DNA of 64,000 nucleotides from positions 1-64,000 of the forward strand of contig NZ_ANMO01000235.1 in assembly GCF_000338295.1 (NCBI RefSeq), read 5' to 3'. The notes beneath the pieces were generated by a model. It did no database searches. It had not been told where the DNA came from and saw only the letters and a program-made list of their open reading frames with translations. A program made the translations under genes and the position numbers. Below, piece after piece: positions 1-64,000 of this stretch. The first letter of the stretch is position 1, and every line of letters begins with the position of its first letter. The DNA is from Rhodopirellula europaea 6C (GTDB lineage: Bacteria; Planctomycetota; Planctomycetia; Pirellulales; Pirellulaceae).

Positions 1-53
1 TCGGTGGCTGGAACGAGCGACAGGATATCTCATCGCTCATTCGGTTCGGCAAC

Positions 54-181
54 GTAGGCCAGGTCTCACCTGGCATCCGCGCCGATGCTTCGGCAGAAGC
101 GAGGTGTGATCGCCATTCAGGCTTCTTTTGACGGGGCAGATCCAACGGCCAATCACCATCGCCAGGTGGAACCTGGCCTAC
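54..181. repeat. REP-like pair of palindromes in inverted orientation
   Basis: Two 21-base arms, at 54-74 and 161-181, are inverted copies of each other with 19 of 21 positions matching. Each arm is itself a small hairpin (GCCAGGT, three-base loop, ACCTGGC). A pair of short palindromes in head-to-head orientation outside genes is the usual layout of REP/BIME elements. No transposase is visible nearby. Lies downstream of the minus-strand DUF1080 gene, so it could also act as a transcription end or mRNA stabiliser. Confidence 0.6.
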
Positions 182-206
182 TTCACCTGTCGTCGTGGAC
201 GGAGCT

Positions 207-1547
207 CTACTCTTCGCTGGTTGGGACCAGCATTTCGACTTTGCGGAAGTCGACTTCGAGGTCTTGGTTGCCGTGCAGTTGCAAGGCGATCACTCCGGAG
301 TCAGCCAAGTCTTCCACGACATGGTCGACGGCCAAACAATCGTTCAAGTGAACGACGATGCGTTTGCCATGAACGCTGACGGTCATCATGTTCCAAGGCG
401 TTTCATCGTCGTCCGAGACCACTGGTTTCTTGTCGAGTTGCAAACCTTCACGGGCTTGTTTCCAGTGTCGATTGACGACGGCATGCCGGTCTTTGGGGAA
501 TCCCGTTTCGAGGTAATGCAGAGGACGCACCAACCAACCCGCTCCGCCAGTTTGGTACAGGCCGCCAACTTCATCGGAGGTGTCGATCTCGCACTGAACA
601 CCTTTGACGAACGGTTTGTTCTCAGTGATCTCGCTGCGAACAAAGAAGCCGCTGTCGCCCTTTTTGAATCGATACTCGATGCGATAGGTTCCATCGGTCA
701 TCGGGTGCTTGCTGTACAGCATGCCGTTGGGTTCGTTGGCTTCGCTGCTGGCGCGGCCTTGCAGAATGCCGTCGACCACGGTCCACGTGCCGCCGCCAAC
801 GGTTTCCCAACCGTCCAATGACTTGCCGTCGAACAAAGGTTTCCACTCATGGCTGCCCAGGTTGCGGACCTTCAAGTTTCGGAACCGATAGGTCTGGCCT
901 TTTTCACCGTGGTGTTGCAGTCCGACTCGGCCGCTCAGATCAACGGGGTCAAAGTAGTCGGTGGTCGGCACATCGTTGATGAAGAACTGCAAGTGATTGC
1001 CGACGCAGCGAATTCGATAGCGGTTCCAGCGATCGCGATCGAACGCCGCTTGGGCCTCGGGTTGTTCCCACAATGGATTGAGCCATTGCCGGCGACCTTC
1101 GTCGTACAAACCGCCCGACCATCGACGGTCGGTCGGATCCGCTTCAGCTTGATAACCAAAGACCTTGTTCGGTGAGACTTGGCCACGAGCCATGAAGCCG
1201 CTGTTGGACTTGCCTTCGGGGAGTTTGACTTCGCCCTCAAACTCGTAGTCATGAAAGATCTCCTCGGTCACCAGGAAGAACTTTTTGTCGGCGGTCAGAT
1301 GGATTTCGCCGTCGACCACTTCGGTCTTTCCCCATTCGTAGGGGTTGGTCCAACCGCTGAGCGATTTGCCGTCGAAGAGCGATTGCAGTTCGTTCGCGGG
1401 TGTTTGTGATTCCGGACTTGCGGGTTTCGGCGTGTCATCGCCGGTCGCGACAGATCCGGTGCAGATGCCGACGCAGAGGAGCGAGGCAACGGCCCATGAT
1501 TGGGAACGATTGCGACAGAGGGACGTGAGCCAGGATGGTTTCATCAT
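207..1547 (-). CDS. Secreted protein with two DUF1080 (3-keto-disaccharide hydrolase type) domains
   Basis: 446 residues. A basic N-terminus and a hydrophobic stretch at about 18-32 look like a signal peptide, so the protein is probably periplasmic or secreted. Two tandem copies of the DUF1080 concanavalin-like fold are seen: each opens with the LFDGKSL-GW signature (about 57-66 and 238-247) and runs about 175-200 residues. The family is greatly expanded in planctomycetes and is linked to glycan breakdown; some members are described as 3-keto-disaccharide hydrolases or glycan-binding modules. No catalytic residues can be assigned by eye. The neighbouring sulfatase at 2180 fits a role in sulfated polysaccharide use. 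Start taken at the first of two consecutive ATG codons. Confidence 0.85.
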   Translation of the reverse strand: MMKPSWLTSLCRNRSQSWAVASLLCVGICTGSVATGDDTPKPASPESQTPANELQSLFDGKSLSGWTNPYEWGKTEVVDGEIHLTADKKFFLVTEEIFHDYEFEGEVKLPEGKSNSGFMARGQVSPNKVFGYQAEADPTDRRWSGGLYDEGRRQWLNPLWEQPEAQAAFDRDRWNRYRIRCVGNHLQFFINDVPTTDYFDPVDLSGRVGLQHHGEKGQTYRFRNLKVRNLGSHEWKPLFDGKSLDGWETVGGGTWTVVDGILQGRASSEANEPNGMLYSKHPMTDGTYRIEYRFKKGDSGFFVRSEITENKPFVKGVQCEIDTSDEVGGLYQTGGAGWLVRPLHYLETGFPKDRHAVVNRHWKQAREGLQLDKKPVVSDDDETPWNMMTVSVHGKRIVVHLNDCLAVDHVVEDLADSGVIALQLHGNQDLEVDFRKVEMLVPTSEE

Positions 1548-1700
1548 TCGATGGATTGAGTTTTGTGGGAGGTGGGGAGCTGTTTCAGGTTGGTCGTTGG
1601 CGACGCCGAGATGCCAACAACGAATTGCCGGGGCACCTGCAGCGGATTGTCAGTATACTCCAGGAATTGCTTTCCTCCGAGAATCCTGACCAGGGTGGCC

Positions 1701-2159
1701 ATGCCAAACTATTCACGCATTGCACTGAAGATGCTCGCAGCCGCGGTAGAAACTTCGCGTGAAGAGAGCGGGAAAAAGCGTGAACCGGTGGACACTTCCG
1801 CTTCGACACCCGAGCGATCGTGGCGGCGAAATGTCATCGGAATCCTCTCGGTCGCCATGCTTGGTCTGGGCGGAGTCTTCTATTTCGCGGGCATCGGCGA
1901 AGAAACACTGGGATCGGCGTCGACCCATGCCTTCGTGACCGCGGCGCTGCTGCGTGTCGGATTGGTGCTGGGAGCGTTGTGGTTGGCCTGGGATTCTCTC
2001 AAGCGTCCCGCGCGGTGGCTGCCACCTGGATTGGCGGTCGCCGGCGTGATCGGCATCGTCGTGGTCGCCGCTCAACCTCGGCTGATTCTGGCCATTGCAC
2101 CGGCACTTGGTGGACTGGCAGTTTTGACGGGTGTGATGCGAATCTTTCGAAGCAAGTGA
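1701..2159 (+). CDS. Small hypothetical membrane protein
   Basis: 152 residues from the ATG at 1701; reading further upstream only adds an unlikely Cys-rich leader. After a polar, charged N-terminus of about 45 residues (many Ser, Glu, Lys, Arg) there are three or four hydrophobic segments: one near VIGILSVAMLGLGG, one near AALLRVGLVLGALWLAW, and a long C-terminal pair rich in Ala, Gly, Val. I do not recognise a family. It lies 20 bases before the sulfatase start and on the same strand, so the two may be co-transcribed. No catalytic motif is seen. Confidence 0.6.
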   Translation: MPNYSRIALKMLAAAVETSREESGKKREPVDTSASTPERSWRRNVIGILSVAMLGLGGVFYFAGIGEETLGSASTHAFVTAALLRVGLVLGALWLAWDSLKRPARWLPPGLAVAGVIGIVVVAAQPRLILAIAPALGGLAVLTGVMRIFRSK

Positions 2160-2179
2160 TCTCCAACCGAGCGGAACCG

Positions 2180-3553
2180 ATGAGCCCCAATACTGATCCA
2201 CGCGACACGCAACTCAAGCAAACCTGGCGAGCCATGCTTGCTATCTGGGCCTGTTCCCTGATCTTCGCCGCGACCACCACTTCGGCCCAAGAACCCGGCG
2301 AGCAACGATCGAGCGACCGTCCCAACATCGTGCTGATCATGGCCGATGACATGGGGTTTGAATGCATCGGTGCCAACGGTTCGCTCGACTATCAAACGCC
2401 CAACATCGACCGGATCGCCAGTGAGGGTTTGCGGTTCGAACATTGTTACTCGCAGCCCATTTGCACGCCGTCGCGAGTCAAGCTGATGACCGGCATGACC
2501 AACAAGCGGAATTATGTGAAGTTTGGGATGCTCGACCGCAAGCAAACCACTTTCGCTCATCTGTTGAAGTCCGCCGGGTACCGAACCTGCATCGCGGGTA
2601 AATGGCAACTCGGAAACGAACTGGATTCGCCACAGCACTTTGGGTTCGAAGAGTCATTGTTGTGGCAACACACTCGCGGACGAATGGACAACAAGAAACG
2701 AGACACCCGCTATCCCAACCCGCGACTCGAACGAAATGGAACGGAAGAGAACTACGACCAAGGCGAGTTCTCGTCCGACCTATTCGCGGACTTCCTCTGC
2801 GACTTCATGGAAACGAATCGAGACCAGCCGTTCCTCGCCTACTACCCGATGACGTTGGTTCATTGCCCGTTTTGTCCCACGCCGGATTCGGAAGATTGGG
2901 ATCCCAATTCACATGGCTCAAAGACTTACAAAGGCCGACCGGAGTACTTCGGCGACATGGTGGCTTACGTGGACAAGATCGTTGGCCGAATCGATCAGAA
3001 ACTGGGCGAACTCGGCATTCGTGAGAACACGTTGCTGATCTTCACGGGGGACAACGGCACCGACAAACCGATCGTCACCCAGACTCGGTTTGGTGAGGTC
3101 GTGGGTGCAAAAGGCGAGATGGTCGACGCGGGTAACCATGTGACCTGCATCGCCAAGTGGCCGGGTGCGGTTCCGCCGGGACGCGTGACATCCCAAATCA
3201 TCGACTTCAGTGATTTCCTACCGACGATGTGCGACGTCGCAGACGCCGACGTTCCCGCCAAACTGACAATCGATGGTCAGAGCTTTTTGCCGGTGCTGCG
3301 TGGCAACGAGGGCCAGGGTCGCGAATCGATCTTCATGTGGTACGAACGAAACGGGCGTCCCAACAAGGCTCGCGAATTTGCTCGCAACCAACGCTACAAA
3401 CTGTATGGCGACGGATCGTTCTTCGACGTTGAGATGGACCGCAACGAAAAGTCTCCGCTGCAATCCTTGACCGACGATCAAAAAGAAATTCGAAGCAAGC
3501 TTCAGGCCAAGATCGACTCGTTTGCAGACATTATTCCACCTCTAGCTCGCTAA
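2180..3553 (+). CDS. Secreted sulfatase (type I, formylglycine-dependent)
   Basis: 457 residues. N-terminal signal peptide ends near AQ (about 36-37). The sulfatase signature CTPSR sits at 95-99: Cys95 is expected to be oxidised to formylglycine, the nucleophile that hydrolyses sulfate esters. The metal-binding pair in ADDMGF (56-57) and the later GDNG segment supply the other calcium ligands of this fold. Length suits the family. Substrate cannot be read from sequence; in marine planctomycetes such enzymes remove sulfate from algal polysaccharides. Start at the ATG 2180, 20 bases after the preceding membrane-protein gene. An anaerobic or FGE-type maturase must be encoded elsewhere. Confidence 0.93.
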   Translation: MSPNTDPRDTQLKQTWRAMLAIWACSLIFAATTTSAQEPGEQRSSDRPNIVLIMADDMGFECIGANGSLDYQTPNIDRIASEGLRFEHCYSQPICTPSRVKLMTGMTNKRNYVKFGMLDRKQTTFAHLLKSAGYRTCIAGKWQLGNELDSPQHFGFEESLLWQHTRGRMDNKKRDTRYPNPRLERNGTEENYDQGEFSSDLFADFLCDFMETNRDQPFLAYYPMTLVHCPFCPTPDSEDWDPNSHGSKTYKGRPEYFGDMVAYVDKIVGRIDQKLGELGIRENTLLIFTGDNGTDKPIVTQTRFGEVVGAKGEMVDAGNHVTCIAKWPGAVPPGRVTSQIIDFSDFLPTMCDVADADVPAKLTIDGQSFLPVLRGNEGQGRESIFMWYERNGRPNKAREFARNQRYKLYGDGSFFDVEMDRNEKSPLQSLTDDQKEIRSKLQAKIDSFADIIPPLAR

Positions 3554-3739
3554 CGCCTGTGGTACAAGCTTCTAGCTTGTGATCTTGTACCCCACAGGCC
3601 TATCGGGCTGTTGATTTAATGAGCCGTACCGCGTTAGCGGCGGTTAGTCAGACGCCAACCGGGGCTAACGCCCATCGGCTAATTGTTGTCATTTGGTATA
3701 CGACTAAATCAACAGACTGTTATGCCACTTTTGAGTGAA
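3554..3739. repeat. Intergenic repeat block with nested inverted repeats (MITE-like)
   Basis: Contains a hairpin in which CCTGTGGTACAAG (3556 onward) faces CTTGTACCCCACAGG with one bulged C; its loop region itself holds ACAAGCT-TCT-AGCTTGT. Next comes a block bounded by inverted copies of CTGTTGATTTAAT (3608-3620) and ACTAAATCAACAG (3703-3715; 12 of 13 match), with GTTAGCGGCGG and GGGGCTAACGCCC inside. It lies between convergent genes, so it may also end transcription. Looks like a short mobile or REP-type repeat; copy number elsewhere cannot be judged from this window. Confidence 0.55.
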
Positions 3740-4102
3740 CTACTTGGTGGTCCAATCGGGAGCCGGCTGAATCTCATCAGCGACCGCGCCGCCTTGGTCT
3801 TTCCGACCACTGCCTTCGAGTCGGCTGATCACACGAACGGTCATGTCGTGGTCGCAGTTGATCTGGCAACTGAGTCGAACGCCGGGCTCGGTCACTTCGC
3901 GAACGCGGAGGGTTTCTTTCTCGGCGGCAGTGATCTGCTCCGGTTCGCCTTCCACAAACTCCACTCGGCAAGTCGTGCACTTGGAAACGCCACCGCAGGC
4001 GTGCAGTTGATCTGTGCCAGCCTCTTCGACCAACGCTTTGACCAAACGTTTGCCAGCGGGAACTTCAAAGGTACCAACGTTTTCGACGGTGAGCTTAGGC
4101 AT
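3740..4102 (-). CDS. [2Fe-2S] ferredoxin, adrenodoxin-type cysteine spacing
   Basis: 120 residues. Cluster ligands are Cys36, Cys42, Cys45 and Cys79, i.e. C-x5-C-x2-C-x33-C. That is the spacing of adrenodoxin/ISC-type ferredoxins, not the C-x4-C of plant-type ones. A fifth Cys (83) follows shortly. The remaining sequence is acidic, typical of electron-transfer ferredoxins that dock to reductases or P450/ISC partners. The last 25 residues, rich in Gly, Asp and Pro, go beyond the usual fold. The gene follows lysA on the same strand after about 70 bases holding two hairpins, so independent transcription is possible. No isc genes are nearby, so the partner is unknown. Confidence 0.9.
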   Translation of the reverse strand: MPKLTVENVGTFEVPAGKRLVKALVEEAGTDQLHACGGVSKCTTCRVEFVEGEPEQITAAEKETLRVREVTEPGVRLSCQINCDHDMTVRVISRLEGSGRKDQGGAVADEIQPAPDWTTK

Positions 4103-4146
4103 GGAGACTCGATTGGAAGTGGTGGTGAAGACAACAATCGCCGGGC

Positions 4147-4189
4147 TCGGGAGCCCGGCGGACGAACGGTTGGTTAGCCAACCGTGGCT
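4147..4189 (-). terminator. Paired hairpins at the lysA stop codon
   Basis: Two adjacent perfect hairpins: GCCGGGCT-CGGG-AGCCCGGC, and CGGTTGG-TTAG-CCAACCG, the second containing the lysA stop codon (TAA on the minus strand). No clear T-run follows, so this may be a Rho-dependent or mRNA-stabilising structure, or an attenuator between lysA and the ferredoxin gene. Confidence 0.45.
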
Positions 4190-5457
4190 GATTGCTTGCG
4201 ATCGACTTTGACGGAATCGAAGTCGACGGTGCAGAAGTAATCGTCGAAGGTTTCGGCGCGGCGAATCGCTCGGAACTCACCCGCGTCGTTGAACACGATC
4301 TCGGCGGAACGAAGACGACCGTTGTACTGGAATCCCATGCTGTGGCCGTGAGCACCAGCATCGTGGATGACAGCGATGTCACCGACTTCTGTCGCGGGCA
4401 TCTTGCGATCGATCGCGAATTTGTCGTTGTTCTCGCAAAGCGATCCGACGATGTCGACGGTGCGATCCGCGGGCTGGTCCTCTTTCCCCATCACGGTGAT
4501 GTGGTGGTAGGCTCCGTACATGCCCGGACGCATCAAATTGCTCATGCAAGCGTCCACGCCGACGTAGTCTTTGTAGGACGATTTCTGATTGATGACTTTG
4601 GTGATCAAGTAGCCAAACGGTCCGGTCATCGCACGACCGTTTTCCATCAGGATTCGCACCGGAGCGATTCCGGCGGGCACCAAGATTGACTCGTACAGTT
4701 TACGAACACCATCGCCAAAGGCGGGCAAGTCAACAGGTTCTTGGCCGGGCTGGTAGGGCACGCCGATTCCGCCACCGAGGTTGATGCACTCGACCGAGAT
4801 CCCCGTTTCACGATGAATCTCAGCGGCGAGTTCAAACAGCATCTCTGCCGTTTGCAACAACGCTTCGATGTTCAGTTCGTTGCTGACCACCATCGCGTGC
4901 AGACCGAATCGCGAAATGCCGAGTTCGGCACAGCGGCGGTAGCCATCGATGAGTTGCTCGCGAGTGCTGCCAAACTTGGCTTCCTTGGGGTCGCCGATGA
5001 TCACATTGCCTTGGCGTTCTGGGCCCGGATTGAACCGGAACGAAACCATTTCTGGCAACGGGCTCAATTGAGCGATTTGGTCGACATGATGCGGAGTATC
5101 GAGGTTGATGATCGCGCCGAGCTTGTTGGCGATCTCGAACTCTTCCATCGTGGTGTTGTTGGACGTGAACATCACATCTTGGCCGGTGATGCCCAATCGT
5201 TCGCAGGTGATCAGTTCAGCCACGCTGCTGCAATCCGCCCCGCCACCTTCCTCGGCCATCATCGCGACGATGTGCGGGTTCGGGGTGGCTTTGACAGCGA
5301 AGTACTGCTGAAAACCTTCGTTCCAAGCAAACGCATCCGTCAATTCACGAGCCCGCGCACGGATCCCGTCTTCGTGATACAGGACAAACGGCGTGGGGTG
5401 ATCTTCGATGATTCGGTCGATCAGGTCGCGATCGAACGGCAATGGTTGATAGTGCAT
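4174..5457 (-). CDS. lysA: Diaminopimelate decarboxylase, divergent subfamily
   Basis: 427 residues; PLP enzyme of the fold-III (alanine racemase/DapDC) type. Lys56 in YFAVKATPN is the PLP lysine. GGGIGVPY is the phosphate-binding glycine loop, and ENGRAMTGP and DACMSNLMRP are further family motifs. It would convert meso-diaminopimelate to lysine in the cytoplasm, the last step of lysine synthesis. Two usual LysA signatures differ: the HIGS motif reads HAMVVS, and the CESGD motif reads CENND. The conserved Cys and Asp are kept, so activity is likely, but substrate preference (DAP versus another amino acid or carboxy-polyamine) cannot be settled by eye. It follows the export-protein gene on the same strand with an 81-base gap. 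Confidence 0.82.
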   Translation of the reverse strand: MHYQPLPFDRDLIDRIIEDHPTPFVLYHEDGIRARARELTDAFAWNEGFQQYFAVKATPNPHIVAMMAEEGGGADCSSVAELITCERLGITGQDVMFTSNNTTMEEFEIANKLGAIINLDTPHHVDQIAQLSPLPEMVSFRFNPGPERQGNVIIGDPKEAKFGSTREQLIDGYRRCAELGISRFGLHAMVVSNELNIEALLQTAEMLFELAAEIHRETGISVECINLGGGIGVPYQPGQEPVDLPAFGDGVRKLYESILVPAGIAPVRILMENGRAMTGPFGYLITKVINQKSSYKDYVGVDACMSNLMRPGMYGAYHHITVMGKEDQPADRTVDIVGSLCENNDKFAIDRKMPATEVGDIAVIHDAGAHGHSMGFQYNGRLRSAEIVFNDAGEFRAIRRAETFDDYFCTVDFDSVKVDRKQSATVG

Positions 5458-5538
5458 CAGTGGGCTCAGGAATCGGTTGAAAGTGTTCCGAGTGGAGTAC
5501 CCGAAAGAATAGTCGCCGGAGCAACTTTCGAAAACCGA

Positions 5539-7788
5539 TCAGTTGTCGTCACCAAACGAGAACCCAAAGCCGGTGAATGGCACGATTCCGTAGACACCCT
5601 CGGTGAAGACCTGGCTGACAAAACGGTCAAACAACCGAATGGGGCTGGGGGGGACGATGACCACGTCGCCGTCCTGCAGCCAGATTTCGTCGACCGGGCG
5701 AGAATCCTTGCCCATGATCGCACCACGCAGATCCAGCATCGTGGACAGCAATTCCCAGTTCGGACCGCGACGGAAAATCACGACCTGACGCAGGTTCGCC
5801 CCGGGCACATAGCCGCCGCCCAGTGCGATTCCGCCCAGCACGGTTGTCGGTGCGTCGATTTCAAATCGGCCCGGCGTGGTGACTTCGCCCAGAACATACA
5901 CGTAGTGAGGAGCCTGTTGCTCGAGGACGACCTCCACATCCAAACCCGCTGACATCGAATCGTAACGCAGAATGATTTCGCGTTTGAGTTCGCTCAGTGT
6001 CAAACCTTGTGCCGGAACGGCACCAAGTCGAGGAAGTCGAAGCGTGCCCTCGGGCGTGATTGTTTGCACGGTTTGTTGAGGGTTGAAGCCTTCGGAACCG
6101 CTGATGGCTTCGCGAATTTGTCGGGCGATGTTTCCGGTTGCGACGGGAGTCACATCGATCGACGGATCAGGGTAGTACTCCTTGTAGCGTTCGTTGAGCA
6201 AATCCCGAAGTTGATCGATGGTTTGTCCTGCTGCATGAATCTGACCGATGAATCGCAGCGTGATCGTTCCGTCGGGTTGGATTTCCAAGCCGCGTTCAAG
6301 TGTTCCGCGAGTCAGCTTTTCATCCGCTTCGGATTCGATCAGCAGTTCATCACCGACGACCAAACGATAAGCACCGACCGAGCGAACAGTCTTGATCAGG
6401 AACGTCAACTGAACTTGGTCGCCGCCACGCAATCGGTATTCGTGCATCGGTGCGCTACGTGCCGGTCCGACGTAGTTGCCCGGGCCGTAGATGTTGAACG
6501 GCATGCTTTGAGGACAACGCCAGCACTGGCAGGCCGGGCGAGTGCCGGTGCAAACGCCGAGCGTCTTGCTCAATCGTTCCACCCCGACGCCACTGCGATC
6601 CACGCATCCGCCACAAGTCGAGCATGTGACCGAGCTTGGATGGCCTGACAGCGGGCCTCCACCGTGAGACGCGAACGTGGCGGGCAACGGCCAACGCGTG
6701 ACTTCGTCCTGCATCAAGTCCGGCCACGTAGGCGTGCCCATGTTTTGACTGGAAGCGGATCCACCGCGGTTGGAGTTCGTCGAGTGTTGTCGCGAATCCA
6801 TCGTTTCGGTGTCGATTACCGATCGCGAACGAGACGCTGATGAATCGTCCTCTGTCTTCTTGGGCTCCGGTTCACGATTTGGTTGATCGTTTTTGTCGGA
6901 ACGTTTCGCGGGAGGAGTTGGCGGTGCGGTTGGCCGAGTCGAACGGGCTTTCGGTGAAGGCGATGTGCGCGGTGCTTCCAGATCGCTGGCCGACTCGACC
7001 GCGGAGTCTTCATCCCTCAACGCATCAAGACGTTTGGATTGTTCGCTCGGTTTGGATGGTTGTGCTCGTTCGCGATTTGGAACCGGTCGAAACTCTGGCA
7101 ACTCTTGGCTGTTCGTGGCCGGTGCGTTGCCGCCCAAGCGTTGTGGACGCGCGGGTGTTGTTCGGTCCGTTCGCGGTTGGCGAGGCCGAAGCGGTGGTGG
7201 CAGTTCCAACAGCTTCTCTTCATCCGCAGCCTTTTCATTGACAGCAGGCTGGGCCGCGCGAGGCGGGGAAGCAGGCGGCGTCAATTTGGGTGGAACCGGC
7301 GGCGGAGTGGATGGTTTGGCTGGTGCCGGAGTTGGAATCGATTCGGGCAACGTGTTGTTGCGAGGCGCAGTTGGCTCGGCCGGTGCGGCGTTGGATGGCA
7401 GGCCAGGGATCAAGTCGCGAGAACGTGATTCGAAGCGTGCGCGAGCTTCCAGTTTGGCTTGTTCGGCACGCAAGTTGTGCTCTTCCAACCGCTGGCGATA
7501 GTTCCGCAGTGAGTTGACCTCAAGCAGTTCGTCTTCGTTGACCGGTGGGTTGTCCGGCAGGTCATCCATGGCGAACGATGGCGCGGGCAACTTGGCCGTG
7601 TTGCCACCCAAAACCGTGGGCCGCGCGGTGGTTTCAGGAGTCGCTTGTCCCGGCGCAACCAATTCTTGCGCGTGCACTGACGCCACGGGCAAAACGCCCA
7701 CGCTGATCATTGGCAGCAACAAACCGGTTGCCAAACAAACGTGACGAAACGCCGATCGAAGACGAGTTGGTTTCATGGGACGATCCAT
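5539..7788 (-). CDS. Polysaccharide export outer-membrane protein (Wza-like) with Pro-rich N-terminus and Cys cluster
   Basis: 749 residues from the ATG at 7788 (an ATG at 7776 is also possible). A signal peptide ends near VHAQE. The next roughly 300 residues are Pro/Arg/Ser/Glu-rich low-complexity sequence with a short predicted helix (RQRLEEHNLRAEQAKLEARA). Seven cysteines follow at 6516-6624 in the pattern C-x2-C-x2-C-x17-C-x6-C-x-C-x2-C. The C-terminal half is a standard Poly_export domain (from YRLRGGDQVQLTF) plus SLBB-type repeats (PDGTITLRFIGQIHAAG; PEGTLRLPRLGAVPAQG; YVLGEVTTPGRFEI). Wza homologues form the outer-membrane channel for capsule/exopolysaccharide; typical length is about 380 residues, so this one carries a large extra N-terminus. 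The WecB and epimerase genes at 12-14.5 kb fit a polysaccharide role. Confidence 0.85.
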   Translation of the reverse strand: MDRPMKPTRLRSAFRHVCLATGLLLPMISVGVLPVASVHAQELVAPGQATPETTARPTVLGGNTAKLPAPSFAMDDLPDNPPVNEDELLEVNSLRNYRQRLEEHNLRAEQAKLEARARFESRSRDLIPGLPSNAAPAEPTAPRNNTLPESIPTPAPAKPSTPPPVPPKLTPPASPPRAAQPAVNEKAADEEKLLELPPPLRPRQPRTDRTTPARPQRLGGNAPATNSQELPEFRPVPNRERAQPSKPSEQSKRLDALRDEDSAVESASDLEAPRTSPSPKARSTRPTAPPTPPAKRSDKNDQPNREPEPKKTEDDSSASRSRSVIDTETMDSRQHSTNSNRGGSASSQNMGTPTWPDLMQDEVTRWPLPATFASHGGGPLSGHPSSVTCSTCGGCVDRSGVGVERLSKTLGVCTGTRPACQCWRCPQSMPFNIYGPGNYVGPARSAPMHEYRLRGGDQVQLTFLIKTVRSVGAYRLVVGDELLIESEADEKLTRGTLERGLEIQPDGTITLRFIGQIHAAGQTIDQLRDLLNERYKEYYPDPSIDVTPVATGNIARQIREAISGSEGFNPQQTVQTITPEGTLRLPRLGAVPAQGLTLSELKREIILRYDSMSAGLDVEVVLEQQAPHYVYVLGEVTTPGRFEIDAPTTVLGGIALGGGYVPGANLRQVVIFRRGPNWELLSTMLDLRGAIMGKDSRPVDEIWLQDGDVVIVPPSPIRLFDRFVSQVFTEGVYGIVPFTGFGFSFGDDN

Positions 7789-7823
7789 CGAAGACAGTTG
7801 GTCGGTGGGGGCGTTGATTTGGA

Positions 7824-9308
7824 TTACCAAAACAGACCGCCGCGGGGCGTTGTCGCACGGGCAGGAGCGGAGGGCATCGACGGATCAACGATTCGTGATT
7901 GAGTCGGACGCCCGTTTTGTGCCGGAACGATTAGCTGGCCTTGGTCGATCGAGTTCCGCGGCATTGGACGAGTCGCTGTCTGCGGATATGCGTGCGATGG
8001 CGCTTGTCTGGTCGCAACGTTTGGCTGGGTGAAGTTTGGCTGGGCAGCCTGTTGGCTCGGCGCGGCAAACTGCTGATGCGTTTTCGCGAATTGCGCTGGC
8101 GACATCACTTGAACCGGCAGTTCGCTGGGTAAGTTTGCCGAGGCGAGTTGTTGTTGACATTCAGCCGCCAATTGATCGTCGCCTGATTGGCTGGCCGCTC
8201 GCATCAAATCTTCAACACTTTGTCGCGTTGGTTTCTGCTCCACGCTCAGCAGCAACAACTCCTTCGCGATCGCGGGCATCGATCGGCTGAGCAAGTTGCG
8301 TCCCAGCTCGGCCGTGGCTTGGGGGTTGTCCGGTCCGATCTCGACCGCCGCACGCCGATACATCAACGCCAATTCAGATGCGTGCAATCGAGAACGCGAT
8401 TCGGTCAAATTCGAATTGGATTGTGGCGTCAGGGTGGCTGATTCCAGGTCCGCCAAAATCATGGTGGCTTCGGCTGCGAGCGGTCCACCAATGGTGGCTT
8501 CAACCCAACGCTGGCGTGCATAGTTGAGGTAAGCCTCGATCGCACGTTCAGCGGTCAACGAGGATGTGTCCACACCATGAAGCGCCGGTGTTTGGTGCAC
8601 TTCCACCAACCGGTTCAATGCGGCTTGATCAACCGGGCCATAGCGACCGGTGAAGTCCGTTGATTCCTGAATCGCGGTGATGGCTTCGTTGAGCTGGGAA
8701 GTGTGCAGGTTGCCTCCGGTTTGCGAGTCTCGGAGGGAGGCGATGATACGAAGCGTTTGCGTCGCGGATTCTTTTGCCGAATGAAATGCGCCGCGGCGTG
8801 CAGCGAAGTGGGCGCTGCGAAGTTGGTCGACCGCTGACTGAGCCAAGTCGGCCGTGCGAGCGTGGTGATTGATCGGATCGGATGCTGGCATCGGACGTGA
8901 GAACGTTTGCTGCGACCGTCCGAGCGATGCGGTGGCGCTATCGCTCGAATCCAGCTTGCGCCGCCGCGTGATCGTTGGTGGTTCTTCCGCCGGCACCGGC
9001 GTGTTCATGATGATGGTGACCGGAGGGAGAGCCGGGGCAACCAAAGCGGGTTGGGCTGCGGGCGGTTTCCAGGCCGGTGCGGTTTCAGACGTGGGTGGAA
9101 GGGCCAGTGGTCGCGGTTGCCAAACTCGGCTGGGTTGCGCACGTGCACTTGTCGGCGAATCACCGGCATGGGCCGATGCGGAGATCGATGCAATCAAGAC
9201 CGCCAACGAGACACGTCGGACCAGCAAGCCGCGACGAGACCGTTCCTTGGCGGTTCGATCTGTGCGGTCTCGACCAGTCAGATGTCGTGGCTTCATATTG
9301 CGATCCAT
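7824..9308 (-). CDS. Secreted hypothetical protein with helical (TPR-like) repeats
   Basis: About 494 residues from the ATG at 9308; another ATG lies four codons downstream. A twin basic stretch followed by SLAVLIASISASAHAG is a clear signal peptide. A Pro/Ala-rich linker leads to an alpha-helical middle part (roughly nucleotides 8150-8870) with TPR-like helices, e.g. around AELALMYRRAAVEIGPDNPQ and the following segment. The C-terminal 100 residues are again Gln/Pro/Ala-rich. I do not recognise a named family. The gene ends only 35 bases before the export protein starts on the same strand, and both have the same low-complexity style, so a joint role in envelope or polysaccharide export is a reasonable guess. 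Confidence 0.65.
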   Translation of the reverse strand: MDRNMKPRHLTGRDRTDRTAKERSRRGLLVRRVSLAVLIASISASAHAGDSPTSARAQPSRVWQPRPLALPPTSETAPAWKPPAAQPALVAPALPPVTIIMNTPVPAEEPPTITRRRKLDSSDSATASLGRSQQTFSRPMPASDPINHHARTADLAQSAVDQLRSAHFAARRGAFHSAKESATQTLRIIASLRDSQTGGNLHTSQLNEAITAIQESTDFTGRYGPVDQAALNRLVEVHQTPALHGVDTSSLTAERAIEAYLNYARQRWVEATIGGPLAAEATMILADLESATLTPQSNSNLTESRSRLHASELALMYRRAAVEIGPDNPQATAELGRNLLSRSMPAIAKELLLLSVEQKPTRQSVEDLMRAASQSGDDQLAAECQQQLASANLPSELPVQVMSPAQFAKTHQQFAAPSQQAAQPNFTQPNVATRQAPSHAYPQTATRPMPRNSIDQGQLIVPAQNGRPTQSRIVDPSMPSAPARATTPRGGLFW

Positions 9309-9734
9309 CGCATTCCCAGCGTGTTTCGGAGGGGAGTTCATCCTTGAAGTCCCAGGTCCATGAGGACCATGCTGAAGATTCGCGGGGATATTCGTTCGGC
9401 GTCCGATCCGAGCGAAATTCAGGCGACATCGTCCAGCTATCCGGCGTATCGACGAACCCGCAGGAATTTCTGTACACGGAGCCGCCACCGATGGGTGGAA
9501 TCAAAGCTTCGAACGCGCGTGACCGTTATCCAGGTGCAAATTCGCACAACCGGAATATCCGGACCGCGGGTGCAATGGACATGCATCAATTCGATGCAGA
9601 TGCCCGCCAAATCGTGGCTCATTCGCACTCAGGATGATTTTTGAAGCCTTTGAACTTGCGCTCGGGTCCTCAAAGCTGTCATTCAATTAGTTGACGAACG
9701 ACTCACAAACCATCCATTTGATTGAGGTTTGACC
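9309..9734. other. 426-base divergent intergenic region
   Basis: Separates the minus-strand secreted protein from the plus-strand pseudopilin and must hold promoters for both. A TTGACG box at 9691-9696 could be a -35 element but I see no good -10 at 16-18 bases. A short palindrome CCGGA-ATA-TCCGG lies near 9550. No gene or RNA is evident. Confidence 0.4.
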
Positions 9735-10694
9735 GTGAGGACTGTGCAAGACCGAGTGAACCGTCGCGGATTCACATTGGTGGAATTGTTGGTGGTGATC
9801 ACCATCATTGGCATTCTGATCGCGATGCTTTTGCCGGCGCTCCAGAGCGTTCGTGAGGCGGCTCGTCAGACCAAGTGTCGCAATCGAATTCGACAAATCG
9901 CGTTGGCCTGTCAGAACTACGAATCGATGTTTCGCGATCTGCCGGGCTATTCCGGCGAAGTCCCACCGTTCCTGGTCGATTTTGACAGCCGCCGCTCGTA
10001 CGACGCTCGGTTCAACGGCGGCAACTGGATTGTCCAGGCGATGGCATTGATGGAACAAGCTGACTTGGCACCGCCACTGGCAAAAATCGGAGCTGCTCCC
10101 AGCATCGCGCCGACGGACCGCGTGCAACAACACGTTCAGTCGGCTGTCTCCACATTTCATTGCCCAACCCGGCGTGACGCGGATGCCTATCCATTGCTGG
10201 AACCCTATCTCAGTCGGTACGGAGCGACCGGCGGACGGACGGATTACGCGATGTGCGGTGGTCCTGCGTCGGTCAACGAAGCGGACCACCGAGTCATCGA
10301 AAGCGAGTACGACGGGGTTTGGAGACTCGGCGGCCGAACGACCTTGTCGCGTGTGTTCGACGGTTTGAGCCACACGTATTTGGTCGGCGAAAAGGCGATG
10401 GATTCCCTGAAATACACCACCGGAGACTGCTTTGGCGACCGTGCTCCACTGGCCGGTTACACGGGAATCGGGACCACCACGCACTCGTATGTCCGGTTCG
10501 CGGCTCGGCAACCGGCGCTGGACACCCCCGACAATTGTTTGTCGTGTCACGACTTTGGAAGTGCCCACCCGCATGGTTGGAATGCGGCGATGGTGGATGG
10601 ATCGGTGAAAATGTTGACGTACACTCAAGACATCAACATTCACCGCGCGGCCGCCTCCATCGATGGTCGCGAAATTCCAACTTACGAACACTGA
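9735..10694 (+). CDS. DUF1559 pseudopilin-like protein
   Basis: 319 residues from GTG 9735, chosen because GAGG at 9724-9727 sits 7 bases upstream; a TTG at 9729 is in frame but has no comparable site. The N-terminus has the type IV prepilin signature [12 protein letters not shown]: the prepilin peptidase cuts after the Gly and methylates the new Phe. The following hydrophobic helix ([16 protein letters not shown]) anchors it or packs into a filament. The rest is the DUF1559 domain, including the C-terminal motif [17 protein letters not shown]1559 proteins are present in very large numbers in planctomycetes and are thought to be surface or pseudopilus components; the exact role is not established. 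Confidence 0.92.
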
Positions 10695-10701
10695 TCTCAG
10701 T

Positions 10702-10896
10702 TTGACTCAATCGAAACTCCCCAAAAAGTCGATTTGCAAATGGGACAAATCCACTCTTGCAGATGCTTTGCCGTTGCTAGCCGAACAAGTTCAATCGGCA
10801 GAATTCATCTGTCGAAAGTGCGGCCGGGTGGCGGCGGAGAAACGGTTGCTGTGCAAAGCAGCTCGAATGGATTCACTGAGTGAAAAGAAAGCGTGA
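10702..10896 (+). CDS. Small CxxCGR protein (64 residues)
   Basis: Begins at TTG 10702 just after the DUF1559 gene (an in-frame ATG at 10663 would overlap that gene) and ends 17 bases inside the next gene. The protein starts with a Lys-rich segment (KLPKKSICKWDKS), continues with an amphipathic helix (LADALPLLAEQVQS), and ends with FICRKCGRVAAEKRLLCKA. The C-x2-CGR ... LCK arrangement resembles a small zinc-ribbon. Three spaced cysteines plus one earlier (in SICKW) could bind a metal. From memory, small proteins with CRKCGR...LCKP endings occur in planctomycetes, but I cannot verify this. The ordered composition and Cys pattern argue against a chance frame. Confidence 0.55.
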   Translation: MTQSKLPKKSICKWDKSTLADALPLLAEQVQSAEFICRKCGRVAAEKRLLCKAARMDSLSEKKA

Positions 10897-12307
10897 CGGT
10901 TTGATTCAACAGTTCGCGAAATGGATCTTTGCGTGCGGCATCGTCGCGGGAGTCTCTGCATGGACCACCGGATGCTCGCCTTCGTCGTCCACGACGGAAG
11001 AAGCCGCGACGACACCGCAGCAGTTTGTGATCGCACGGGGCGAGCCTCGCGACCGACTACGACAAATCTTCGCTCGCTATCGCGGCAGTTCGTACTACCA
11101 AGACACCAGCGAAGTCGTGCTGCGAGTGGTCCCGATGGCGGACGCATCATCGGAGTTGTTCTCGGGCGGCAAGCAAGAACAGCGAGCCCCGTTTCGAGTG
11201 CGCTGGACTGGCCGACAACTCGACGTCCAAGCCTACGTGGTGCGACTGCGAGCCAGTTCCTCGCCACAATCCAACCAAGTCGAATTGAATGCCTGGTTCG
11301 ATGAACCTGAAACTCGACACTTCGATTCTCAGATGCTGGTTGATGTATGGCAAAAACCGGAGAACCAACGATTGGACCTCGATCGCGTGCTCGCGGATGA
11401 AGTCCTGCGGTCCAAGTTGTCCGCCGGGCTGGCTGGTCCGCCACCGCAATTGGAATGGTTGTTCGCGGGCGACCCCATGTCGGGCATCTTCGAACCCACT
11501 GCGAAACTGAAGTGGTTGCCCGACGCGAATTTTGCCGGGCAAAAGATGCGACGCATCGCGGCGGAAACCGAAGGCAAGTCTTATGTTTTTTGGATCGATC
11601 CCACGGTCAGTGTGATTCGTCGAGTTGAGTTGCCGCTTCCACTGATCGAAGGTTTGGATACCAAGCAAAGTTCGCTGACGCTTGAATTTCGACGCGCTGA
11701 GTTTGCACCCCAGTCCGGTGATGAGGACTCGACTCGATTTGATTTCCAACCGCCTTTCACACCGCAACGTGTTTCGCGTTTTGTCCCCGTTCCACCGCCA
11801 CCACCATCCAGCATTCTGGGGCGACGATTGCCCAACGATGCGATGCGGACGATTCGTGCAGATAGCAATCCGACCGAAGTGGTTTTGTTTCGTCTGTCAG
11901 AAGAAGAGGACGTCTCGGCGACGGAGCCTCGTTGGATCGCGGCAGCAATCACTCAATCACGACAATCCAACTTGTCTCACGTTCATTGGGTCGTCGCGAC
12001 CGAAGAGGATGGATTCCGTCGCGAGTTGTCGGCGGCCTGGTCGGGCGCGGTCACGGTACTCGATTCATCATCGCTCGATGATGTATTTGGTTTGCTGCGT
12101 TTGAAACCTGGTAGCGCAGCGGTGATCGATGCGGATCAAACTGTGCTCTTGACGGAGCAACAAATCAATACAAGCTCAGTCGGTAACGTGCTCGCGGCGC
12201 TGGCCGATGACGCCGCAGGGGTGGATGTGCCCGCGAAGATTCAAGCGGACTACAAACAACTCAATCGGGCTTATGAGTCCGAACTTTCGAAGGCACTTCA
12301 GCAATAG
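10880..12307 (+). CDS. Hypothetical lipoprotein
   Basis: 475 residues from GTG 10880. Basic start (MKRKR), hydrophobic segment and Cys32 in SAWTTGC, followed by Ser/Thr-rich sequence, suggest a lipoprotein, although Thr-Thr-Gly is not an ideal lipobox. Residues 50-300 look like a beta-rich fold related in style to LolA/DUF2092 carriers (RLRQIFARYRGSSYYQDTSEV..., KLKWLPDANFAGQKMRRI...). After a Pro-rich linker (VPVPPPPPSS) the last 150 residues alternate strands and helices in a thioredoxin-like manner but lack a CxxC. I cannot assign a family. It overlaps the small CxxCGR gene by 17 bases and so may be translationally coupled to it. Confidence 0.7.
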   Translation: MKRKRDGLIQQFAKWIFACGIVAGVSAWTTGCSPSSSTTEEAATTPQQFVIARGEPRDRLRQIFARYRGSSYYQDTSEVVLRVVPMADASSELFSGGKQEQRAPFRVRWTGRQLDVQAYVVRLRASSSPQSNQVELNAWFDEPETRHFDSQMLVDVWQKPENQRLDLDRVLADEVLRSKLSAGLAGPPPQLEWLFAGDPMSGIFEPTAKLKWLPDANFAGQKMRRIAAETEGKSYVFWIDPTVSVIRRVELPLPLIEGLDTKQSSLTLEFRRAEFAPQSGDEDSTRFDFQPPFTPQRVSRFVPVPPPPPSSILGRRLPNDAMRTIRADSNPTEVVLFRLSEEEDVSATEPRWIAAAITQSRQSNLSHVHWVVATEEDGFRRELSAAWSGAVTVLDSSSLDDVFGLLRLKPGSAAVIDADQTVLLTEQQINTSSVGNVLAALADDAAGVDVPAKIQADYKQLNRAYESELSKALQQ

Positions 12308-12321
12308 TCTTCAGCAATAGT
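12296..12321. repeat. Perfect 13-base tandem duplication at convergent gene ends
   Basis: CTTCAGCAATAGT occurs twice, at 12296-12308 and 12309-12321. The first copy supplies the stop (TAG) of the plus-strand lipoprotein gene. The second supplies the last codons of wecB, whose stop (TGA, minus strand) is at 12311-12313. The two genes are separated by only three bases. Confidence 0.9.
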
Positions 12322-13453
12322 GCTGTGCGATCGCGTCCAAGATTTTTTCCGATGCGGTGCCGTCGCCATAAGGATTGGAAGCTCTCGCCATCTTGTCATA
12401 GGCTTCGCGGTCGCTGAGCAATTCACTGACGCCGTCCACGATGTTCTTGCGAACTGGGCCGACCAAGCGAACGGTGCCCGCGTCCACGCCTTCGGGACGT
12501 TCAGTCGTGTCACGCATCACCAGCACAGGCTTGCCCAATCCGGGAGCCTCTTCTTGCACGCCGCCTGAATCGGTCAGCACCAATTCACAAGCCTGCATGA
12601 GCGCCACAAACGGACGATACGACTGCGGCGGCAACAGCAACACGTTATCGAATTGGCCCAATGCCTTTTGAACAGGTCCGGACACATTCGGGTTCAAGTG
12701 CACCGGGTACACAAATCGAACGTCCGGGAATCGCTCAGCCAGTTCCGAGATGGCACCGCAGATCTCATCAAAGCCACCGCCAAAGTTTTCACGGCGGTGC
12801 CCCGTGATCAAAACAAAACGTCGCTCTCGCCAATCGCTTGGAAGAACCGACCCGAGTTCTTCGTCGATCTTCGCTGCCACCGCGGGATCGGATTGTTGCT
12901 GGACCTCCAAGTGCAAGGCATCGATCACGGTGTTACCCGTGACGAAGACCTTGGCCGGATCGATGCGTTCGTTCAACAGGTTCGTTTGGCTGACCGAGGT
13001 CGGTGCAAAGTGCAGTGTGCTGATGGGACTGGCCAACACCCGATTGGCTTCTTCGGGAAAGGGACTGGCCAGATTCCCCGTCCGCAGACCCGCCTCAATG
13101 TGACCGGTCGGAATGCGGCGATAGAAACATGCCAGCGAGGCCATCAGAACCGTCGTCGTGTCGCCTTGAACGAGAGCGAAATCAGGTTGTTCGGCTTCGA
13201 GAATTTGATCGATCGACGCGATCAGTTTGGAAGAAAGGCCTGCTAGGGTTTGCCCCGGCGTCATCACGCCCAAATCGTGATGCACCGGCAAATCGAAGAT
13301 GTCGATCACTTGATCCAGCATTTCGCGGTGCTGTCCCGTCGAAACCGACAGCAATTCGAATCGGTCGTCCGTGGCAAGTCGCTTGATCACGGGGGCGACC
13401 TTGATGGCCTCGGGACGGGTTCCGAAGAAGACGGCTATTTTGGGACGTTTCAT
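12311..13453 (-). CDS. wecB: UDP-N-acetylglucosamine 2-epimerase (non-hydrolysing)
   Basis: 380 residues, standard length. Interconverts UDP-GlcNAc and UDP-ManNAc in the cytoplasm, a step toward ManNAc-containing surface glycans. Visible motifs: GTRPEAIK at 11-18, GDTTTVL, HIEAGLRTGN, the TGHRRENFG segment, and DSGGVQEEAPGLGKPVL near the C-terminus, all characteristic of the two-domain GT-B epimerase fold. The final residues (AIAQHYC) are encoded in the second copy of the 13-base tandem repeat. The gene points away from the divergently placed epimerase at 13565, leaving about 110 bases for two promoters. Together the pair suggests a small nucleotide-sugar locus serving envelope polysaccharide. 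Confidence 0.95.
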   Translation of the reverse strand: MKRPKIAVFFGTRPEAIKVAPVIKRLATDDRFELLSVSTGQHREMLDQVIDIFDLPVHHDLGVMTPGQTLAGLSSKLIASIDQILEAEQPDFALVQGDTTTVLMASLACFYRRIPTGHIEAGLRTGNLASPFPEEANRVLASPISTLHFAPTSVSQTNLLNERIDPAKVFVTGNTVIDALHLEVQQQSDPAVAAKIDEELGSVLPSDWRERRFVLITGHRRENFGGGFDEICGAISELAERFPDVRFVYPVHLNPNVSGPVQKALGQFDNVLLLPPQSYRPFVALMQACELVLTDSGGVQEEAPGLGKPVLVMRDTTERPEGVDAGTVRLVGPVRKNIVDGVSELLSDREAYDKMARASNPYGDGTASEKILDAIAQHYC

Positions 13454-13564
13454 TGACTAGACTGCGTGGCAAAATCGGAGGGTGCAACTGGCGGCCCACT
13501 ATAGTTTGAACCTCGTCAAACCCCAGTGCATCTTCTTAAACCCCGAATCAAGAGTCCCGAACCG

Positions 13565-14557
13565 ATGCCCGATTCGTCGTCCAAAACGTACCTGGTCACA
13601 GGCTGCGCTGGTTTCATCGCCAATGAAGTCGCCTCGCAATTGCTGGCGGCGGGTCATCGCGTGGTCGGAATCGACAACGTCAACGACTACTACGATGTGC
13701 GGCTGAAAGAACATCGTTTGGAGAAACTGACCTCCCAGGGTGAGGCGTTCACGTTCGTTCGAGGCGACATCGAAGACTCATCGACGCTGCAAAAAATCTT
13801 CGATGAAAATTCATTCGATGCGGTGCTGAACTTGGCCGCTCGTGCAGGGGTGCGATACAGCATGGAAAACCCGCACGTCTACATGACAACCAACGTGATG
13901 GGCAGCCTCAACCTGCTCGACCAAATGCGACGTGTCGGCGTGAAAAAGTACGTGCTCGCGTCGACCTCGTCTTTGTACGCCGGCCAACCGATGCCGTTTG
14001 TGGAAACGCTGTCCGTCAACACGCCGATCTCACCATACGCGGCCAGCAAGAAAGCCGCCGAGGCAATGGCGTACTCGTATCATCATCTGTACGACATCGA
14101 CGTCTCGGTTTGCCGTTACTTCACCGTGTACGGTCCCGCGGGACGTCCCGACATGTGCATCTTCCGATTCATCAAATGGATTGATGAAGGCACGCCGATC
14201 GAATTGTTCGGCGACGGCGAACAAGCTCGTGATTTCACGTATGTGTCTGACATCGCTGCGGGAACCATCGCGGCGCTGCAGCCCGTTGGATACGAAGTCA
14301 TCAACTTGGGCGGCGGCGGAACCCCGGTCTCCTTGAACGACATCATTGGTCGACTCGAAAACTTGCTGGGCAAAAAAGCCAAGGTCGAACACAAGACGTT
14401 CCACAAAGCGGATATTAAAATTACTTCGGCTGACATTAGCAAAGCCAACGACTTGATCGGCTGGACGCCCGAGATCGACCTAGACCAAGGATTGGCGGCG
14501 TCGGTGGACTGGTATCGCGACAACCAACCTTGGTCCGGCGAACTCGAACTGCCATAG
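13565..14557 (+). CDS. NAD-dependent sugar epimerase, UDP-glucuronate 4-epimerase type
   Basis: 330 residues from ATG 13565. Extended short-chain dehydrogenase: Rossmann motif reads GCAGFIA (the third Gly of GxxGxxG is Ala, a mild departure), followed by the NAD-binding Asp in VVGIDNVNDYYD, and SPYAASK containing the catalytic Tyr-x3-Lys. The VNDYYD segment and RYFTVYGPAGRPDM are typical of UDP-glucuronate/UDP-galacturonate 4-epimerases. Expected reaction: reversible C4 epimerisation of a UDP-hexuronate in the cytoplasm. Divergent from wecB; together with the Wza-like protein it supports an exopolysaccharide pathway. A UDP-glucose or dTDP-glucose dehydratase role is less likely because their hallmark residues are not apparent. 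Confidence 0.85.
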   Translation: MPDSSSKTYLVTGCAGFIANEVASQLLAAGHRVVGIDNVNDYYDVRLKEHRLEKLTSQGEAFTFVRGDIEDSSTLQKIFDENSFDAVLNLAARAGVRYSMENPHVYMTTNVMGSLNLLDQMRRVGVKKYVLASTSSLYAGQPMPFVETLSVNTPISPYAASKKAAEAMAYSYHHLYDIDVSVCRYFTVYGPAGRPDMCIFRFIKWIDEGTPIELFGDGEQARDFTYVSDIAAGTIAALQPVGYEVINLGGGGTPVSLNDIIGRLENLLGKKAKVEHKTFHKADIKITSADISKANDLIGWTPEIDLDQGLAASVDWYRDNQPWSGELELP

Positions 14558-14775
14558 AATTCCGCTGCGTCTTGAGCATTGGGTTGTGCAATACCCGTCG
14601 CCGGACTCGCCCGAATTCGTATCCCAGGGAGTTCCACCCGAAGGCATCCAAACCGGCCTTTTCGGCAGGACGATGAATCGCCGCGTACAATTCGACACGG
14701 AACTGCGGGTGACACGGCCCTCGCATTTCAGCGAAACTGATGTTTCCCGTTGATTCTCTTCGCCCGAGGCCTCTG

Positions 14776-16530
14776 ATGCATCGTCGTTTGGTTTGCTTGG
14801 CAGTCGCATGCTTGATTCTTGGAAACACGTGGATCCCGGCCAACGCCGCGACGGGCATCCAGTCCGAAGGTGCAGAAACTTCTCCGGTCGGAGAACAGAT
14901 TGCGACGTTCACGTTGCCCAACGCCTACGGCAAACCCGTATCGCTGAGTGATTTCAAGGGCAAGAAGTGCGCGGCGATCGTCTTTTTGGGGACCGAGTGC
15001 CCACTGGCAAAGTTGTATGGCCCACGGCTGAATGATCTGCAGGAGAAATTTGGAGATCGCGGTCTCCAGGTCATCGGGATCAACTCCAACAAACAAGACA
15101 GCTTGACCGAAGTGGCCGCCTACGTGCATCGTCACGACATCGCCTTTCCGATGCTGAAGGACAAAGGCAATGTTGTCGCCGATGCGATGAAAGCCGAACG
15201 AACGCCCGAGGTGTTCCTAATCGATGCCGATCGCGTCATCCGTTACCACGGCCGCATCGATGACCAATACGGAGTTGGCTACGCTCGCGACAAGAAAACT
15301 CGTTCCGATCTGGCCATCGCGGTCGAAGAACTGCAGGCCGGAAAATCGATCTCCCAACCGAAAACGGAGGCCGTTGGTTGCCACATCGGACGCACCAAAG
15401 AAGTCGCTGAACTCGGCGAGATCACCTACACCAAACACATCGCTCCGATTTTCAATTCACGATGCGTGACTTGCCATCGCGAAGGCGAGATCGCGCCGTT
15501 TACGCTGATCAGCTACGAAGACACGCAGGGATGGGAGGACACGATCCTCGAAGTGATCGGCAACAACCGTATGCCGCCTTGGTCAGCCAACCCGGCACAC
15601 GGCGAGTTCGCCAATGACGCCAGGCTGTCTGAGGAAGAAAAGGAATTGATTGAACAGTGGGTCGATGGCGGGATGCCCGAGGGCGATCCGTCGGAACTGC
15701 CCGAGCCGCCCGTGTTCACGACCGGATGGCAGATCGACGAACCTGATCAAGTCATCCAGATGAGAGACAAACCGTTTGATGTGCCCGCCGAAGGTGTGGT
15801 CGACTACCAACGTTTTGTGATCGATCCGGGTTGGGACGAAGACAAGTACGTCGTCGCCTGCGAAGCACGTCCTCAGAACCGAGCCGTCGTTCACCACATC
15901 TTGGTCTATGTGATCCCACCGGGCGGCAGAAATGCCGATCTCCGGAAGGTGTTGGTCGGCTACGCTCCCGGCAGCACCCCGGTCGATCTGGATGACGGTG
16001 TCGCGATTCATGCGGAAGCCGGCAGCAAACTGTTGTTCGAGATGCACTACACACCCAACGGCACCGCCCAAAGCGATCTGTCGTACATCGGGGTCAAATT
16101 CACTGACAAAGCCAACGTTGAGAAAGAGCTGGAAGGTGCGATCGCGGTCAACACGAAATTCAGGATCCCGCCCGGCGAAGCCAATCATGTGGTGACGGCG
16201 AAGCACACCATCCGAAAGGACATCGAGCTGCTCGGCATGACCCCGCACATGCACCTGCGTGGCAAAGCGTTCCGCTACACGGCTGAGTTCCCCAGTGGCG
16301 AAGAAGAAATCTTGCTGGATGTTCCCGCCTACGATTTCAACTGGCAGATGAAGTATATCCTGAAGGAACCTCGGAAATTGCCTCGGGGGACCGTCGTCCA
16401 CTGCCGTGCGGTCTTTGACAACTCGGAATACAATCTGAGCAACCCTGATCCTTCCAAGACTGTTGGATGGGGCGACCAAAGTTGGAACGAAATGATGATC
16501 GGCTTCATGGACGTGGTGAAGGCCGACTGA
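14776..16530 (+). CDS. Exported redoxin / cytochrome c / PHM-like multidomain protein
   Basis: 584 residues from ATG 14776. The signal peptide is VCLAVACLILGNTWIPANAA. Domain 1 (about 35-195) is an AhpC/TSA-Redoxin fold with a single Cys in GTECPLAKLY, i.e. peroxiredoxin- or TlpA-like with no CxxC. A c-type haem site CVTCH follows at 230-234, in a segment resembling planctomycete cytochrome domains (MPPW further on). The C-terminal 270 residues resemble copper type II monooxygenase (PHM-like) domains: HHILVYV and TPHMHLRGK supply His and Met ligands. Likely periplasmic; substrate unknown. Joining a thiol, a haem and a copper module in one chain suggests an electron-transfer or oxidation function. 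Confidence 0.8.
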   Translation: MHRRLVCLAVACLILGNTWIPANAATGIQSEGAETSPVGEQIATFTLPNAYGKPVSLSDFKGKKCAAIVFLGTECPLAKLYGPRLNDLQEKFGDRGLQVIGINSNKQDSLTEVAAYVHRHDIAFPMLKDKGNVVADAMKAERTPEVFLIDADRVIRYHGRIDDQYGVGYARDKKTRSDLAIAVEELQAGKSISQPKTEAVGCHIGRTKEVAELGEITYTKHIAPIFNSRCVTCHREGEIAPFTLISYEDTQGWEDTILEVIGNNRMPPWSANPAHGEFANDARLSEEEKELIEQWVDGGMPEGDPSELPEPPVFTTGWQIDEPDQVIQMRDKPFDVPAEGVVDYQRFVIDPGWDEDKYVVACEARPQNRAVVHHILVYVIPPGGRNADLRKVLVGYAPGSTPVDLDDGVAIHAEAGSKLLFEMHYTPNGTAQSDLSYIGVKFTDKANVEKELEGAIAVNTKFRIPPGEANHVVTAKHTIRKDIELLGMTPHMHLRGKAFRYTAEFPSGEEEILLDVPAYDFNWQMKYILKEPRKLPRGTVVHCRAVFDNSEYNLSNPDPSKTVGWGDQSWNEMMIGFMDVVKAD

Positions 16531-16567
16531 CTTTCGCAGTCAAACCTCTCCATGCGACCCAGAGCCG

Positions 16568-17341
16568 ATGATGAACCAAGCCCAGCGGATGATTTCCCCC
16601 GGAAGACTACTTGGTCTTTCGTTCCTTTGGCTGGCGTTCCTGACTCCCTCATTGGCAAACGACAAACCAGCCAAATCGGTCCCGCGATTCGATCCGGTGG
16701 TCCGTGAGATCGAAGGCTGGAAGGTGCACATCGAACCTGTTCTTCTGGGTGAAGCCGTGTCGGGCGACGGCGTTTCCGAGAGCGATCACCGCTCGCTGAC
16801 GTTGCTTGCCAATCATCTCCAGCGCATCCAGATTTTGATCCCATCCGAAACACTTGCGAAGCTGCAACAAGTCGAGATTTGGATCGAAGAAGAACATCCG
16901 AGCCTGGGAACGATGCAGTATCATCCCAGCCGCGGTTGGTTGCTGGCCAACGGTCACGATGAGCGACTGACGAAGAAGGTTCACCTTCCACGAGCGAACC
17001 AGTTGCTATCGAAGGAGCAGATGCTCAAGCATCCCGCCATGATTCTGCATGAACTGGCGCATGCCTACCACGATCAGTTCTTGAGCTTTGATCAACCGGA
17101 AATCATCGCCGCGTTTGAAGAAGCGAAGACGGGCAAGCGGTACGAAAACGTGTTGCTGTACACCGGCCAAACCGTCCGCCACTACGGGCTGAGCAACCAC
17201 AAGGAGTACTTCGCTGAAGGCACCGAAGCTTACTTCTATCGCAACGACTTCTTCCCATTCGTGCGAGCCGAACTCAAGCAACACGACCCAACGCTGCACA
17301 ACCTCCTCGGCCGCCTATGGGGCGAACGTCCACGCAAGTAG
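16568..17341 (+). CDS. Secreted zinc metallopeptidase-like protein (HExxH)
   Basis: 257 residues. Signal peptide in LLGLSFLWLAFLTPSLA. The zinc motif HELAH lies at 161-165, and about 50 residues later EYFAEGTEAYF supplies Glu residues able to act as the third ligand, making a gluzincin-type site. The rest (IWIEEEHPSLGTMQYHP before; QPEIIAAFEEAKTGKRY after) does not match a peptidase family I can name with certainty; it resembles small anthrax-lethal-factor/Pro-Pro-endopeptidase-like domains. Lies 37 bases after the redoxin/PHM gene and likely shares its transcript. All catalytic residues are present, so it is probably active outside the cytoplasm. Confidence 0.75.
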   Translation: MMNQAQRMISPGRLLGLSFLWLAFLTPSLANDKPAKSVPRFDPVVREIEGWKVHIEPVLLGEAVSGDGVSESDHRSLTLLANHLQRIQILIPSETLAKLQQVEIWIEEEHPSLGTMQYHPSRGWLLANGHDERLTKKVHLPRANQLLSKEQMLKHPAMILHELAHAYHDQFLSFDQPEIIAAFEEAKTGKRYENVLLYTGQTVRHYGLSNHKEYFAEGTEAYFYRNDFFPFVRAELKQHDPTLHNLLGRLWGERPRK

Positions 17342-17581
17342 TTCGGACTAAGCAAAACGCAGGCCCTGTAAACCGCTGCCTCCGTTTGCTGATGCGTCGT
17401 GGCGATCTGCCACCGAAAAAACAGAACCCACTGATAGCAAGGTGGAGTTTAACCGCGATCGCAAGAACGACTCAAAGACTTCTCCGTACTCTCGGTGGCG
17501 AGCAAAATCGATTGGAACGAGGGGTGTGGCAACGCTGATGTTGAGGGAGTCATGATCTTTGTCACGACGCGATGATGGCAA

Positions 17582-20500
17582 TCATTGTTGCCTTTGGATC
17601 TCGAAGGCCGCGGGTTCTGATTCGAGGAACATCCAGGACGTATCGATGCCCACGTCGTTCCAACGTTGGAGGTCTCCGTTTGGCCATCTAACTTCGACAT
17701 CGACATTGTCTTGTTGGTCGCCCAAACCGATCGTCATTTCCGGTTGGTCACGGCAAAGGAAGCCGTCACCAGCGGTCACACGGTGCGTGTAGACGCGATC
17801 CTCTCCGATCACCTTGATAGCCGCACCGATGGCGTTCCGAGTTGATGTCTTGCCGACCAAAGAAACGCGAATCCAATGGTGAGCGGTCTCTGTACGGTTG
17901 AGCAGGATCGCGGAATTCTCGTTCAAGTTGGTGATGGCAACGTCGTCGCGGCCGTCTCCATCGAAGTCCAACCGAGCCATCGCCCGACCCACATGTGGTC
18001 TCGCCCAATAGCCGCTGGGATCTGCCACCGATTGAAGCTGATATTTCTTGTTGTGTCGTACAAGCAACTGCATCGGTTGCTCATACGACGGAGTCTGCTC
18101 GGCTGGATCATCGATGTATCCGTTGGTCACCATCAAATCAGGCAGACCATTGAGGTCAAAGTCCAACGCCGCGGTGCCAAAGCCCAGCACATTGAAACTA
18201 TGCCGATGAAGTCCGCTCCCAATGGAGTGATCCCGAAATCCAGAACGACAGCCATAGAAAAGAGAAGCCGGTTCGTCTTGGAAATTGGTGATGTGCAAAT
18301 CCTCCTGCCCATCCTGATTGAAATCAGCGGCCGCGATTCCCATTGATGCCGAGGGATTTCCAAAGCTGCCGAACGCACAACCATGAACCATCGCCGTTTC
18401 GTCCCATCCGTGTTTGGCGTCGCCGGAGTGCGTCCACAGACGATCGTTTTGCTGGTCGTTGCCAATGAAGATCGAGTTGGTTTGAGCGTCCGTGGCATTC
18501 TTCTCAGCAGCCATTTTTCCGACTTCCAATCCGACAATGATGCCCAAAGAAGTGTCCGTTACAGTTTCTTCGGACGCACGGATTTCATCAAAACCATCTT
18601 CCCAACCAGTTGCTGTCCCCTGTAGTGCGAGGTTGGCCGCTCCAGCAAAACTAGCCGGTCCGATCAAATAAGTTGGCCGTCCGTCCTCGTTGACTGGTGG
18701 CTTCCTCCAAATATCTTCGCTATCGGCGTACGCCAAGGCGATCAGATCTTGCATGCCGTCCGCGTTGACATCCGAGATGACGATCGATGAAGGTAGCCAA
18801 GTGGTTGGCTTTTGAAGCAGGACATCCCTTTGAAATGTGCCATCGCCACAGTTGGTTAATAGGACAACGGATCCGAATTGGTTCACAGCTAGGTCGTCGA
18901 ACCCATCCTGATTCCAGTCGCCCGCCGTGACACCTAGCGTGTACATGGTTTCGCCAGTTCCCGCCCATTGACTGACGTCTTTCACTTTCTTGTCAATGTT
19001 TCGGTACAGCGGATTGGGCTCGTCCGATTCGAAGGCAGGCGGGTCTGCGGCTCCTTGCGCGCAATAGAGATCACAGCGGCCATCCAGGTCAAAATCGATC
19101 GCCGCAATACCACCGCCGAGCGATTGGTAGATCGCAAACGCTTTGGACTGTGGCTCCTTTGCAACACGAAATTGGTGATCCAGACCGACATCCGCGGCGA
19201 TGTTCTGCCACACCGCAGTTTCAGGCGGTGGGGGCCAGTCGTGTGATCGAGAGCCTGATGCGATCCGTGGCCGATCGGATCGATTGGGTGGCGTAACGGA
19301 GTCCGGCAACACGACGTTCCGCTTTGCCTCTGGAAGTGTTGATGGCGGGAAGGCGTTGTCTGATTTGGCGATGCTGGAGAATTGATCCACCAACGAACGT
19401 ACTTGGTCAGCCGAATCGTTTTGGCGACTCGCCGCGATGGTCCTCCACAAAACGGCTTCCAACGGTCGGTCCAGTGAGTCCAACGCATCCGCTAGTTCCT
19501 GCATTGTGTCCTCGGACGGACTCTCGGCGATTTGGTTGCTCAGCCGAATGGTCTTGAGTACCCGACGGAACTGTTGATGATGTTGGTCAGCTAACTGAAT
19601 GTCGCCCGACGTTCGGTAGGCCTGGCTGAGTCTCTGGATGGAACTGGCGTCGGTAGGGTCGATCGTGATGGCATTGGAGAATGCTGAGATGGCAGCATCG
19701 ATGTCCTTTCGCCGAAGCGAATGAATGCCCAACGCGGCCCAGTAGTCCGAATAGGCTTGTTGGTCGACGCGACCCTGAGCCAGTCGCTCCGCCACCGTTT
19801 TGTCTTGTTGAAGCTCGGCCATCATACGAGTGTGAAAGGCCTCCACATCCGGTGTCTGATATTCCGTTTGCGGACGGGATGCCAGTTGATCTGCTGCACC
19901 TTGATAGTCATGTTCCTTGGCCAGTTGACGTGCTTTGGCAACCGGACCGATCGGTCGACTGCTGTCGACCTGAGAGATCGAGATCAAGGCGGCGAGTTCC
20001 GGTCGCCGAACATCACCGCTTCGGCACAGCTGCCTCAAGGAGGCTTGGGCGAGTTGTGGACGGCCCATTCGAATCATCAGACCTGCTAGGCGACGGTGAA
20101 TCATCACTGCATCGGGGGCAACGCGAAGCATTTGCCGGTAGCAGTCCGCGGCTTCTTCTGGACGTCCAAGTTGGACGAGCCAATCGGCCGTTGTCCCCAA
20201 GGCTGGCAATGCCGCATCGGATTCTTGGATGGCCGGATTTCTGAGTGTTTTGATGGCTGTTTCGAGGTCGTCTGACGCCGCATGGAGTTGAGCCAGTGTG
20301 AACAGGGCAACCGGATCGTTCGGGCTGGCAACCAAATACGGATGCAAAATCTGTTCGGCACCGCGGAGGTCACCCGCCTGGATCAACGACTGAACCTGTT
20401 CGGCCGGAAACGGTGTTGCCCCCGGGCTTGAGCTCGGATCCTGGCGCTGTTTCTTGGGCAAGTTGGCCGCAACAGGCATTGGTTCCGAATCAGCGGGCCC

Positions 20501-20737
20501 CGATTCCGAATCCACTTTTGCGTGTTCCGATAGCGTGCTTGAAGAGTCCCGCGTGCTCGCCTGTCGCCTTTCACTTCGTGTAGAAGAAGATCGATCTGGA
20601 TTGCAGCCGAACAACAACGGCAAAATCATCAACGTCGTAAGAACCTTCCGTCCAGTCCATCTTGAATCAATCAATCGTCCATTCCACGGTCGAGGCAGGT
20701 GGTTATTTTGATGTTGGGTCAAATGCTCTCGACTCAT
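17582..20737 (-). CDS. TPR and FG-GAP/ASPIC-UnbV (CRTAC1-like) lipoprotein
   Basis: 1051 residues. Lipobox LLFGC ending at Cys45 after a hydrophobic stretch points to a membrane-anchored lipoprotein. Residues about 100-420 are TPR-type helices (ALFTLAQLHAASDDLETAIKTL; AISAFSNAITIDPTDASSIQ). Residues about 530-950 contain repeated FG-GAP/VCBS calcium-binding blades (AIDFDLDGRCDLYC; DWNQDGFDDLAV; DVNADGMQDLIA; DFNQDGQEDLHI; DFDLNGLPDLMV; DFDGDGRDDVAI), about six blades, i.e. a beta-propeller. The C-terminal 80 residues are the ASPIC/UnbV domain (AIGAAIKV ... VTAGDGFLCRDQPEMTIGLG). Such proteins are common in planctomycetes and are thought to act at the cell surface; partner and ligand are unknown. 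Convergent with the metallopeptidase gene. Confidence 0.88.
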   Translation of the reverse strand: MSREHLTQHQNNHLPRPWNGRLIDSRWTGRKVLTTLMILPLLFGCNPDRSSSTRSERRQASTRDSSSTLSEHAKVDSESGPADSEPMPVAANLPKKQRQDPSSSPGATPFPAEQVQSLIQAGDLRGAEQILHPYLVASPNDPVALFTLAQLHAASDDLETAIKTLRNPAIQESDAALPALGTTADWLVQLGRPEEAADCYRQMLRVAPDAVMIHRRLAGLMIRMGRPQLAQASLRQLCRSGDVRRPELAALISISQVDSSRPIGPVAKARQLAKEHDYQGAADQLASRPQTEYQTPDVEAFHTRMMAELQQDKTVAERLAQGRVDQQAYSDYWAALGIHSLRRKDIDAAISAFSNAITIDPTDASSIQRLSQAYRTSGDIQLADQHHQQFRRVLKTIRLSNQIAESPSEDTMQELADALDSLDRPLEAVLWRTIAASRQNDSADQVRSLVDQFSSIAKSDNAFPPSTLPEAKRNVVLPDSVTPPNRSDRPRIASGSRSHDWPPPPETAVWQNIAADVGLDHQFRVAKEPQSKAFAIYQSLGGGIAAIDFDLDGRCDLYCAQGAADPPAFESDEPNPLYRNIDKKVKDVSQWAGTGETMYTLGVTAGDWNQDGFDDLAVNQFGSVVLLTNCGDGTFQRDVLLQKPTTWLPSSIVISDVNADGMQDLIALAYADSEDIWRKPPVNEDGRPTYLIGPASFAGAANLALQGTATGWEDGFDEIRASEETVTDTSLGIIVGLEVGKMAAEKNATDAQTNSIFIGNDQQNDRLWTHSGDAKHGWDETAMVHGCAFGSFGNPSASMGIAAADFNQDGQEDLHITNFQDEPASLFYGCRSGFRDHSIGSGLHRHSFNVLGFGTAALDFDLNGLPDLMVTNGYIDDPAEQTPSYEQPMQLLVRHNKKYQLQSVADPSGYWARPHVGRAMARLDFDGDGRDDVAITNLNENSAILLNRTETAHHWIRVSLVGKTSTRNAIGAAIKVIGEDRVYTHRVTAGDGFLCRDQPEMTIGLGDQQDNVDVEVRWPNGDLQRWNDVGIDTSWMFLESEPAAFEIQRQQ

Positions 20738-21132
20738 TTACAGACCTTTGATGCAGGCTGATAAAAGACGGTTTCGCGTTGCGGCAAAGCAGTTATGTTT
20801 TCGCCGCTGCAAATGAACGAAACCATGAAGTAGCAACACAAAGTGTCAGTCGTATGGAGCTTCCCGGTAAATGCGAACTCTGAGCGTTTTGCATTTTGGT
20901 GAGCGATTGTCGCTATGTCGCCGCTCGCAATGGTACCTGGGCGGCGAACGTATCGGGATCGTGATCCGAAAATCGGAAAGGTCATGGCGGAGGGAAAGTT
21001 TCAGAAAAAAATCCACCCAAGCCAAGAAAGGCCTATTTGGTGAGCCTCGCCGGCTGGTGTTCACGGCGGACTGAAGTGTCAGTGGTCGGCGATAGAGATG
21101 TGCCGCAACTCACTTCGTGCGGCCTGCTGCTG
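20738..21132. other. 395-base intergenic region, no gene seen
   Basis: Lies between two minus-strand genes. Near 21101-21122 a stem GCCGCA / TGCGGC with a ten-base loop may end the methyltransferase transcript, but no T-run follows. A short imperfect palindrome around CGGGATCGTGATCCG occurs near 20960. The part next to 20737 should hold the promoter of the TPR-ASPIC lipoprotein. Short open frames are present but lack any recognisable protein character. Confidence 0.4.
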
Positions 21133-22173
21133 TCACTCGCGGGTGAAACGCAGCAGGTCGTAGGACTGGGCGGTCTTTCGATCGGTCATTTCCAGCGGCC
21201 ACCAGTCGTATTCGAGGTAGCGATCGGTTTGCTTGGTGATGACATAAGCCTCTCCGCCCGACCGCAGTTTCTTCGCGGCGGTGACCATGAAATGCTCGGC
21301 GATTCGGAAGTCGCCGTAGTAGGGCGGGTTGAGCAACGCGATGTCGCAAGCTGGCACGTTCGGTAGCTCTCCATCGTGATTCACGATGGCGGTGAGGTTC
21401 TTGATCTGGTTTCGAGCCGCCGCTCGCTCGGTGCACTGGACGGCTCGCGAATTGCAATCGACAGCGTATGCGTGACCGGTTTGTGATCGCACGGCGGCCG
21501 CCATCGCGACGGCTCCATTTCCGCACCCCAGTTCCAGGACCGTGGAGCCTTCGGGAATGGGCGCGTGCCGGATCATTGCCGCGGCGGCTCGGTCGACCGA
21601 CCGATGAGAGAACACCGATGGACGAGAATGCACGGTCAGGATGCGATCGTCGACTCGGTGAGTGAATTCGGCGTCGAAGGTTTTGGGTTTGAATGTCTCG
21701 GATGATTTTCGCACGACATAAACTCGCCCGGCCGGATCGTCGTGGCATCGGACTTTGGGACCGAGAGCCTGCAATTGATTCAGCAGCCACGTGTCTTTGG
21801 GAGCGTTGACCGCGGCGATCAGTTCACCACCGATCGTAAGGCGCTGCCATGATTGATGAATCAGGTCCCGATTCATCTCCGCTTCGCCGGTTTTCAAGAT
21901 CGGCAACAAAGCGAGATCCCACGAGGTGTCAGGAAGATCGGGTTGGCAGATCACATGAACGTCTTCGGAGGTCACCTCGCGCGCACGTTCGGCGCGGTGC
22001 AAATCCACGAACCAGCTTGTGACCTTGCTGTTTGGAAATGCGGCAATCAGTGCATTGGCGGCTTGTCCACGGCCCGGTGACATCACGATCGCGGAGGCGA
22101 GCGATGAACGCGTGGAAGAAGCCAGGTGATCGATCAGCAATTGTTCCGACGGAAGCGGTGGCAGGTCACTCAC
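21133..22173 (-). CDS. Class I SAM methyltransferase, RsmC/RlmG-like
   Basis: 346 residues from GTG 22173. I chose this start over the ATG at 22206 because GGAG lies six bases upstream and the GTGAGTGA overlap joins it to the xylanase stop codon, the usual form of translational coupling. SAM-binding motif I reads VLELGCGNGAVAMA and motif IV reads LLNPPYYGDF, the NPPY signature of N-methylating enzymes. An N-terminal half resembling a degenerate methyltransferase copy precedes the catalytic half, as in RsmC and RlmG, which methylate guanine N2 in 16S or 23S rRNA. Which rRNA position is modified cannot be told here. Last gene of the tightly packed cluster beginning at 27201. Confidence 0.85.
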   Translation of the reverse strand: MSDLPPLPSEQLLIDHLASSTRSSLASAIVMSPGRGQAANALIAAFPNSKVTSWFVDLHRAERAREVTSEDVHVICQPDLPDTSWDLALLPILKTGEAEMNRDLIHQSWQRLTIGGELIAAVNAPKDTWLLNQLQALGPKVRCHDDPAGRVYVVRKSSETFKPKTFDAEFTHRVDDRILTVHSRPSVFSHRSVDRAAAAMIRHAPIPEGSTVLELGCGNGAVAMAAAVRSQTGHAYAVDCNSRAVQCTERAAARNQIKNLTAIVNHDGELPNVPACDIALLNPPYYGDFRIAEHFMVTAAKKLRSGGEAYVITKQTDRYLEYDWWPLEMTDRKTAQSYDLLRFTRE

Positions 22174-23953
22174 CGCCAACTCCAATTTGCAAGGTGATGG
22201 TTTCATCCTCGAGTAGATTCACGGTTCGAATCCGTGCCCAATCCTGGGCTTCGGCTTGAACGCGATGGATGCCACGAAAGGCTCGGACGGTGGCAATGCC
22301 TTCGGCATCCGTTTGAACGGTTTGGTCGGTCCACCAGTCTTGGAAGATCAGCTCTTCCCAGACTTGGCCGTTGGGTTTGGTCGACCAATCTTCGCGAATC
22401 ATGGCGCCGTGGGGACGCCACATGTCGCCTTCCCAAAAACCCCAGGTCGTGAAACCGGTGGTCGCGGGATGGGCGAACACCAGCGTGAGAAAATCGCGAG
22501 TGAATTGGGCTTGGGTGGCTTCGTCACGTGTGTCGACGTCAAACTCGGTGATTTCGACCGGCAACTGGAATCGTGACAGCTCGTTGAGGACTTTCCAGGC
22601 TTCCGGCATCGTGATCAGGTTGGCTTGGAAGTGCCCTTGGATGCCGATGCCTTCGACGGCCCCGCCGCTTTCCAAGATTTGTTCGATCTGCTGGATGTAA
22701 GTCGTGAGATGTTTTGAGCGTTCGCTGCCGCCGGTCATCAATCCGTATTCGTTGATGAACCAACGAGCATTTGGTTGTGAACGTTGGCCGCGGTTGAACA
22801 CGTCGGCGTAGTAGTCACGTCCCAGGACGTCGCCGACCAGTGATACATCGCGAAGTTCGTTGATCGCATCCCAGACCGCGATTGGCATGTCACGTGTTCG
22901 CTCCAGAGCGGCGTCCATGGCCGTTTCGATTTCGGTTTGGAACCGCGACGGTTGATCGGCCAATTGTTTGACTCGATCGGGAATGAACTGCGGGTACAGC
23001 AGCAAGTGGTTCTTGATTTCGAATCCCGCGTCGATGGCCCATTCGGCGGTCGCATCGGCTTTAACGACACCGGCTGGACGATCCGTTCCCCAGTCCGCCC
23101 AGTAGCGAGGCAGGGTGACACGGTTGAACCAACGCTTGGTTTGTTCGCGAAATTTGGCCGCGTTTTCGCCGGCGTGGATCGGCGTGTTGCCGACGAATGT
23201 TCCGAATGCGTAGTCGTGCTTTTGTTGCTGAACTTGAACCGTTGCACCAGCCAGCGGTTGACCAGCGGCATCGACGACTCGGATGGTGAGGTTGCGTTTA
23301 CGATGGCGATCGATGCTGCGCTGAGCTTCCGCTCGCCAGGCATCGTTGTCCGCGCCTGGGTAGAACAACCGCGTGAACGGGAGGCTCGCGTCGGGAACGT
23401 TTCCCAACCCGATCAATTTCAGATCGCGAATTTCGAGTCGTTGCTTTTTCTCGGCGCACTGGATCGAGGCGTAGACACGATTGGCGTCGTAGTCCTGCTT
23501 GGCACGAAAGCAGATTCGAAACGGATGCCACTGATTGGGAACGTCGAAGGAGCGAAACCCGTTGGGTTCTTCGATTGGTTCCCAGGGATCGTTGGTCGCC
23601 ATCGAGACATGAATGCTTCCCAGTCCATCCGTGCTGGATGCGATGGCTCGTGCATCGAAGGAGACGCAGAACACGTCGGATGTCGACACCGAGTTTGAGA
23701 TCGGCTCGCACTGAACCTGCAGCGCCCAGGCTTCTTCTTGCGGGGCAGGGCAGTTGACCGTGATCAGGTTGTTTTGTCGGTCGATCGAACCGGTGCCGGG
23801 GCGGGCATCGAGTCGAAATTCGGCGGTGGGAACGAGCGTGGTTCCCTCCGCCGAAGTTTGCGATTCTTGTGCGAACGCATGGATGAGCGTGGCCGGTGCT
23901 CCGAGTGAACTCAGGAGCAAAGCGATTGCCAAAGAGGCCTGCCACCGACGCAT
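22166..23953 (-). CDS. Secreted GH10 endo-1,4-beta-xylanase with N-terminal accessory domain
   Basis: 595 residues from ATG 23953, eight bases after the tyrS stop. Signal peptide: SLAIALLLSSLGAPATLIHAFAQ. Residues about 40-185 form a beta-rich domain that is probably carbohydrate-binding (CBM-like), then a short carboxypeptidase-regulatory-like strand (TIRVVDAAGQPLAGATVQV). The GH10 barrel follows: acid/base Glu366 in WDAINE and nucleophile Glu470 in VEITEFDVD. GH10 enzymes cleave beta-1,4-xylan with retention. Export means it acts outside the cytoplasm although it is co-transcribed with housekeeping genes. WDAINE instead of the usual WDVVNE is a mild variation. The C-terminus has an extra immunoglobulin-like strand region (TDAEGIATVRAFRGIHRVQ). 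Confidence 0.92.
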   Translation of the reverse strand: MRRWQASLAIALLLSSLGAPATLIHAFAQESQTSAEGTTLVPTAEFRLDARPGTGSIDRQNNLITVNCPAPQEEAWALQVQCEPISNSVSTSDVFCVSFDARAIASSTDGLGSIHVSMATNDPWEPIEEPNGFRSFDVPNQWHPFRICFRAKQDYDANRVYASIQCAEKKQRLEIRDLKLIGLGNVPDASLPFTRLFYPGADNDAWRAEAQRSIDRHRKRNLTIRVVDAAGQPLAGATVQVQQQKHDYAFGTFVGNTPIHAGENAAKFREQTKRWFNRVTLPRYWADWGTDRPAGVVKADATAEWAIDAGFEIKNHLLLYPQFIPDRVKQLADQPSRFQTEIETAMDAALERTRDMPIAVWDAINELRDVSLVGDVLGRDYYADVFNRGQRSQPNARWFINEYGLMTGGSERSKHLTTYIQQIEQILESGGAVEGIGIQGHFQANLITMPEAWKVLNELSRFQLPVEITEFDVDTRDEATQAQFTRDFLTLVFAHPATTGFTTWGFWEGDMWRPHGAMIREDWSTKPNGQVWEELIFQDWWTDQTVQTDAEGIATVRAFRGIHRVQAEAQDWARIRTVNLLEDETITLQIGVGGE

Positions 23954-23961
23954 GATCGAGC

Positions 23962-25260
23962 TCAATCTTGGATCTTGAGCAGGGCGTATTTGCGTTTGCC
24001 GCGGCGAAGCACCAAGACAGATCGGCCGTCTAAGTCATCGACGGTCAGGCGTTTTTGAACGTCTTCCACGCGAGTGTTGTTGACGTACACGCCGCCTTCG
24101 GACAAAGCCCGTCGAGCGTCGCCGCCGCTGTTGCACAGTTTCGCGGTTTGCAATGCTTCGACGATCCACAGGCCTTCGCCTTCAAGAGCCGATTTTGGAA
24201 CGTCGCACGAAGGAACGTCGGCAAAGATCTCACGCAGTTGTGAATCCGTGGTGTCACCGAGTTCACCACCGAACAGAATCTGTGTGGCTCGTTGAGCCGA
24301 TTGGACTCCGGCTTCGCCGTGAACCAATTCGGTCAGCCACTGGGCCAGTCGTTTCTGTGCGGTGCGTTGTCCGGGATCGTTCTTGGTCTTGTCTTCGAGT
24401 TCGTCGTATTCGGCTCGCTCGATTTCGGTCAGGTACGCCAAGCATCGCATCACGTCTTCATCGGCGACGTTGATCCAGTACTGGTAAAACGCGTACGGGC
24501 TGGTTCGCTCGGGATCCAGCCACACGGCGCCCGATTCGGTCTTGCCCATTTTGCGACCGTCGCTGGTTGTCAGCAGCGGCGCGGTGATGCCGAACAATTG
24601 CTTGCCCAGCATGCGACGACCCAGGTCGATTCCAGCGGTGATGTTGCCCCACTGGTCACTGCCTCCGGCTTGGATGCGACAATCATGAGTCTTGGCGAGG
24701 TTCACGAAGTCGTAAGCCTGCAACAGCATGTAGCTGAATTCGGTGTAGCTCAGGCCGGCTTCGCTTTCCAATCGACTGCGGACAGATTCTTTGCCCATCA
24801 TCGCACCGACGGGAAAGTTCTTGCCGACGTCGCGAAGGAATTCGAGGTAGGAGTAATCCTTCATCCAGTCGAAGTTGTTCAGCAGCTTGGCTGCGTTTTC
24901 ACCTTCGAAGTCGAGGAAGTGACGCATTTGAGCCGCGACGCCATCGACATTCTTTTGCAGTTGATCCGCTGACAACAGATTGCGTTCTTCGCTTTTGCCG
25001 CTGGGGTCTCCGATCATCCCGGTGGCACCGCCGACCAAGGCAATCGGATTGTGACCGGCGCGTTGGAAGCGACGCAGCATCATCAACTGCATCATGCCGC
25101 CGACGTGCAGCGAGGTCGCCGTTGGGTCAAACCCGATGTAGATCGTTTGAGGACCGGAGTTGAGAAGCTCAGCGATTCCGTTTTCGTCGGTGGTTTGATT
25201 CAGCAAACCACGCCAACGGAGATCTTCGATCAGTGAATTGGTGGCGTTGGAAGTGGTCAT
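23962..25260 (-). CDS. tyrS: Tyrosyl-tRNA synthetase
   Basis: 432 residues from ATG 25260, which overlaps the ispD stop as ATGA. Class I aminoacyl-tRNA synthetase charging tRNA-Tyr. The HIGH-type motif reads PTATSLHVGG, the tyrosine pocket YTEFSYMLLQAYD and GGSDQWGNI are present, and the KMSKS-type loop reads KMGKT. The C-terminal 60 residues are an S4 RNA-binding domain (ALSEGGVYVNNTRVEDVQKRLT). Full length. Sits between ispD and the xylanase in one tight minus-strand array. Confidence 0.97.
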   Translation of the reverse strand: MTTSNATNSLIEDLRWRGLLNQTTDENGIAELLNSGPQTIYIGFDPTATSLHVGGMMQLMMLRRFQRAGHNPIALVGGATGMIGDPSGKSEERNLLSADQLQKNVDGVAAQMRHFLDFEGENAAKLLNNFDWMKDYSYLEFLRDVGKNFPVGAMMGKESVRSRLESEAGLSYTEFSYMLLQAYDFVNLAKTHDCRIQAGGSDQWGNITAGIDLGRRMLGKQLFGITAPLLTTSDGRKMGKTESGAVWLDPERTSPYAFYQYWINVADEDVMRCLAYLTEIERAEYDELEDKTKNDPGQRTAQKRLAQWLTELVHGEAGVQSAQRATQILFGGELGDTTDSQLREIFADVPSCDVPKSALEGEGLWIVEALQTAKLCNSGGDARRALSEGGVYVNNTRVEDVQKRLTVDDLDGRSVLVLRRGKRKYALLKIQD

Positions 25261-25988
25261 ACGAATTCGCTTCGGCACTCGTTCAGGATCGCCTCCGCGA
25301 TGCGGAGATCTTCGGGGAAGGTGATTTTCAGATTGTCAGCGGAACCAGGGACAAGCAGAACCGGGTGAGAGGTTCGCTCCACCAGTTGAGCGTCGTCGGT
25401 GGCCAGTCGGCCTCGATCGCGTGCGTAAGCTTGACAAATGACGTCGATCGCGAACACCTGGGGAGTCAACGCGACAAAAGCGTTGCGGCGATCGACGGTT
25501 TCCGATCCGTTGCCCGTGGTTCGTTTCAGGGTTCCGGAAACGGGAGCGGCCAGGATGGCGGCGCCGGTTTCAGCGGCCTTGGCGAAGACTCGGTCCAGGT
25601 CAGCTTGCCGGACCAAGGGGCGTGCGGCGTCGTGGATCGCGACCAGCGTTTGCGCGGATGCATTGGCGACAGTGGATTCGGCTGCGAATTTCTTGACCGC
25701 GTCCAATGCCGCGCCAACGCTTTCGCTGCGAGTCGCGCCGCCGCGAACGAGGTGAATCGGAGCGGCGGAGGAGATGGCCGCGATTTGTTCACGAAACGTG
25801 GACTCGTCTTCTTCGGAAACCGCCAGCACGATTTGCCGGACGTCGCCGCGATGTTGGAATCGATCGACGGTGTGTTGCCACAGCGGTTTGCCATCCAAGA
25901 TCGCAAACAGCTTGTTGGACTGGCTGCCAAAGCGTTGCCCGCTGCCAGCAGCGGGCATGATCACGGAAACAGAAGCAGCGCGGTTCAT
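25257..25988 (-). CDS. ispD: 2-C-methyl-D-erythritol 4-phosphate cytidylyltransferase
   Basis: 243 residues. Transfers CMP from CTP to methylerythritol phosphate, the third step of the non-mevalonate isoprenoid pathway. The nucleotide-binding loop is PAAGSGQRFG near the N-terminus; the Lys in NKLFAILDGKPLWQHT and the downstream IHDAARPLV and EDLRIAEAIL segments are family hallmarks. Length is normal. It starts 16 bases after the oxidoreductase gene and its stop overlaps the tyrS start by four bases (ATGA). Confidence 0.96.
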   Translation of the reverse strand: MNRAASVSVIMPAAGSGQRFGSQSNKLFAILDGKPLWQHTVDRFQHRGDVRQIVLAVSEEDESTFREQIAAISSAAPIHLVRGGATRSESVGAALDAVKKFAAESTVANASAQTLVAIHDAARPLVRQADLDRVFAKAAETGAAILAAPVSGTLKRTTGNGSETVDRRNAFVALTPQVFAIDVICQAYARDRGRLATDDAQLVERTSHPVLLVPGSADNLKITFPEDLRIAEAILNECRSEFV

Positions 25989-26004
25989 AAAGCGGGAACG
26001 CCGA

Positions 26005-27201
26005 TCAAACGCGAGCGACGGGGTGCTTCAGTGGCAACCAAGCGGCATTGTCTTGGCTGCTGGCGACGCACTGTTGGATGAAGTACATGCCTTCGACGCC
26101 GTCATGAACGCTTGGGTAGAGCGACTTCTCGCGATCGATGGTGGTTCCTTCGGCGCGTTTGGCCATGTCGTCGAACGCGGCGGCGTAGACGTTTGCGAAG
26201 GCTTCGAAGAAGGCTTCGGGGTGACCCGATGGCAAACGGCACGATGCCGCGGCGGTTTCGTGCATGTAAGGCGCGTTGGGATCACGTGTGTAGATTTGGT
26301 GAGCCTTGCCGTTTTGACGGTAGTGCAATTCGTTCGGGTTTTCTTGACGCCATTTCAGCGAACCCTTGGTGCCATCGATTTCGATTTCCACATCGTTTTC
26401 GCGGCCGTGGCTGATTTGCGATGCGGTGACGGTTCCCAGAGCACCGTTTTCGTAGCGGATCACGGCGGTGCCGTAATCGTCCAGCTTGCGGCCTTCGACG
26501 AATGATTTCAGGCTGCAACTGACCGTTTCGGGCAACACGCCCGTCATGAAGCGGCCCAGGTTGTAGGCGTGCGTGGCGATGTCGCCGAAAGCACCTGCGG
26601 CACCGCTCTTGGACGGGTCGGTTCGCCAGGAGGCTTGCTTTTGGTCGTCGTCTTCCAGTTTGTCGCGAAGCCAGCCTTGGATGTACTGCGAACGGATCGC
26701 GTTGATCTCGCCGAGTTCACCACTCAGGATCATTTCGCGAGCTTGGCGAACGAGCGGATAGCCGGTGTAGTTGTGTGTCAGAGCGAAGACGACGTCGGAG
26801 TTTTCGACCGTTTTCAGCAATTGTTCGGCTTGATCCAAATCGAACGTCATCGGTTTGTCACAGACGACGTTGAAGCCGGCTTCGACCGCAGCTTTGGCGA
26901 TTTCGAAGTGCGTGTGGTTGGGCGTGGTGACGCTGACGAAGTCGATCCGTTGGTCTTCTGGCAACCGCGATTCGGCGTCCAGCATGGCTTCGTAACTGCC
27001 GTACGCTCGTGATTCGTCGACGCCGTATCCGGGGGCGGAGTTGCGGCTGCGTTCGGGATTGCTGGAGAAGGCTCCGGCGACCAATTCGCTGCGATTGTCC
27101 AATCCGGCGGCGACGGTGTGGACGCGACCGATGAACGATCCCAGACCACCGCCAACGATTCCCATGCGGAGTTTTCTGTTCAGGGGAGCATTGAGCGACA
27201 T
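26005..27201 (-). CDS. Gfo/Idh/MocA-family oxidoreductase
   Basis: 398 residues from ATG 27201. N-terminal Rossmann domain with MGIVGGGLGSFIGRVH; the conserved ETPNHxH-like site reads TTPNHTHFEIAKAAVEAG, and CDKPMTFDLDQAEQL carries the EKP-type catalytic Lys (CDKP). The C-terminal half is the alpha/beta domain that binds the sugar or inositol substrate. NAD(P)-dependent dehydrogenation of a polyol or sugar derivative is expected; the exact substrate is unknown. No Tat signal is evident, so it is cytoplasmic. First gene of the minus-strand cluster; 139 bases separate it from the divergent gene at 27341, enough for two promoters. Confidence 0.9.
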   Translation of the reverse strand: MSLNAPLNRKLRMGIVGGGLGSFIGRVHTVAAGLDNRSELVAGAFSSNPERSRNSAPGYGVDESRAYGSYEAMLDAESRLPEDQRIDFVSVTTPNHTHFEIAKAAVEAGFNVVCDKPMTFDLDQAEQLLKTVENSDVVFALTHNYTGYPLVRQAREMILSGELGEINAIRSQYIQGWLRDKLEDDDQKQASWRTDPSKSGAAGAFGDIATHAYNLGRFMTGVLPETVSCSLKSFVEGRKLDDYGTAVIRYENGALGTVTASQISHGRENDVEIEIDGTKGSLKWRQENPNELHYRQNGKAHQIYTRDPNAPYMHETAAASCRLPSGHPEAFFEAFANVYAAAFDDMAKRAEGTTIDREKSLYPSVHDGVEGMYFIQQCVASSQDNAAWLPLKHPVARV

Positions 27202-27340
27202 GATGATTTTCGCGAGAAACGTGGAAAGAGGCGGTCCAGGACACGAGATTCCAATCGTAAAGTTCTCAGCCGATGCGTACAATCACAGGCTGAATCAACT
27301 CCATTGTTCCCTTCCTCTGCCGCTAGCTGAGAAACGATTC

Positions 27341-27991
27341 ATGAAAGACTTTGCTGATCCCGCTCAATTGCCAGTCGTTCCAACCGAATCAACGCGATGC
27401 TGTGGGAATCGCGGATGGATGGTCGGTTTAGTCGGTGTGACGGCTGCAGCCATTGGGGCGGCCATCTACTTCGCAGGTGTCGCCTCCGAAGCCCGTCGTT
27501 CTGCAGAAACTGCCGCCGTGGGTGCGAACCCATCCGCACTGGCCAATTGGCAGAACCTGCCGATCGCCAACGCGACCGCCGCGGTAAGCAGCGAAACGTT
27601 TTCGCTCGCGACGGGTGCCGTCAGTGATCAAGCGGACGGATTGTTCGTCCTGGATCACAATTCGGGTTTGCTTCAGTGTTCCGTGATGTACCCACGAGTC
27701 AATCGTTTTGCGGCCACGTTCACCGTCAACATCTCCGATGCGTTGGGGACCGATGGCAAAGGTGGGTCGTACATCATGGCGACCGGGCAAGCTGATTTCC
27801 CTCGTAGTAGCAGCAACCCGGTTGGGCGTTCGGTCATTTATGTCTTGGATACCGCAACTGGCAACTACGCTTGCTATGGCGTTCCCTTCAATGCTCAAGC
27901 GATGAATGCCAACCGTCCACAACAAGGTTTGTTGGTGTTGATCGGACAAGGAACCGCGAACCCGGTGATCGATCGCGATAACTTGCGTTGA
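27341..27991 (+). CDS. Hypothetical membrane-anchored protein
   Basis: 216 residues from ATG 27341. After 25 polar residues including a CC pair, one transmembrane helix ([20 protein letters not shown]) anchors a 165-residue extracytoplasmic domain. Within it, LSDALGT- and FPRSSSN-like turns and the segments [20 protein letters not shown] and [14 protein letters not shown] suggest a beta-rich, possibly propeller-like fold, but I recognise no family. Only 16 bases separate it from the DUF2585-like gene, so the two are probably one operon. Divergent from the Gfo/Idh/MocA gene. Confidence 0.65.
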
Positions 27992-28007
27992 TCCAGAAAC
28001 GGTTCAG

Positions 28008-28613
28008 TTGAACGCGAGTTCGTCCGAAAAGCTTGAAGTCACCGACGATCGATTCCAAAAGGATCGGTCGTGGACGACTGCGTGGATCGCGGGTTTGATT
28101 GTCGTCGGCATGGTCTTGGTGCTGGCGGGGATGGGCCGTCGATTCTGGTGCGACTGCGGGTCGTGGGTGCCATGGTCTTGGGACATTTGGACCGCCCATA
28201 ATTCTCAGCACCTGATCGATCCCTATTTCTTTTCGCACGTTTTGCACGGCGTGCTGTTTTTCTGGGTACTCCGCTGGGTGCCTCGCCTGAATCGGACGCA
28301 ATGCCTGTTGATCGCGTTGGGGCTGGAGGCAAGCTGGGAGATCTTGGAGAACTCGCCGTTGATCATCAAACGCTACCGCGAAGCGACGATGGCGGTGGGG
28401 TACACCGGTGATTCGATCGCGAATTCGGTCACGGATTTGGCGGCCTGCACGTTGGGATACTGGTTCTCATCCAGATTTCCTTGGCGTTGGTCGGTCGCGT
28501 TGTTTGTGGCCAGCGAGATCTTGATGTTGATCATGATTCGCGACAATTTGCTGCTGAACGTGTTGATGCTGGTCAGCCCAATTCCTGCGATCCAAGAGTG
28601 GCAGAGCGGCTGA
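28008..28613 (+). CDS. DUF2585 (UPF0314) membrane protein
   Basis: 201 residues from TTG 28008; no ATG exists near the expected start. Four to five transmembrane helices. The signature CDCGSWVPW ... [20 protein letters not shown] matches my memory of the UPF0314/DUF2585 family, as does the E-W-E-N segment ([19 protein letters not shown]) and [13 protein letters not shown]. The polar conserved residues inside membrane segments suggest an enzyme or transporter, but no function is established for the family. Follows the preceding membrane protein by 16 bases. Confidence 0.8.
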
Positions 28614-28628
28614 TTCGATCTTGCAGGC

Positions 28629-28655
28629 ACCCTCCGCCGGATGGTATTGCGGAGT
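28629..28655 (+). terminator. Possible terminator hairpin after DUF2585 gene
   Basis: CTCCGC and GCGGAG form a stem around an eleven-base loop shortly after the stop codon. No good T-run follows, so it is a weak candidate. Confidence 0.35.
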
Positions 28656-28735
28656 GTGAATGTTTGAAAATCGGCGTGTTGGACGCCCTTTTCATTGAAA
28701 ATGACTGACTCCACGCCATGGAAGGCTGAATCAGG

Positions 28736-31700
28736 ATGTCTGCTGGACGATTCCATTTGATCGCGTTGACGCTCGCCGTCGGTGCTTTGTGTTTAGGTTG
28801 GGACACTCGAACCTTCGCGGCGGAAGCGGAGTGGATTTGGGCGTCAGGAACAACCGCTGAGCAAGCGATCCCGCACGGCGAAACGTGCTGGTTCCGCAAA
28901 TCTTTGAATTTGCGTCACCGTGGCGAAGCGATCGTCGAAGTTGCCGCTGATGATGCCTACGAAGTGCACGTCAACGGGCGCAAAGTCGGTGAGGGCGAGT
29001 CCTACCGGCAGATGCAAGAATTCGACATCAGCGACTACATCGAACCGGGACGCAATGTCGTCGCGGTTCAAGTTCAGAACACCCGTGGAAACACCGCTGC
29101 TCTGGTCGCACGCGTGTCGATTCGACCTGAAACGGGTGAGAAGTGGTTCACGTTCAGTTCCGATCGAACATGGAAAACCAATCTGCAAGAAGTCCCGTTG
29201 TGGAACACCGCTGCGTACAACGACGGAGCTTGGCTGCCAGCGTCGACGTTTGGTCCGCTTGGCGAAACCGCTCCGTGGGATCGCGAACCCAGTGTCGAAG
29301 TTGAAGTCGCCAAAGAGAATTCCGAACGCTTTCAAATCCAACGCGGCTTCGGTGTTCAACGTCTGATCAACGACGACCAAGTCGGATCAGTCATTGCGAT
29401 GGCGTTTGACGAGTTCGGCCACGTTTTGCTTTCGCAAGAAGGCGGGCCATTGTTGATTGTCACCGACCGCGACGACGATGGTGTCCCCGAAGACGTCCAA
29501 ACGTATTGCGACAAAGTCGAATCCATTCAAGGCATTTTGCCGCTCAATGGCGAGGTGTTCGTGACCGCCGATGGGCCAGACGGATCGGCTCTTTATCGAT
29601 TGATCGACAAGGATCGAAACGGCGAACTTGAAACGGTCAAGACAATCGTCAAGTTCAGCGGCAGCGGTGGCGAGCACGGTCCTCACGGATTGCGTTTAGG
29701 CCCTGACGGAATGATCTATGTTTCGGTTGGAAGTTACGTCAAGCCGATCGGAAAGACTGGTAGCGGTGAGACATTGAAAGACACTTACGAAGGCGATTTG
29801 TTGCCTCGTTACGAAGATCCGGGCGGGCACGGTCGAGGCGTGAAGGCTCCCGGTGGAACGATCATTCGAACCGATATCGAAGGCAAGGTCATCGAGCGAA
29901 TCGCCGGTGGACTGCGAAACGCATACGACTTGGCATTCCACCCCGAAGGCAACTTGTTCGTGCATGACGCGGACATGGAAGCCGACGTTGAAACACCTTG
30001 GTATCGGCCCACGGCTCTGGTGGATGTTACCGAAGCGGGTGAGTTTGGTTGGCGAACTGGTTGGGCGAAATGGCCTGAGTATTACATCGATCGATTGCCA
30101 AACGTGCTGGACACTGGACGCGGCAGCCCGACCGGAATTGAGTGCTATGAGCACCACATGTTCCCGGTTCGATATCACAACAGTTTGTTCATGGCCGATT
30201 GGTCCGAAGGTCGGATCCTGAACGTCCGTCTGAAACCCAATGGCAGTGGATTCCAAGCTGACAGCGAAGTGTTCCTGAAAGGGCAGCCGCTCAACGTCAC
30301 GGACTTGGCCGTCGGTCCCGATGGAGCGTTGTATTTCTGCACGGGCGGTCGCGGGACTGCTGGTGGCGTTTATCGAGTTGTCTATCAAGGCAAAATTCCA
30401 GAAGCGATGAAGCAACTCGGCAGCGGGATCGCCGCCGCGGTTCGCCAGCCTCAATTGGACGCTGCTTGGTCGCGTCAACGAATCGCCGCGATTCGACGCG
30501 AGTTGGGTAGCGATTGGGACCAGCAATTGGCCGGTGTTGCATATAGCGATGAGAATCCGCCGTCCTATCGCATTCGAGCGATGAACCTGATGCAAATGTA
30601 CGGGCCCGTTCCAAGCGACGATTTGCTGATCGAATTGTCCAAGGCCGAAAGCGAATTGGTTCGACGTCGCGCCGCGATTCAGCTGGGGCTGAACCCGTCA
30701 GCACGTGCGAAGGACCGTTTGAATGACATGCTGACCGACAGTGACTTGCGAGTCCGTCGTGCGGTTTGCGAAGCCATGCTTCGTAGCAATCAAATTCCGA
30801 GCGACCCGCAGCCATTGATTGATTTGTTGGCTCACGAGGATCGGGTTCTCTCTTATGTGGCTCGCCAAGTTTTGCAACGCATTCCAGCGGCAAAATGGAA
30901 AGAGACCGTCATTCTGCACAAAGACACACGGACCGCTTTGGTTGGCATGTTGGCATTGGTTGCCGCTGATACCAACAAGGCGACCGGATTGTTGGTTCTG
31001 AAGCGAACCAGCAACATGATGAAAGAATTCTTGAGCGACAAAGACTTTGTCGACACGCTACGCCTTTGCCAGGTCACGCTGCATCGTTGCAACATCAAGG
31101 CCGGCGAAGTTCAGTGGTTGTCCAAACAAATCGCGGATGAATTCCCCGCTGGCGATTCTCGCATGAATCACGAATTGATTCGCTTGGCGAGCTATCTGCA
31201 AGCTGAGTCTTTGGTTCCTCGGGCGATGGAGTATTTGGAATCCGATGCACCGGAGTTGGATCGCGTTTTAGCTGCGATGTGTTTGCAACGCATCGATCGT
31301 CAATGGTCGGCTCGTGAGCGATTCGCGTTGTTAAAGTTCTACGAAGGTATCGCCGGACGAGACAGCGAGGGTTCGTTGCCAATGTACATGGTGGGTGTGA
31401 CGCGAGATTTCGCTCGACATCTTTCGGAAGACGACATCCAAGCGATCTTGGACGAAGGCAGCCGTTGGCGTAATTCCGCCCTTGGTGCTTTGTTCCAGTT
31501 GAAGCGTCCAATTGACGAAGCGACCGCCGAAAAGCTGCGGACACTGGACGATGAGCTCACCAACGAAGCCAAGGTGGACGATGTTCACCGGCGTTTGCGA
31601 ACCGGAATCATCGCGATGTTGGCTTCGGCTCCTGACGACGCGTCGGCGGCGCACCTGCGAAAAATTTGGCGAACCGAACCTCAGCGTCGAGCAGTTGTGG

Positions 31701-32527
31701 CAATGGCATTGGCACAAAACCCTGACGGTGAAAACTGGGACTACTTGGTTCGCAGTTTGAATGTCCTGGATGGACCGGCCGCGAATGAAGTTGTCACTCG
31801 GCTCCGTTCGGTGCCAATCGCCACCGATGATCCGATGGCTCTTCGGTCGTTGGTCCTGATGGGGCTGCGTGCGGAGAAAGAAGGCACCACCTTTGAAAGT
31901 GTGGAGCAATTGCTCGAGCACTGGACTGGTATGCAACGTCCCGAAGGCGTGAAGCTGTCGATGACTCCATGGCAACGTTGGTACGCCAAGACGTTCCCGG
32001 ATCGTCCAGCGGCAGAATTGCCACGAGAAGATGAATCGAAATGGGATTTCGAACAGTTGATTTCTCACCTGGAAAGTGATGAAGGGCAGGGCGGTGACGC
32101 TCTGGCAGGTGCGGAGGTTTATGCCCGAGCCCAATGTGCGAATTGTCACCGTGCCGGGAATCAAGGCACCGTCATCGGTCCTGATCTGACCAGCGTGGCT
32201 CGTCGATTCACACGTCGCGAGATCCTAGAATCCGTTTTGTATCCATCACATGTTGTGAGCGATCAATACGCCAGCAAGAAGGTGCTGACGTTGGACGGTG
32301 AGGTCTACGTCGGAATGGTCAGCAAAGCTGGCGGCGATTTGCAAATTCGCGATTCGAACAACAACGTGACCACGTTGGCGGAGTCGGAAGTGGATCTGAT
32401 CCAGCCCAGCCGATCGAGCATCATGCCGAGTGGTTTGCTGGACGATTTGTCGCTGCAGGACATCACTGACTTGATGGCATACCTCAACGACGCTCGCCGA
32501 GTTGAGATCGCAACCCGACCGAAGTGA
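28736..32527 (+). CDS. PVC-type haem-binding (CxxCH) protein with beta-propeller and HEAT repeats
   Basis: 1263 residues. Signal peptide near ALCLGWDTRTFAAEA. Residues about 30-190 form a galactose-binding-like jelly roll (WIWASGTTAEQAIPHGETCWFRK; VHVNGRKVGEGESY). Residues about 200-540 are a six-bladed propeller of the planctomycete membrane-bound dehydrogenase type (GEHGPHGLRLGPDGMIYVSVGSY; GGLRNAYDLAFHPEGNLFVHDADME). About 560-1080 are helical HEAT-like repeats. The C-terminal 140 residues carry the haem motif CANCH at 1134-1138 and the GPDLTSVARRFTRREILES segment, which are hallmarks of PVC-type cytochromes. Probably an exported or envelope enzyme of sugar or alcohol oxidation linked to respiration; substrate unknown. 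Stands alone. Confidence 0.92.
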   Translation: MSAGRFHLIALTLAVGALCLGWDTRTFAAEAEWIWASGTTAEQAIPHGETCWFRKSLNLRHRGEAIVEVAADDAYEVHVNGRKVGEGESYRQMQEFDISDYIEPGRNVVAVQVQNTRGNTAALVARVSIRPETGEKWFTFSSDRTWKTNLQEVPLWNTAAYNDGAWLPASTFGPLGETAPWDREPSVEVEVAKENSERFQIQRGFGVQRLINDDQVGSVIAMAFDEFGHVLLSQEGGPLLIVTDRDDDGVPEDVQTYCDKVESIQGILPLNGEVFVTADGPDGSALYRLIDKDRNGELETVKTIVKFSGSGGEHGPHGLRLGPDGMIYVSVGSYVKPIGKTGSGETLKDTYEGDLLPRYEDPGGHGRGVKAPGGTIIRTDIEGKVIERIAGGLRNAYDLAFHPEGNLFVHDADMEADVETPWYRPTALVDVTEAGEFGWRTGWAKWPEYYIDRLPNVLDTGRGSPTGIECYEHHMFPVRYHNSLFMADWSEGRILNVRLKPNGSGFQADSEVFLKGQPLNVTDLAVGPDGALYFCTGGRGTAGGVYRVVYQGKIPEAMKQLGSGIAAAVRQPQLDAAWSRQRIAAIRRELGSDWDQQLAGVAYSDENPPSYRIRAMNLMQMYGPVPSDDLLIELSKAESELVRRRAAIQLGLNPSARAKDRLNDMLTDSDLRVRRAVCEAMLRSNQIPSDPQPLIDLLAHEDRVLSYVARQVLQRIPAAKWKETVILHKDTRTALVGMLALVAADTNKATGLLVLKRTSNMMKEFLSDKDFVDTLRLCQVTLHRCNIKAGEVQWLSKQIADEFPAGDSRMNHELIRLASYLQAESLVPRAMEYLESDAPELDRVLAAMCLQRIDRQWSARERFALLKFYEGIAGRDSEGSLPMYMVGVTRDFARHLSEDDIQAILDEGSRWRNSALGALFQLKRPIDEATAEKLRTLDDELTNEAKVDDVHRRLRTGIIAMLASAPDDASAAHLRKIWRTEPQRRAVVAMALAQNPDGENWDYLVRSLNVLDGPAANEVVTRLRSVPIATDDPMALRSLVLMGLRAEKEGTTFESVEQLLEHWTGMQRPEGVKLSMTPWQRWYAKTFPDRPAAELPREDESKWDFEQLISHLESDEGQGGDALAGAEVYARAQCANCHRAGNQGTVIGPDLTSVARRFTRREILESVLYPSHVVSDQYASKKVLTLDGEVYVGMVSKAGGDLQIRDSNNNVTTLAESEVDLIQPSRSSIMPSGLLDDLSLQDITDLMAYLNDARRVEIATRPK

Positions 32528-32549
32528 TTCGGGCTGCGAGGCGTTGTTC

Positions 32550-32570
32550 AAAAAGGGTGAGAACCCTTTG
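32550..32570 (-). terminator. Intrinsic terminator of mgtE
   Basis: Seven-pair stem AAAGGGT / ACCCTTT closed by a GAGA tetraloop, followed on the minus strand by five Ts. Suits mgtE, whose stop is just upstream on that strand; it may also end the plus-strand PVC protein transcript. Confidence 0.8.
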
Positions 32571-32581
32571 ACGGGCGAGGG

Positions 32582-33997
32582 CTAGATCAAGCGTTCGAGC
32601 ATTGCGGTGGCCAGTCCAAGGACGAGGAAGAAGCCGCACATGTCGGTCACGGTTGTTAGCAACGGGCCACTGGCGACTGCGGGGTCAAACCCGAGTCGTT
32701 TCAGTAGCAATGGCACGGTGCCTCCGATGGAAACGGCGATCAAAGTGTTGGCACACAACGCCACGCCCACCACGAGTCCCAGGTAAGGGTTGCCGTCCCA
32801 GACAACAGCAACGATTGCGACCAGCAATCCCAGGACCGATCCATTGATCAGTCCGACGCTGATTTCTTTCAGCCACACGCGAATCATTTCGGTGGGGCGA
32901 ACCAAGCCGAGTGAAAGTTCTCGCATGCTCACCGCGACGGCTTGGTTGCCGCTGCAACCGCTCATGTCACTGATGATAGGCAAGAACACCGCCAGAGCGA
33001 TCACCTTGGACAACGTGTCTTGATAAACGGCGATCACGCCGGCGGCACCGATGTTGAGCAAGATGTTGATGCTGAGCCAACTGAGCCGTCGTTTTGCACG
33101 TTGCCAAAGCGGCATCGTTCGCAGTTCTTCACCGCCGATGATCCCTTGGCTTTTTAGAAAATCGTTCTCGGCTGCGCGAGTCGATTCGTAGTCCACGGCA
33201 TTTCGGTGGACGACGCCCAGCAGTTTGTGGTTGTCGTCGACGACGGGCACGCCAAGGAAATGGTGGGCGTCGAAGAAGTCACGTAGTTCATCCAGCGGCA
33301 TGCTGGCGGTGATCGACAACGGGTCGAGGATCATGATGTCCGCAACCGGGTCGGTGCGTTTGGCGAACAACAGGTTTCGCATTGGCAACACGCCAACCAG
33401 CTTTTCGTCGTCATCGGTCAGGTAGGCATACTGAACGTCGTAGTCGCGGAATTCCTCTGCATTTTCAGAGAGTGTCGTGATGACTTCGTGAACCAAGCTC
33501 TTCTGATTGAAACGCAGAATCTCACGAACCAGCAGACCACCGGCTTGGTCATCGCTGTACGCGGCCAATTCCCGAACCGAGGCGGCGTCTTCGGGAGGCA
33601 ACGCGCGCAGAATGGATTCGGCTTGATCGTCGTCCAAGTCACCCAGCAAGTCAGCCTGTTCGTCGCTGGTCATCTCCTGGACGATGGCGGCGGCGTCCGA
33701 AACTTCGAGCGAGTCGACCAATTCGGCGGCTTGCGTTTCGCTGAGGTGACGCAGGATTTCGGCCGCTTCCTCGGCGGGAAGCAAGGTCAAGACGGCGCAG
33801 TAATGTTCCTCGTCCAAACGGTTCAGCGCCAACGCTTGGTCATTGGGGCCTAGTTTGGAGAGGAAGTTTTCGACGCCGATCGCGTCGCCTGCTTCGGCCA
33901 GTTCGCCCAATCGCTCCCATGGTCGCCAATCCGATTGCTGGGCGGATTCGTCGAGATCAGAAGTCGTGGGTTGTTCGGGGGAGGCGGGGACATTCAC
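32582..33997 (-). CDS. mgtE: MgtE-type magnesium transporter
   Basis: 471 residues from GTG 33997. The frame stays open to a TTG at 34117, but that would overlap the divergent M20 gene by 91 bases and only adds a poorly conserved leader. Order of domains: N-terminal helical repeats (WERLGELAEAGDAIGVENFL ... LPAEEAAEILRHLSETQAAELV), paired CBS domains (DPLSITASMPLDELRDFFDAHHFLGVPVVDDNHKLLGVV), and five transmembrane helices with the LSLGLVRPTEMIRVWLKE loop. MgtE gates magnesium uptake, closing when the N-terminal/CBS sensor is magnesium-loaded. It ends at a clear intrinsic terminator. Confidence 0.93.
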   Translation of the reverse strand: MNVPASPEQPTTSDLDESAQQSDWRPWERLGELAEAGDAIGVENFLSKLGPNDQALALNRLDEEHYCAVLTLLPAEEAAEILRHLSETQAAELVDSLEVSDAAAIVQEMTSDEQADLLGDLDDDQAESILRALPPEDAASVRELAAYSDDQAGGLLVREILRFNQKSLVHEVITTLSENAEEFRDYDVQYAYLTDDDEKLVGVLPMRNLLFAKRTDPVADIMILDPLSITASMPLDELRDFFDAHHFLGVPVVDDNHKLLGVVHRNAVDYESTRAAENDFLKSQGIIGGEELRTMPLWQRAKRRLSWLSINILLNIGAAGVIAVYQDTLSKVIALAVFLPIISDMSGCSGNQAVAVSMRELSLGLVRPTEMIRVWLKEISVGLINGSVLGLLVAIVAVVWDGNPYLGLVVGVALCANTLIAVSIGGTVPLLLKRLGFDPAVASGPLLTTVTDMCGFFLVLGLATAMLERLI

Positions 33998-34026
33998 TGG
34001 TGCAGGGGGCCGCTTGAAGGTGTAGA

Positions 34027-35292
34027 TTGTCGGATTTGAGTTGCCACGGCTGTTCCTACCGAGACCTCGTTTTGTCACTTGCTGTTCGTCTACTGTCCGA
34101 ATTGATCGCTTATCCAACGGTCAGTCATACCAGCAACGGAGCGATCACGGAGTGGGTGGCAGTTCGTTTGCGAGCGCAAGGGTTCGAATGTGAGCAAACG
34201 CGGTACCTGGATGGTGAAGGTGTCCCAAAATTCAATTTAATTGCCAAGCGTTTGCCACCGGATTCCAGTTTGGAATCGGGCAATTTGTCGACGCAATCCA
34301 TCGATCGGCTTGAGTTGGATCGACCCGAAAACGAGATCGGGTTGGCGTATTTCTGTCACACCGATGTCGTCCCCGCGGATCGTTGGGGAGGACCGGGCGG
34401 AAACCCATTTGAGGCCGTGGTCGAAGACAACCGTCTGTATGGTCGTGGTGCTTGTGACATGAAGGGATCGCTGGCAGCGATGCTGGCGGCGATCGACGGT
34501 TTGGATGCCTCAAAACAATCCGCACCGCTATGGATCGTTTGCACCGCCGACGAAGAAGTCGGGCTTCGTGGTGCCAAGGAATTGGCCCAAAGCAGTCCGG
34601 CGTATCGCGAAATCGTTTCTCGCAATCCGGTTGCGTTGATCGGTGAGCCAACGGAACTTCGAATTGTCCACGCTCATAAAGGCATGGGCGGGTTCCGAGT
34701 GATCTCGCATGGCAAAGCCGCCCACAGCAGTACCGCGAAAGGCATCAACGCGAACGTCGCGATGATACCGTTGTTGCAGACGATCCTTGAGTTGCACGAA
34801 CGGGTTCAGACTGACCCTATGTTGCGGGACGACCGATTCGACCCTCCGACGTTGACCTTCAATTTTGGAATCAGTGACCACGCCGACGCGACCAACATCG
34901 TGCCCGACCGAAGTGAAGTTTGGGCCAATTGGCGAACCATGCCCAACGTCGACGGTGAGTGTTTGATGGAGGACGCGAAGGTTGCCGCTGAGCAACTCGG
35001 ATTGCAATTTCGCGGTTACAAATCGGTCGCTCCGCTGGAAACATCAATTGACGATCCCACGCTCGTTCGGATGTGCGAGCTGGCCAGTTCTTACTGCGGA
35101 CGTGATAAACCGGAGACGGTTTGTTATGCGACTGACGGTGCGGTGTTGGGAGAACTTCAGCATCGAATTGTTTGCGGACCGGGCAGCATCGAACAGGCGC
35201 ACACGATTGATGAGTTCATCGAACTGGAATCGCTCGAGAATGGAGTCGCACTGTTTCGAGATGCGATTCAGGCCTTCTCAATGCGGTCTTGA
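34027..35292 (+). CDS. M20-family metallopeptidase (ArgE/DapE-like)
   Basis: 421 residues from TTG 34027, supported by GAAGG six bases upstream; TTG 34072 would begin closer to the family's usual start (LSLAVRLLSELIAYPTVS). Metal-site motifs are FCHTDVVP, GRGACDMKGS, TADEEVGLRG with the catalytic Glu, IGEPTEL, and a final His in EQAHTIDEFIE. The dimerisation domain includes HSSTAKGINANV. Members deacylate N-acetylornithine or succinyl-DAP; ArgE is the better match (CDMKG, EPTEL), but no substrate is proven. Divergent from mgtE and convergent with yraN, 31 bases apart. Confidence 0.88.
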   Translation: MSDLSCHGCSYRDLVLSLAVRLLSELIAYPTVSHTSNGAITEWVAVRLRAQGFECEQTRYLDGEGVPKFNLIAKRLPPDSSLESGNLSTQSIDRLELDRPENEIGLAYFCHTDVVPADRWGGPGGNPFEAVVEDNRLYGRGACDMKGSLAAMLAAIDGLDASKQSAPLWIVCTADEEVGLRGAKELAQSSPAYREIVSRNPVALIGEPTELRIVHAHKGMGGFRVISHGKAAHSSTAKGINANVAMIPLLQTILELHERVQTDPMLRDDRFDPPTLTFNFGISDHADATNIVPDRSEVWANWRTMPNVDGECLMEDAKVAAEQLGLQFRGYKSVAPLETSIDDPTLVRMCELASSYCGRDKPETVCYATDGAVLGELQHRIVCGPGSIEQAHTIDEFIELESLENGVALFRDAIQAFSMRS

Positions 35293-35323
35293 TTGACTTG
35301 CGTGATTGATGGACCAGTTCTGT

Positions 35324-35827
35324 TCAGCCGTAAAAGGAATCGATCCCGACCGCGTCGAATGCCGACTCGTAGTGTTCGACACGAGTTGGACGCGGTTCAT
35401 CTCGCGGCCACCAAACCGCAACGACGTCAAAGCGACACGCGATGCCGAGTAACTTCTTGCGTTTCAAGTAGCGTAGGGCGGCTCGTGTGATACGTGCCTG
35501 TTTGTTTTCATCGACGCGGTCTGCGGGGTGTCCTGGCCGCGTGGTCGATAGCGTTTTGACTTCGACAAAGACAATCAGACGTGGCCGCTTGCGAAGAGCG
35601 ATCAAGTCGATTTCACCGGCGCGATCGGATTCACTCTCGGCGATGACGTTCAGGCCTTTGCGCCTCAGCAATTGAGCGGCCGCTTGTTCACCGCGGCGGC
35701 CAAGTTGAGCGTTCTCGTCGATCGAACCAAAGCGATAGTCGACGTACCAGTTTTTGAATCGCTTGCCGCGGGAGTTGATCCAGGCAAGCGTCTGACGAGT
35801 GCGATTGGCAAGGCGGTTGGTTGCCAA
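35324..35827 (-). CDS. yraN: YraN/UPF0102 family endonuclease-like protein
   Basis: 167 residues from TTG 35827; GAGG is seven bases upstream and overlaps the VWA stop (TGAGG), so the two are coupled. Family hallmarks are GRRGEQAAAQLLRRKGL, then GEIDLIAL and VFVEVKT, the catalytic GxIDL ... EVK pattern of restriction-endonuclease-like folds. A 35-residue basic leader precedes the usual start. Family members are thought to act in DNA processing, but no substrate is established. Third gene of the PfpI-VWA-YraN operon. Confidence 0.88.
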   Translation of the reverse strand: MATNRLANRTRQTLAWINSRGKRFKNWYVDYRFGSIDENAQLGRRGEQAAAQLLRRKGLNVIAESESDRAGEIDLIALRKRPRLIVFVEVKTLSTTRPGHPADRVDENKQARITRAALRYLKRKKLLGIACRFDVVAVWWPRDEPRPTRVEHYESAFDAVGIDSFYG

Positions 35828-35836
35828 ACGTCGGCC

Positions 35837-37393
35837 TCAGGGTTTGGGGACGTGACGGTATTGACCGAAGTTCTTTTCCGCGATCCGACGCATCCGGCTT
35901 TCGCCTTCGCGGCTGTGGTAGCTGATCGTGTGAACAATGCTGATGGGGTTTGTGTCGCCAAACAAATTGGTCGATCGGTTTTCTTCGGACAGCAGGTCCT
36001 CGATGCCCTGTGGGAACTCGCCATCGCTGAGCAGGAAGATCACATCGGGTTTGAGTCCCAAGGCGAAACGCAGTGGTTCATAGGGAGCTTTACCGCGATC
36101 CATGGAAACTCGCATGGCCCAATTGCGAAGTTGTTGCTTGTTTTTCGCGGTGGCGTAGGCACTGCGTGTTTCTGGTTCGGGGGATCCCGACAACTGCATG
36201 TAGTCGCATTCGGCGTCAAAGAAAACAACGTAAAACCGCTGCTTCTCCGTCAGCATGTCAATTGATTGCAGTAGCGCCGATCGAGCGGATGTGAAGGCAT
36301 CGCCCATGCTGCCGGAGCTGTCGACGAGGTACACAAAGTGGTTGCCGCCACCTTCTACGCCGCAAAACTCCATTTGCGATTTGGAGTCAGACTTCAGCTT
36401 TTGCATCGCTTGAGAAGCGGCGGACGACGAGCTGGAAAGCGATGACAAATTCGATGCCGCCGCGGCAACGGAATCCATTGCTGTCGAGGTGATGTCCACC
36501 ATTGGCATTTCGCCAATTTCACTGACGTCGTACTGGACTTCGTCTGGTTGCGATTGAGTTGGTTCGGTGATGGGTTCGCTGCTTTCAATGGCAAACGTTT
36601 CCATCGCCGTCTCTTCACTTTCGCTGGATGCGGAAGCGGAGAATGCCATTTGATCCTTTGGTCGAGCGTTGCTGAGCGTGAATGCGGCAAGGATGAAAAG
36701 CAGAACCACATGCACGACCGTGCTGACGATCAACGCGGCTGGTTTTGCACGTCGTCCATTCGTATTGGTCTCTTCATCATCTTCCACAACGCTGGGAAGC
36801 GGTTCGCTGAAAGAGGATGGCGCGTCTTCCGTTGTGAGAAACGAGTCGTCTTGTGGTTCGAGATCAGACGTCGTGGTTTCAGAAGCCGTGGATTCGTCGA
36901 GCAGATCTGTGTCGGTGGCAACCTCGGGTTCGAGTGGTTCCGTCGGCGAGGTTGGAGCGAGATCCGGCAACGCGGTTTCACTGAGGCGTCTCATCTTCGG
37001 CGCTCGCACCGATGCGCCGTGTCCGGAATCGTGCCGGGTGGTGACCTTGGTGAACGAGTCGAAAGCCTCGCGAACTTCGTTCCATGATGAGAAGCGACCG
37101 GAGCTTTGGAAGCTCGACGGGTTCAGGTTGTTTTGAGATGCACTCGGTGCTGGCTCGGCAATGTGAGGCAGGTCAATGGGCTGCCCGGTTTCGATCGATT
37201 CCAGTTCCGCTTCGATTTGCGACGCGGTTGCTTCGAGTCGGGCCGCGTTGGCCTCGAGTCTTGCCGCATGGGCTTCGCGGCGGACGCGAAGCAATTCAGC
37301 ATGCAGTTCCGCTTTCCGAGCACGCAACGCGTCGGCATGATTCGGTGAAAGACCGGAGGCGGGGTCGACGCGATCGGAATCAGGAGCGTTCAT
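35837..37393 (-). CDS. VWA-domain membrane protein
   Basis: 518 residues from ATG 37393; its start overlaps the PfpI stop (TGATG). An N-terminal coiled coil (RKAELHAELLRVRREAHAAR, continuing to about residue 70) is followed by acidic, Ser/Thr-rich sequence. One membrane helix near 230 (ALIVSTVVHVVLLFILAAFT) precedes a second low-complexity tract and the C-terminal VWA domain. The MIDAS motif DSSGS is at 358-362, with a later SDGEFPQG loop. VWA domains bind partner proteins through a metal. The membrane topology resembles TonB-like adaptors. Function unknown; its operon partners are PfpI and YraN. Confidence 0.82.
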   Translation of the reverse strand: MNAPDSDRVDPASGLSPNHADALRARKAELHAELLRVRREAHAARLEANAARLEATASQIEAELESIETGQPIDLPHIAEPAPSASQNNLNPSSFQSSGRFSSWNEVREAFDSFTKVTTRHDSGHGASVRAPKMRRLSETALPDLAPTSPTEPLEPEVATDTDLLDESTASETTTSDLEPQDDSFLTTEDAPSSFSEPLPSVVEDDEETNTNGRRAKPAALIVSTVVHVVLLFILAAFTLSNARPKDQMAFSASASSESEETAMETFAIESSEPITEPTQSQPDEVQYDVSEIGEMPMVDITSTAMDSVAAAASNLSSLSSSSSAASQAMQKLKSDSKSQMEFCGVEGGGNHFVYLVDSSGSMGDAFTSARSALLQSIDMLTEKQRFYVVFFDAECDYMQLSGSPEPETRSAYATAKNKQQLRNWAMRVSMDRGKAPYEPLRFALGLKPDVIFLLSDGEFPQGIEDLLSEENRSTNLFGDTNPISIVHTISYHSREGESRMRRIAEKNFGQYRHVPKP

Positions 37394-37965
37394 CAATCCG
37401 TTGGAAGCAGTCGGCAGAATTCACGCATCCAAGCGGGGTGAGCAGGCCAGGCTGGTGCCGTGACCAGATTGCCATCGACGTGGGCAGTGTCCATGCCTTT
37501 GCCGGGAGTCATGTAGGTTCCGCCGCCGATTTGAACTTCGGGAGCGACGGCTGGATAGCAGCTGCATTCACGGTCCTTGAGCACACCTGCGGCGGCCAGG
37601 ATTTGTGGGCCGTGACAAACCGCAGCGATGGGTTTGTTCTGATCCGCGAAATGGCGAACGATGTCGAGGACTTTTTCGTTGAGCCGCAGATACTCGGGGG
37701 CTCGGCCGCCCGGGATGACCAGGGCGTCGAAGGTTTCAGGCTGCAATCCTTCGAAGTCAGCCGTGATCGCGAATCGGTGTCCCGGTTTTTCGCTGTAGGT
37801 CTGGTGGCCTTCGAAGTCGTGGATCGCGGTGGCCACGGAGTCTCCGGCGGATTTGCCGGGGCAGACGGTGGCCACTTCGTGTTCCAGCATCAGCAACATC
37901 TGATAGGGAACCATGGCTTCGTAATCTTCGACGAAGTCGCCGACGAGCATCAAAATTTTGGCCAT
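37393..37965 (-). CDS. DJ-1/PfpI family protein
   Basis: 190 residues. Glutamine-amidotransferase-like fold with the nucleophile elbow AVCHGPQIL, whose Cys is the reactive residue, and the acidic partner in GGRAPEYL. Members act as proteases, deglycases or chaperones; which applies cannot be read here. First gene of a minus-strand operon with VWA and YraN genes. Confidence 0.92.
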
Positions 37966-38222
37966 TCTGCCTGGGAGCGGATACGAGGGAATGGAAAAGC
38001 GGCGGTCAGAAACTGCCCGTGAGAGGGGCGGATGCTGGCGGCCTGAAAGAAGAACGCGAAAAACGGGTGCCGATCACGACGTTTGAATCGATCTTTCGGG
38101 CTTTTTTTTGCGAGGCGAGTGTACCCAAATTCGTTCAGATTGGGAAATTCGCCGTCGGGGCGATCGTGGATTATGCTGAACGGTCTTCCGGATGGCTCCC
38201 GTTCTTTTCTGGTATCGCTGCA

Positions 38223-39353
38223 ATGCACCGCTCTTTTCACTCCCGTCTCATCCTTTCACTGACGCTGGTCGCTGCCTACGCGATTGGATTGTCCGCGTCC
38301 GCACTCGCTGATCACGAGTTGCTGGGCCCCAACGAGACTCGCCAGCTTGGATTGGAAGAAGTTTGGCGACGCAATCTGAGCGTTCCTGCGGGACGTCAAT
38401 CGATCGTTGATCAAAAGATGATCGTCCACCAAACGCAAAGCCACGTGTTTGTGGAAATTGTGGAAAAGTCGGGCGAGCCAAAGCCAGCAGAATCCAAGCC
38501 GGTCGCTGAGGGAGAAAACGCGGCTCCGGAGATCGACGAGGAGGTCGTCGTCTACGCACGTTTTCAAGTCGACAGTGACTTGTCCCGACGAGGTGCAATC
38601 GATCAGAAAGAAGCGGAGCGATTGGCGAACAACGAAATCCGCCGCATGAAACGTCGAGGCATCGACGCTGAGTTGCGAAATCGGACAATTCCAACGATTC
38701 GGTTCTACACGCTTTCAGACGATGGCACCGTCGAGTGCCGAGATGCTGAGTCAGGTGATTTGATTTGGTTGCAACGTGTTGGTTCCAACATGCGTGGCTA
38801 CGGTGGTTTGGGAGTGGACGAGGAGTTCGTTTCTGTTGTCAACGGTGGCGAGCTGATCAAGTTGGACGTCAAGAACGGACAAGTGTTTGGCGCAACTTCG
38901 TTGGAATACGTTCCGCTGCAAGGCGTCGTGCACTGCAACGGATTCGCACTGGTGCCATCGATTGGTGACCGAATCGCGGGTTATGGATTGGTGGACCCAA
39001 CGATCGATCCATTCGCTGAGATTGTTGCCGGATCGGCATTGGCGATGCCGACGCATGCCGCGGACTCCAACAAAGTGGGTTGGGGAACCAGCCAAGGGTT
39101 TGTTTACGTGATGGAAATGGAAGGCGAACCGAACGTTCAGTTTCGCTTGAACACAGACGGGATCGTCAGCGGAGCTCTTGCCGCGGCTCCCGGAGAACGT
39201 TTCTTCTTCGGTTCAGAGTCTGGGCAAATCTACGGGATCAAAGCCACCCGCGAAGGCGAAGTGTTGTGGAGCCGACCGACCGGCGAGCCGATCTACGAGA
39301 GTCCGATCTTCTTCAACGAAAAGGTTTTCATCCGACGACCTACGGCAATTTGA
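38223..39353 (+). pseudogene. PQQ-like repeat protein, 5' part (frameshifted)
   Basis: 376 residues from ATG 38223. The signal peptide (LILSLTLVAAYAIGLSASALA) is followed by a short charged region and PQQ-like beta-propeller blades (DGTVECRDAESGDLIWLQRVGSN; GGELIKLDVKNGQVFGATSLEY; SESGQIYGIKATREGEVLWSR). The frame breaks in the middle of a blade: after NEKVFI it reads RRPTAI and stops at 39351, while the natural continuation TTYGNLMCVSASDGYSVW appears in the -1 frame. One base is missing near 39331-39340 (for example ATC-GCG-ACG-ACC would restore it). Real mutation or assembly error; a programmed shift is unlikely because no X-XXY-YYZ heptamer is present. Confidence 0.75.
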
Positions 39354-39817
39354 TGTGCGTGTCGGCGAGCGATGGCTATTCCGTATGGCCACAAACGGTG
39401 CCCGGCGTTCAGGAATTGCTCGGTGCGATCGACGGCAAAATCTACGCACGAAGCATGTCGGGATCGCTGTTGGTGATGTCCATGGAAGATGGCTCATTGC
39501 TCGGCCGTTTTCCTCGTATTCAACCCGAGGCGTTGGTGGTCAATCGTTCCACCGACCGTCTGTATCTTGTCAACAAACGGGGCACCATGCAGTGCTTGCG
39601 AAGTCCCGGTTCGGTGATTCCGAAGGTGGTTAAATCATCGGCCCCTGTCAAAACCGAAGAGGAAGCTGATACGGAACTGGAGAAGCAGGAACCAGAATCG
39701 ACGACCCCAAAGGTTGTCGACCCATTTGGTGGTGGCGGAGGAGCAGATCCGTTCGGTGACACCATGGAAGATCCATTTGCTCCCGCGGGGGGGCAAGATC
39801 CATTCGGCGACTTCTGA
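39329..39817 (+). pseudogene. PQQ-like repeat protein, 3' part (frameshifted)
   Basis: Continues the blades of the preceding fragment in a different frame (TTYGNLMCVSASDGYSVW, then GAIDGKIYARSMSGSLLVMS and RLYLVNKRGTMQCLRSPGSV). It ends with an acidic Pro/Gly-rich tail holding four DPFG or DPFA repeats, a C-terminal style common in planctomycete exported proteins. The two fragments together would give a protein of about 530 residues. No start codon or ribosome site is needed if the frame break is an error. Confidence 0.7.
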
Positions 39818-39842
39818 TTCACCCGGCAATCGGACATCTGGG

Positions 39843-39875
39843 CTCTCCTCGGAAGCGGAAACGATTCCGGGAGAG
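39843..39875 (+). terminator. Probable hairpin terminator before gyrB
   Basis: CTCTCC-T-CGGAA pairs with TTCCGGGAGAG around a ten-base loop, with one bulged T. No T-run follows. It closes the PQQ-like gene and precedes the gyrB promoter region. Confidence 0.45.
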
Positions 39876-40015
39876 GGTACGCACGTGATCTAGCGCAAAG
39901 TCGTTCTTTTTGGTAGACTACTGCCTGCTATTTGACGCTTTTTTTTGACGTGGGGGCGAGTCCGCCTTCAGCGTCAAAAACCCCGCATTTGACGGCCTCC
40001 ACGGGCCGCCCATTC

Positions 40016-42625
40016 ATGAGCGATTCCTCCTCGACTGACCCTGCTTCGAACGACCCATCCGAGGATCCAAACGTTGTGCCCGCTGGCGCGGCAGCCGGCG
40101 ACGGAAATTCAGCCGAGGCGAACGCTGGTCCACAACGACCTGTGGAACGTGTTTCGACGGGGCCGTCGGCAAATTCGGAGTACACCGACAAGGATTTGCT
40201 GCACCTGTCGGACCTCGAGCACGTTCGCGAACGTCCCGGGATGTACATCGGTGACACGACCGTTCGCGGTCTGCACCACCTGGTCTACGAAGTCGTCGAC
40301 AACTCGATCGACGAAGCGATGGCCGGATTCGCGAAATCGGTCAGTGTGATCGTTCACACCGACGGCAGTGTCACGGTCGAGGACGATGGACGTGGGGTTC
40401 CTGTCACCCGTCACGATCAATTGTCAGAAGAACTTGATCGTGAAGTCAGCACGCTCGAGGGCGTGATGACGGTGCTGAAGTTCGGCGGCAAGTTCGAGAA
40501 AGGGGCCTACCAGACTTCGGGCGGTTTGCACGGCGTCGGTGTGACGGTTGTGAACTTCCTGAGCCAATGGGCCGAGGTGGAAGTCAGCCGTGATGGTTCA
40601 ACTTGGACTCAAGGCTACGAACGCGGGATTCCCACCGGTCCGATTCAAAAAGGTCGGCCGACAAAGAAGACAGGCACGAAGACCACGTTCAAAGCGGACG
40701 GGCAAATCTTCAGCGTCACCAAATACAACTTCGACACACTTCAAAAACGTCTTCAGGAACTCGCGTTCCTCAACAGTGGCGTTCGCATCAAGTTTCTTGA
40801 CGAGCGAAACGGCGAAGGCGGCGACTACCAGTATGACCGCGGGATCGTTGAGTTCGTCGAACACCTCAACCGCGCCAGCGATGTGTTGCACGGAGACGTG
40901 ATTCAGTTTGTCGGTGAGAAGGACGGAGTCGAGTATGACATGGCGCTGCAGTACAGCACCGAGTTCACCGAAACCGTTCAGTCTTACGTCAACAACATTC
41001 ATACGATCGAAGGCGGGACGCACGTGTCCGGTTTCCGTTCGGCGTTGACGCGGACGCTGAACAACTATGGCAAAAAAGAAGGCCTGTTCAAGAACACCAC
41101 GCCGACCGGCGACGATTTTCGCGAGGGTCTGACGGCGGTGATCAGCGTGCGGGTTCCTCACCCGCAGTTCGAAGGTCAAACGAAGACCAAGCTTGGTAAC
41201 GGTGAAGTCGACGGCATCATCACCAGTGGTGTTGGCGAAGCGCTGAACAAGTACCTCGAAGAGAATCCTCGAACGGCCAAAGCGATTGTTCGCAAGGGTT
41301 TGCTCGCCGCCGAGGCTCGCGAAGCGGCTCGCAAAGCCAAGGATCAACTTCGCAAACGAAAAGACGCCCTCGGTGGCGGTGGTTTGCCCGGCAAGCTTCG
41401 CGATTGCATCTCCAAGAACATGGAAGAGTGCGAAGTCTACCTGGTCGAAGGTGATTCGGCCGGTGGATCGGCCGAAGGCGGGCGGATGCGTGAGTACCAA
41501 GCGATTCTGCCGCTTCGCGGTAAGATCATCAACGCTTACAAGAGCCGCGAAGACAAGGTGCTGGCCAATGAGGAAGTTCAGTCGATGATTCAAGCGATCG
41601 GTACCGGAATCGGTGCTGATCAGGATCTTTCGCGACGTCGGTACAACAAAGTCATCATCATGACTGACGCCGACGTCGATGGCAGCCACATTCGTACGTT
41701 GCTGCTTTGTTTCTTCTATCGGCAGATGTATCAACTGGTTGCCGCCGGTCACGTTTATGTGGCTCAGCCGCCGTTGTTCCGGGTCTCGCAGGGCAAGAAC
41801 CGGTACTACATCCAGTCCGAAGAAGAGATGAAGGGCCAGTTGCTCGAACGTGGTTTGAATGACACACGATTCGAGACCGAAGACGGACGCAGTGCAGAAG
41901 GGGACACAATGCGTGCACTTTGCGTCGCGCTTGCATCGATGGAAGATGCAATTCTTGCGTTGGAACGTCGTGGCGTCAGCTTGCGAGTTCACAGCGAACG
42001 CTTCGATCCCGTTACCGGCAAGCTGCCTCCGTTCTTGTTGACGATTTTGGGTGGAGAGCATTGGTTCATGAAGCAATCGGATGTCGAGGCATTCCTTGCT
42101 GAAAACGATGCCACGTTGGATATCGATCAAGCTGAAGAAGAACTGAACGTCGACGGTGAAGAGGTCGTCAAAAGCGATGAGCCCGAAAAGGTGGTCGCTC
42201 ACTTGGCCGAGCTTCACGAAGTCCGGACGATCAACAGCGGCTTGAAGGATTTGGAACCACTCGGTTTCGGATTGCAGGATTTGATTCCCGCCGACCGTAC
42301 CGGTTCCACCACCGCCAGGTTCGAACTGGTTCGCGGCGAGGACATGCGTCGTCCGCTGGAAGACTTGCGAGAGCTGTTGCCTGAGGTGCGAGCCGCCGGT
42401 GAAAAAGGTTTGCAAGTGACTCGCTTTAAAGGGCTGGGCGAAATGAACGCGGAAGAGCTCCGCGAAACAACGCTCGATCCCGCCAACCGGACGCTGGTGA
42501 AGGTCAACCTGACCGACGCGGGTGCGGCCGACGAAATGTTCCGTTTGTTGATGGGCGACAAAGTCGAACCCCGTCGCGAATTCATCGAAACCCATGCACT
42601 TGATGTGCGAAACCTGGACGTCTAG
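40016..42625 (+). CDS. gyrB: DNA gyrase subunit B
   Basis: 869 residues from ATG 40016. ATPase (GHKL) domain: [21 protein letters not shown] and [12 protein letters not shown]. The TOPRIM domain shows [12 protein letters not shown] and [13 protein letters not shown]; the C-terminal [16 protein letters not shown] is typical. It relaxes or supercoils DNA with GyrA using ATP. A Ser/Asp/Pro-rich, non-conserved leader of about 55 residues precedes the conserved part. The stretch between TOPRIM and C-terminus (about nucleotides 41880-42300) is longer than usual and acidic, as in some gram-negative GyrB. moxR follows four bases after the stop. Confidence 0.96.
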
Positions 42626-42629
42626 CACG

Positions 42630-43664
42630 ATGGTCACACCGCCTCCCAGAGACAATAGCGAAGGTTCGGACATCGAAACTGCGGAGGCGTTGATCCAAAG
42701 CGTTGCCCAGGTCAAAGAGCAGGTCGGCCGAATCGTGGTCGGGCAGAGCGATGTGATCGAGCAATTGCTGATCGCGATCTTGGCTCGCGGCCATTGCTTG
42801 TTGGAAGGCGTGCCCGGACTGGCGAAAACGTTGATGGTTCGGACGTTGGCCAGTTCAATGAGTCTGGATTTTCGTCGGATTCAGTTCACACCTGATCTGA
42901 TGCCCGGCGACATCACGGGCACGGACATCATCCAAGAAGATCACGAAACCGGACGTCGCGAGATGTTGTTTCGTCCGGGCCCCGTGTTCACGCAAATGCT
43001 GTTGGCCGACGAGATCAACCGGACGCCACCCAAGACGCAGGCAGCGCTGCTGGAAGCGATGCAGGAACATGAGGTCACCGCGGGTGGCAAGACCTACGCT
43101 TTGAAGGAACCGTTCTTTGTTCTTGCGACGCAGAACCCGATCGAGCAAGAAGGGACCTATCCGCTTCCCGAGGCTCAACGCGATCGGTTCTTGTTCCACG
43201 TCGTCGTTGGCTATCCGTCACGCGATCAAGAAGCCGAAATTGTTGAGCGAACCACTTCCGGCGATTTGGCGGATGTTCAGCCCGTCGTCAGTGGCGAAGA
43301 CATTTGCAAGTTTCAGTCCGTGGTTCGTCGGGTCCCATTGCCTGAGCACGTGAAGAACTGGGTGATCGATGCCGTGCGCGCTGCGCGGCCGAACGAACCC
43401 GATGCGAAGGATTGGGTTAAAGAGTGGATCCAATGGGGGCCCGGCCCGCGAGCGAGTCAACAATTGGTGTTGGCATCCAAGGCCCGTGCGTTATTGCACG
43501 GTCGCACACACGTGACGCTCGAGGACGCACAGGCGTTGGCACTGCCGGTGCTTCGTCACCGAATCGTGCCAACATTTTCTGCCGAGGCGGATGGCATCGC
43601 GGTCGAGGATTTGATCTCGCGATTGGTAGCCGAGCAAAGTGTCGGCACCGCGTCGGTGCTATAG
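42630..43664 (+). CDS. MoxR-family AAA+ ATPase
   Basis: 344 residues from ATG 42630, four bases after the gyrB stop and thus probably co-transcribed. Walker A GVPGLAKT, Walker B LLADEIN, sensor 1 in [25 protein letters not shown], and the C-terminal lid helices are complete. MoxR proteins act as chaperone-like remodellers that assemble metal- or VWA-containing proteins; a VWA gene lies 5 kb away but is not adjacent. Specific client unknown. Confidence 0.94.
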
Positions 43665-43745
43665 AGTTAGATCGGTTCGCCTCGTGGTCTGTCGCAGCTA
43701 AAAGTGAGGGCGTCCGCTACCCTGAAAACAAGTCGTGACCGGCCA

Positions 43746-44837
43746 CTAGCTTTCTACTCGTGCCGCGCGGCCGTAGCTTCCTAGCACATGAGTGTGATGG
43801 GTCGCTGTTTGAAGGTCTTCGATTGCTTTCGCGATCGCGACGTCTTGGCAGTGTCCTGGGAACTCAACGACGAAGAAGTATTCGTTCTTGGTGCCGGGTT
43901 GAGGGAACGACTCGATCCAAGTCAGGTTCAGCTCGTGTCGTTTGAAGATGCCCATCACATCGGCCAATGCGCCGGGTTGGTGGGCAACTTGAAACAGTAG
44001 CGTCGTTTTGTCTTGGCCGGTGGAGGCCGGTTGTTCGTGGCCGAGTACCGCGAATCGGGTCACGTTGTCGCGGTTGTCTTCGATGTTGGCGCCGATGACA
44101 CGAAGTCCATGGCGCCGGCCGGCGGCCTCGCTGGCGATCGCGGCGATGCCAGTTTGGGTCGCGGCCAGTTTCGCGGCGGCCGCGGTCGAACTGCATTCGA
44201 TCAGTTTCGCGTGAGGCAGATTGTTGGCCAGCCAGACGCGGCACTGAGAGATCGCTTGCGGTTTGCTGTGGACTTCGGTGATGGAGTCGCGATCACACAT
44301 CGCGAGCAACTGGTGATGGATTGCGAGTTGCACTTCACCGGTGATCGAGACTTCGCCTTTGGATAGTCTGCCGAAGGTATCGACGACACGGCCGTCAGTG
44401 CTGTTCTCGATTGGTACGATTCCGCCGGCGCAGTCACCTCTGCCAACGGCGTCGAAGACAGCCCCGATCGACGACACTGGCAGCAGGTTGGCGGCGTCGC
44501 CGAAATATGCCAACGCGGCCAAGTGGCTGTAGCTGTCCGGTGGGCCAAGGAACGCATACGTGCCCGGACGAGTGGCTCGCCAGCAAGCCGACGCAACGTG
44601 TCGCAGTATGTTCCGCTGAACTTCGCTGTCTGGCACGGCGGCGTTTGAGTCTTCGTTTCCGGAGCCTGATTGCACCGATCGGTCCACTACGTGATCGATC
44701 GATGCCAGAGTGCTGGCCCAGTCCGGGTTGGGATTCGACACCGTGTTTTCCATCATCGCTCGGCAGCGTTCGCGCAGCAGATCGAGGATTTGGGTGTCGA
44801 TCGATGCGATCGTATCGCGTGGGTCAGTTGAACTCAT
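43746..44837 (-). CDS. pheA: Prephenate dehydratase with degenerate chorismate-mutase-like N-terminus
   Basis: 363 residues from ATG 44837. Converts prephenate to phenylpyruvate, a step of phenylalanine synthesis. The catalytic domain shows GPPDSYSHLAAL, PIENSTDGRV and DNVTRFAVLG; the C-terminal ACT domain (HQPGALADVMGIFKRHELNLTWIESFP) would provide phenylalanine feedback. The 90-residue N-terminus begins like an AroQ chorismate mutase (TIASIDTQILDLLRERCRAMME) but lacks the conserved Lys and the Arg-Glu pair, so mutase activity is doubtful. Convergent with moxR; its promoter region is shared with dnaK. Confidence 0.92.
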   Translation of the reverse strand: MSSTDPRDTIASIDTQILDLLRERCRAMMENTVSNPNPDWASTLASIDHVVDRSVQSGSGNEDSNAAVPDSEVQRNILRHVASACWRATRPGTYAFLGPPDSYSHLAALAYFGDAANLLPVSSIGAVFDAVGRGDCAGGIVPIENSTDGRVVDTFGRLSKGEVSITGEVQLAIHHQLLAMCDRDSITEVHSKPQAISQCRVWLANNLPHAKLIECSSTAAAAKLAATQTGIAAIASEAAGRRHGLRVIGANIEDNRDNVTRFAVLGHEQPASTGQDKTTLLFQVAHQPGALADVMGIFKRHELNLTWIESFPQPGTKNEYFFVVEFPGHCQDVAIAKAIEDLQTATHHTHVLGSYGRAARVES

Positions 44838-44979
44838 GGGAGTGAATTTTCGGGCGTGAGCGAAAGGTGACTGCCGTTTTGGCAAGGCAGCATTGTGGCA
44901 TGGAGCGAAGTTTTGGGTGGGCTGCCAAAACGGTTTTGAAGGATTTTTTTAAAACGCGTGGCTGTGTTTTTAGTCGGCG

Positions 44980-44991
44980 AAACACGTGTTT
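44980..44991. promoter_or_regulatory. Perfect palindrome, possible activator site upstream of dnaK
   Basis: AAACACGTGTTT reads the same on both strands. Its centre is about 50 bases before the -24 element, around -75 relative to the expected start, so an enhancer-binding protein could dock there. The role is inference. Confidence 0.4.
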
Positions 44992-45034
44992 TTTGATGGT
45001 CGTCTTTTTGGCAAGCACGCTGTGAGAGGGGCTC

Positions 45035-45050
45035 TGGCACAGATCTTGCC
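45035..45050 (+). promoter_or_regulatory. Sigma-54 (-24/-12) promoter of dnaK
   Basis: TGGCAC-AGATC-TTGC: the -24 GG (45036-45037) and -12 GC (45048-45049) are separated by exactly ten bases, the required spacing, and both blocks match the TGGCAC-N5-TTGC consensus. Transcription should begin near 45061, giving a leader of about 115 bases before the dnaK ATG. Confidence 0.7.
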
Positions 45051-45176
45051 ATATCTGTGGATCCAACCAAAAGGCTGACGAAATGGACCGCTCAGGGGCC
45101 GCGGTCGGCCCGGCGAAATCCAAATTCATATCATTTGACACCCACCATCCCGTTCGGACACAGGAGCTCACGCATC

Positions 45177-47114
45177 ATGGCACAAGGCGAAAAAATCATC
45201 GGTATCGACCTCGGGACCACCAACAGCGTGGTCGCGATCATGGAAGGTAGCGAGCCAAAAGTTATCCCAAACCCTGAAGGCAACCGGCTGACTCCCAGCG
45301 TGGTCGCTTTCACAGACAAGCAAGAAACCATCGTCGGCGAACCCGCTCGACGTCAAGCCGTCACCAACCCGAAGCGTACCGTGTACTCGGCAAAACGTTT
45401 CATGGGACGTCGTCACAACGAAGTTCAATCGGAAGAAAAAATGGTGCCCTATGGCATCACCGGTGGAGCTGGCGATTACGTCAAGATTCAAGTTGGCGAC
45501 AGCGAGTACACGCCACAAGAAATCTCCGCCAAGGTTCTTCGCAAGTTGAAGGAATCGGCTGAGTCGTACTTGGGGCACAAAGTCAACAAGGCGGTCATCA
45601 CCGTTCCCGCATACTTCAACGATGCACAGCGTCAAGCAACCAAAGACGCCGGCCAAATCGCCGGTTTGGAAGTTGCTCGGATCATCAACGAACCAACCGC
45701 GGCTGCACTGGCTTACGGTTTGGACAAGAAGAAGGACGAAAGCATCATCGTCTTCGACTTGGGTGGTGGTACGTTTGACGTTTCGGTTCTGGAAGTTGCT
45801 GATAGTGGCGACGAAGAACAAGAGAGCCGCGTGTTCCAAGTTGTCAGTACCTCGGGTGACACGCACCTTGGTGGTGATGACTTCGACGAAGCGTTGATCA
45901 ACCACGTTGCCAGCGAATTCCAAAAAGAAAACGGCATCGATCTTCGCAACGACGCGATGGCGTTGCAACGTTTGCAAGAAGCTTGCGAGAAGGCGAAGAA
46001 AGAACTCAGTACTTTGCCAGAAACCGACATCAACTTGCCTTTTATCACGATGGATGCTTCGGGGCCGAAGCACCTGACGATGAAGATCACTCGATCCAAG
46101 TTCGAAGAGCTGATCGATGCATTGGTGGAGCGTTGCCGTGGGCCAGTCTTGCAAGCATTGAAAGACGCTGGCATGGACCCCAAGGACATCGACGAAGTTG
46201 TCTTGGTCGGTGGTAGCACCCGGGTGCCAAAGGTTCGCGAAGTTGTCAAAAGCATCTTCGGCAAAGACCCTCACCAAGGTGTGAACCCCGACGAAGTGGT
46301 TGCTGTTGGTGCCGCGATCCAAGGCAGTGTCTTGGCTGGTGACCGCAACGATGTGTTGCTGCTCGACGTGACTCCACTGACGCTCGGAATCGAAACCGAA
46401 GGTGGCGTGATGACCGCATTGGTCGAACGCAACACCACGATTCCTGCCGAGAAGAAGAACGTCTTCAGTACCGCCGCGGACAACCAAACCGCCGTGACCG
46501 TTCGAGTGTTCCAAGGGGAACGCAAGATGGCCAACGCGAACCGATTGCTTGCTGAATTCAACCTGGAAGACATTCCTGCTTCACCGCGTGGTGTGCCACA
46601 GATCGAAGTCAAGTTTGACATCGACCAAAACGGCATTCTGAGTGTTTCGGCGAAGGAACTGAAAACCGGGAAAGAAGCCAACGTCGAGATCAAAGACAGC
46701 GGCGCGTTGTCCGACAGTGACATCGAGCAAATGCAGAAAGACGCGGAAGCCAACGCGGAAGAAGACAAGCGACAATTTGAATTGGTCGAGGCTCGCAACA
46801 AGGTCAACCAACAGGTTTACCAACTTGAGAAGTTGATGGGCGAGAACGACGACAAGTTGTCCGATGACGACAAGGCTCCGATGAACGCTGCGATTGAAAA
46901 GGTCAAGAAAGCCGCGGAAGGCGATGACTTGGCTGAGATCAAAGCTGCATCGGACGAATTGGAAGCCGCCTCGCAAGCGTTTAGCAAGGTCTTGTACGAG
47001 AAGACTGATGCAGCTGGCGAAGCCGGTGCTGACGCGGCAGGTGCCGCCGGTGCAACCGCGGGCGGCGGAGACGATGACGACGCGATCGACGCGGAGTTTG
47101 AAGTCAAAGAGTGA
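45177..47114 (+). CDS. dnaK: Molecular chaperone DnaK (Hsp70)
   Basis: 645 residues from ATG 45177, with AGGAG ten bases upstream. ATPase domain: GIDLGTTNS at the N-terminus, [11 protein letters not shown], and [12 protein letters not shown]. The substrate-binding part has [17 protein letters not shown] and [13 protein letters not shown]. It folds nascent and stressed proteins with DnaJ and GrpE, whose genes are not in the window. The C-terminal tail is a Gly/Ala-rich stretch ending in DAEFEVKE, similar to the usual acidic DnaK end. Followed by a strong terminator and clpB, so the two heat-shock genes are transcribed separately. Confidence 0.98.
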
Positions 47115-47171
47115 CCCAACCGATGTGAGTCGGACGGTTGATTCCTTTCGGCTCGCACGTTTTTGATAACG

Positions 47172-47220
47172 GCGAGTCTCGCTCGGCTGCAGTGCAGCCA
47201 AGCGGGCGCTCGCTTTTTTT
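47172..47220 (+). terminator. Strong intrinsic terminator of dnaK
   Basis: Inner stem GCTCGGCTGCA / TGCAGCCAAGC has one mismatch and a one-base loop centre; an outer GCGAG / CTCGC pair extends it. Seven Ts follow at 47214-47220. Confidence 0.85.
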
Positions 47221-47337
47221 ATGCCCGTTCATTTTGTCTCGGCAATTCCATTCGGCGCGGGAATTGTATTGCTGATCCTCCAGATTGATTCCGCGTCCCA
47301 CCTCCTTATCCCACCCCTTCTCTGTCTGGAGATTCTG

Positions 47338-49983
47338 ATGGCCTTTCGAATCGACAAACTCACAACTCAAGCCCAAAACGTGGTCGCTGAAGCGCAAGCT
47401 CAAGCCACTTCCGCCGGCAACGCCGAGATCGATCCGTTGCATGTTCTTGCCGCCGCGGTGAACCAGCGAGATGGCATCGCGACGCCGTTGCTCGAAAAAA
47501 TCAACGTGGATGTTCCCAAGCTGAAGTCATTGCTGGCGAGTGAACTGGATAAGCTCCCCAATGCATCCGGCATGGGCCAGGCTCGCGTCTCCGCAAAGCT
47601 GCAAGCGGCACTCGAGGCATCGGCGACATCTGCTGAATCATTGAAAGACGAGTACGTCAGCACCGAACATTTGCTGGTTGGTCTAGCACGCACTGACAAC
47701 AAAGCGAAGAACCTGTTGTCTTTGTTAGGCGTGTCGGACAACGATCTGCTGACGGCAATGAGTCAAATTCGAGGTTCGGCTCGCGTCACCGATCCCAATG
47801 CAGAATCGACTTACCAAGCCCTTGAAAAGTTCGGTATCGACCTGACCCAGTTGGCTCAAAGTGGCAAGCTGGATCCTGTGATTGGACGTGACAACGAGAT
47901 CCGTCGCGTGATTCAGGTTCTTTCGCGTCGGACGAAGAACAATCCGGTTCTGATCGGCCAGCCTGGTGTCGGTAAAACAGCGATCGCGGAAGGGTTGGCA
48001 CTTCGTATCTTTGAAGGTGACGTTCCACAAAGCCTCAAAGGCAAGAAGGTCGTCTCGCTCGACATGGGAGCACTCGTCGCGGGAGCCAAGTTCCGCGGTG
48101 ACTTCGAAGAGCGTTTGAAATCGGTGCTACGCGAAGTCAAGGATTCCGATGGCAAGGTGATTTTGTTCATCGATGAATTGCACCTCGTTGTCGGCGCGGG
48201 CAATGCCGAGGGGTCGGCGGACGCGGCAAACTTGCTCAAACCCGAGTTGGCTCGCGGTGCCTTGCGTTGCATCGGTGCGACGACGCTCGACGAGTATCGT
48301 CAACACATCGAGAAAGATGCGGCGCTCGAACGTCGGTTCCAACCAGTGTTCGTGGGTGAACCGAACGCCGAAGACACCATCGCGATTCTGCGAGGGTTGA
48401 AGCCTCGATATGAGTCGCATCATGGTGTCCGGATCACCGACAGTGCTTTGGTTGCCGCCGCGAATCTATCGGATCGTTACATCGCAGATCGATTTCTGCC
48501 GGATAAAGCGATCGACTTGATCGATGAAGCGGCCAGTCGTTTGGCGATGGAGAAGGAGAGTGTGCCTGAACCGATCGATCGTTTGCAGCGACGTCTTCGC
48601 CAATTGGAATTGGTGCACCGTCAGTTGGTGGATGAACAGGAAGCTTCTGCGATCGACAAACGTGTCGAAGTGGAAGAAGAAATGGAGTCTGCCAAGGCGG
48701 AGTTGGCCAGTTTGAAGGAGCAATGGGAAGCTGAGAAAATGGGATTGGACGACGTCCAGTCCGTGCGACAAGAAGTCGACCAGCTTCAGCATCGTTTCGC
48801 TCAGTTGGACGCGGAAGCCAAGGAGAAGCAACTCCGAGGCGAAAGCCCCGAGGATGCGTACAGCGAAATGCTGCAAGTGCAATCGCGGCTTCGTGAACTG
48901 CAGGCCCGTATTGATGATGCTGAAAAACATGACGATTCAGCGGATCAGGCCAAAGAGGAACCGGGTGAGGAGAAACGTCGGCTACTTCGCAAAGAAGTCA
49001 CCGAGGAAGAAATCGCAGAGGTCGTCAGCACTTGGACCGGAGTTCCCGTCACTCGAATGATGGAAACCGAACGAGCCAAGTTGTTGGTGATGGAAGAACG
49101 ATTGCATCAACGGGTTGTTGGCCAGGATGAAGCGGTCACCGCCGTTTCGGACGCGGTTCGTCGAAGTCGCAGCGGGTTGCAAGATCCCAATCGTCCGATC
49201 GGTTCGTTCCTATTCTTGGGGCCAACCGGTGTTGGGAAAACGGAGCTTTGCAAGGCACTCGCTGAGGTCATGTTTGACGACGAATCCGCAATGGTTCGTA
49301 TCGACATGAGCGAGTTCATGGAACGGCACAGCGTGTCGCGACTGATCGGTGCTCCTCCCGGCTATGTCGGCTACGAAGAGGGCGGCAAGCTCACCGAGGC
49401 TGTTCGCCGGCGACCCTACGCTGTGATTTTGCTCGATGAAATGGAGAAGGCGCATCCGGATGTGTTCAATGTTTTGTTGCAGGTGCTCGACGATGGGCGT
49501 TTGACTGACGGGCAAGGACGAACGGTGAACTTCACCAACACGGTCGTTGTGATGACCAGCAATGTCGGTAGCCAAGTGATTCAGCGAGTGACGGAGGAAG
49601 GCGGTGGCGAAGATGAAATGCGTCAGGCGGTGGAGGAAGCTTTGAAGGCGAGGTTCTTGCCAGAGTTTCTCAACCGGATCGATGACACAGTGATCTTTCA
49701 TCCACTGCAGCAAACTCAGATTCGCAGGATCGTTCAATTGCAACTCGAAGAGCTTCATTCACGATTGGCAGCCAATGGCCTGTCATTTGAGATCTCGGAC
49801 GCAGCGATCGATCAAATTGCGGAAGTGGGTTACGACCCAGCGTATGGTGCACGACCTCTGAAACGTGTTATCCAGCGTGAGGTGCAGAATCCGCTCGCTT
49901 CAGCGATTTTGAAGAACAGCTATCCCGAGGGCACGGTGATCAAGATCGATCACGATGGCGATCAATTCGTGTTCTCTGGGTGA
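47338..49983 (+). CDS. clpB: ATP-dependent disaggregase ClpB
   Basis: 881 residues from ATG 47338, with GGAG just upstream (CTGGAGATTCTG). The N domain is followed by the first AAA+ ring (GQPGVGKT, Walker [10 protein letters not shown]), the ClpB/Hsp104 middle coiled coil ([20 protein letters not shown] through to about 600) and a second AAA+ ring (GPTGVGKT, Walker [15 protein letters not shown]). It rescues aggregated proteins together with DnaK, encoded immediately upstream. The middle domain is somewhat longer and more acidic than in E. coli. Ends with a stem TTGTCGC/GCGACAA. Confidence 0.97.
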
Positions 49984-49988
49984 GTTGT

Positions 49989-50012
49989 TTGTCGCTGAAC
50001 CGCATGCGACAA
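49989..50012 (+). terminator. Hairpin after clpB
   Basis: Seven-pair stem TTGTCGC / GCGACAA with a ten-base loop right after the clpB stop. Only a weak T-tract. Confidence 0.5.
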
Positions 50013-50150
50013 TTGTGGCCTGAGTGCCAACTGAAGTTCCGGCCAAAGCATTCGCCCGTTTGCGGCGGATGCCGGCTTTGTTCGGACATTGTGGGTTGAG
50101 ACTCGATTTAATGAGATTGTTTTGTCCCCCATTTTTCGAAGGTTTCGTAC

Positions 50151-50702
50151 ATGATGATGCAACGTGTTGCCTTGATGTTGACGTTGGTTTGCGTTTCTTC
50201 CGTGGTCGCTTCAGCCGAGGAGAAGCCAACCTTTGATTCGGAACGATCAAAGATCACTTTCATCGGTGCAAAACCTGATGGAAAGCACGAGGGTGGATTC
50301 AAGAAATTCACCGCCGAGGCGACTTTGAATGTGGAAGATCCCAGCAAGGGATCATTGAAGATTGAAATTGATGCCACAAGCCTTTGGTCGGATGCTGATA
50401 AACTGACCAACCATCTGAAAAACCCTGACTTTTTCGACGTTCGCAAACACCCGAAGATCACATTTGAATCGACCAAAATCGAACATGATGCGTCGCAAGA
50501 CAAAGTGAACATCGTTGGTCATTTGACGATGCTTGGTAAGAAGGTGGAGGTCACGATCCCATCGATGCCAAAGCTGACCGAAGACATGTTGGTCTTGGCG
50601 GCGAACTTTGACATTGACCGAACCAAGTGGGGCATGACCTACGGCAAAGGCAAGATCAACGACGAGGTTGCCATCCGCGCGTTGCTCGTTTTCAAACGGT
50701 AA
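50151..50702 (+). CDS. YceI-family periplasmic protein
   Basis: 183 residues starting with three consecutive ATG codons. Signal peptide (ALMLTLVCVSSVVASA) then a lipocalin-like YceI barrel: FDSERSKITFIGAKPDGKHEGGF, DATSLWSDADKLTNHLKNPDFFDVRKHPKITFES, and VGHLTMLGKKVEVTIP. YceI proteins bind polyisoprenoid-like lipids; that is family knowledge, not proven here. Four bases separate it from the next gene. Confidence 0.9.
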   Translation: MMMQRVALMLTLVCVSSVVASAEEKPTFDSERSKITFIGAKPDGKHEGGFKKFTAEATLNVEDPSKGSLKIEIDATSLWSDADKLTNHLKNPDFFDVRKHPKITFESTKIEHDASQDKVNIVGHLTMLGKKVEVTIPSMPKLTEDMLVLAANFDIDRTKWGMTYGKGKINDEVAIRALLVFKR

Positions 50703-50706
50703 GACC

Positions 50707-51612
50707 GTGGAAACTCAAATCCTAATTTGGTGCGTGATAACGCCAGCGATCTTGTCGCTGGCGTTTGTCTTTGGAGCTTGGGCAATTCAGCGGTCCGAGC
50801 CGAATGCTTGGTCACGACCCCTGCCAGCAGTGCTCGCTGTGATTGGTTGGTGGGTCGCGGTCAGTGCCTGTATGTACGCGAGGCAAGATTTGGATTGGTC
50901 CGCGCTGGAGGCCTGGCAAATTGTATTGGCCCCCATTGGGATCGCGTCGCTGTTGTTGGCTGCGTGTCCGTGCGAAGTGGATTCGTTGCAAACGGCGAGC
51001 CCGCGAACGAGCTTTGGTTTTTGGTGGGTGGTTGCTGGTCTGGGATCCGTGGCGATTGCGATGTGGACCATGCCAACCGGTGATGGATGGACCGATATGT
51101 TGCCGCTTCATCGTCCTTGGATGGCATCCGTGGCGGCGGCATCGCTGATCAACATTTGGTCGTTGGGTCGGATGCGAAGAAGTGGCGCCGCAGCTTGGAT
51201 CCTTTGGGTTGGATTGGCTGGTTTGGTGGCACCCACTTTGTTGGCGGCCAGTGCTTACGGTGGTTTGGCGGAATGGATGGTGAGTGCACTGGTTTCGACA
51301 TTTGTTTTTGCGGTCGCCGCAGCGCTGATGCCCAACTCAACTATCGGAAGATTGTTTCCGGCCGTGCTTTTTTTGGCGGCGAGCACCACAGCGACGGGGC
51401 GGTTCTACACCTATGAAGATCATCCGACTTGGTTGTACGGATTGATCCTGTTGATGCCAACTTGCATCTCGATCCCGGATGCGTGGCTTCGAGAAAGATC
51501 GACGTTGATTCGAGTCTCCACGGCGGTCGTTGTCGCGACCCTTTTACTCGCCGTCATCGGATGGTTCTTGCTCGGTGATTCAATGTTTGGTGAACCGACC
51601 GAGGAATGGTGA
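50707..51612 (+). CDS. Hypothetical polytopic membrane protein
   Basis: 301 residues from GTG 50707. About eight to nine hydrophobic segments, rich in Ala, Val, Leu and Trp, with short polar loops. A CPC pair (LLAACPCEVDSL) is in one loop. No signature of a known transporter is recognised. Co-directional with yceI four bases away, so probably in one operon. Confidence 0.65.
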   Translation: METQILIWCVITPAILSLAFVFGAWAIQRSEPNAWSRPLPAVLAVIGWWVAVSACMYARQDLDWSALEAWQIVLAPIGIASLLLAACPCEVDSLQTASPRTSFGFWWVVAGLGSVAIAMWTMPTGDGWTDMLPLHRPWMASVAAASLINIWSLGRMRRSGAAAWILWVGLAGLVAPTLLAASAYGGLAEWMVSALVSTFVFAVAAALMPNSTIGRLFPAVLFLAASTTATGRFYTYEDHPTWLYGLILLMPTCISIPDAWLRERSTLIRVSTAVVVATLLLAVIGWFLLGDSMFGEPTEEW

Positions 51613-51661
51613 TGGGGAGTGGGAAGTGGTTCAGGGCCACAGGGCCACAGGGACTCAGGAC

Positions 51662-54600
51662 TCAGGACTTGTTCCACTTGCAGAGGGCGTTGACGTAGGC
51701 GGAGCCTCCGTCTCGGTTCCAACCGTCGAGTTGGCTCGGTTCTTTCAGTTGTTGACCGCGACGCATGGGCGTCACAATGAAGCGACTATCGATGTCCGAA
51801 AGCGTTGTCATGTCGCCCCATAGTTTTTCAAATTGGGCGACTGGGAACACATCTTCCTGAGCGTGGCCCCAGCGTTTCTTGACCTCTTTGAGTGTGATGT
51901 AGGTTGGCAAGCGAGCGGCCATTTGGCGGACCGCTGAGTCGACTGCCGACGCATCGTTCAACGAATCACGATTCAAGCCGAACGAATCAAGCAATGCATC
52001 GATGTCGATCCAGGTTGTCATCGAGTTGTAGAACTTTAGACCAAATTCGATGCGTTCGTCCGGCATCGCGAGGCCTTCGACCAGTCGTGGACGACCCGCA
52101 ACCAGGGCCAGTCCACCACCGCGGTCTTCCAGGCGGCGCGGGATGACTTCGTAGCTGAGAGTGGCTCCTGACTCGATGTGCAAACCAAACAGGCCTGGGG
52201 CAACATTGGCACCAAGGGTGTCGATGTTGTGCAGCATCAAATACCGGAGAGACGGTTGGTCTCGCAACATCTGCGAGAGCACGCCATTGCGGAAAAGGTT
52301 GGGGACTTCATACCAGTGACCGACTGGATGCACACACTGCGCCGCGACATTGTCGGTGTAGTCGGAACCTTCTCCCGTTTGTTGGGCCCAATTCGCGATC
52401 GCGGATCGAGCACTTTCTCGCATCTTTTGTTGTTGCTGGTCGAGAACCTGTTGAGCGGTTTCTTCCCACAGGAAATGAAGGTCGCGAACCATCGGGACCA
52501 TTCGTAACCCGACGCTTCGTCCGCTGGACACGTACACTGGGCCTTCGTGGCCATAGTTCTCAGTGCGATCCAAGACGGTCCGGATTGCTTCGTCGGTCAT
52601 CCAGCTGGTTGTGATGACGTGCGGAATGGTGCCGCCGTTTTGGGACGTTGCAGCACGGTTCTTTGCCAAGTGAATTTCGAGGAAGCTTCGATGCTTTCCG
52701 GCGAACCGATGAAACGGGTGCAGAGCTTTGCAAACGCCTGCACCTTGCGTCCAGCGACTGCCAACGCCCGCCGCTAACGTGACGACGCCGATCTCTCCAT
52801 TGGCGATGGCTTTGGAACCAATGTCGGCCAAACGGTCGTCTAGGCCGTCGCGAGTGTCAGTGACATGTTCTTTGGAGACGTCGGTGATTTTAAGGTCACG
52901 GGAAAGTCGGTTGGCTGCCAAGCCAAATTTGCCGGCTCGCATGTCGGCCCGGATCTGCTCATGTTGAGATCGATCAAAGCCGCTTCGTTTCAAAATCGCC
53001 GCGAGTGAGTCATCGCTCGTTTGCGAATCGTCTTTCTTGTCGCTGCTGGCTTTGTCATCCGATGGTAAAACGCTTCGGAGTAGCAATGCCGCGTTCGCTT
53101 CTCGATCATTTGGGTCGCTGCAACGCCGTGAGATGCCCGCCAATTCTTCGCGGGTTTGAGGCGACAACTCTCGCAGGGGCTTGCGAAGCCATTTCGGCAT
53201 CATCAACGCGTAGTACTTCTGCGGTAACACGGCGGACTGAGCCGGTATCAATTCAGCAAACGTTCCGTCGTCATTGATTTGGAAGTCATAGACAACCGGA
53301 TCCATCGCGAATGGCAACGCGGTTTCCAGTTCGCGTTTGACCGTCACCATTTCTTGGCTGAGCCAGTCTTGTGCGTCTTGTTTGATGGTCGGATCAAAGA
53401 TGAATCCCATGCCGCCACCGGACATGCCGCCCAACATCCAAAATCCCCAGAACTGATCGCCGTACTGTTCGCGACAACGCTGGATCATCACGTCCGTGAA
53501 CCGGTTGGTTGCCCAAGGAATGATCGATTGCAGGGGGCCTTCGAAGTTCTCGGTGGTCAGCGAACCAAGACGGCAGATGTCGCCTTGTTGCAGTGCCTCA
53601 ACAACCTCGTCGTAGATCCGCATGGCTTCTTGACGGCCGACCCATTGATCACGTCCACGAACGAGATAGTGCTCGGTGACCATCTCCAAGATTGGACCAA
53701 CGTTTTGGGCCATCCCACCATGTACAACGACCAGCGAATCCTGCAGTTTTTGTCGAGCTTCGGTGCTGACGCGGTTTTCGCCCAAGACTTCGTGGTCGGG
53801 CATCAAGCGTCCGCGACTGATTCCGAATTCGGGATCCTCTTCACCGGCAATCTGGCCGCAAATCAGTTTGATGCCGGGCCAGACACCGCCTGAGTCCTGC
53901 CACCCGCCTCCGCTGCCGCCGATCCATTCACCCAAGATTGCGCGAGCCGCAATCAGGCGTCGGTCGGGTTCGGTCAGCTCGCCCTGCAGCGACTGGATTT
54001 GACCGGTTGCTCGCATCAGGTTGCTGATGAGCGAACCCAGCAAGTTCGTCGAAACGGCCAGGCGAGAACCTTTGGGGATGTCGTTGATTTTGGAAACCAG
54101 TTCCAAACCTTTGCCACGACCGACGACGCGTTCGAGCAGTGATGCCATGTCGGAGCCGCAACCTTCCAGTCCCGGTGGGACGACACCGGCGGCGATCACA
54201 GCGGCTTTGAGCAACCCGAGGTAGTCCCTCGCAAAGTCAAACATTTCGGCGATGGTGGTCACTTCGACGCTGGCATTGAGGTCAACGCTGACCAACCGAA
54301 ACACCGGTTTGTCGATCACTCGCAAGTAGGTCTCAATCGGCGGTCGAACTTGGTCGTCTCGTCCTCGGACGCCGAGGTCGACCGAGACGTTGATGACGCG
54401 AGCACCCTCAGGGTAGTCCATTCCCAAAAAGAAGATGTCACTCCACGCCGAGTGAGAAACGTCCATGCGAACGGCGGTGGTTTCTTTTAAAACCGGCGAA
54501 AGATTCGGGGCGTCTTTGGTTGGCAACAGCTCCTTGCGGATGCGAAGTGGGTGTTCGGCAACATGTCCCAAACGAAACATCCATTGGTTGCCACGAACGG

Positions 54601-55030
54601 TTCGGACGCTGTGGCGAACTTGATCGGCCAGCGTTTGAAAACCTAGTTCGTGGTACGCCGATGCTAACGCACTGGACAATGAATCGCTGGCACCATCGGT
54701 CGACTGGACTTCTAAAAATTCATCGATCGCTTCTTGAAAGCGTCGTCCGAGCAGATGTTCGTAACCTTCAAAGGGGATGCTGCCGGAACTGGATTGATCC
54801 AAACGTGGCGGAAGGTGGTACCGATAAATGGCCGACAGAAAAAACAACGCTCGCACACGTTGGTACAAGTTGTCTTCTTGACGCCGAAAGCGATCCAGTT
54901 CGGTGATGTGGTCAAGCAACTCGGATAGCGTGGCGTCTTCTACCAACGATTCGAGCGAGCGATCACGTAGGTCGGCTTGGTCGGTGGTGATCGTTTCGAT
55001 CAATGCGTTCATGGAGCGAACTTCCGGCAT
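51662..55030 (-). CDS. GHMP kinase (fucokinase-like) fused to UDPGP-type sugar pyrophosphorylase
   Basis: 1122 residues from ATG 55030. An all-helical N-terminus (1-170) precedes a GHMP kinase region: TAVRMDVSHSAWSDIFFLG (185-203), the ATP-loop equivalent IPKGSRLAVSTNLLGSL (318-334), then GEWIGGSGGGWQDSGG (367-382), the fucokinase-type signature, and FWGFWMLGGMSGGGMGFIF (527-545). The usual GSGLGTSS loop is altered to GSRLAVST. After a Ser/Asp/Lys-rich linker at about 655-680 a UDPGP-type nucleotidyltransferase starts: TLAAGVGSRWTQGAGVCKAL (751-770) and YLMLHNIDTLGANVAPGLFG (930-949). Probably phosphorylates a sugar and then forms a nucleotide sugar. The order is opposite to that in Fkp. Its start overlaps the GalU-like stop (TGATG). 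Confidence 0.75.
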   Translation of the reverse strand: MPEVRSMNALIETITTDQADLRDRSLESLVEDATLSELLDHITELDRFRRQEDNLYQRVRALFFLSAIYRYHLPPRLDQSSSGSIPFEGYEHLLGRRFQEAIDEFLEVQSTDGASDSLSSALASAYHELGFQTLADQVRHSVRTVRGNQWMFRLGHVAEHPLRIRKELLPTKDAPNLSPVLKETTAVRMDVSHSAWSDIFFLGMDYPEGARVINVSVDLGVRGRDDQVRPPIETYLRVIDKPVFRLVSVDLNASVEVTTIAEMFDFARDYLGLLKAAVIAAGVVPPGLEGCGSDMASLLERVVGRGKGLELVSKINDIPKGSRLAVSTNLLGSLISNLMRATGQIQSLQGELTEPDRRLIAARAILGEWIGGSGGGWQDSGGVWPGIKLICGQIAGEEDPEFGISRGRLMPDHEVLGENRVSTEARQKLQDSLVVVHGGMAQNVGPILEMVTEHYLVRGRDQWVGRQEAMRIYDEVVEALQQGDICRLGSLTTENFEGPLQSIIPWATNRFTDVMIQRCREQYGDQFWGFWMLGGMSGGGMGFIFDPTIKQDAQDWLSQEMVTVKRELETALPFAMDPVVYDFQINDDGTFAELIPAQSAVLPQKYYALMMPKWLRKPLRELSPQTREELAGISRRCSDPNDREANAALLLRSVLPSDDKASSDKKDDSQTSDDSLAAILKRSGFDRSQHEQIRADMRAGKFGLAANRLSRDLKITDVSKEHVTDTRDGLDDRLADIGSKAIANGEIGVVTLAAGVGSRWTQGAGVCKALHPFHRFAGKHRSFLEIHLAKNRAATSQNGGTIPHVITTSWMTDEAIRTVLDRTENYGHEGPVYVSSGRSVGLRMVPMVRDLHFLWEETAQQVLDQQQQKMRESARSAIANWAQQTGEGSDYTDNVAAQCVHPVGHWYEVPNLFRNGVLSQMLRDQPSLRYLMLHNIDTLGANVAPGLFGLHIESGATLSYEVIPRRLEDRGGGLALVAGRPRLVEGLAMPDERIEFGLKFYNSMTTWIDIDALLDSFGLNRDSLNDASAVDSAVRQMAARLPTYITLKEVKKRWGHAQEDVFPVAQFEKLWGDMTTLSDIDSRFIVTPMRRGQQLKEPSQLDGWNRDGGSAYVNALCKWNKS

Positions 55031-55932
55031 CAGTTGGATCCTTCCAAAGGAGACGATTCGGATGGCGGGTCAATGGTTGCCGCGACTGGATGTTCCGCTC
55101 GCGTGGCGAGAAGTTCAACCAGTTCGGTCAGCAACAGGTCTCGATCGCGTCCGGACAGTCCGATGGCCAGTTGTGCGATCAGAACTCCGTATTGTTCGCC
55201 GATGTTGTAACGACGTCCCCGAAGTTGATAGGCAAGGTATTTGCCGCGATGAGGAAGTTTGGCCATCGCATCGGATAGCGAGGGCCGTTCCATGCTTTCA
55301 TCGGAGGCAACTTCGTGAAGGCATTCCATCACCGCGGATGTCAGGACGTGCATGCCGAAGTAGCCGAGGTAGTAGCCGCTACGCAGGCCCGGCGTGATCA
55401 AGGATTGTTCCGCGAGCGTGGGCGTTGGTTTTTCGACAACCGTTCGCACGTCATACAAACCATCGAATCGAGGCACGCTGGTTCCAGCGACAATGCCAAA
55501 GTATGGCAAGCGATGTTCTCGGGTGGACTGGACCGCGGAGACCGGACAGGAGTGATGTTCGGCCATCTCGATCAGTTGTGCCGCGCAACTTTTTGAAGTT
55601 GCCGACAGGTACAGGTGATCGCCAACGAGATGCAGAAAGGGATCGTCTCCGCAAAACGATTCCGCTTGCAGGATTGCGTCGGCGTACCCGAGCGGTCGCT
55701 CTTGATGGACAAATTGAATGTTGCCGAGCGAGCCACCGGCGGCCTTGCGGTAGTTGTCCTCGTCACCGGGCTGGATCACGACGCAGATCTCTTCCACGCC
55801 CGCCGAGAGCGTTTCTTCGACGATCAGCTGTAGAGCTGTTTTTTCCTCGCCCGAACCGTCGACCAGTCGTTGCAGCGGCAGGGTGTTTTGGTTGGGGGCC
55901 GCGGCGGTGATAACCGCTTTTCGAACTCGCAT
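55030..55932 (-). CDS. GalU-like nucleotidyltransferase with a changed signature loop
   Basis: 300 residues from ATG 55932. Overall layout follows UTP-glucose-1-phosphate uridylyltransferases: LIVEETLSAGVEEICVVIQPGDE, FVHQERPLGYADAILQAESF, LHLVGDHLYL, VVEKPTP, and SDAMAKLPHRGKYLAYQLRG with RYNIGEQYG. The usual nucleotide-binding loop (AAGLGTRFLP...K) is replaced by AAAPNQNTLPLQRLVDG, so the G-x-G-T-R arginine and the nearby Lys are missing. It could be a regulatory or non-catalytic partner, or use another base. Stop overlaps the start of the kinase-pyrophosphorylase gene by one base, which strongly suggests joint function. Confidence 0.75.
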   Translation of the reverse strand: MRVRKAVITAAAPNQNTLPLQRLVDGSGEEKTALQLIVEETLSAGVEEICVVIQPGDEDNYRKAAGGSLGNIQFVHQERPLGYADAILQAESFCGDDPFLHLVGDHLYLSATSKSCAAQLIEMAEHHSCPVSAVQSTREHRLPYFGIVAGTSVPRFDGLYDVRTVVEKPTPTLAEQSLITPGLRSGYYLGYFGMHVLTSAVMECLHEVASDESMERPSLSDAMAKLPHRGKYLAYQLRGRRYNIGEQYGVLIAQLAIGLSGRDRDLLLTELVELLATRAEHPVAATIDPPSESSPLEGSN

Positions 55933-56159
55933 GGATCGATCTTTGAGATAAGGAAAAGGCAATGATTAGTTGCATCGACCCACAGAATAGTCGAGGCGTG
56001 ATCGGTCGCCACCGGATCGCACCAATTGGGGTGCTCGAGTGCGAAATCCCCCACCGCGGATGCGGTCAGCTATCCTGTTGGCGTTCCGCTTGGAAGGACT
56101 GTGTCGGTTTTTCCGTTGTTGCGGGATTGATTGAGGGTCTCTGAAATCAAAGGTTGGTA
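55933..56159. other. Divergent promoter region between GalU-like gene and sulfatase
   Basis: 227 bases with AT-richer stretches; must drive both divergent genes. An imperfect inverted repeat around GTGATCGGTCGCCACCGGATCGCAC is seen near 56000. No consensus -35/-10 pair is convincing. Confidence 0.35.
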
Positions 56160-57989
56160 GTGCGCGTCATCTCCGTTTCTCGCGATGTTGTGGTTTGGTC
56201 GTTTCTCTTGGCATCCTGGATCGGCATCGGACTCCCTTGCCGAGCCGACTCTGGTTCACGGCCCAATGTGTTGGTTGTTTTGACGGATGATCAGGGGTGG
56301 GGCGATCTCAGTCTGCATGGCAATCCCAATTTGCAGACGCCGCACATCGATTCGCTGGCCCGCGATGGAGTTCAAATCAAGAACTTCTACGTGTGTGCGG
56401 TTTGCTCGCCGACTCGCGCAGAATTTTTGACCGGTCGGTATCACACACGATCGGGTGTGTTCAGCACTTCGGCGGGTGGCGAACGATTCGACTTGTCCGA
56501 GCGGACGATCGAAGACGCTTTTCAAGCAGCGGGTTACCGGACCGCGGCGTTCGGAAAATGGCACTCAGGCATGCAGGCTCCGTATCACCCCAACGCTCGC
56601 GGGTTTGATGAGTTCTACGGTTTCTGCAGCGGGCACTGGGGCAACTACTTTTCACCGATGCTGGAACACAACGGCAAGATCGTGAAAGGCGAGGGATTTA
56701 TCGTCGATGATTTGACTCAGCATGCGATCGACTTCATGGAACAAGATCGCGAAAATCCTTTCTTCGTGTATTTGCCGCTGAACACGCCGCACTCGCCGAT
56801 GCAGGTTCCCGATGAAGATTGGGAAAAGTTTGAAGGCAAAGAGATCGTGCCTGATCCAAGACCGGAGAATGCAAAGAAGGAAGACGTTCAACACACACGA
56901 GCGGCATTGGCTCTTTGTGAGAACATCGACGACAACGTGGGACGCTTGCTCGATGCGTTGGATCGTCTGTCATTGAGTGAGAATACGATTGTCGTGTTCT
57001 TCTGTGACAACGGTCCCAATGGTTCTCGGTTCAATGGCGGATTGAGAGGACGCAAAGGTGCGGTTCACGAAGGCGGTTTGCGTTCTCCCTGTTTGATTCG
57101 ATACCCCGGCAAACTCCCCGCCGGGCAAACGGTCGGCGGAATCGCGGGAGCGATCGATTTGTTTCCGACCTTGGCTGATCTTTGCGACGTCGAGGTTGGT
57201 TCCACCGCTGGGCCGCTGGATGGCATTTCGCTGGTCGATGGCTTGCGTGACTCGGAATCCGAACCCGCGGAGCGTTTGATCTTCACCGCATGGGGTGGAA
57301 AGTTCAGCGTCCGATCCAATCGGTATCGCTATCACGCCAACGGCGACTTGTTTGACATCGTGGCTGATCCGGGCGAGACACAATCGGTCGCCGAGGAACA
57401 GCCCGTCGCAACGGCACGGTTGAAACGGGCTTTGCAGGATTGGGTGAAAGAGACCAAACCTCGTGATCGGAATCATTCGGAGGAGCAGGTCTTTCCGGTT
57501 GGATATCCCGATTATCCGTGGACGCAGCTTCCCGCTCGCGATGCACGGGCAACCGGTGAGATTCGTCGCAGCAACCGGTTTCCCAACAGCAGTTACATGA
57601 CGAATTGGCATTCGACCAAGGATGCCATGACCTGGGACGTCGATGTGTTAGCCGGTGGCCAATTTGACGTGGAGGTGTTCTACGCTTGCCCCGAGTCGGC
57701 TGTGGGGACGCAATTGAATTTGGAATGGATGCAGGGCGATGCGACGGCGACAACCGATTCCGTCGTGACCCAAGCGAATCCCTCCGGACCGATTCACTTA
57801 GACAAAGACCGTTCGAAAAGAGCTGAAAGCGATGAGAAGGATTGGAAGAAAATGTCGCTCGGCCAAATCAATTTGTCCGAGGGCAGGGGACGCCTGTCAT
57901 TGACCTGCCCAAGAATCATGGGCGAGGATGGGGAGACTCGAGGATTGGAGATTCGGCTGATGATGCTGCATCGCGTTCCCGCCGAGTGA
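56160..57989 (+). CDS. Secreted sulfatase (arylsulfatase type)
   Basis: 609 residues from GTG 56160, chosen because AAAGG is six bases upstream; TTG 56154 is also in frame. Signal peptide near VVVWSFLLASWIGIGLPCRA. DDQGWGDLSLHGNP carries the metal-binding Asp pair; CSPTR at 82-86 holds the Cys that becomes formylglycine; GKWHSG and DNGPNGSRFNGGLRG are further family motifs. The last 150 residues form an extra beta-rich domain not found in minimal sulfatases, perhaps glycan-binding. Divergent from the GalU-like gene. Sulfate-ester hydrolysis on an unknown polysaccharide is expected. Confidence 0.93.
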   Translation: MRVISVSRDVVVWSFLLASWIGIGLPCRADSGSRPNVLVVLTDDQGWGDLSLHGNPNLQTPHIDSLARDGVQIKNFYVCAVCSPTRAEFLTGRYHTRSGVFSTSAGGERFDLSERTIEDAFQAAGYRTAAFGKWHSGMQAPYHPNARGFDEFYGFCSGHWGNYFSPMLEHNGKIVKGEGFIVDDLTQHAIDFMEQDRENPFFVYLPLNTPHSPMQVPDEDWEKFEGKEIVPDPRPENAKKEDVQHTRAALALCENIDDNVGRLLDALDRLSLSENTIVVFFCDNGPNGSRFNGGLRGRKGAVHEGGLRSPCLIRYPGKLPAGQTVGGIAGAIDLFPTLADLCDVEVGSTAGPLDGISLVDGLRDSESEPAERLIFTAWGGKFSVRSNRYRYHANGDLFDIVADPGETQSVAEEQPVATARLKRALQDWVKETKPRDRNHSEEQVFPVGYPDYPWTQLPARDARATGEIRRSNRFPNSSYMTNWHSTKDAMTWDVDVLAGGQFDVEVFYACPESAVGTQLNLEWMQGDATATTDSVVTQANPSGPIHLDKDRSKRAESDEKDWKKMSLGQINLSEGRGRLSLTCPRIMGEDGETRGLEIRLMMLHRVPAE

Positions 57990-58015
57990 GCGACCCCACC
58001 TGAAAAGCGAACAGA

Positions 58016-58825
58016 ATGACGGAATCGGAAAAGAGAAAATCGCGAATCACGACTCGAACGCTGCAACGCATGCGTGATCGTGGTGACCGGATCACGATGT
58101 TGACCGCGTACGATTTTCCTACGGCAAAAATTTTGGATGAAGCCGGCGTTGATGTTTTGCTGGTCGGTGACACGGTGGGAATGGTCGTGCAGGGGCATTC
58201 GACGACCCTGCCGGTGACGATGGATCAAATGATCTACCACGCCGAAATGGTCGGCCGGGCGGCGGAGCACGCGATGGTGGTGGTTGATTTGCCTTTTCCG
58301 GACGGTCAGCTTGATCTGCTTCATAGCGTCCGTTGTGGGGCTCGCGTGCTGAAGGAAACTCAGTGCCATGCGGTCAAATTGGAAGGCGGTGCCGAGCAAG
58401 CCGAACGGATCGAAGCGATGGTCGGTGCTGGCATTCCGGTGATGGCCCACATTGGACTTCGGCCACAGAATATCCATGTCGAAGGTGGCTATCGCTTGCA
58501 GCGCGACATCGAGAGATTGGTTGCGGACGCGAAAGCTGCTGAGGCTGCGGGAGCTTTCACTGTTTTGATTGAATGCGTTCCCAGCGAAGCCGCCGCCGCG
58601 ATCACGGATGCGGTGAAAGTCCCTACCATCGGCATCGGTGCGGGTCGAGATGTTTCCGGACAAGTCTTGGTGACCCACGACATTCTCGGCCTGACGTCGG
58701 GTTATACCCCCAAGTTCACTCGTTTGTTCGCTGATGTCGGCAACACCATCCGCGAAGCGGCCAAGTCGTATTGTGACGAAGTGAAGGCAGCAAGTTTTCC
58801 AAGTGATGCCGAATCGTTTGAGTGA
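58016..58825 (+). CDS. panB: 3-Methyl-2-oxobutanoate hydroxymethyltransferase
   Basis: 269 residues, normal length. Transfers a hydroxymethyl group from methylene-THF to alpha-ketoisovalerate, first step of pantothenate synthesis. TAYDFPTAKILDEAGVDVLLVGDTVGMVVQGH, VVDLPF, HIGLRPQ and the Glu in LIECVP are family motifs with metal ligands. panC is not in the window. Confidence 0.97.
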   Translation: MTESEKRKSRITTRTLQRMRDRGDRITMLTAYDFPTAKILDEAGVDVLLVGDTVGMVVQGHSTTLPVTMDQMIYHAEMVGRAAEHAMVVVDLPFPDGQLDLLHSVRCGARVLKETQCHAVKLEGGAEQAERIEAMVGAGIPVMAHIGLRPQNIHVEGGYRLQRDIERLVADAKAAEAAGAFTVLIECVPSEAAAAITDAVKVPTIGIGAGRDVSGQVLVTHDILGLTSGYTPKFTRLFADVGNTIREAAKSYCDEVKAASFPSDAESFE

Positions 58826-58887
58826 TTCGCGTTGGCGTCGTCGCCGAATTAGATCTGTATTGATTTCCCCAACATTGAGAATGCAAC

Positions 58888-59589
58888 GTGCAAGTTTTTG
58901 AATCTTTGGATGAGCTTTCCAACGCCGCCGCGGACGCTTTTTGCAAAGCTGCGAAAGAAGCGATTGAGCAGCGCGGTGTGTTCCGCGTGACATTGTCCGG
59001 TGGATCGACGCCCAAACGCCTGTACGAGTTGTTGGCGACGAAGGAACTGCCTTGGCAAAACATAGAGTTCTACTGGGGCGACGAACGCAACGTCACGGAA
59101 GACAACTTGGACAGCAATTACCGAATGGTTCGTGAGGCGTTGCTGTCGCACTTGCCCGCCGAATCACTGCGTGCGTTTCCGGTTCCGGTTGATCCTGACA
59201 ATCCGGCCGCGACCGCGGAAGCTTACGAAAAGACGCTCCGGGAGACGTTTGCCGGTTCCGATGTACCGACGTGGGATTTGGCTTTGTTGGGAATGGGTGA
59301 TGACGCGCACACGGCATCGTTGTTCCCGGAGACCAAAGCGATCGAGCAGAACGATCGCTGGTTCGTGGAGAATTGGGTTCCGAAGATGGAAACCTATCGC
59401 TACACGCTGACCTCGCCCGCAATCAACTCCGCTCGGCAGCGTTGGTTCTTGATCGGTGGATCAAACAAGCGTCAGGCACTCGCCAGTGTTCGTAGTTCCG
59501 CCAGCGACTTGCCCGGGGCATTGTTCCCATCGCGATTGATTGAATCGCCGACTTGGTTTGTCACGCGAGATGCAGTGGCAGTTTCTTAG
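58888..59589 (+). CDS. pgl: 6-Phosphogluconolactonase
   Basis: 233 residues from GTG 58888 (the nearby ATG at 58881 is out of frame). Hydrolyses 6-phosphogluconolactone in the oxidative pentose phosphate pathway. Motifs: LSGGSTPKRLYELLA near the N-terminus, FYWGDERNV, and GMGDDAHTASLFP, all hallmarks of the DevB-type lactonase; the final segment FPSRLI is also usual. Overlaps the convergent DUF4112 gene by four bases. Confidence 0.95.
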   Translation: MQVFESLDELSNAAADAFCKAAKEAIEQRGVFRVTLSGGSTPKRLYELLATKELPWQNIEFYWGDERNVTEDNLDSNYRMVREALLSHLPAESLRAFPVPVDPDNPAATAEAYEKTLRETFAGSDVPTWDLALLGMGDDAHTASLFPETKAIEQNDRWFVENWVPKMETYRYTLTSPAINSARQRWFLIGGSNKRQALASVRSSASDLPGALFPSRLIESPTWFVTRDAVAVS

Positions 59590-60095
59590 AACAGATTCGC
59601 AAGGGCGTTGATGCACCACACGAAGATCATCACCATCAATCCCAGCAGGATGATGAGCGAAATCACGATCGCCATCAAGATCGGCCAGACGCTGCCGCGA
59701 TGTTTGTCCTCGACGTAGTACTCTCGCAACAAAAGCAAGTTGCGATGGTTGGCTTTGTAGAACAAGTCAAAGATATTGCCCAAGACGGGAATGGTGCCGA
59801 CTAAAGCGTCCAAGCCGACGTTGCCCAGCATCCTCAAGACGAGTCTTGGACTGGCTCCATTTCTCGCCATGGTTGCGATCAGGATTCCGGAAAGGCCCAT
59901 GCTGATCGCATCGCCGGCTCCAGGAACGAGTCCAAGGATGAAGTCCAAACCAAAGCGGACTTTGGTGCCGGGAATACGAAATCGCGTGTCCAGCAATCGG
60001 CTGTAGCGATCGACCCATCGCAGCGACTTGTGGCCGAGTTGCAGTTCGGTCAGCACCGCTGATTCACCGGTGAGCGATTGAGAAGCAGATTTCAT
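59586..60095 (-). CDS. DUF4112 membrane protein
   Basis: 169 residues. Family core: RWVDRYSRLLDTRFRIPGTKVRFGLDFILGLVPGAGD, then GTIPVLGNIFDLFYKANHRNLLLL, with a final membrane helix (WPILMAIVISLIILLGLMVMIFVW). No function is established for DUF4112. Starts 39 bases after the tsaD stop on the same strand. Confidence 0.88.
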   Translation of the reverse strand: MKSASQSLTGESAVLTELQLGHKSLRWVDRYSRLLDTRFRIPGTKVRFGLDFILGLVPGAGDAISMGLSGILIATMARNGASPRLVLRMLGNVGLDALVGTIPVLGNIFDLFYKANHRNLLLLREYYVEDKHRGSVWPILMAIVISLIILLGLMVMIFVWCINALANLF

Positions 60096-60134
60096 GGGTG
60101 CGAATGGTCACGAGATAATGGTTGGTCTGCGTCG

Positions 60135-61211
60135 TCAGAAGCCTCGTTGCAGTCCGGGAGTGATGTCCAGGTCAAGCGATGCGAATTGTTCGGCTTCGAA
60201 CTTCTTCCAAGCGATCGCGCCCATAACAGCATTGTCGGTGCACAGATGCGGCGGAGCGATCCAAAGCTCAAAGCCGTCTTGATCGGCAGCCGCTTTTAGG
60301 TCACGTCGCAAACGCTGGTTGGCTGCCACGCCGCCTCCGACGATCAGTCGATTGATTGAGTTCGGAGAAGCATCGTTGCGATTTCTGTGCCGCTTGATCG
60401 CTCGACGACACTTGGAAACCAAAACATCGATCACAGCGGCTTCAAACGATGCACAAACATCCCGTTTGACTTGGTCGGAAATGTCCAGCGACGCAAAATC
60501 ATGGCGGCCTGGTCCGACGATGGCGTAACGAACCGCCGTCTTCAAACCGCTGAAGGAAAAATCATCGCCCGGATCATGGATCATCGAGCGAGGGAAGGAG
60601 TATGCCTTGTCGTTTCCTTCCGAGGCGAGCTTGGCGACTTCGATTCCGCCGGGAAATGGCAAGGACAACATCGCGGCGACTTTGTCGAATGCTTCGCCAG
60701 CGGCATCATCAATTGTTCCGCCGAGATACTCCAAGTCGATCGCGGTGCGACAAACATAGAGGCTGGTGTGGCCGCCGGAAACGATCAAGCCAATCGCCGG
60801 ATAGATATTCGCGGGAGATCCCTCGATCAATTGACACGCATACAAGTGAGCGTGCAGGTGGTTGAGCGAGATCAGTGGTTTGTTCCATGCCAAGGCGAGC
60901 GTTTTCGCGGCAACGACACCAACCAGCAATGATCCGGCCAAGCCTGGACGATCGGCTACCGCGATCGCGGTGAGATCTTCGCCACATACATCGGCTTGCT
61001 TCAGCGCCGTGTCGATCACCGGAAGGATACGTTCCAGGTGGGCTCGCGCTGCGATCTCCGGGACGACGCCGCCGAACTGTTCGTGCAGCGTTTCTTGGGT
61101 CGCGATGCATTGGCCAAGGACCGTGCCGTCGCGGCGAATCACCGCCGCGGCGGTTTCGTCACAGGTGGATTCAATTGACAGCAGCAATTCGGATGCAGCC
61201 GCCGACGTCAT
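60135..61211 (-). CDS. tsaD: tRNA N6-adenosine threonylcarbamoyltransferase
   Basis: 358 residues. Transfers threonylcarbamoyl to A37 of ANN-decoding tRNAs, acting with TsaB and TsaE (not in the window). Motifs: SIESTCDETAAAVI, the metal ligands in LNHLHAHLYACQ, and LIVSGGHTSLYV; the C-terminal LIVGGGVAANQRLRRDL is also typical. Start overlaps the thpR stop (ATGA). Confidence 0.97.
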   Translation of the reverse strand: MTSAAASELLLSIESTCDETAAAVIRRDGTVLGQCIATQETLHEQFGGVVPEIAARAHLERILPVIDTALKQADVCGEDLTAIAVADRPGLAGSLLVGVVAAKTLALAWNKPLISLNHLHAHLYACQLIEGSPANIYPAIGLIVSGGHTSLYVCRTAIDLEYLGGTIDDAAGEAFDKVAAMLSLPFPGGIEVAKLASEGNDKAYSFPRSMIHDPGDDFSFSGLKTAVRYAIVGPGRHDFASLDISDQVKRDVCASFEAAVIDVLVSKCRRAIKRHRNRNDASPNSINRLIVGGGVAANQRLRRDLKAAADQDGFELWIAPPHLCTDNAVMGAIAWKKFEAEQFASLDLDITPGLQRGF

Positions 61212-61777
61212 AGTTGGACTCGTCCGAGCACGTTGTAGGTCGGGCCGTGCTTTTCAAGGAAGCTGCCCACCACATGGATTTCGCGAACGTTGAATTCGCC
61301 AATTTCGTCGTCTTCGAATTTACGCCATCGATTGATGACGTCCGAGTTGGCGCGGCGGGTTCCGCTTCGCGTTCGTCCCACGGTCAAATGGGGACGGTAA
61401 TCTCGGGGTTCGGGTTTGTAACCCATCGCGGCAAATCGTTTCTCGAGATCGGCGACCAAATTGGTCAGTGTCGACGTGGCATCATCCACGGCCACGGTCA
61501 AAACTCGCGGGCGTTCCAAGTCTGGAATCCCGGAGGCACCCTCTAGAACCAACGGAAAGGGTTCCAGGTCTTCACAGGCGGCTTCCAACGTGTTGCAAAC
61601 AGCCGGTGTTTCGACGTTGTCGACTTCCCCGAGGAATTTCAGCGTGAGATGTAAATTCTCATCAGGAACCCATTTGATTCCGTCTCCTGGGCTTTTGGTT
61701 TCCGCCATCCAACGCGATGCTGTGCGGGCGAGATCCGAAGGCAACGGGATGGCCAAAAAGGTGCGAATGGTTTTCAT
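61208..61777 (-). CDS. thpR: RNA 2',3'-cyclic phosphodiesterase (2H family)
   Basis: 189 residues. Two HxTx motifs, HLTLKFLG and HLTVGRTR, define the 2H phosphoesterase active site. Opens 2',3'-cyclic phosphates on RNA; an RNA ligase activity was reported for homologues. Coupled to tsaD by a four-base overlap. Only 18 bases separate its start from the divergent YheT gene. Confidence 0.93.
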   Translation of the reverse strand: MKTIRTFLAIPLPSDLARTASRWMAETKSPGDGIKWVPDENLHLTLKFLGEVDNVETPAVCNTLEAACEDLEPFPLVLEGASGIPDLERPRVLTVAVDDATSTLTNLVADLEKRFAAMGYKPEPRDYRPHLTVGRTRSGTRRANSDVINRWRKFEDDEIGEFNVREIHVVGSFLEKHGPTYNVLGRVQL

Positions 61778-61795
61778 GAGCGAAAGTTTAACGAG

Positions 61796-62833
61796 ATGAC
61801 GTTTTCAGTGCATCGGTTCGAGCCGCCGAGTTTTGTGCCGCATCGATGGCGTCGAGGTGGGCACCTGCAAACGTTGCTTGCGCCACGGCCAACCATGTCG
61901 ATCAGCGAATGGCAAAAGCTATCGAGCGGCGTCAAATCAGAAAAGCATCGTTTGCCAGTGTCTGATAACGACACGTTGATCCTGCACGATGATACTCCCG
62001 AATCATGGATGGGTACTCCCCGAGGAAGCGTGTTGCTGCTGCACGGGATTTGTGGCTGCCACGCCGCGGATTACATGGTCCGATTCAAAAGAAGGTTGCT
62101 GGCGCTCGGCATCCGCGTGTTCCGGCTGGACATGCGAGGGTGTGGCGAATCAGTCGCGTTTTGTCGTGGCATCACTCATGCGGGACGAAGCGAAGATGTC
62201 TTGGCCGCCATTGAGCGGATTGCCGATTTGACTGGCGATCAAGCTGCCCCGATCGGAGCGGTGGGAACGTCTTTGGGCGGGAACCAATTGCTGCGTGCGG
62301 CGGGACGGATCGGTGCGGGGTTGGATGCCAGACCATCCCATTGGGATCGAGTTGGTCCAATCCTTGCGATCGCACCGCCAATTGATTTGCAAGCTTGCAG
62401 TGACCGGATGGAGTCCTGGTCTTTACGGTTTTACAACCACTACTTCATCACACAGTTGCTTCGGCGGGCGAAGTCAACGTTGCAGATGAGAGAAGAGCTG
62501 GGCAGCCTATTGGACGGTCGGGCCCCAAAGACACTTCGCGAATTTGATCGCCGGATCACTGCTCCGATGGCGGGATTTCCTGATGAGCGAACTTATTACG
62601 CAGAGTCTTCGGCTCATTCGGTCGTGGAGCAAATCGATGTTCCCGCATTGATCGTTACCGCGGCCGATGACCCATTGGTTCCAGTTGATTCGTTCGTTGC
62701 GCTACGCGACCGAGTGCACGAATCAACTCGCGTCTTGACCATGCCCACGGGAGGTCACCACGGGTACACCCAGTCCGACGGCACGGCTTGGACAGACGAG
62801 TTGGTTGCAAAACTGTACGACTCGGCGTGGTAG
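61796..62833 (+). CDS. YheT-family alpha/beta hydrolase
   Basis: 345 residues. Nucleophile elbow GTSLGGN supplies the Ser; LLLHGICGCHAADYM carries the oxyanion loop; DDPLVPVDSF and GGHHGY give Asp and His of the triad. The N-terminal FVPHRWRRGGHLQTLLAP is the YheT family hallmark. Substrate not known. Promoter must lie in the adjacent thpR coding region because of the 18-base gap. Confidence 0.9.
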   Translation: MTFSVHRFEPPSFVPHRWRRGGHLQTLLAPRPTMSISEWQKLSSGVKSEKHRLPVSDNDTLILHDDTPESWMGTPRGSVLLLHGICGCHAADYMVRFKRRLLALGIRVFRLDMRGCGESVAFCRGITHAGRSEDVLAAIERIADLTGDQAAPIGAVGTSLGGNQLLRAAGRIGAGLDARPSHWDRVGPILAIAPPIDLQACSDRMESWSLRFYNHYFITQLLRRAKSTLQMREELGSLLDGRAPKTLREFDRRITAPMAGFPDERTYYAESSAHSVVEQIDVPALIVTAADDPLVPVDSFVALRDRVHESTRVLTMPTGGHHGYTQSDGTAWTDELVAKLYDSAW

Positions 62834-62886
62834 CATTGATCGTTCACCCCTTGATCTGATGTCTCAATCTAGCGAGTGAATGAGTC

Positions 62887-63720
62887 GTGCTGAACAAGTC
62901 CAACAACGCGTTTGCTCTTGGTCGCAGTTGGTGGGTCGTGCCTTTGGTTGTGATGACGGCACAGCTGCTGCTGTATCTTGTGCTGGAAGCGACAACCGGT
63001 TTCGATGGCGATTCCGCGGCCGATTGGTGGCTGTTCATTTCGCTGTTTGTGATGTTGCCAACAATGGCCGCCATTTTGCTCTCGCCTGGAGCTAGATGGC
63101 CTCATTGGTGCGTTGCGAGCGTTTGTATCTGTTGGGGTGTCGTGATCTTTGGTTTCCAGTCGGGATTCGAGATCGGGATGGTTATTCCAGCGATGGTTGT
63201 TTGTGCCATCCAGGCTGCCAATTTTCGTTGGTCTGCCACACCTCCGTGGCGAATTCGTCCATCGAAATCTCGCAAGCCCAGCGTCTCGATCCGTTGGCTG
63301 TTGATTTTTACCGCCATCGTCGCGGCGTTGATCACATTGATTCGTGTCTCGGGGCTCAATCGTGAACTTGTTTCCATTGCGATTTACACGACCCCCGCTG
63401 GCGTCCCCGCGTTGATCGCTAATTACCTCGTGATGATGAAATCACGATGGAAGAGGCTGGGTATATTGTTGGGCGTCTTTCTTGCCGGTGCATTCCTACA
63501 CAGTCAGTCGCAGGCGGGGTGGACGCTGGCAGATGACGTTTGGCGTCAGCTTGTCGGCCAGCATCATTCGAACCGGTTTGCTTCTCAGATCCTGTTCGTT
63601 GCTCCCAGCGCGTCCCTGGTAACGGTCACGTTGATGCAGCTCGCCTTGAAGCGGTTTAGCAAAGGCAGGCAACGGAAGTGGCCTTCAAAACAGCCAGCCA
63701 ACGCGACGCCGTCGGGATAA
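62887..63720 (+). CDS. Hypothetical polytopic membrane protein
   Basis: 277 residues from GTG 62887; the ATG at 62880 is out of frame. About six to seven hydrophobic segments with a basic loop in the middle (RIRPSKSRKPSVSIRW) and basic C-terminus (KRFSKGRQRKWPSK). No family recognised. Confidence 0.65.
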   Translation: MLNKSNNAFALGRSWWVVPLVVMTAQLLLYLVLEATTGFDGDSAADWWLFISLFVMLPTMAAILLSPGARWPHWCVASVCICWGVVIFGFQSGFEIGMVIPAMVVCAIQAANFRWSATPPWRIRPSKSRKPSVSIRWLLIFTAIVAALITLIRVSGLNRELVSIAIYTTPAGVPALIANYLVMMKSRWKRLGILLGVFLAGAFLHSQSQAGWTLADDVWRQLVGQHHSNRFASQILFVAPSASLVTVTLMQLALKRFSKGRQRKWPSKQPANATPSG

Positions 63721-63755
63721 ACGTCGGCGTTTCTTTTGGGCGTCCCGCACGGCCG

Positions 63756-63777
63756 ACTGAGCGTTTGCTCGCTCAGT
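63756..63777. terminator. Hairpin at the sucA stop codon
   Basis: Eight-pair stem ACTGAGCG / CGCTCAGT with a six-base loop. The right arm (63770-63777) includes the sucA stop (TGA at 63773-63775 on the minus strand). It may serve both converging genes; no T-run. Confidence 0.5.
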
Positions 63778-64000
63778 TGATGCCTTCGAAGGCGGCTTTA
63801 AGCAGATCGATTTGCTCCAATTTGTGAGCCGCCATTGAACCGGTGCTGGGGCTGGCCGATTCCGCACGAGTTGCTTTGGTGAACCGGAAACGCTTGTTGA
63901 GTTCGTCGCCGATCTTGAGTTTCAAGTACGGCCACGCGCCCATGTTTTCGGGCTCTTCTTGGACCCAACGGATTTCGGAACCTTCGGCGAGACCTTCGAA
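63773..64000 (-). CDS. sucA: 2-Oxoglutarate dehydrogenase E1 component, C-terminal end (partial)
   Basis: 76 residues before the window edge; the gene continues beyond 64000. IRWVQEEPENMGAWPYL and ESASPSTGSMAAHKLEQ with a final LLKAAFEGIN match the C-terminal end of the thiamine-diphosphate E1 enzyme that decarboxylates 2-oxoglutarate in the TCA cycle. The rest of the complex is not in the window. Confidence 0.85.
   Translation of the reverse strand, partial: FEGLAEGSEIRWVQEEPENMGAWPYLKLKIGDELNKRFRFTKATRAESASPSTGSMAAHKLEQIDLLKAAFEGIN

Follow-up and report, generated by a model that had tools for sequence, protein, structure and literature searches.

A predicted fucokinase-type kinase fused to a UDPGP-family pyrophosphorylase and its GalU-like partner in Rhodopirellula europaea 6C

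The window analysed here, a stretch of 64,000 nucleotides from Rhodopirellula europaea 6C (contig NZ_ANMO01000235.1), carries two adjoining genes on its minus strand, which we call P2 and P1. P2 (55030..55932), the upstream one, encodes a 300-residue protein with a GalU-like nucleotidyltransferase fold whose triphosphate loop is lost; its start is the ATG at 55932, and an alternative TTG 30 bases upstream would give 310 residues. P1 (51662..55030) encodes 1122 residues: an N-terminal helical domain, a fucokinase-type GHMP kinase and a UDPGP-family pyrophosphorylase. The stop codon of P2 and the start codon of P1 share one base in TGATG (55028..55032), which confirms the coupling by overlapping stop and start put forward in the original prediction. 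No Rfam match falls within 51400-56300 and the promoter scan did not find a sigma-70-like site; terminator-like sites number 10 against a shuffled mean of 5.9 and were not used as evidence. A defence-system reading was rejected, as neither protein has a PADLOC match at E<=1.

The helical domain of P1 (residues 1-179; 54494..55030, minus strand) contains a conserved QVRRSVRxVRGNQWMFRxGH stretch and has no sequence match in Pfam, NCBIfam or PDB. It is followed by the GHMP kinase region (residues 180-600; 53231..54493, minus strand), nearest to the kinase half of Fkp, and by the UDPGP-family pyrophosphorylase region (residues 676-1122; 51665..53005, minus strand), recognised by Pfam, fold and profile match; the limits of both regions are approximate. 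Within P1, GSRLAVST corresponds to residues 321-328, GGSGGGWQDSGG to residues 371-382 and LAAGVGSRWTQGAG to residues 752-765. Conservation in P1 was assessed over a set of 95 rows, each with at least 900 residues matched; identity of the window protein to its 64 relatives in the aligned set is 58-80%. The predicted structures of P1 and P2 match GHMP, UDPGP and GalU-like folds. Together with the Fkp kinase model and the Pfam UDPGP match, they bear out the earlier claim that GHMP and UDPGP domains share one chain.

The Fkp model NF009948 aligns with the kinase half of P1 only (residues 185-498, E 4e-17), with 61.2 bits against a curated cut-off of 721 bits. The predicted structure of the kinase matches PDB 9iip (Foldseek E 3.6e-19, TM-score 0.80 by target length). 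GHMP_kinases_N is absent from the Pfam matches of P1 at E<=10, and GHMP_kinases_C reaches 12.5 bits, under its gathering score of 21; what supports the kinase assignment is NF009948, the Fkp entry matched in PDB and the predicted fold rather than the Pfam GHMP domains. Fkp residues R592, W599, D601, E751, G759, Q761, D762 and S719, whose roles are described in PMC11982464, align with R188, W196, D198, E368, G376, Q378, D379 and S327 of P1, each present in 95/95 rows. The GGGWQD motif (residues 374-379; 53894..53911, minus strand) comprises G376 and Q378 as well as D379, the equivalent of the general base. The position of Fkp T602 is taken by isoleucine (I199) in all 95 rows.

The ATP loop of P1, PKGSRLAVST (residues 319-328; 54047..54076, minus strand), is the equivalent of Fkp 711-720, with G715 replaced by R323 and G717 by A325. 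The kinase half might then be dead or regulatory, with the pyrophosphorylase alone at work: the loop differs from that of Fkp, and pLDDT drops to 56-66 at the active-site loops (blocks 191-210, 321-330 and 371-380). We find this improbable, as the Fkp kinase residues, T602 apart, are retained in every row and even remote members hardly differ in the ATP loop (K320 to Arg in the G187 copy, L324 to Phe in the Hymenobacter copy), R323, S327 and T328 each being found in 95/95 rows. Because these key residues are kept, the altered loop is, judging from the alignment, a family signature rather than decay, and the earlier hint that it marks lost function is not supported.

The C-terminal part of P1 scores 35.6 bits against Pfam UDPGP (PF01704), over the gathering score of 22; its fold, in the predicted structure, matches UAP and UGP, and a profile match to planctomycete UDPGP proteins reaches E 2.2e-18. 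K135, G227-H228, N256, D258 and E307 of A. nidulans UGP correspond to K768, G904-H905, N935, D937 and E985 of P1. K768, which lies in the nucleotide-binding loop (residues 753-768; 52727..52774, minus strand), H905, N935 and D937 are present in 95/95 rows, while G904 and E985 are invariant in a 65-row alignment. P1 therefore shares with PF01704 enzymes (UGP, UAP/AGX) the fold, the loop lysine, P-x-G-H, N-x-D and the pocket glutamate; USP is a further member of this family. It differs from them in its fusion behind a kinase, in the GHG motif, changed to GHW in 93/95 rows and to GHF in two, and in the uracil-binding glutamine. At P1 position 842, which the profile alignment places opposite Gln198 of A. 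nidulans UGP, 85 rows have leucine, five methionine and five glutamine, so that UTP use by P1 is not assured. The column of N331 in the UGP glucose pocket holds Met or Leu in 75/95 rows and Asn in nine. For Lys403, the C-terminal phosphate lysine of A. nidulans UGP, the candidate is K1096, at the low-confidence end of the profile alignment. By eye, P1 had seemed to be missing the UDPGP 'PVK' lysine, an idea dropped because the profile alignment puts PVAQFEK elsewhere.

Fkp (NF009948/PRK13412; Bacteroides fragilis; PDB 9iip, 9iit and 5yys) is like P1 in holding a sugar-1-kinase and a nucleotidyltransferase in one chain, and the two kinases have the same catalytic residues. However, Fkp places PF07959 first and GHMP second, whereas P1 has the reversed order and a UDPGP-family domain instead of PF07959, besides an extra N-terminal domain and, usually, an adjoining GalU-like gene. 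PF07959 has no match in P1 at E<=10 and is present in true Fkp of the same phylum (PF07959 then GHMP; L136 and L179). The opposite order and the other pyrophosphorylase family are thus as originally claimed, and the P1 fusion was therefore assembled separately from Fkp. A search covering 28 of the 35 P1-bearing genomes found placed a true Fkp beside P1 in four; in the other 24, among them the window's own genome, no match to Fkp reaches E<=1e-60.

P1 may do Fkp's job and no other, as a convergent route to GDP-L-fucose whose UDPGP domain has come to use GTP instead of UTP. The preserved fucokinase-type pocket, the Leu or Met in 90/95 rows of the uracil-Gln column, compatible with a base change, and the 24 genomes without an Fkp match all agree with such a role. 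It would be redundant, however, in the four genomes with both proteins; five rows keep the uracil glutamine, and Gmd, a de novo GDP-fucose step, scores over its cut-off in the window's genome. UDPGP enzymes are generally known to use UTP, which also counts against this route, and we consider it unlikely.

P2 scores 43.1 bits against NTP_transferase (PF00483; gathering score 21.2) and matches the galU model TIGR01099 at E 6e-25, with 88.2 bits under a cut-off of 326.8; it is 47-79% identical to its 57 relatives in the aligned set. Residues 9-25 (55858..55908, minus strand) stand in the place of the GalU loop GxGTRxLPxTK..PKE, shortened and devoid of GxGTR and the lysine: the former occurs in 0/85 P2 rows, the latter in 2/85. 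Yet Q77, D105 and E167-K168-P169, counterparts of the base glutamine, the metal aspartate and the EKP motif (55426..55434, minus strand) to which PMC6888414 assigns sugar-phosphate binding in GalU, are found in 85/85 rows. The second metal aspartate column holds N in 56 rows, D in 27 and P in two.

These invariant residues, and a shortened loop that is itself largely conserved (Q15 in 70/85, Q21 in 81/85, D25 in 82/85), would suit an active P2 that makes its own nucleotide sugar with a rebuilt loop. This seems to us quite unlikely given the missing GxGTR and lysine and the changed metal column; moreover, according to PMC4643126, changing T20 and R21 in the loop of E. coli GalU cuts Vmax by three orders of magnitude. 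From its sequence, P2 looks like the descendant of an enzyme and is most likely non-catalytic. The suggestion that one member is regulatory thus survives for P2, the likely non-catalytic one, and is not supported for the kinase. The P2 tree served only for pairwise identities and a loose grouping of intact-loop relatives: two entries (L113 and L117) are longest ORFs rather than GalU relatives, and stars mark 6 of the 22 inner branches.

P2 shares a locus with P1 in 83 of the 95 P1 rows, and the pair is found in Planctomycetota, Verrucomicrobiota, Chloroflexota and further phyla. With nominal first starts, the P2-P1 spacing is -4 in 24 of the 83 loci with both genes and -1 in two. None of 30 relatives without P1 has P2, and the same query finds P2 in other genomes as a positive control. 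Nine genomes have P1 without an adjoining P2 despite upstream room; P2 is located elsewhere in four of them (G430-G433), and five (G179, G150, G045, G035 and G191; 84-90% complete) give no P2 match at E<=1e-6. Either P2 is not always needed, therefore, or it is missing from those assemblies.

Rampant horizontal transfer was rejected as the main story, the P1 tree needing 7 phylum changes against a minimum of 5 and a shuffled mean of 26.5; Chloroflexota, Armatimonadota and Acidobacteriota are intermixed in it. The pair has no conserved neighbours: besides P1 and P2, the commonest families occur in 10 and 9 of 80 loci, all from Planctomycetota. Of 153 listed neighbour proteins, a selection of 87 was scanned; no sugar-pathway family recurs among them, and the commonest Pfam family appears three times. 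A substrate guess from the nearest neighbours was rejected for that reason.

Predicted folds, gene pairing, residue conservation and the absence of P2 from P1-less relatives are the direct basis for reading the pair as one module. With slightly better than even confidence, we infer that P1 takes a fucose-type sugar to its sugar-1-phosphate and on to an NDP-sugar, and that P2 is its non-catalytic partner; sugar, base, activity and the role of P2 all belong to this inference. The kinase domain would phosphorylate C1 of a putatively fucose-type sugar with ATP, and the UDPGP domain would presumably run towards NDP-sugar and PPi from sugar-1-phosphate and an NTP. P2 would derive from a GalU-type pyrophosphorylase in which the triphosphate-holding loop was lost but the base, metal and sugar-phosphate residues of the pocket were retained. 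Most likely without catalytic activity, it would probably bind either the sugar-1-phosphate or the nucleotide sugar, presumably contact P1, and tune or stabilise it, as has been suggested for GalF with GalU.

Several observations run against this explanation: the lone-P1 genomes, the Leu/Met uracil column, the want of a sure K403 counterpart, the T602 to Ile change, the altered N331 column and the absence of a recurrent sugar-pathway family among neighbours.

P1 may also act as described on a sugar other than L-fucose, such as L-galactose, D-arabinose, a heptose or a uronic acid, for a specific glycan or small molecule. I199 in place of T602 and the changed glucose-pocket column point this way, and Fkp tolerates C5 changes (PMC11982464). 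On the other hand, the sugar-pocket residues W196, D198, Q378 and D379, constant in P1, favour an L-fuco or D-arabino shape, and the scanned neighbours point to no pathway; we regard this as plausible, though less likely than not.

E. coli GalF, beside GalU, is like P2 in its altered triphosphate loop and retained EKP lysine, and PMC4643126 and PMC6888414 give it very low activity and a proposed role as regulator of GalU. Compared with GalF, the loop change in P2 is larger, the lysine stretch being deleted in 83/85 rows, and P2 adjoins a gene for the kinase/UDPGP fusion rather than GalU. Zebrafish DrGKUP (glucuronokinase/putative UDP-GlcA pyrophosphorylase; PMC3938481) likewise combines a GHMP sugar kinase with a bacterial-type nucleotidyltransferase. 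There the nucleotidyltransferase is N-terminal, in one chain with the glucuronokinase, whereas here the GalU-like P2 is separate, with its loop lost, and P1 has a UDPGP domain fused behind a fucokinase-type kinase.

How the module arose can be sketched only speculatively, in a scenario we rate as rather unlikely in its entirety. A GalU-type enzyme may once have stood beside a sugar-1-kinase, been displaced by the kinase-fused UDPGP domain and then lost its loop to become a subunit sensing substrate or product; the module would make a nucleotide sugar not or hardly described in bacteria, for instance UDP-linked L-fucose or D-arabinose. In one genome (G111), an intact-loop GalU-type relative lies near a galactokinase-like gene and seemingly still works with a sugar-1-kinase.

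Few known enzymes lead directly from free sugar to nucleotide sugar; the best studied is Fkp, a workhorse for GDP-fucose production. A second, separately built kinase-pyrophosphorylase fusion, spread over several largely uncultured bacterial groups, could yield a new tool and may indicate an undescribed activated sugar. Since P2 relatives range from an intact to a lost catalytic loop, this family could allow a direct test of how an enzyme turns into a non-catalytic partner.

In the window, the GalU-like protein P2 (300 aa counted from ATG; minus strand, 55932-55030) is encoded directly before P1 (1122 aa; minus strand, 55030-51662), which joins an orphan helical N-terminal domain to a fucokinase-type GHMP kinase and a UDPGP-family pyrophosphorylase. 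The stop of P2 and the start of P1 share one base in TGATG, which bears out the overlap proposed in the original prediction. The nearest long ORF on either side (50668-51612 and 56154-57989, both on the plus strand) runs in the opposite direction, and the pair therefore looks like an isolated unit within the window. The second of these ORFs, divergent from P2, has the look of a secreted sulfatase by eye.

Residues 185-498 of P1 match the kinase half of Fkp, the bifunctional L-fucokinase/GDP-fucose pyrophosphorylase (NF009948, E 4e-17), and the Fkp chain in the PDB is matched by the P1 sequence with E 4e-9; Pfam GHMP models stay below their cut-offs. The Pfam UDPGP model is matched with E 6e-9 (35.6 bits vs a gathering score of 22). 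When the PDB was searched with a 65-sequence P1 profile, the hits included eukaryotic UGPs, the best of them at E 8e-14, and also Fkp at E 1e-10. Profile alignment also joins the C-terminal part to standalone planctomycete UDPGP proteins (probability 99%, E 2.2e-18; target profile of 18 sequences passing a motif filter, from 30 loci). Residues 1-179 (54494-55030, minus strand) have no Pfam or NCBIfam match at E ≤ 10 and no PDB sequence match; they nonetheless contain stretches strongly conserved in the 65-row alignment, among them QVRRSVRxVRGNQWMFRxGH.

Structure prediction, suggested at the outset as a check on both proteins, agrees with these assignments. The AlphaFold2 model of P1, built from the 65-sequence alignment, has a mean pLDDT of 86.5 and a pTM of 0.87, and is weaker in blocks 191-210, 321-330 and 371-380. 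Foldseek places Fkp at the top (9iit, then 9iip, the latter with TM 0.80 by target length), followed, among the matches listed, by UAP and UGP structures with TM of about 0.52-0.62 by target length. For P2 (mean pLDDT 90.4), the best matches are YngB and GalU structures.

Key residues of Fkp are R592, W599, D601, T602, E751, G759, Q761 and D762, with S719 of loop 712-720 on the metal (PMC11982464). Pairwise alignment to the PDB sequence equates them with P1 R188, W196, D198, I199, E368, G376, Q378, D379 and S327, respectively. Each of these columns holds a single residue in all 95 P1 rows (aligned sequences with at least 900 aa matched): the kinase residues of Fkp are thus kept, T602 excepted. 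The ATP loop, IPKGSRLAVST, called altered in the original prediction, differs from that of Fkp at two glycines, yet it is nearly fixed in the family: it is unchanged across the 65 rows of the P1 alignment, and single changes occur in the G187 copy (K320 to R) and in the Hymenobacter copy (L324 to F).

For UGP, the key residues are given as K135, Q198, G227-H228, N256, D258, E307, N329, N331 and K403 (PMC10470519). P1 keeps K768, G904-H905, N935, D937, E985 and N1002, the last in 94/95 rows. The column of Q198 (842) holds L in 85, M in 5 and Q in 5 rows, and that of N331 (1004) M in 50, L in 25, N in 9 and others in 11; K403 has no sure counterpart in the alignments. We infer all these equivalences, to Fkp and UGP alike, from sequence and profile alignment.

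P2 matches the Pfam NTP_transferase model and, below that model's cut-off, galU (E 6e-25, 88 bits vs 327); among PDB sequences, YngB of B. subtilis comes closest (E 4e-22). GalU is described with a loop GxGTRxLPxTK and a VEKP lysine (PMC6888414). The loop was rightly called altered: GxGTR occurs in none of the 85 aligned P2 rows and the lysine after it in only two (L011 of G377 and L013 of G187). Q77, D105, H106, E167, K168 and P169 are present in all 85. The Hymenobacter copy, outside these rows, also retains the lysine, and both GRGTR and the lysine are found in a second copy in G431 and in a G111 gene whose product is 39% identical to P2. This graded series of loop retention suggests a scenario in which P2 derived from a working enzyme, perhaps formerly beside a GHMP kinase; the P2 tree is poorly resolved. 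The G431 gene (L147 5484-6461) is GalU-like and near-canonical, has a DG insertion like that of P2 and directly precedes a gene that is MurG-like by eye. In G111 (L135 880-5665), the intact-loop gene closes a run that also comprises genes for a ROK regulator, a galactokinase-like GHMP protein and an inositol-phosphatase-like protein, possibly a separate sugar-activation operon.

The search for homologues with the same gene order, also suggested originally, found P2 in the same locus in 83 of the 95 P1 rows. These rows comprise the window plus 94 loci, of which L016 and L027 represent one gene; some genomes are possibly counted twice. Twelve rows have no P2. Five are loci cut near the P1 start (L012, L025, L060, L092, L102): L092 contains a piece of P2, and in G165, the genome of L025, P2 adjoins P1. 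The others are L010, L016 and L027, L058, L074, L088 and L093. Nine genomes have a lone P1 despite room upstream; P2 lies elsewhere in four (those of L058, L074, L088 and L093; 48-55% identical) and gives no match at E ≤ 1e-6 in five (G179, G150, G045, G035, G191). G288 also has no P2, but its P1 starts at the first base of the contig, so it says little. At E ≤ 1e-15, P2 was absent from all 30 chosen relatives lacking P1. As a positive control, the same query matched in 7 of 15 genomes; one of them, G111, has Fkp but no P1, its match being the intact-loop protein and not P2 proper.

P1 has at least 556 relatives, and the best 80 of these were assigned by record title to Planctomycetota, Verrucomicrobiota, Chloroflexota, Acidobacteriota, Armatimonadota, KSB1 and Kiritimatiellota; such titles may be misleading for the many binned genomes among them. 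In the P1 tree, phyla are mostly grouped. At E ≤ 1e-10, P1 has a match in 24 of 392 genomes from Planctomycetota; five match in part only (G081, G111, G145, G295, G363; a true Fkp in three), which leaves 19 with P1, the window's own included. Matches were found in 17 of 40 closer relatives, and in 11 of the 13 same-genus genomes among them (own genome counted). In the phylum to which the Chloroflexi relative G432 belongs, three of 151 genomes, G432 among them, give a match at E ≤ 1e-60. The pair occurs in one plasmid record, from Hymenobacter, with P1 broken. On this H. volaticus plasmid (L111 8016-11271), P1 consists of two open pieces adjoining an unbroken P2, and the incomplete gene table lists no gene at the split copy; it is either a broken gene or a sequencing error.

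In the open-access literature searched, which leaves out most subscription journals, neither a fusion of UDPGP behind a kinase nor the P1/P2 pair was found described; the nearest described systems are Fkp and a zebrafish glucuronokinase fusion (PMC3938481). Within the same scope, "UDP-L-fucose" was found in one paper, PMC5964661, as a colour label in a legend on a Clostridium perfringens capsule locus.

The kinase pocket of P1, with its conserved Trp, Asp, Gln and Asp, favours a fucose-shaped sugar as the putative substrate. UDPGP family membership speaks for UTP as the base, and the loss of the uracil glutamine may leave room for another. P1 could then be merely the source of GDP-fucose, and in favour of this, Fkp gives no match at E ≤ 1e-60 in 24 of 28 P1-bearing genomes searched (out of 35). 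Against it, a true Fkp stands alongside P1 in the other four, and the genome of the window itself has Gmd. True Fkp genes that score above the curated cut-off lie at L179 3210-6572 and L180 853-3786, in genomes G399 and G410, both of which also carry P1. The best-supported reading is that P1 would carry out the kinase step first and the pyrophosphorylase step second, with P2 as its non-catalytic binding partner.
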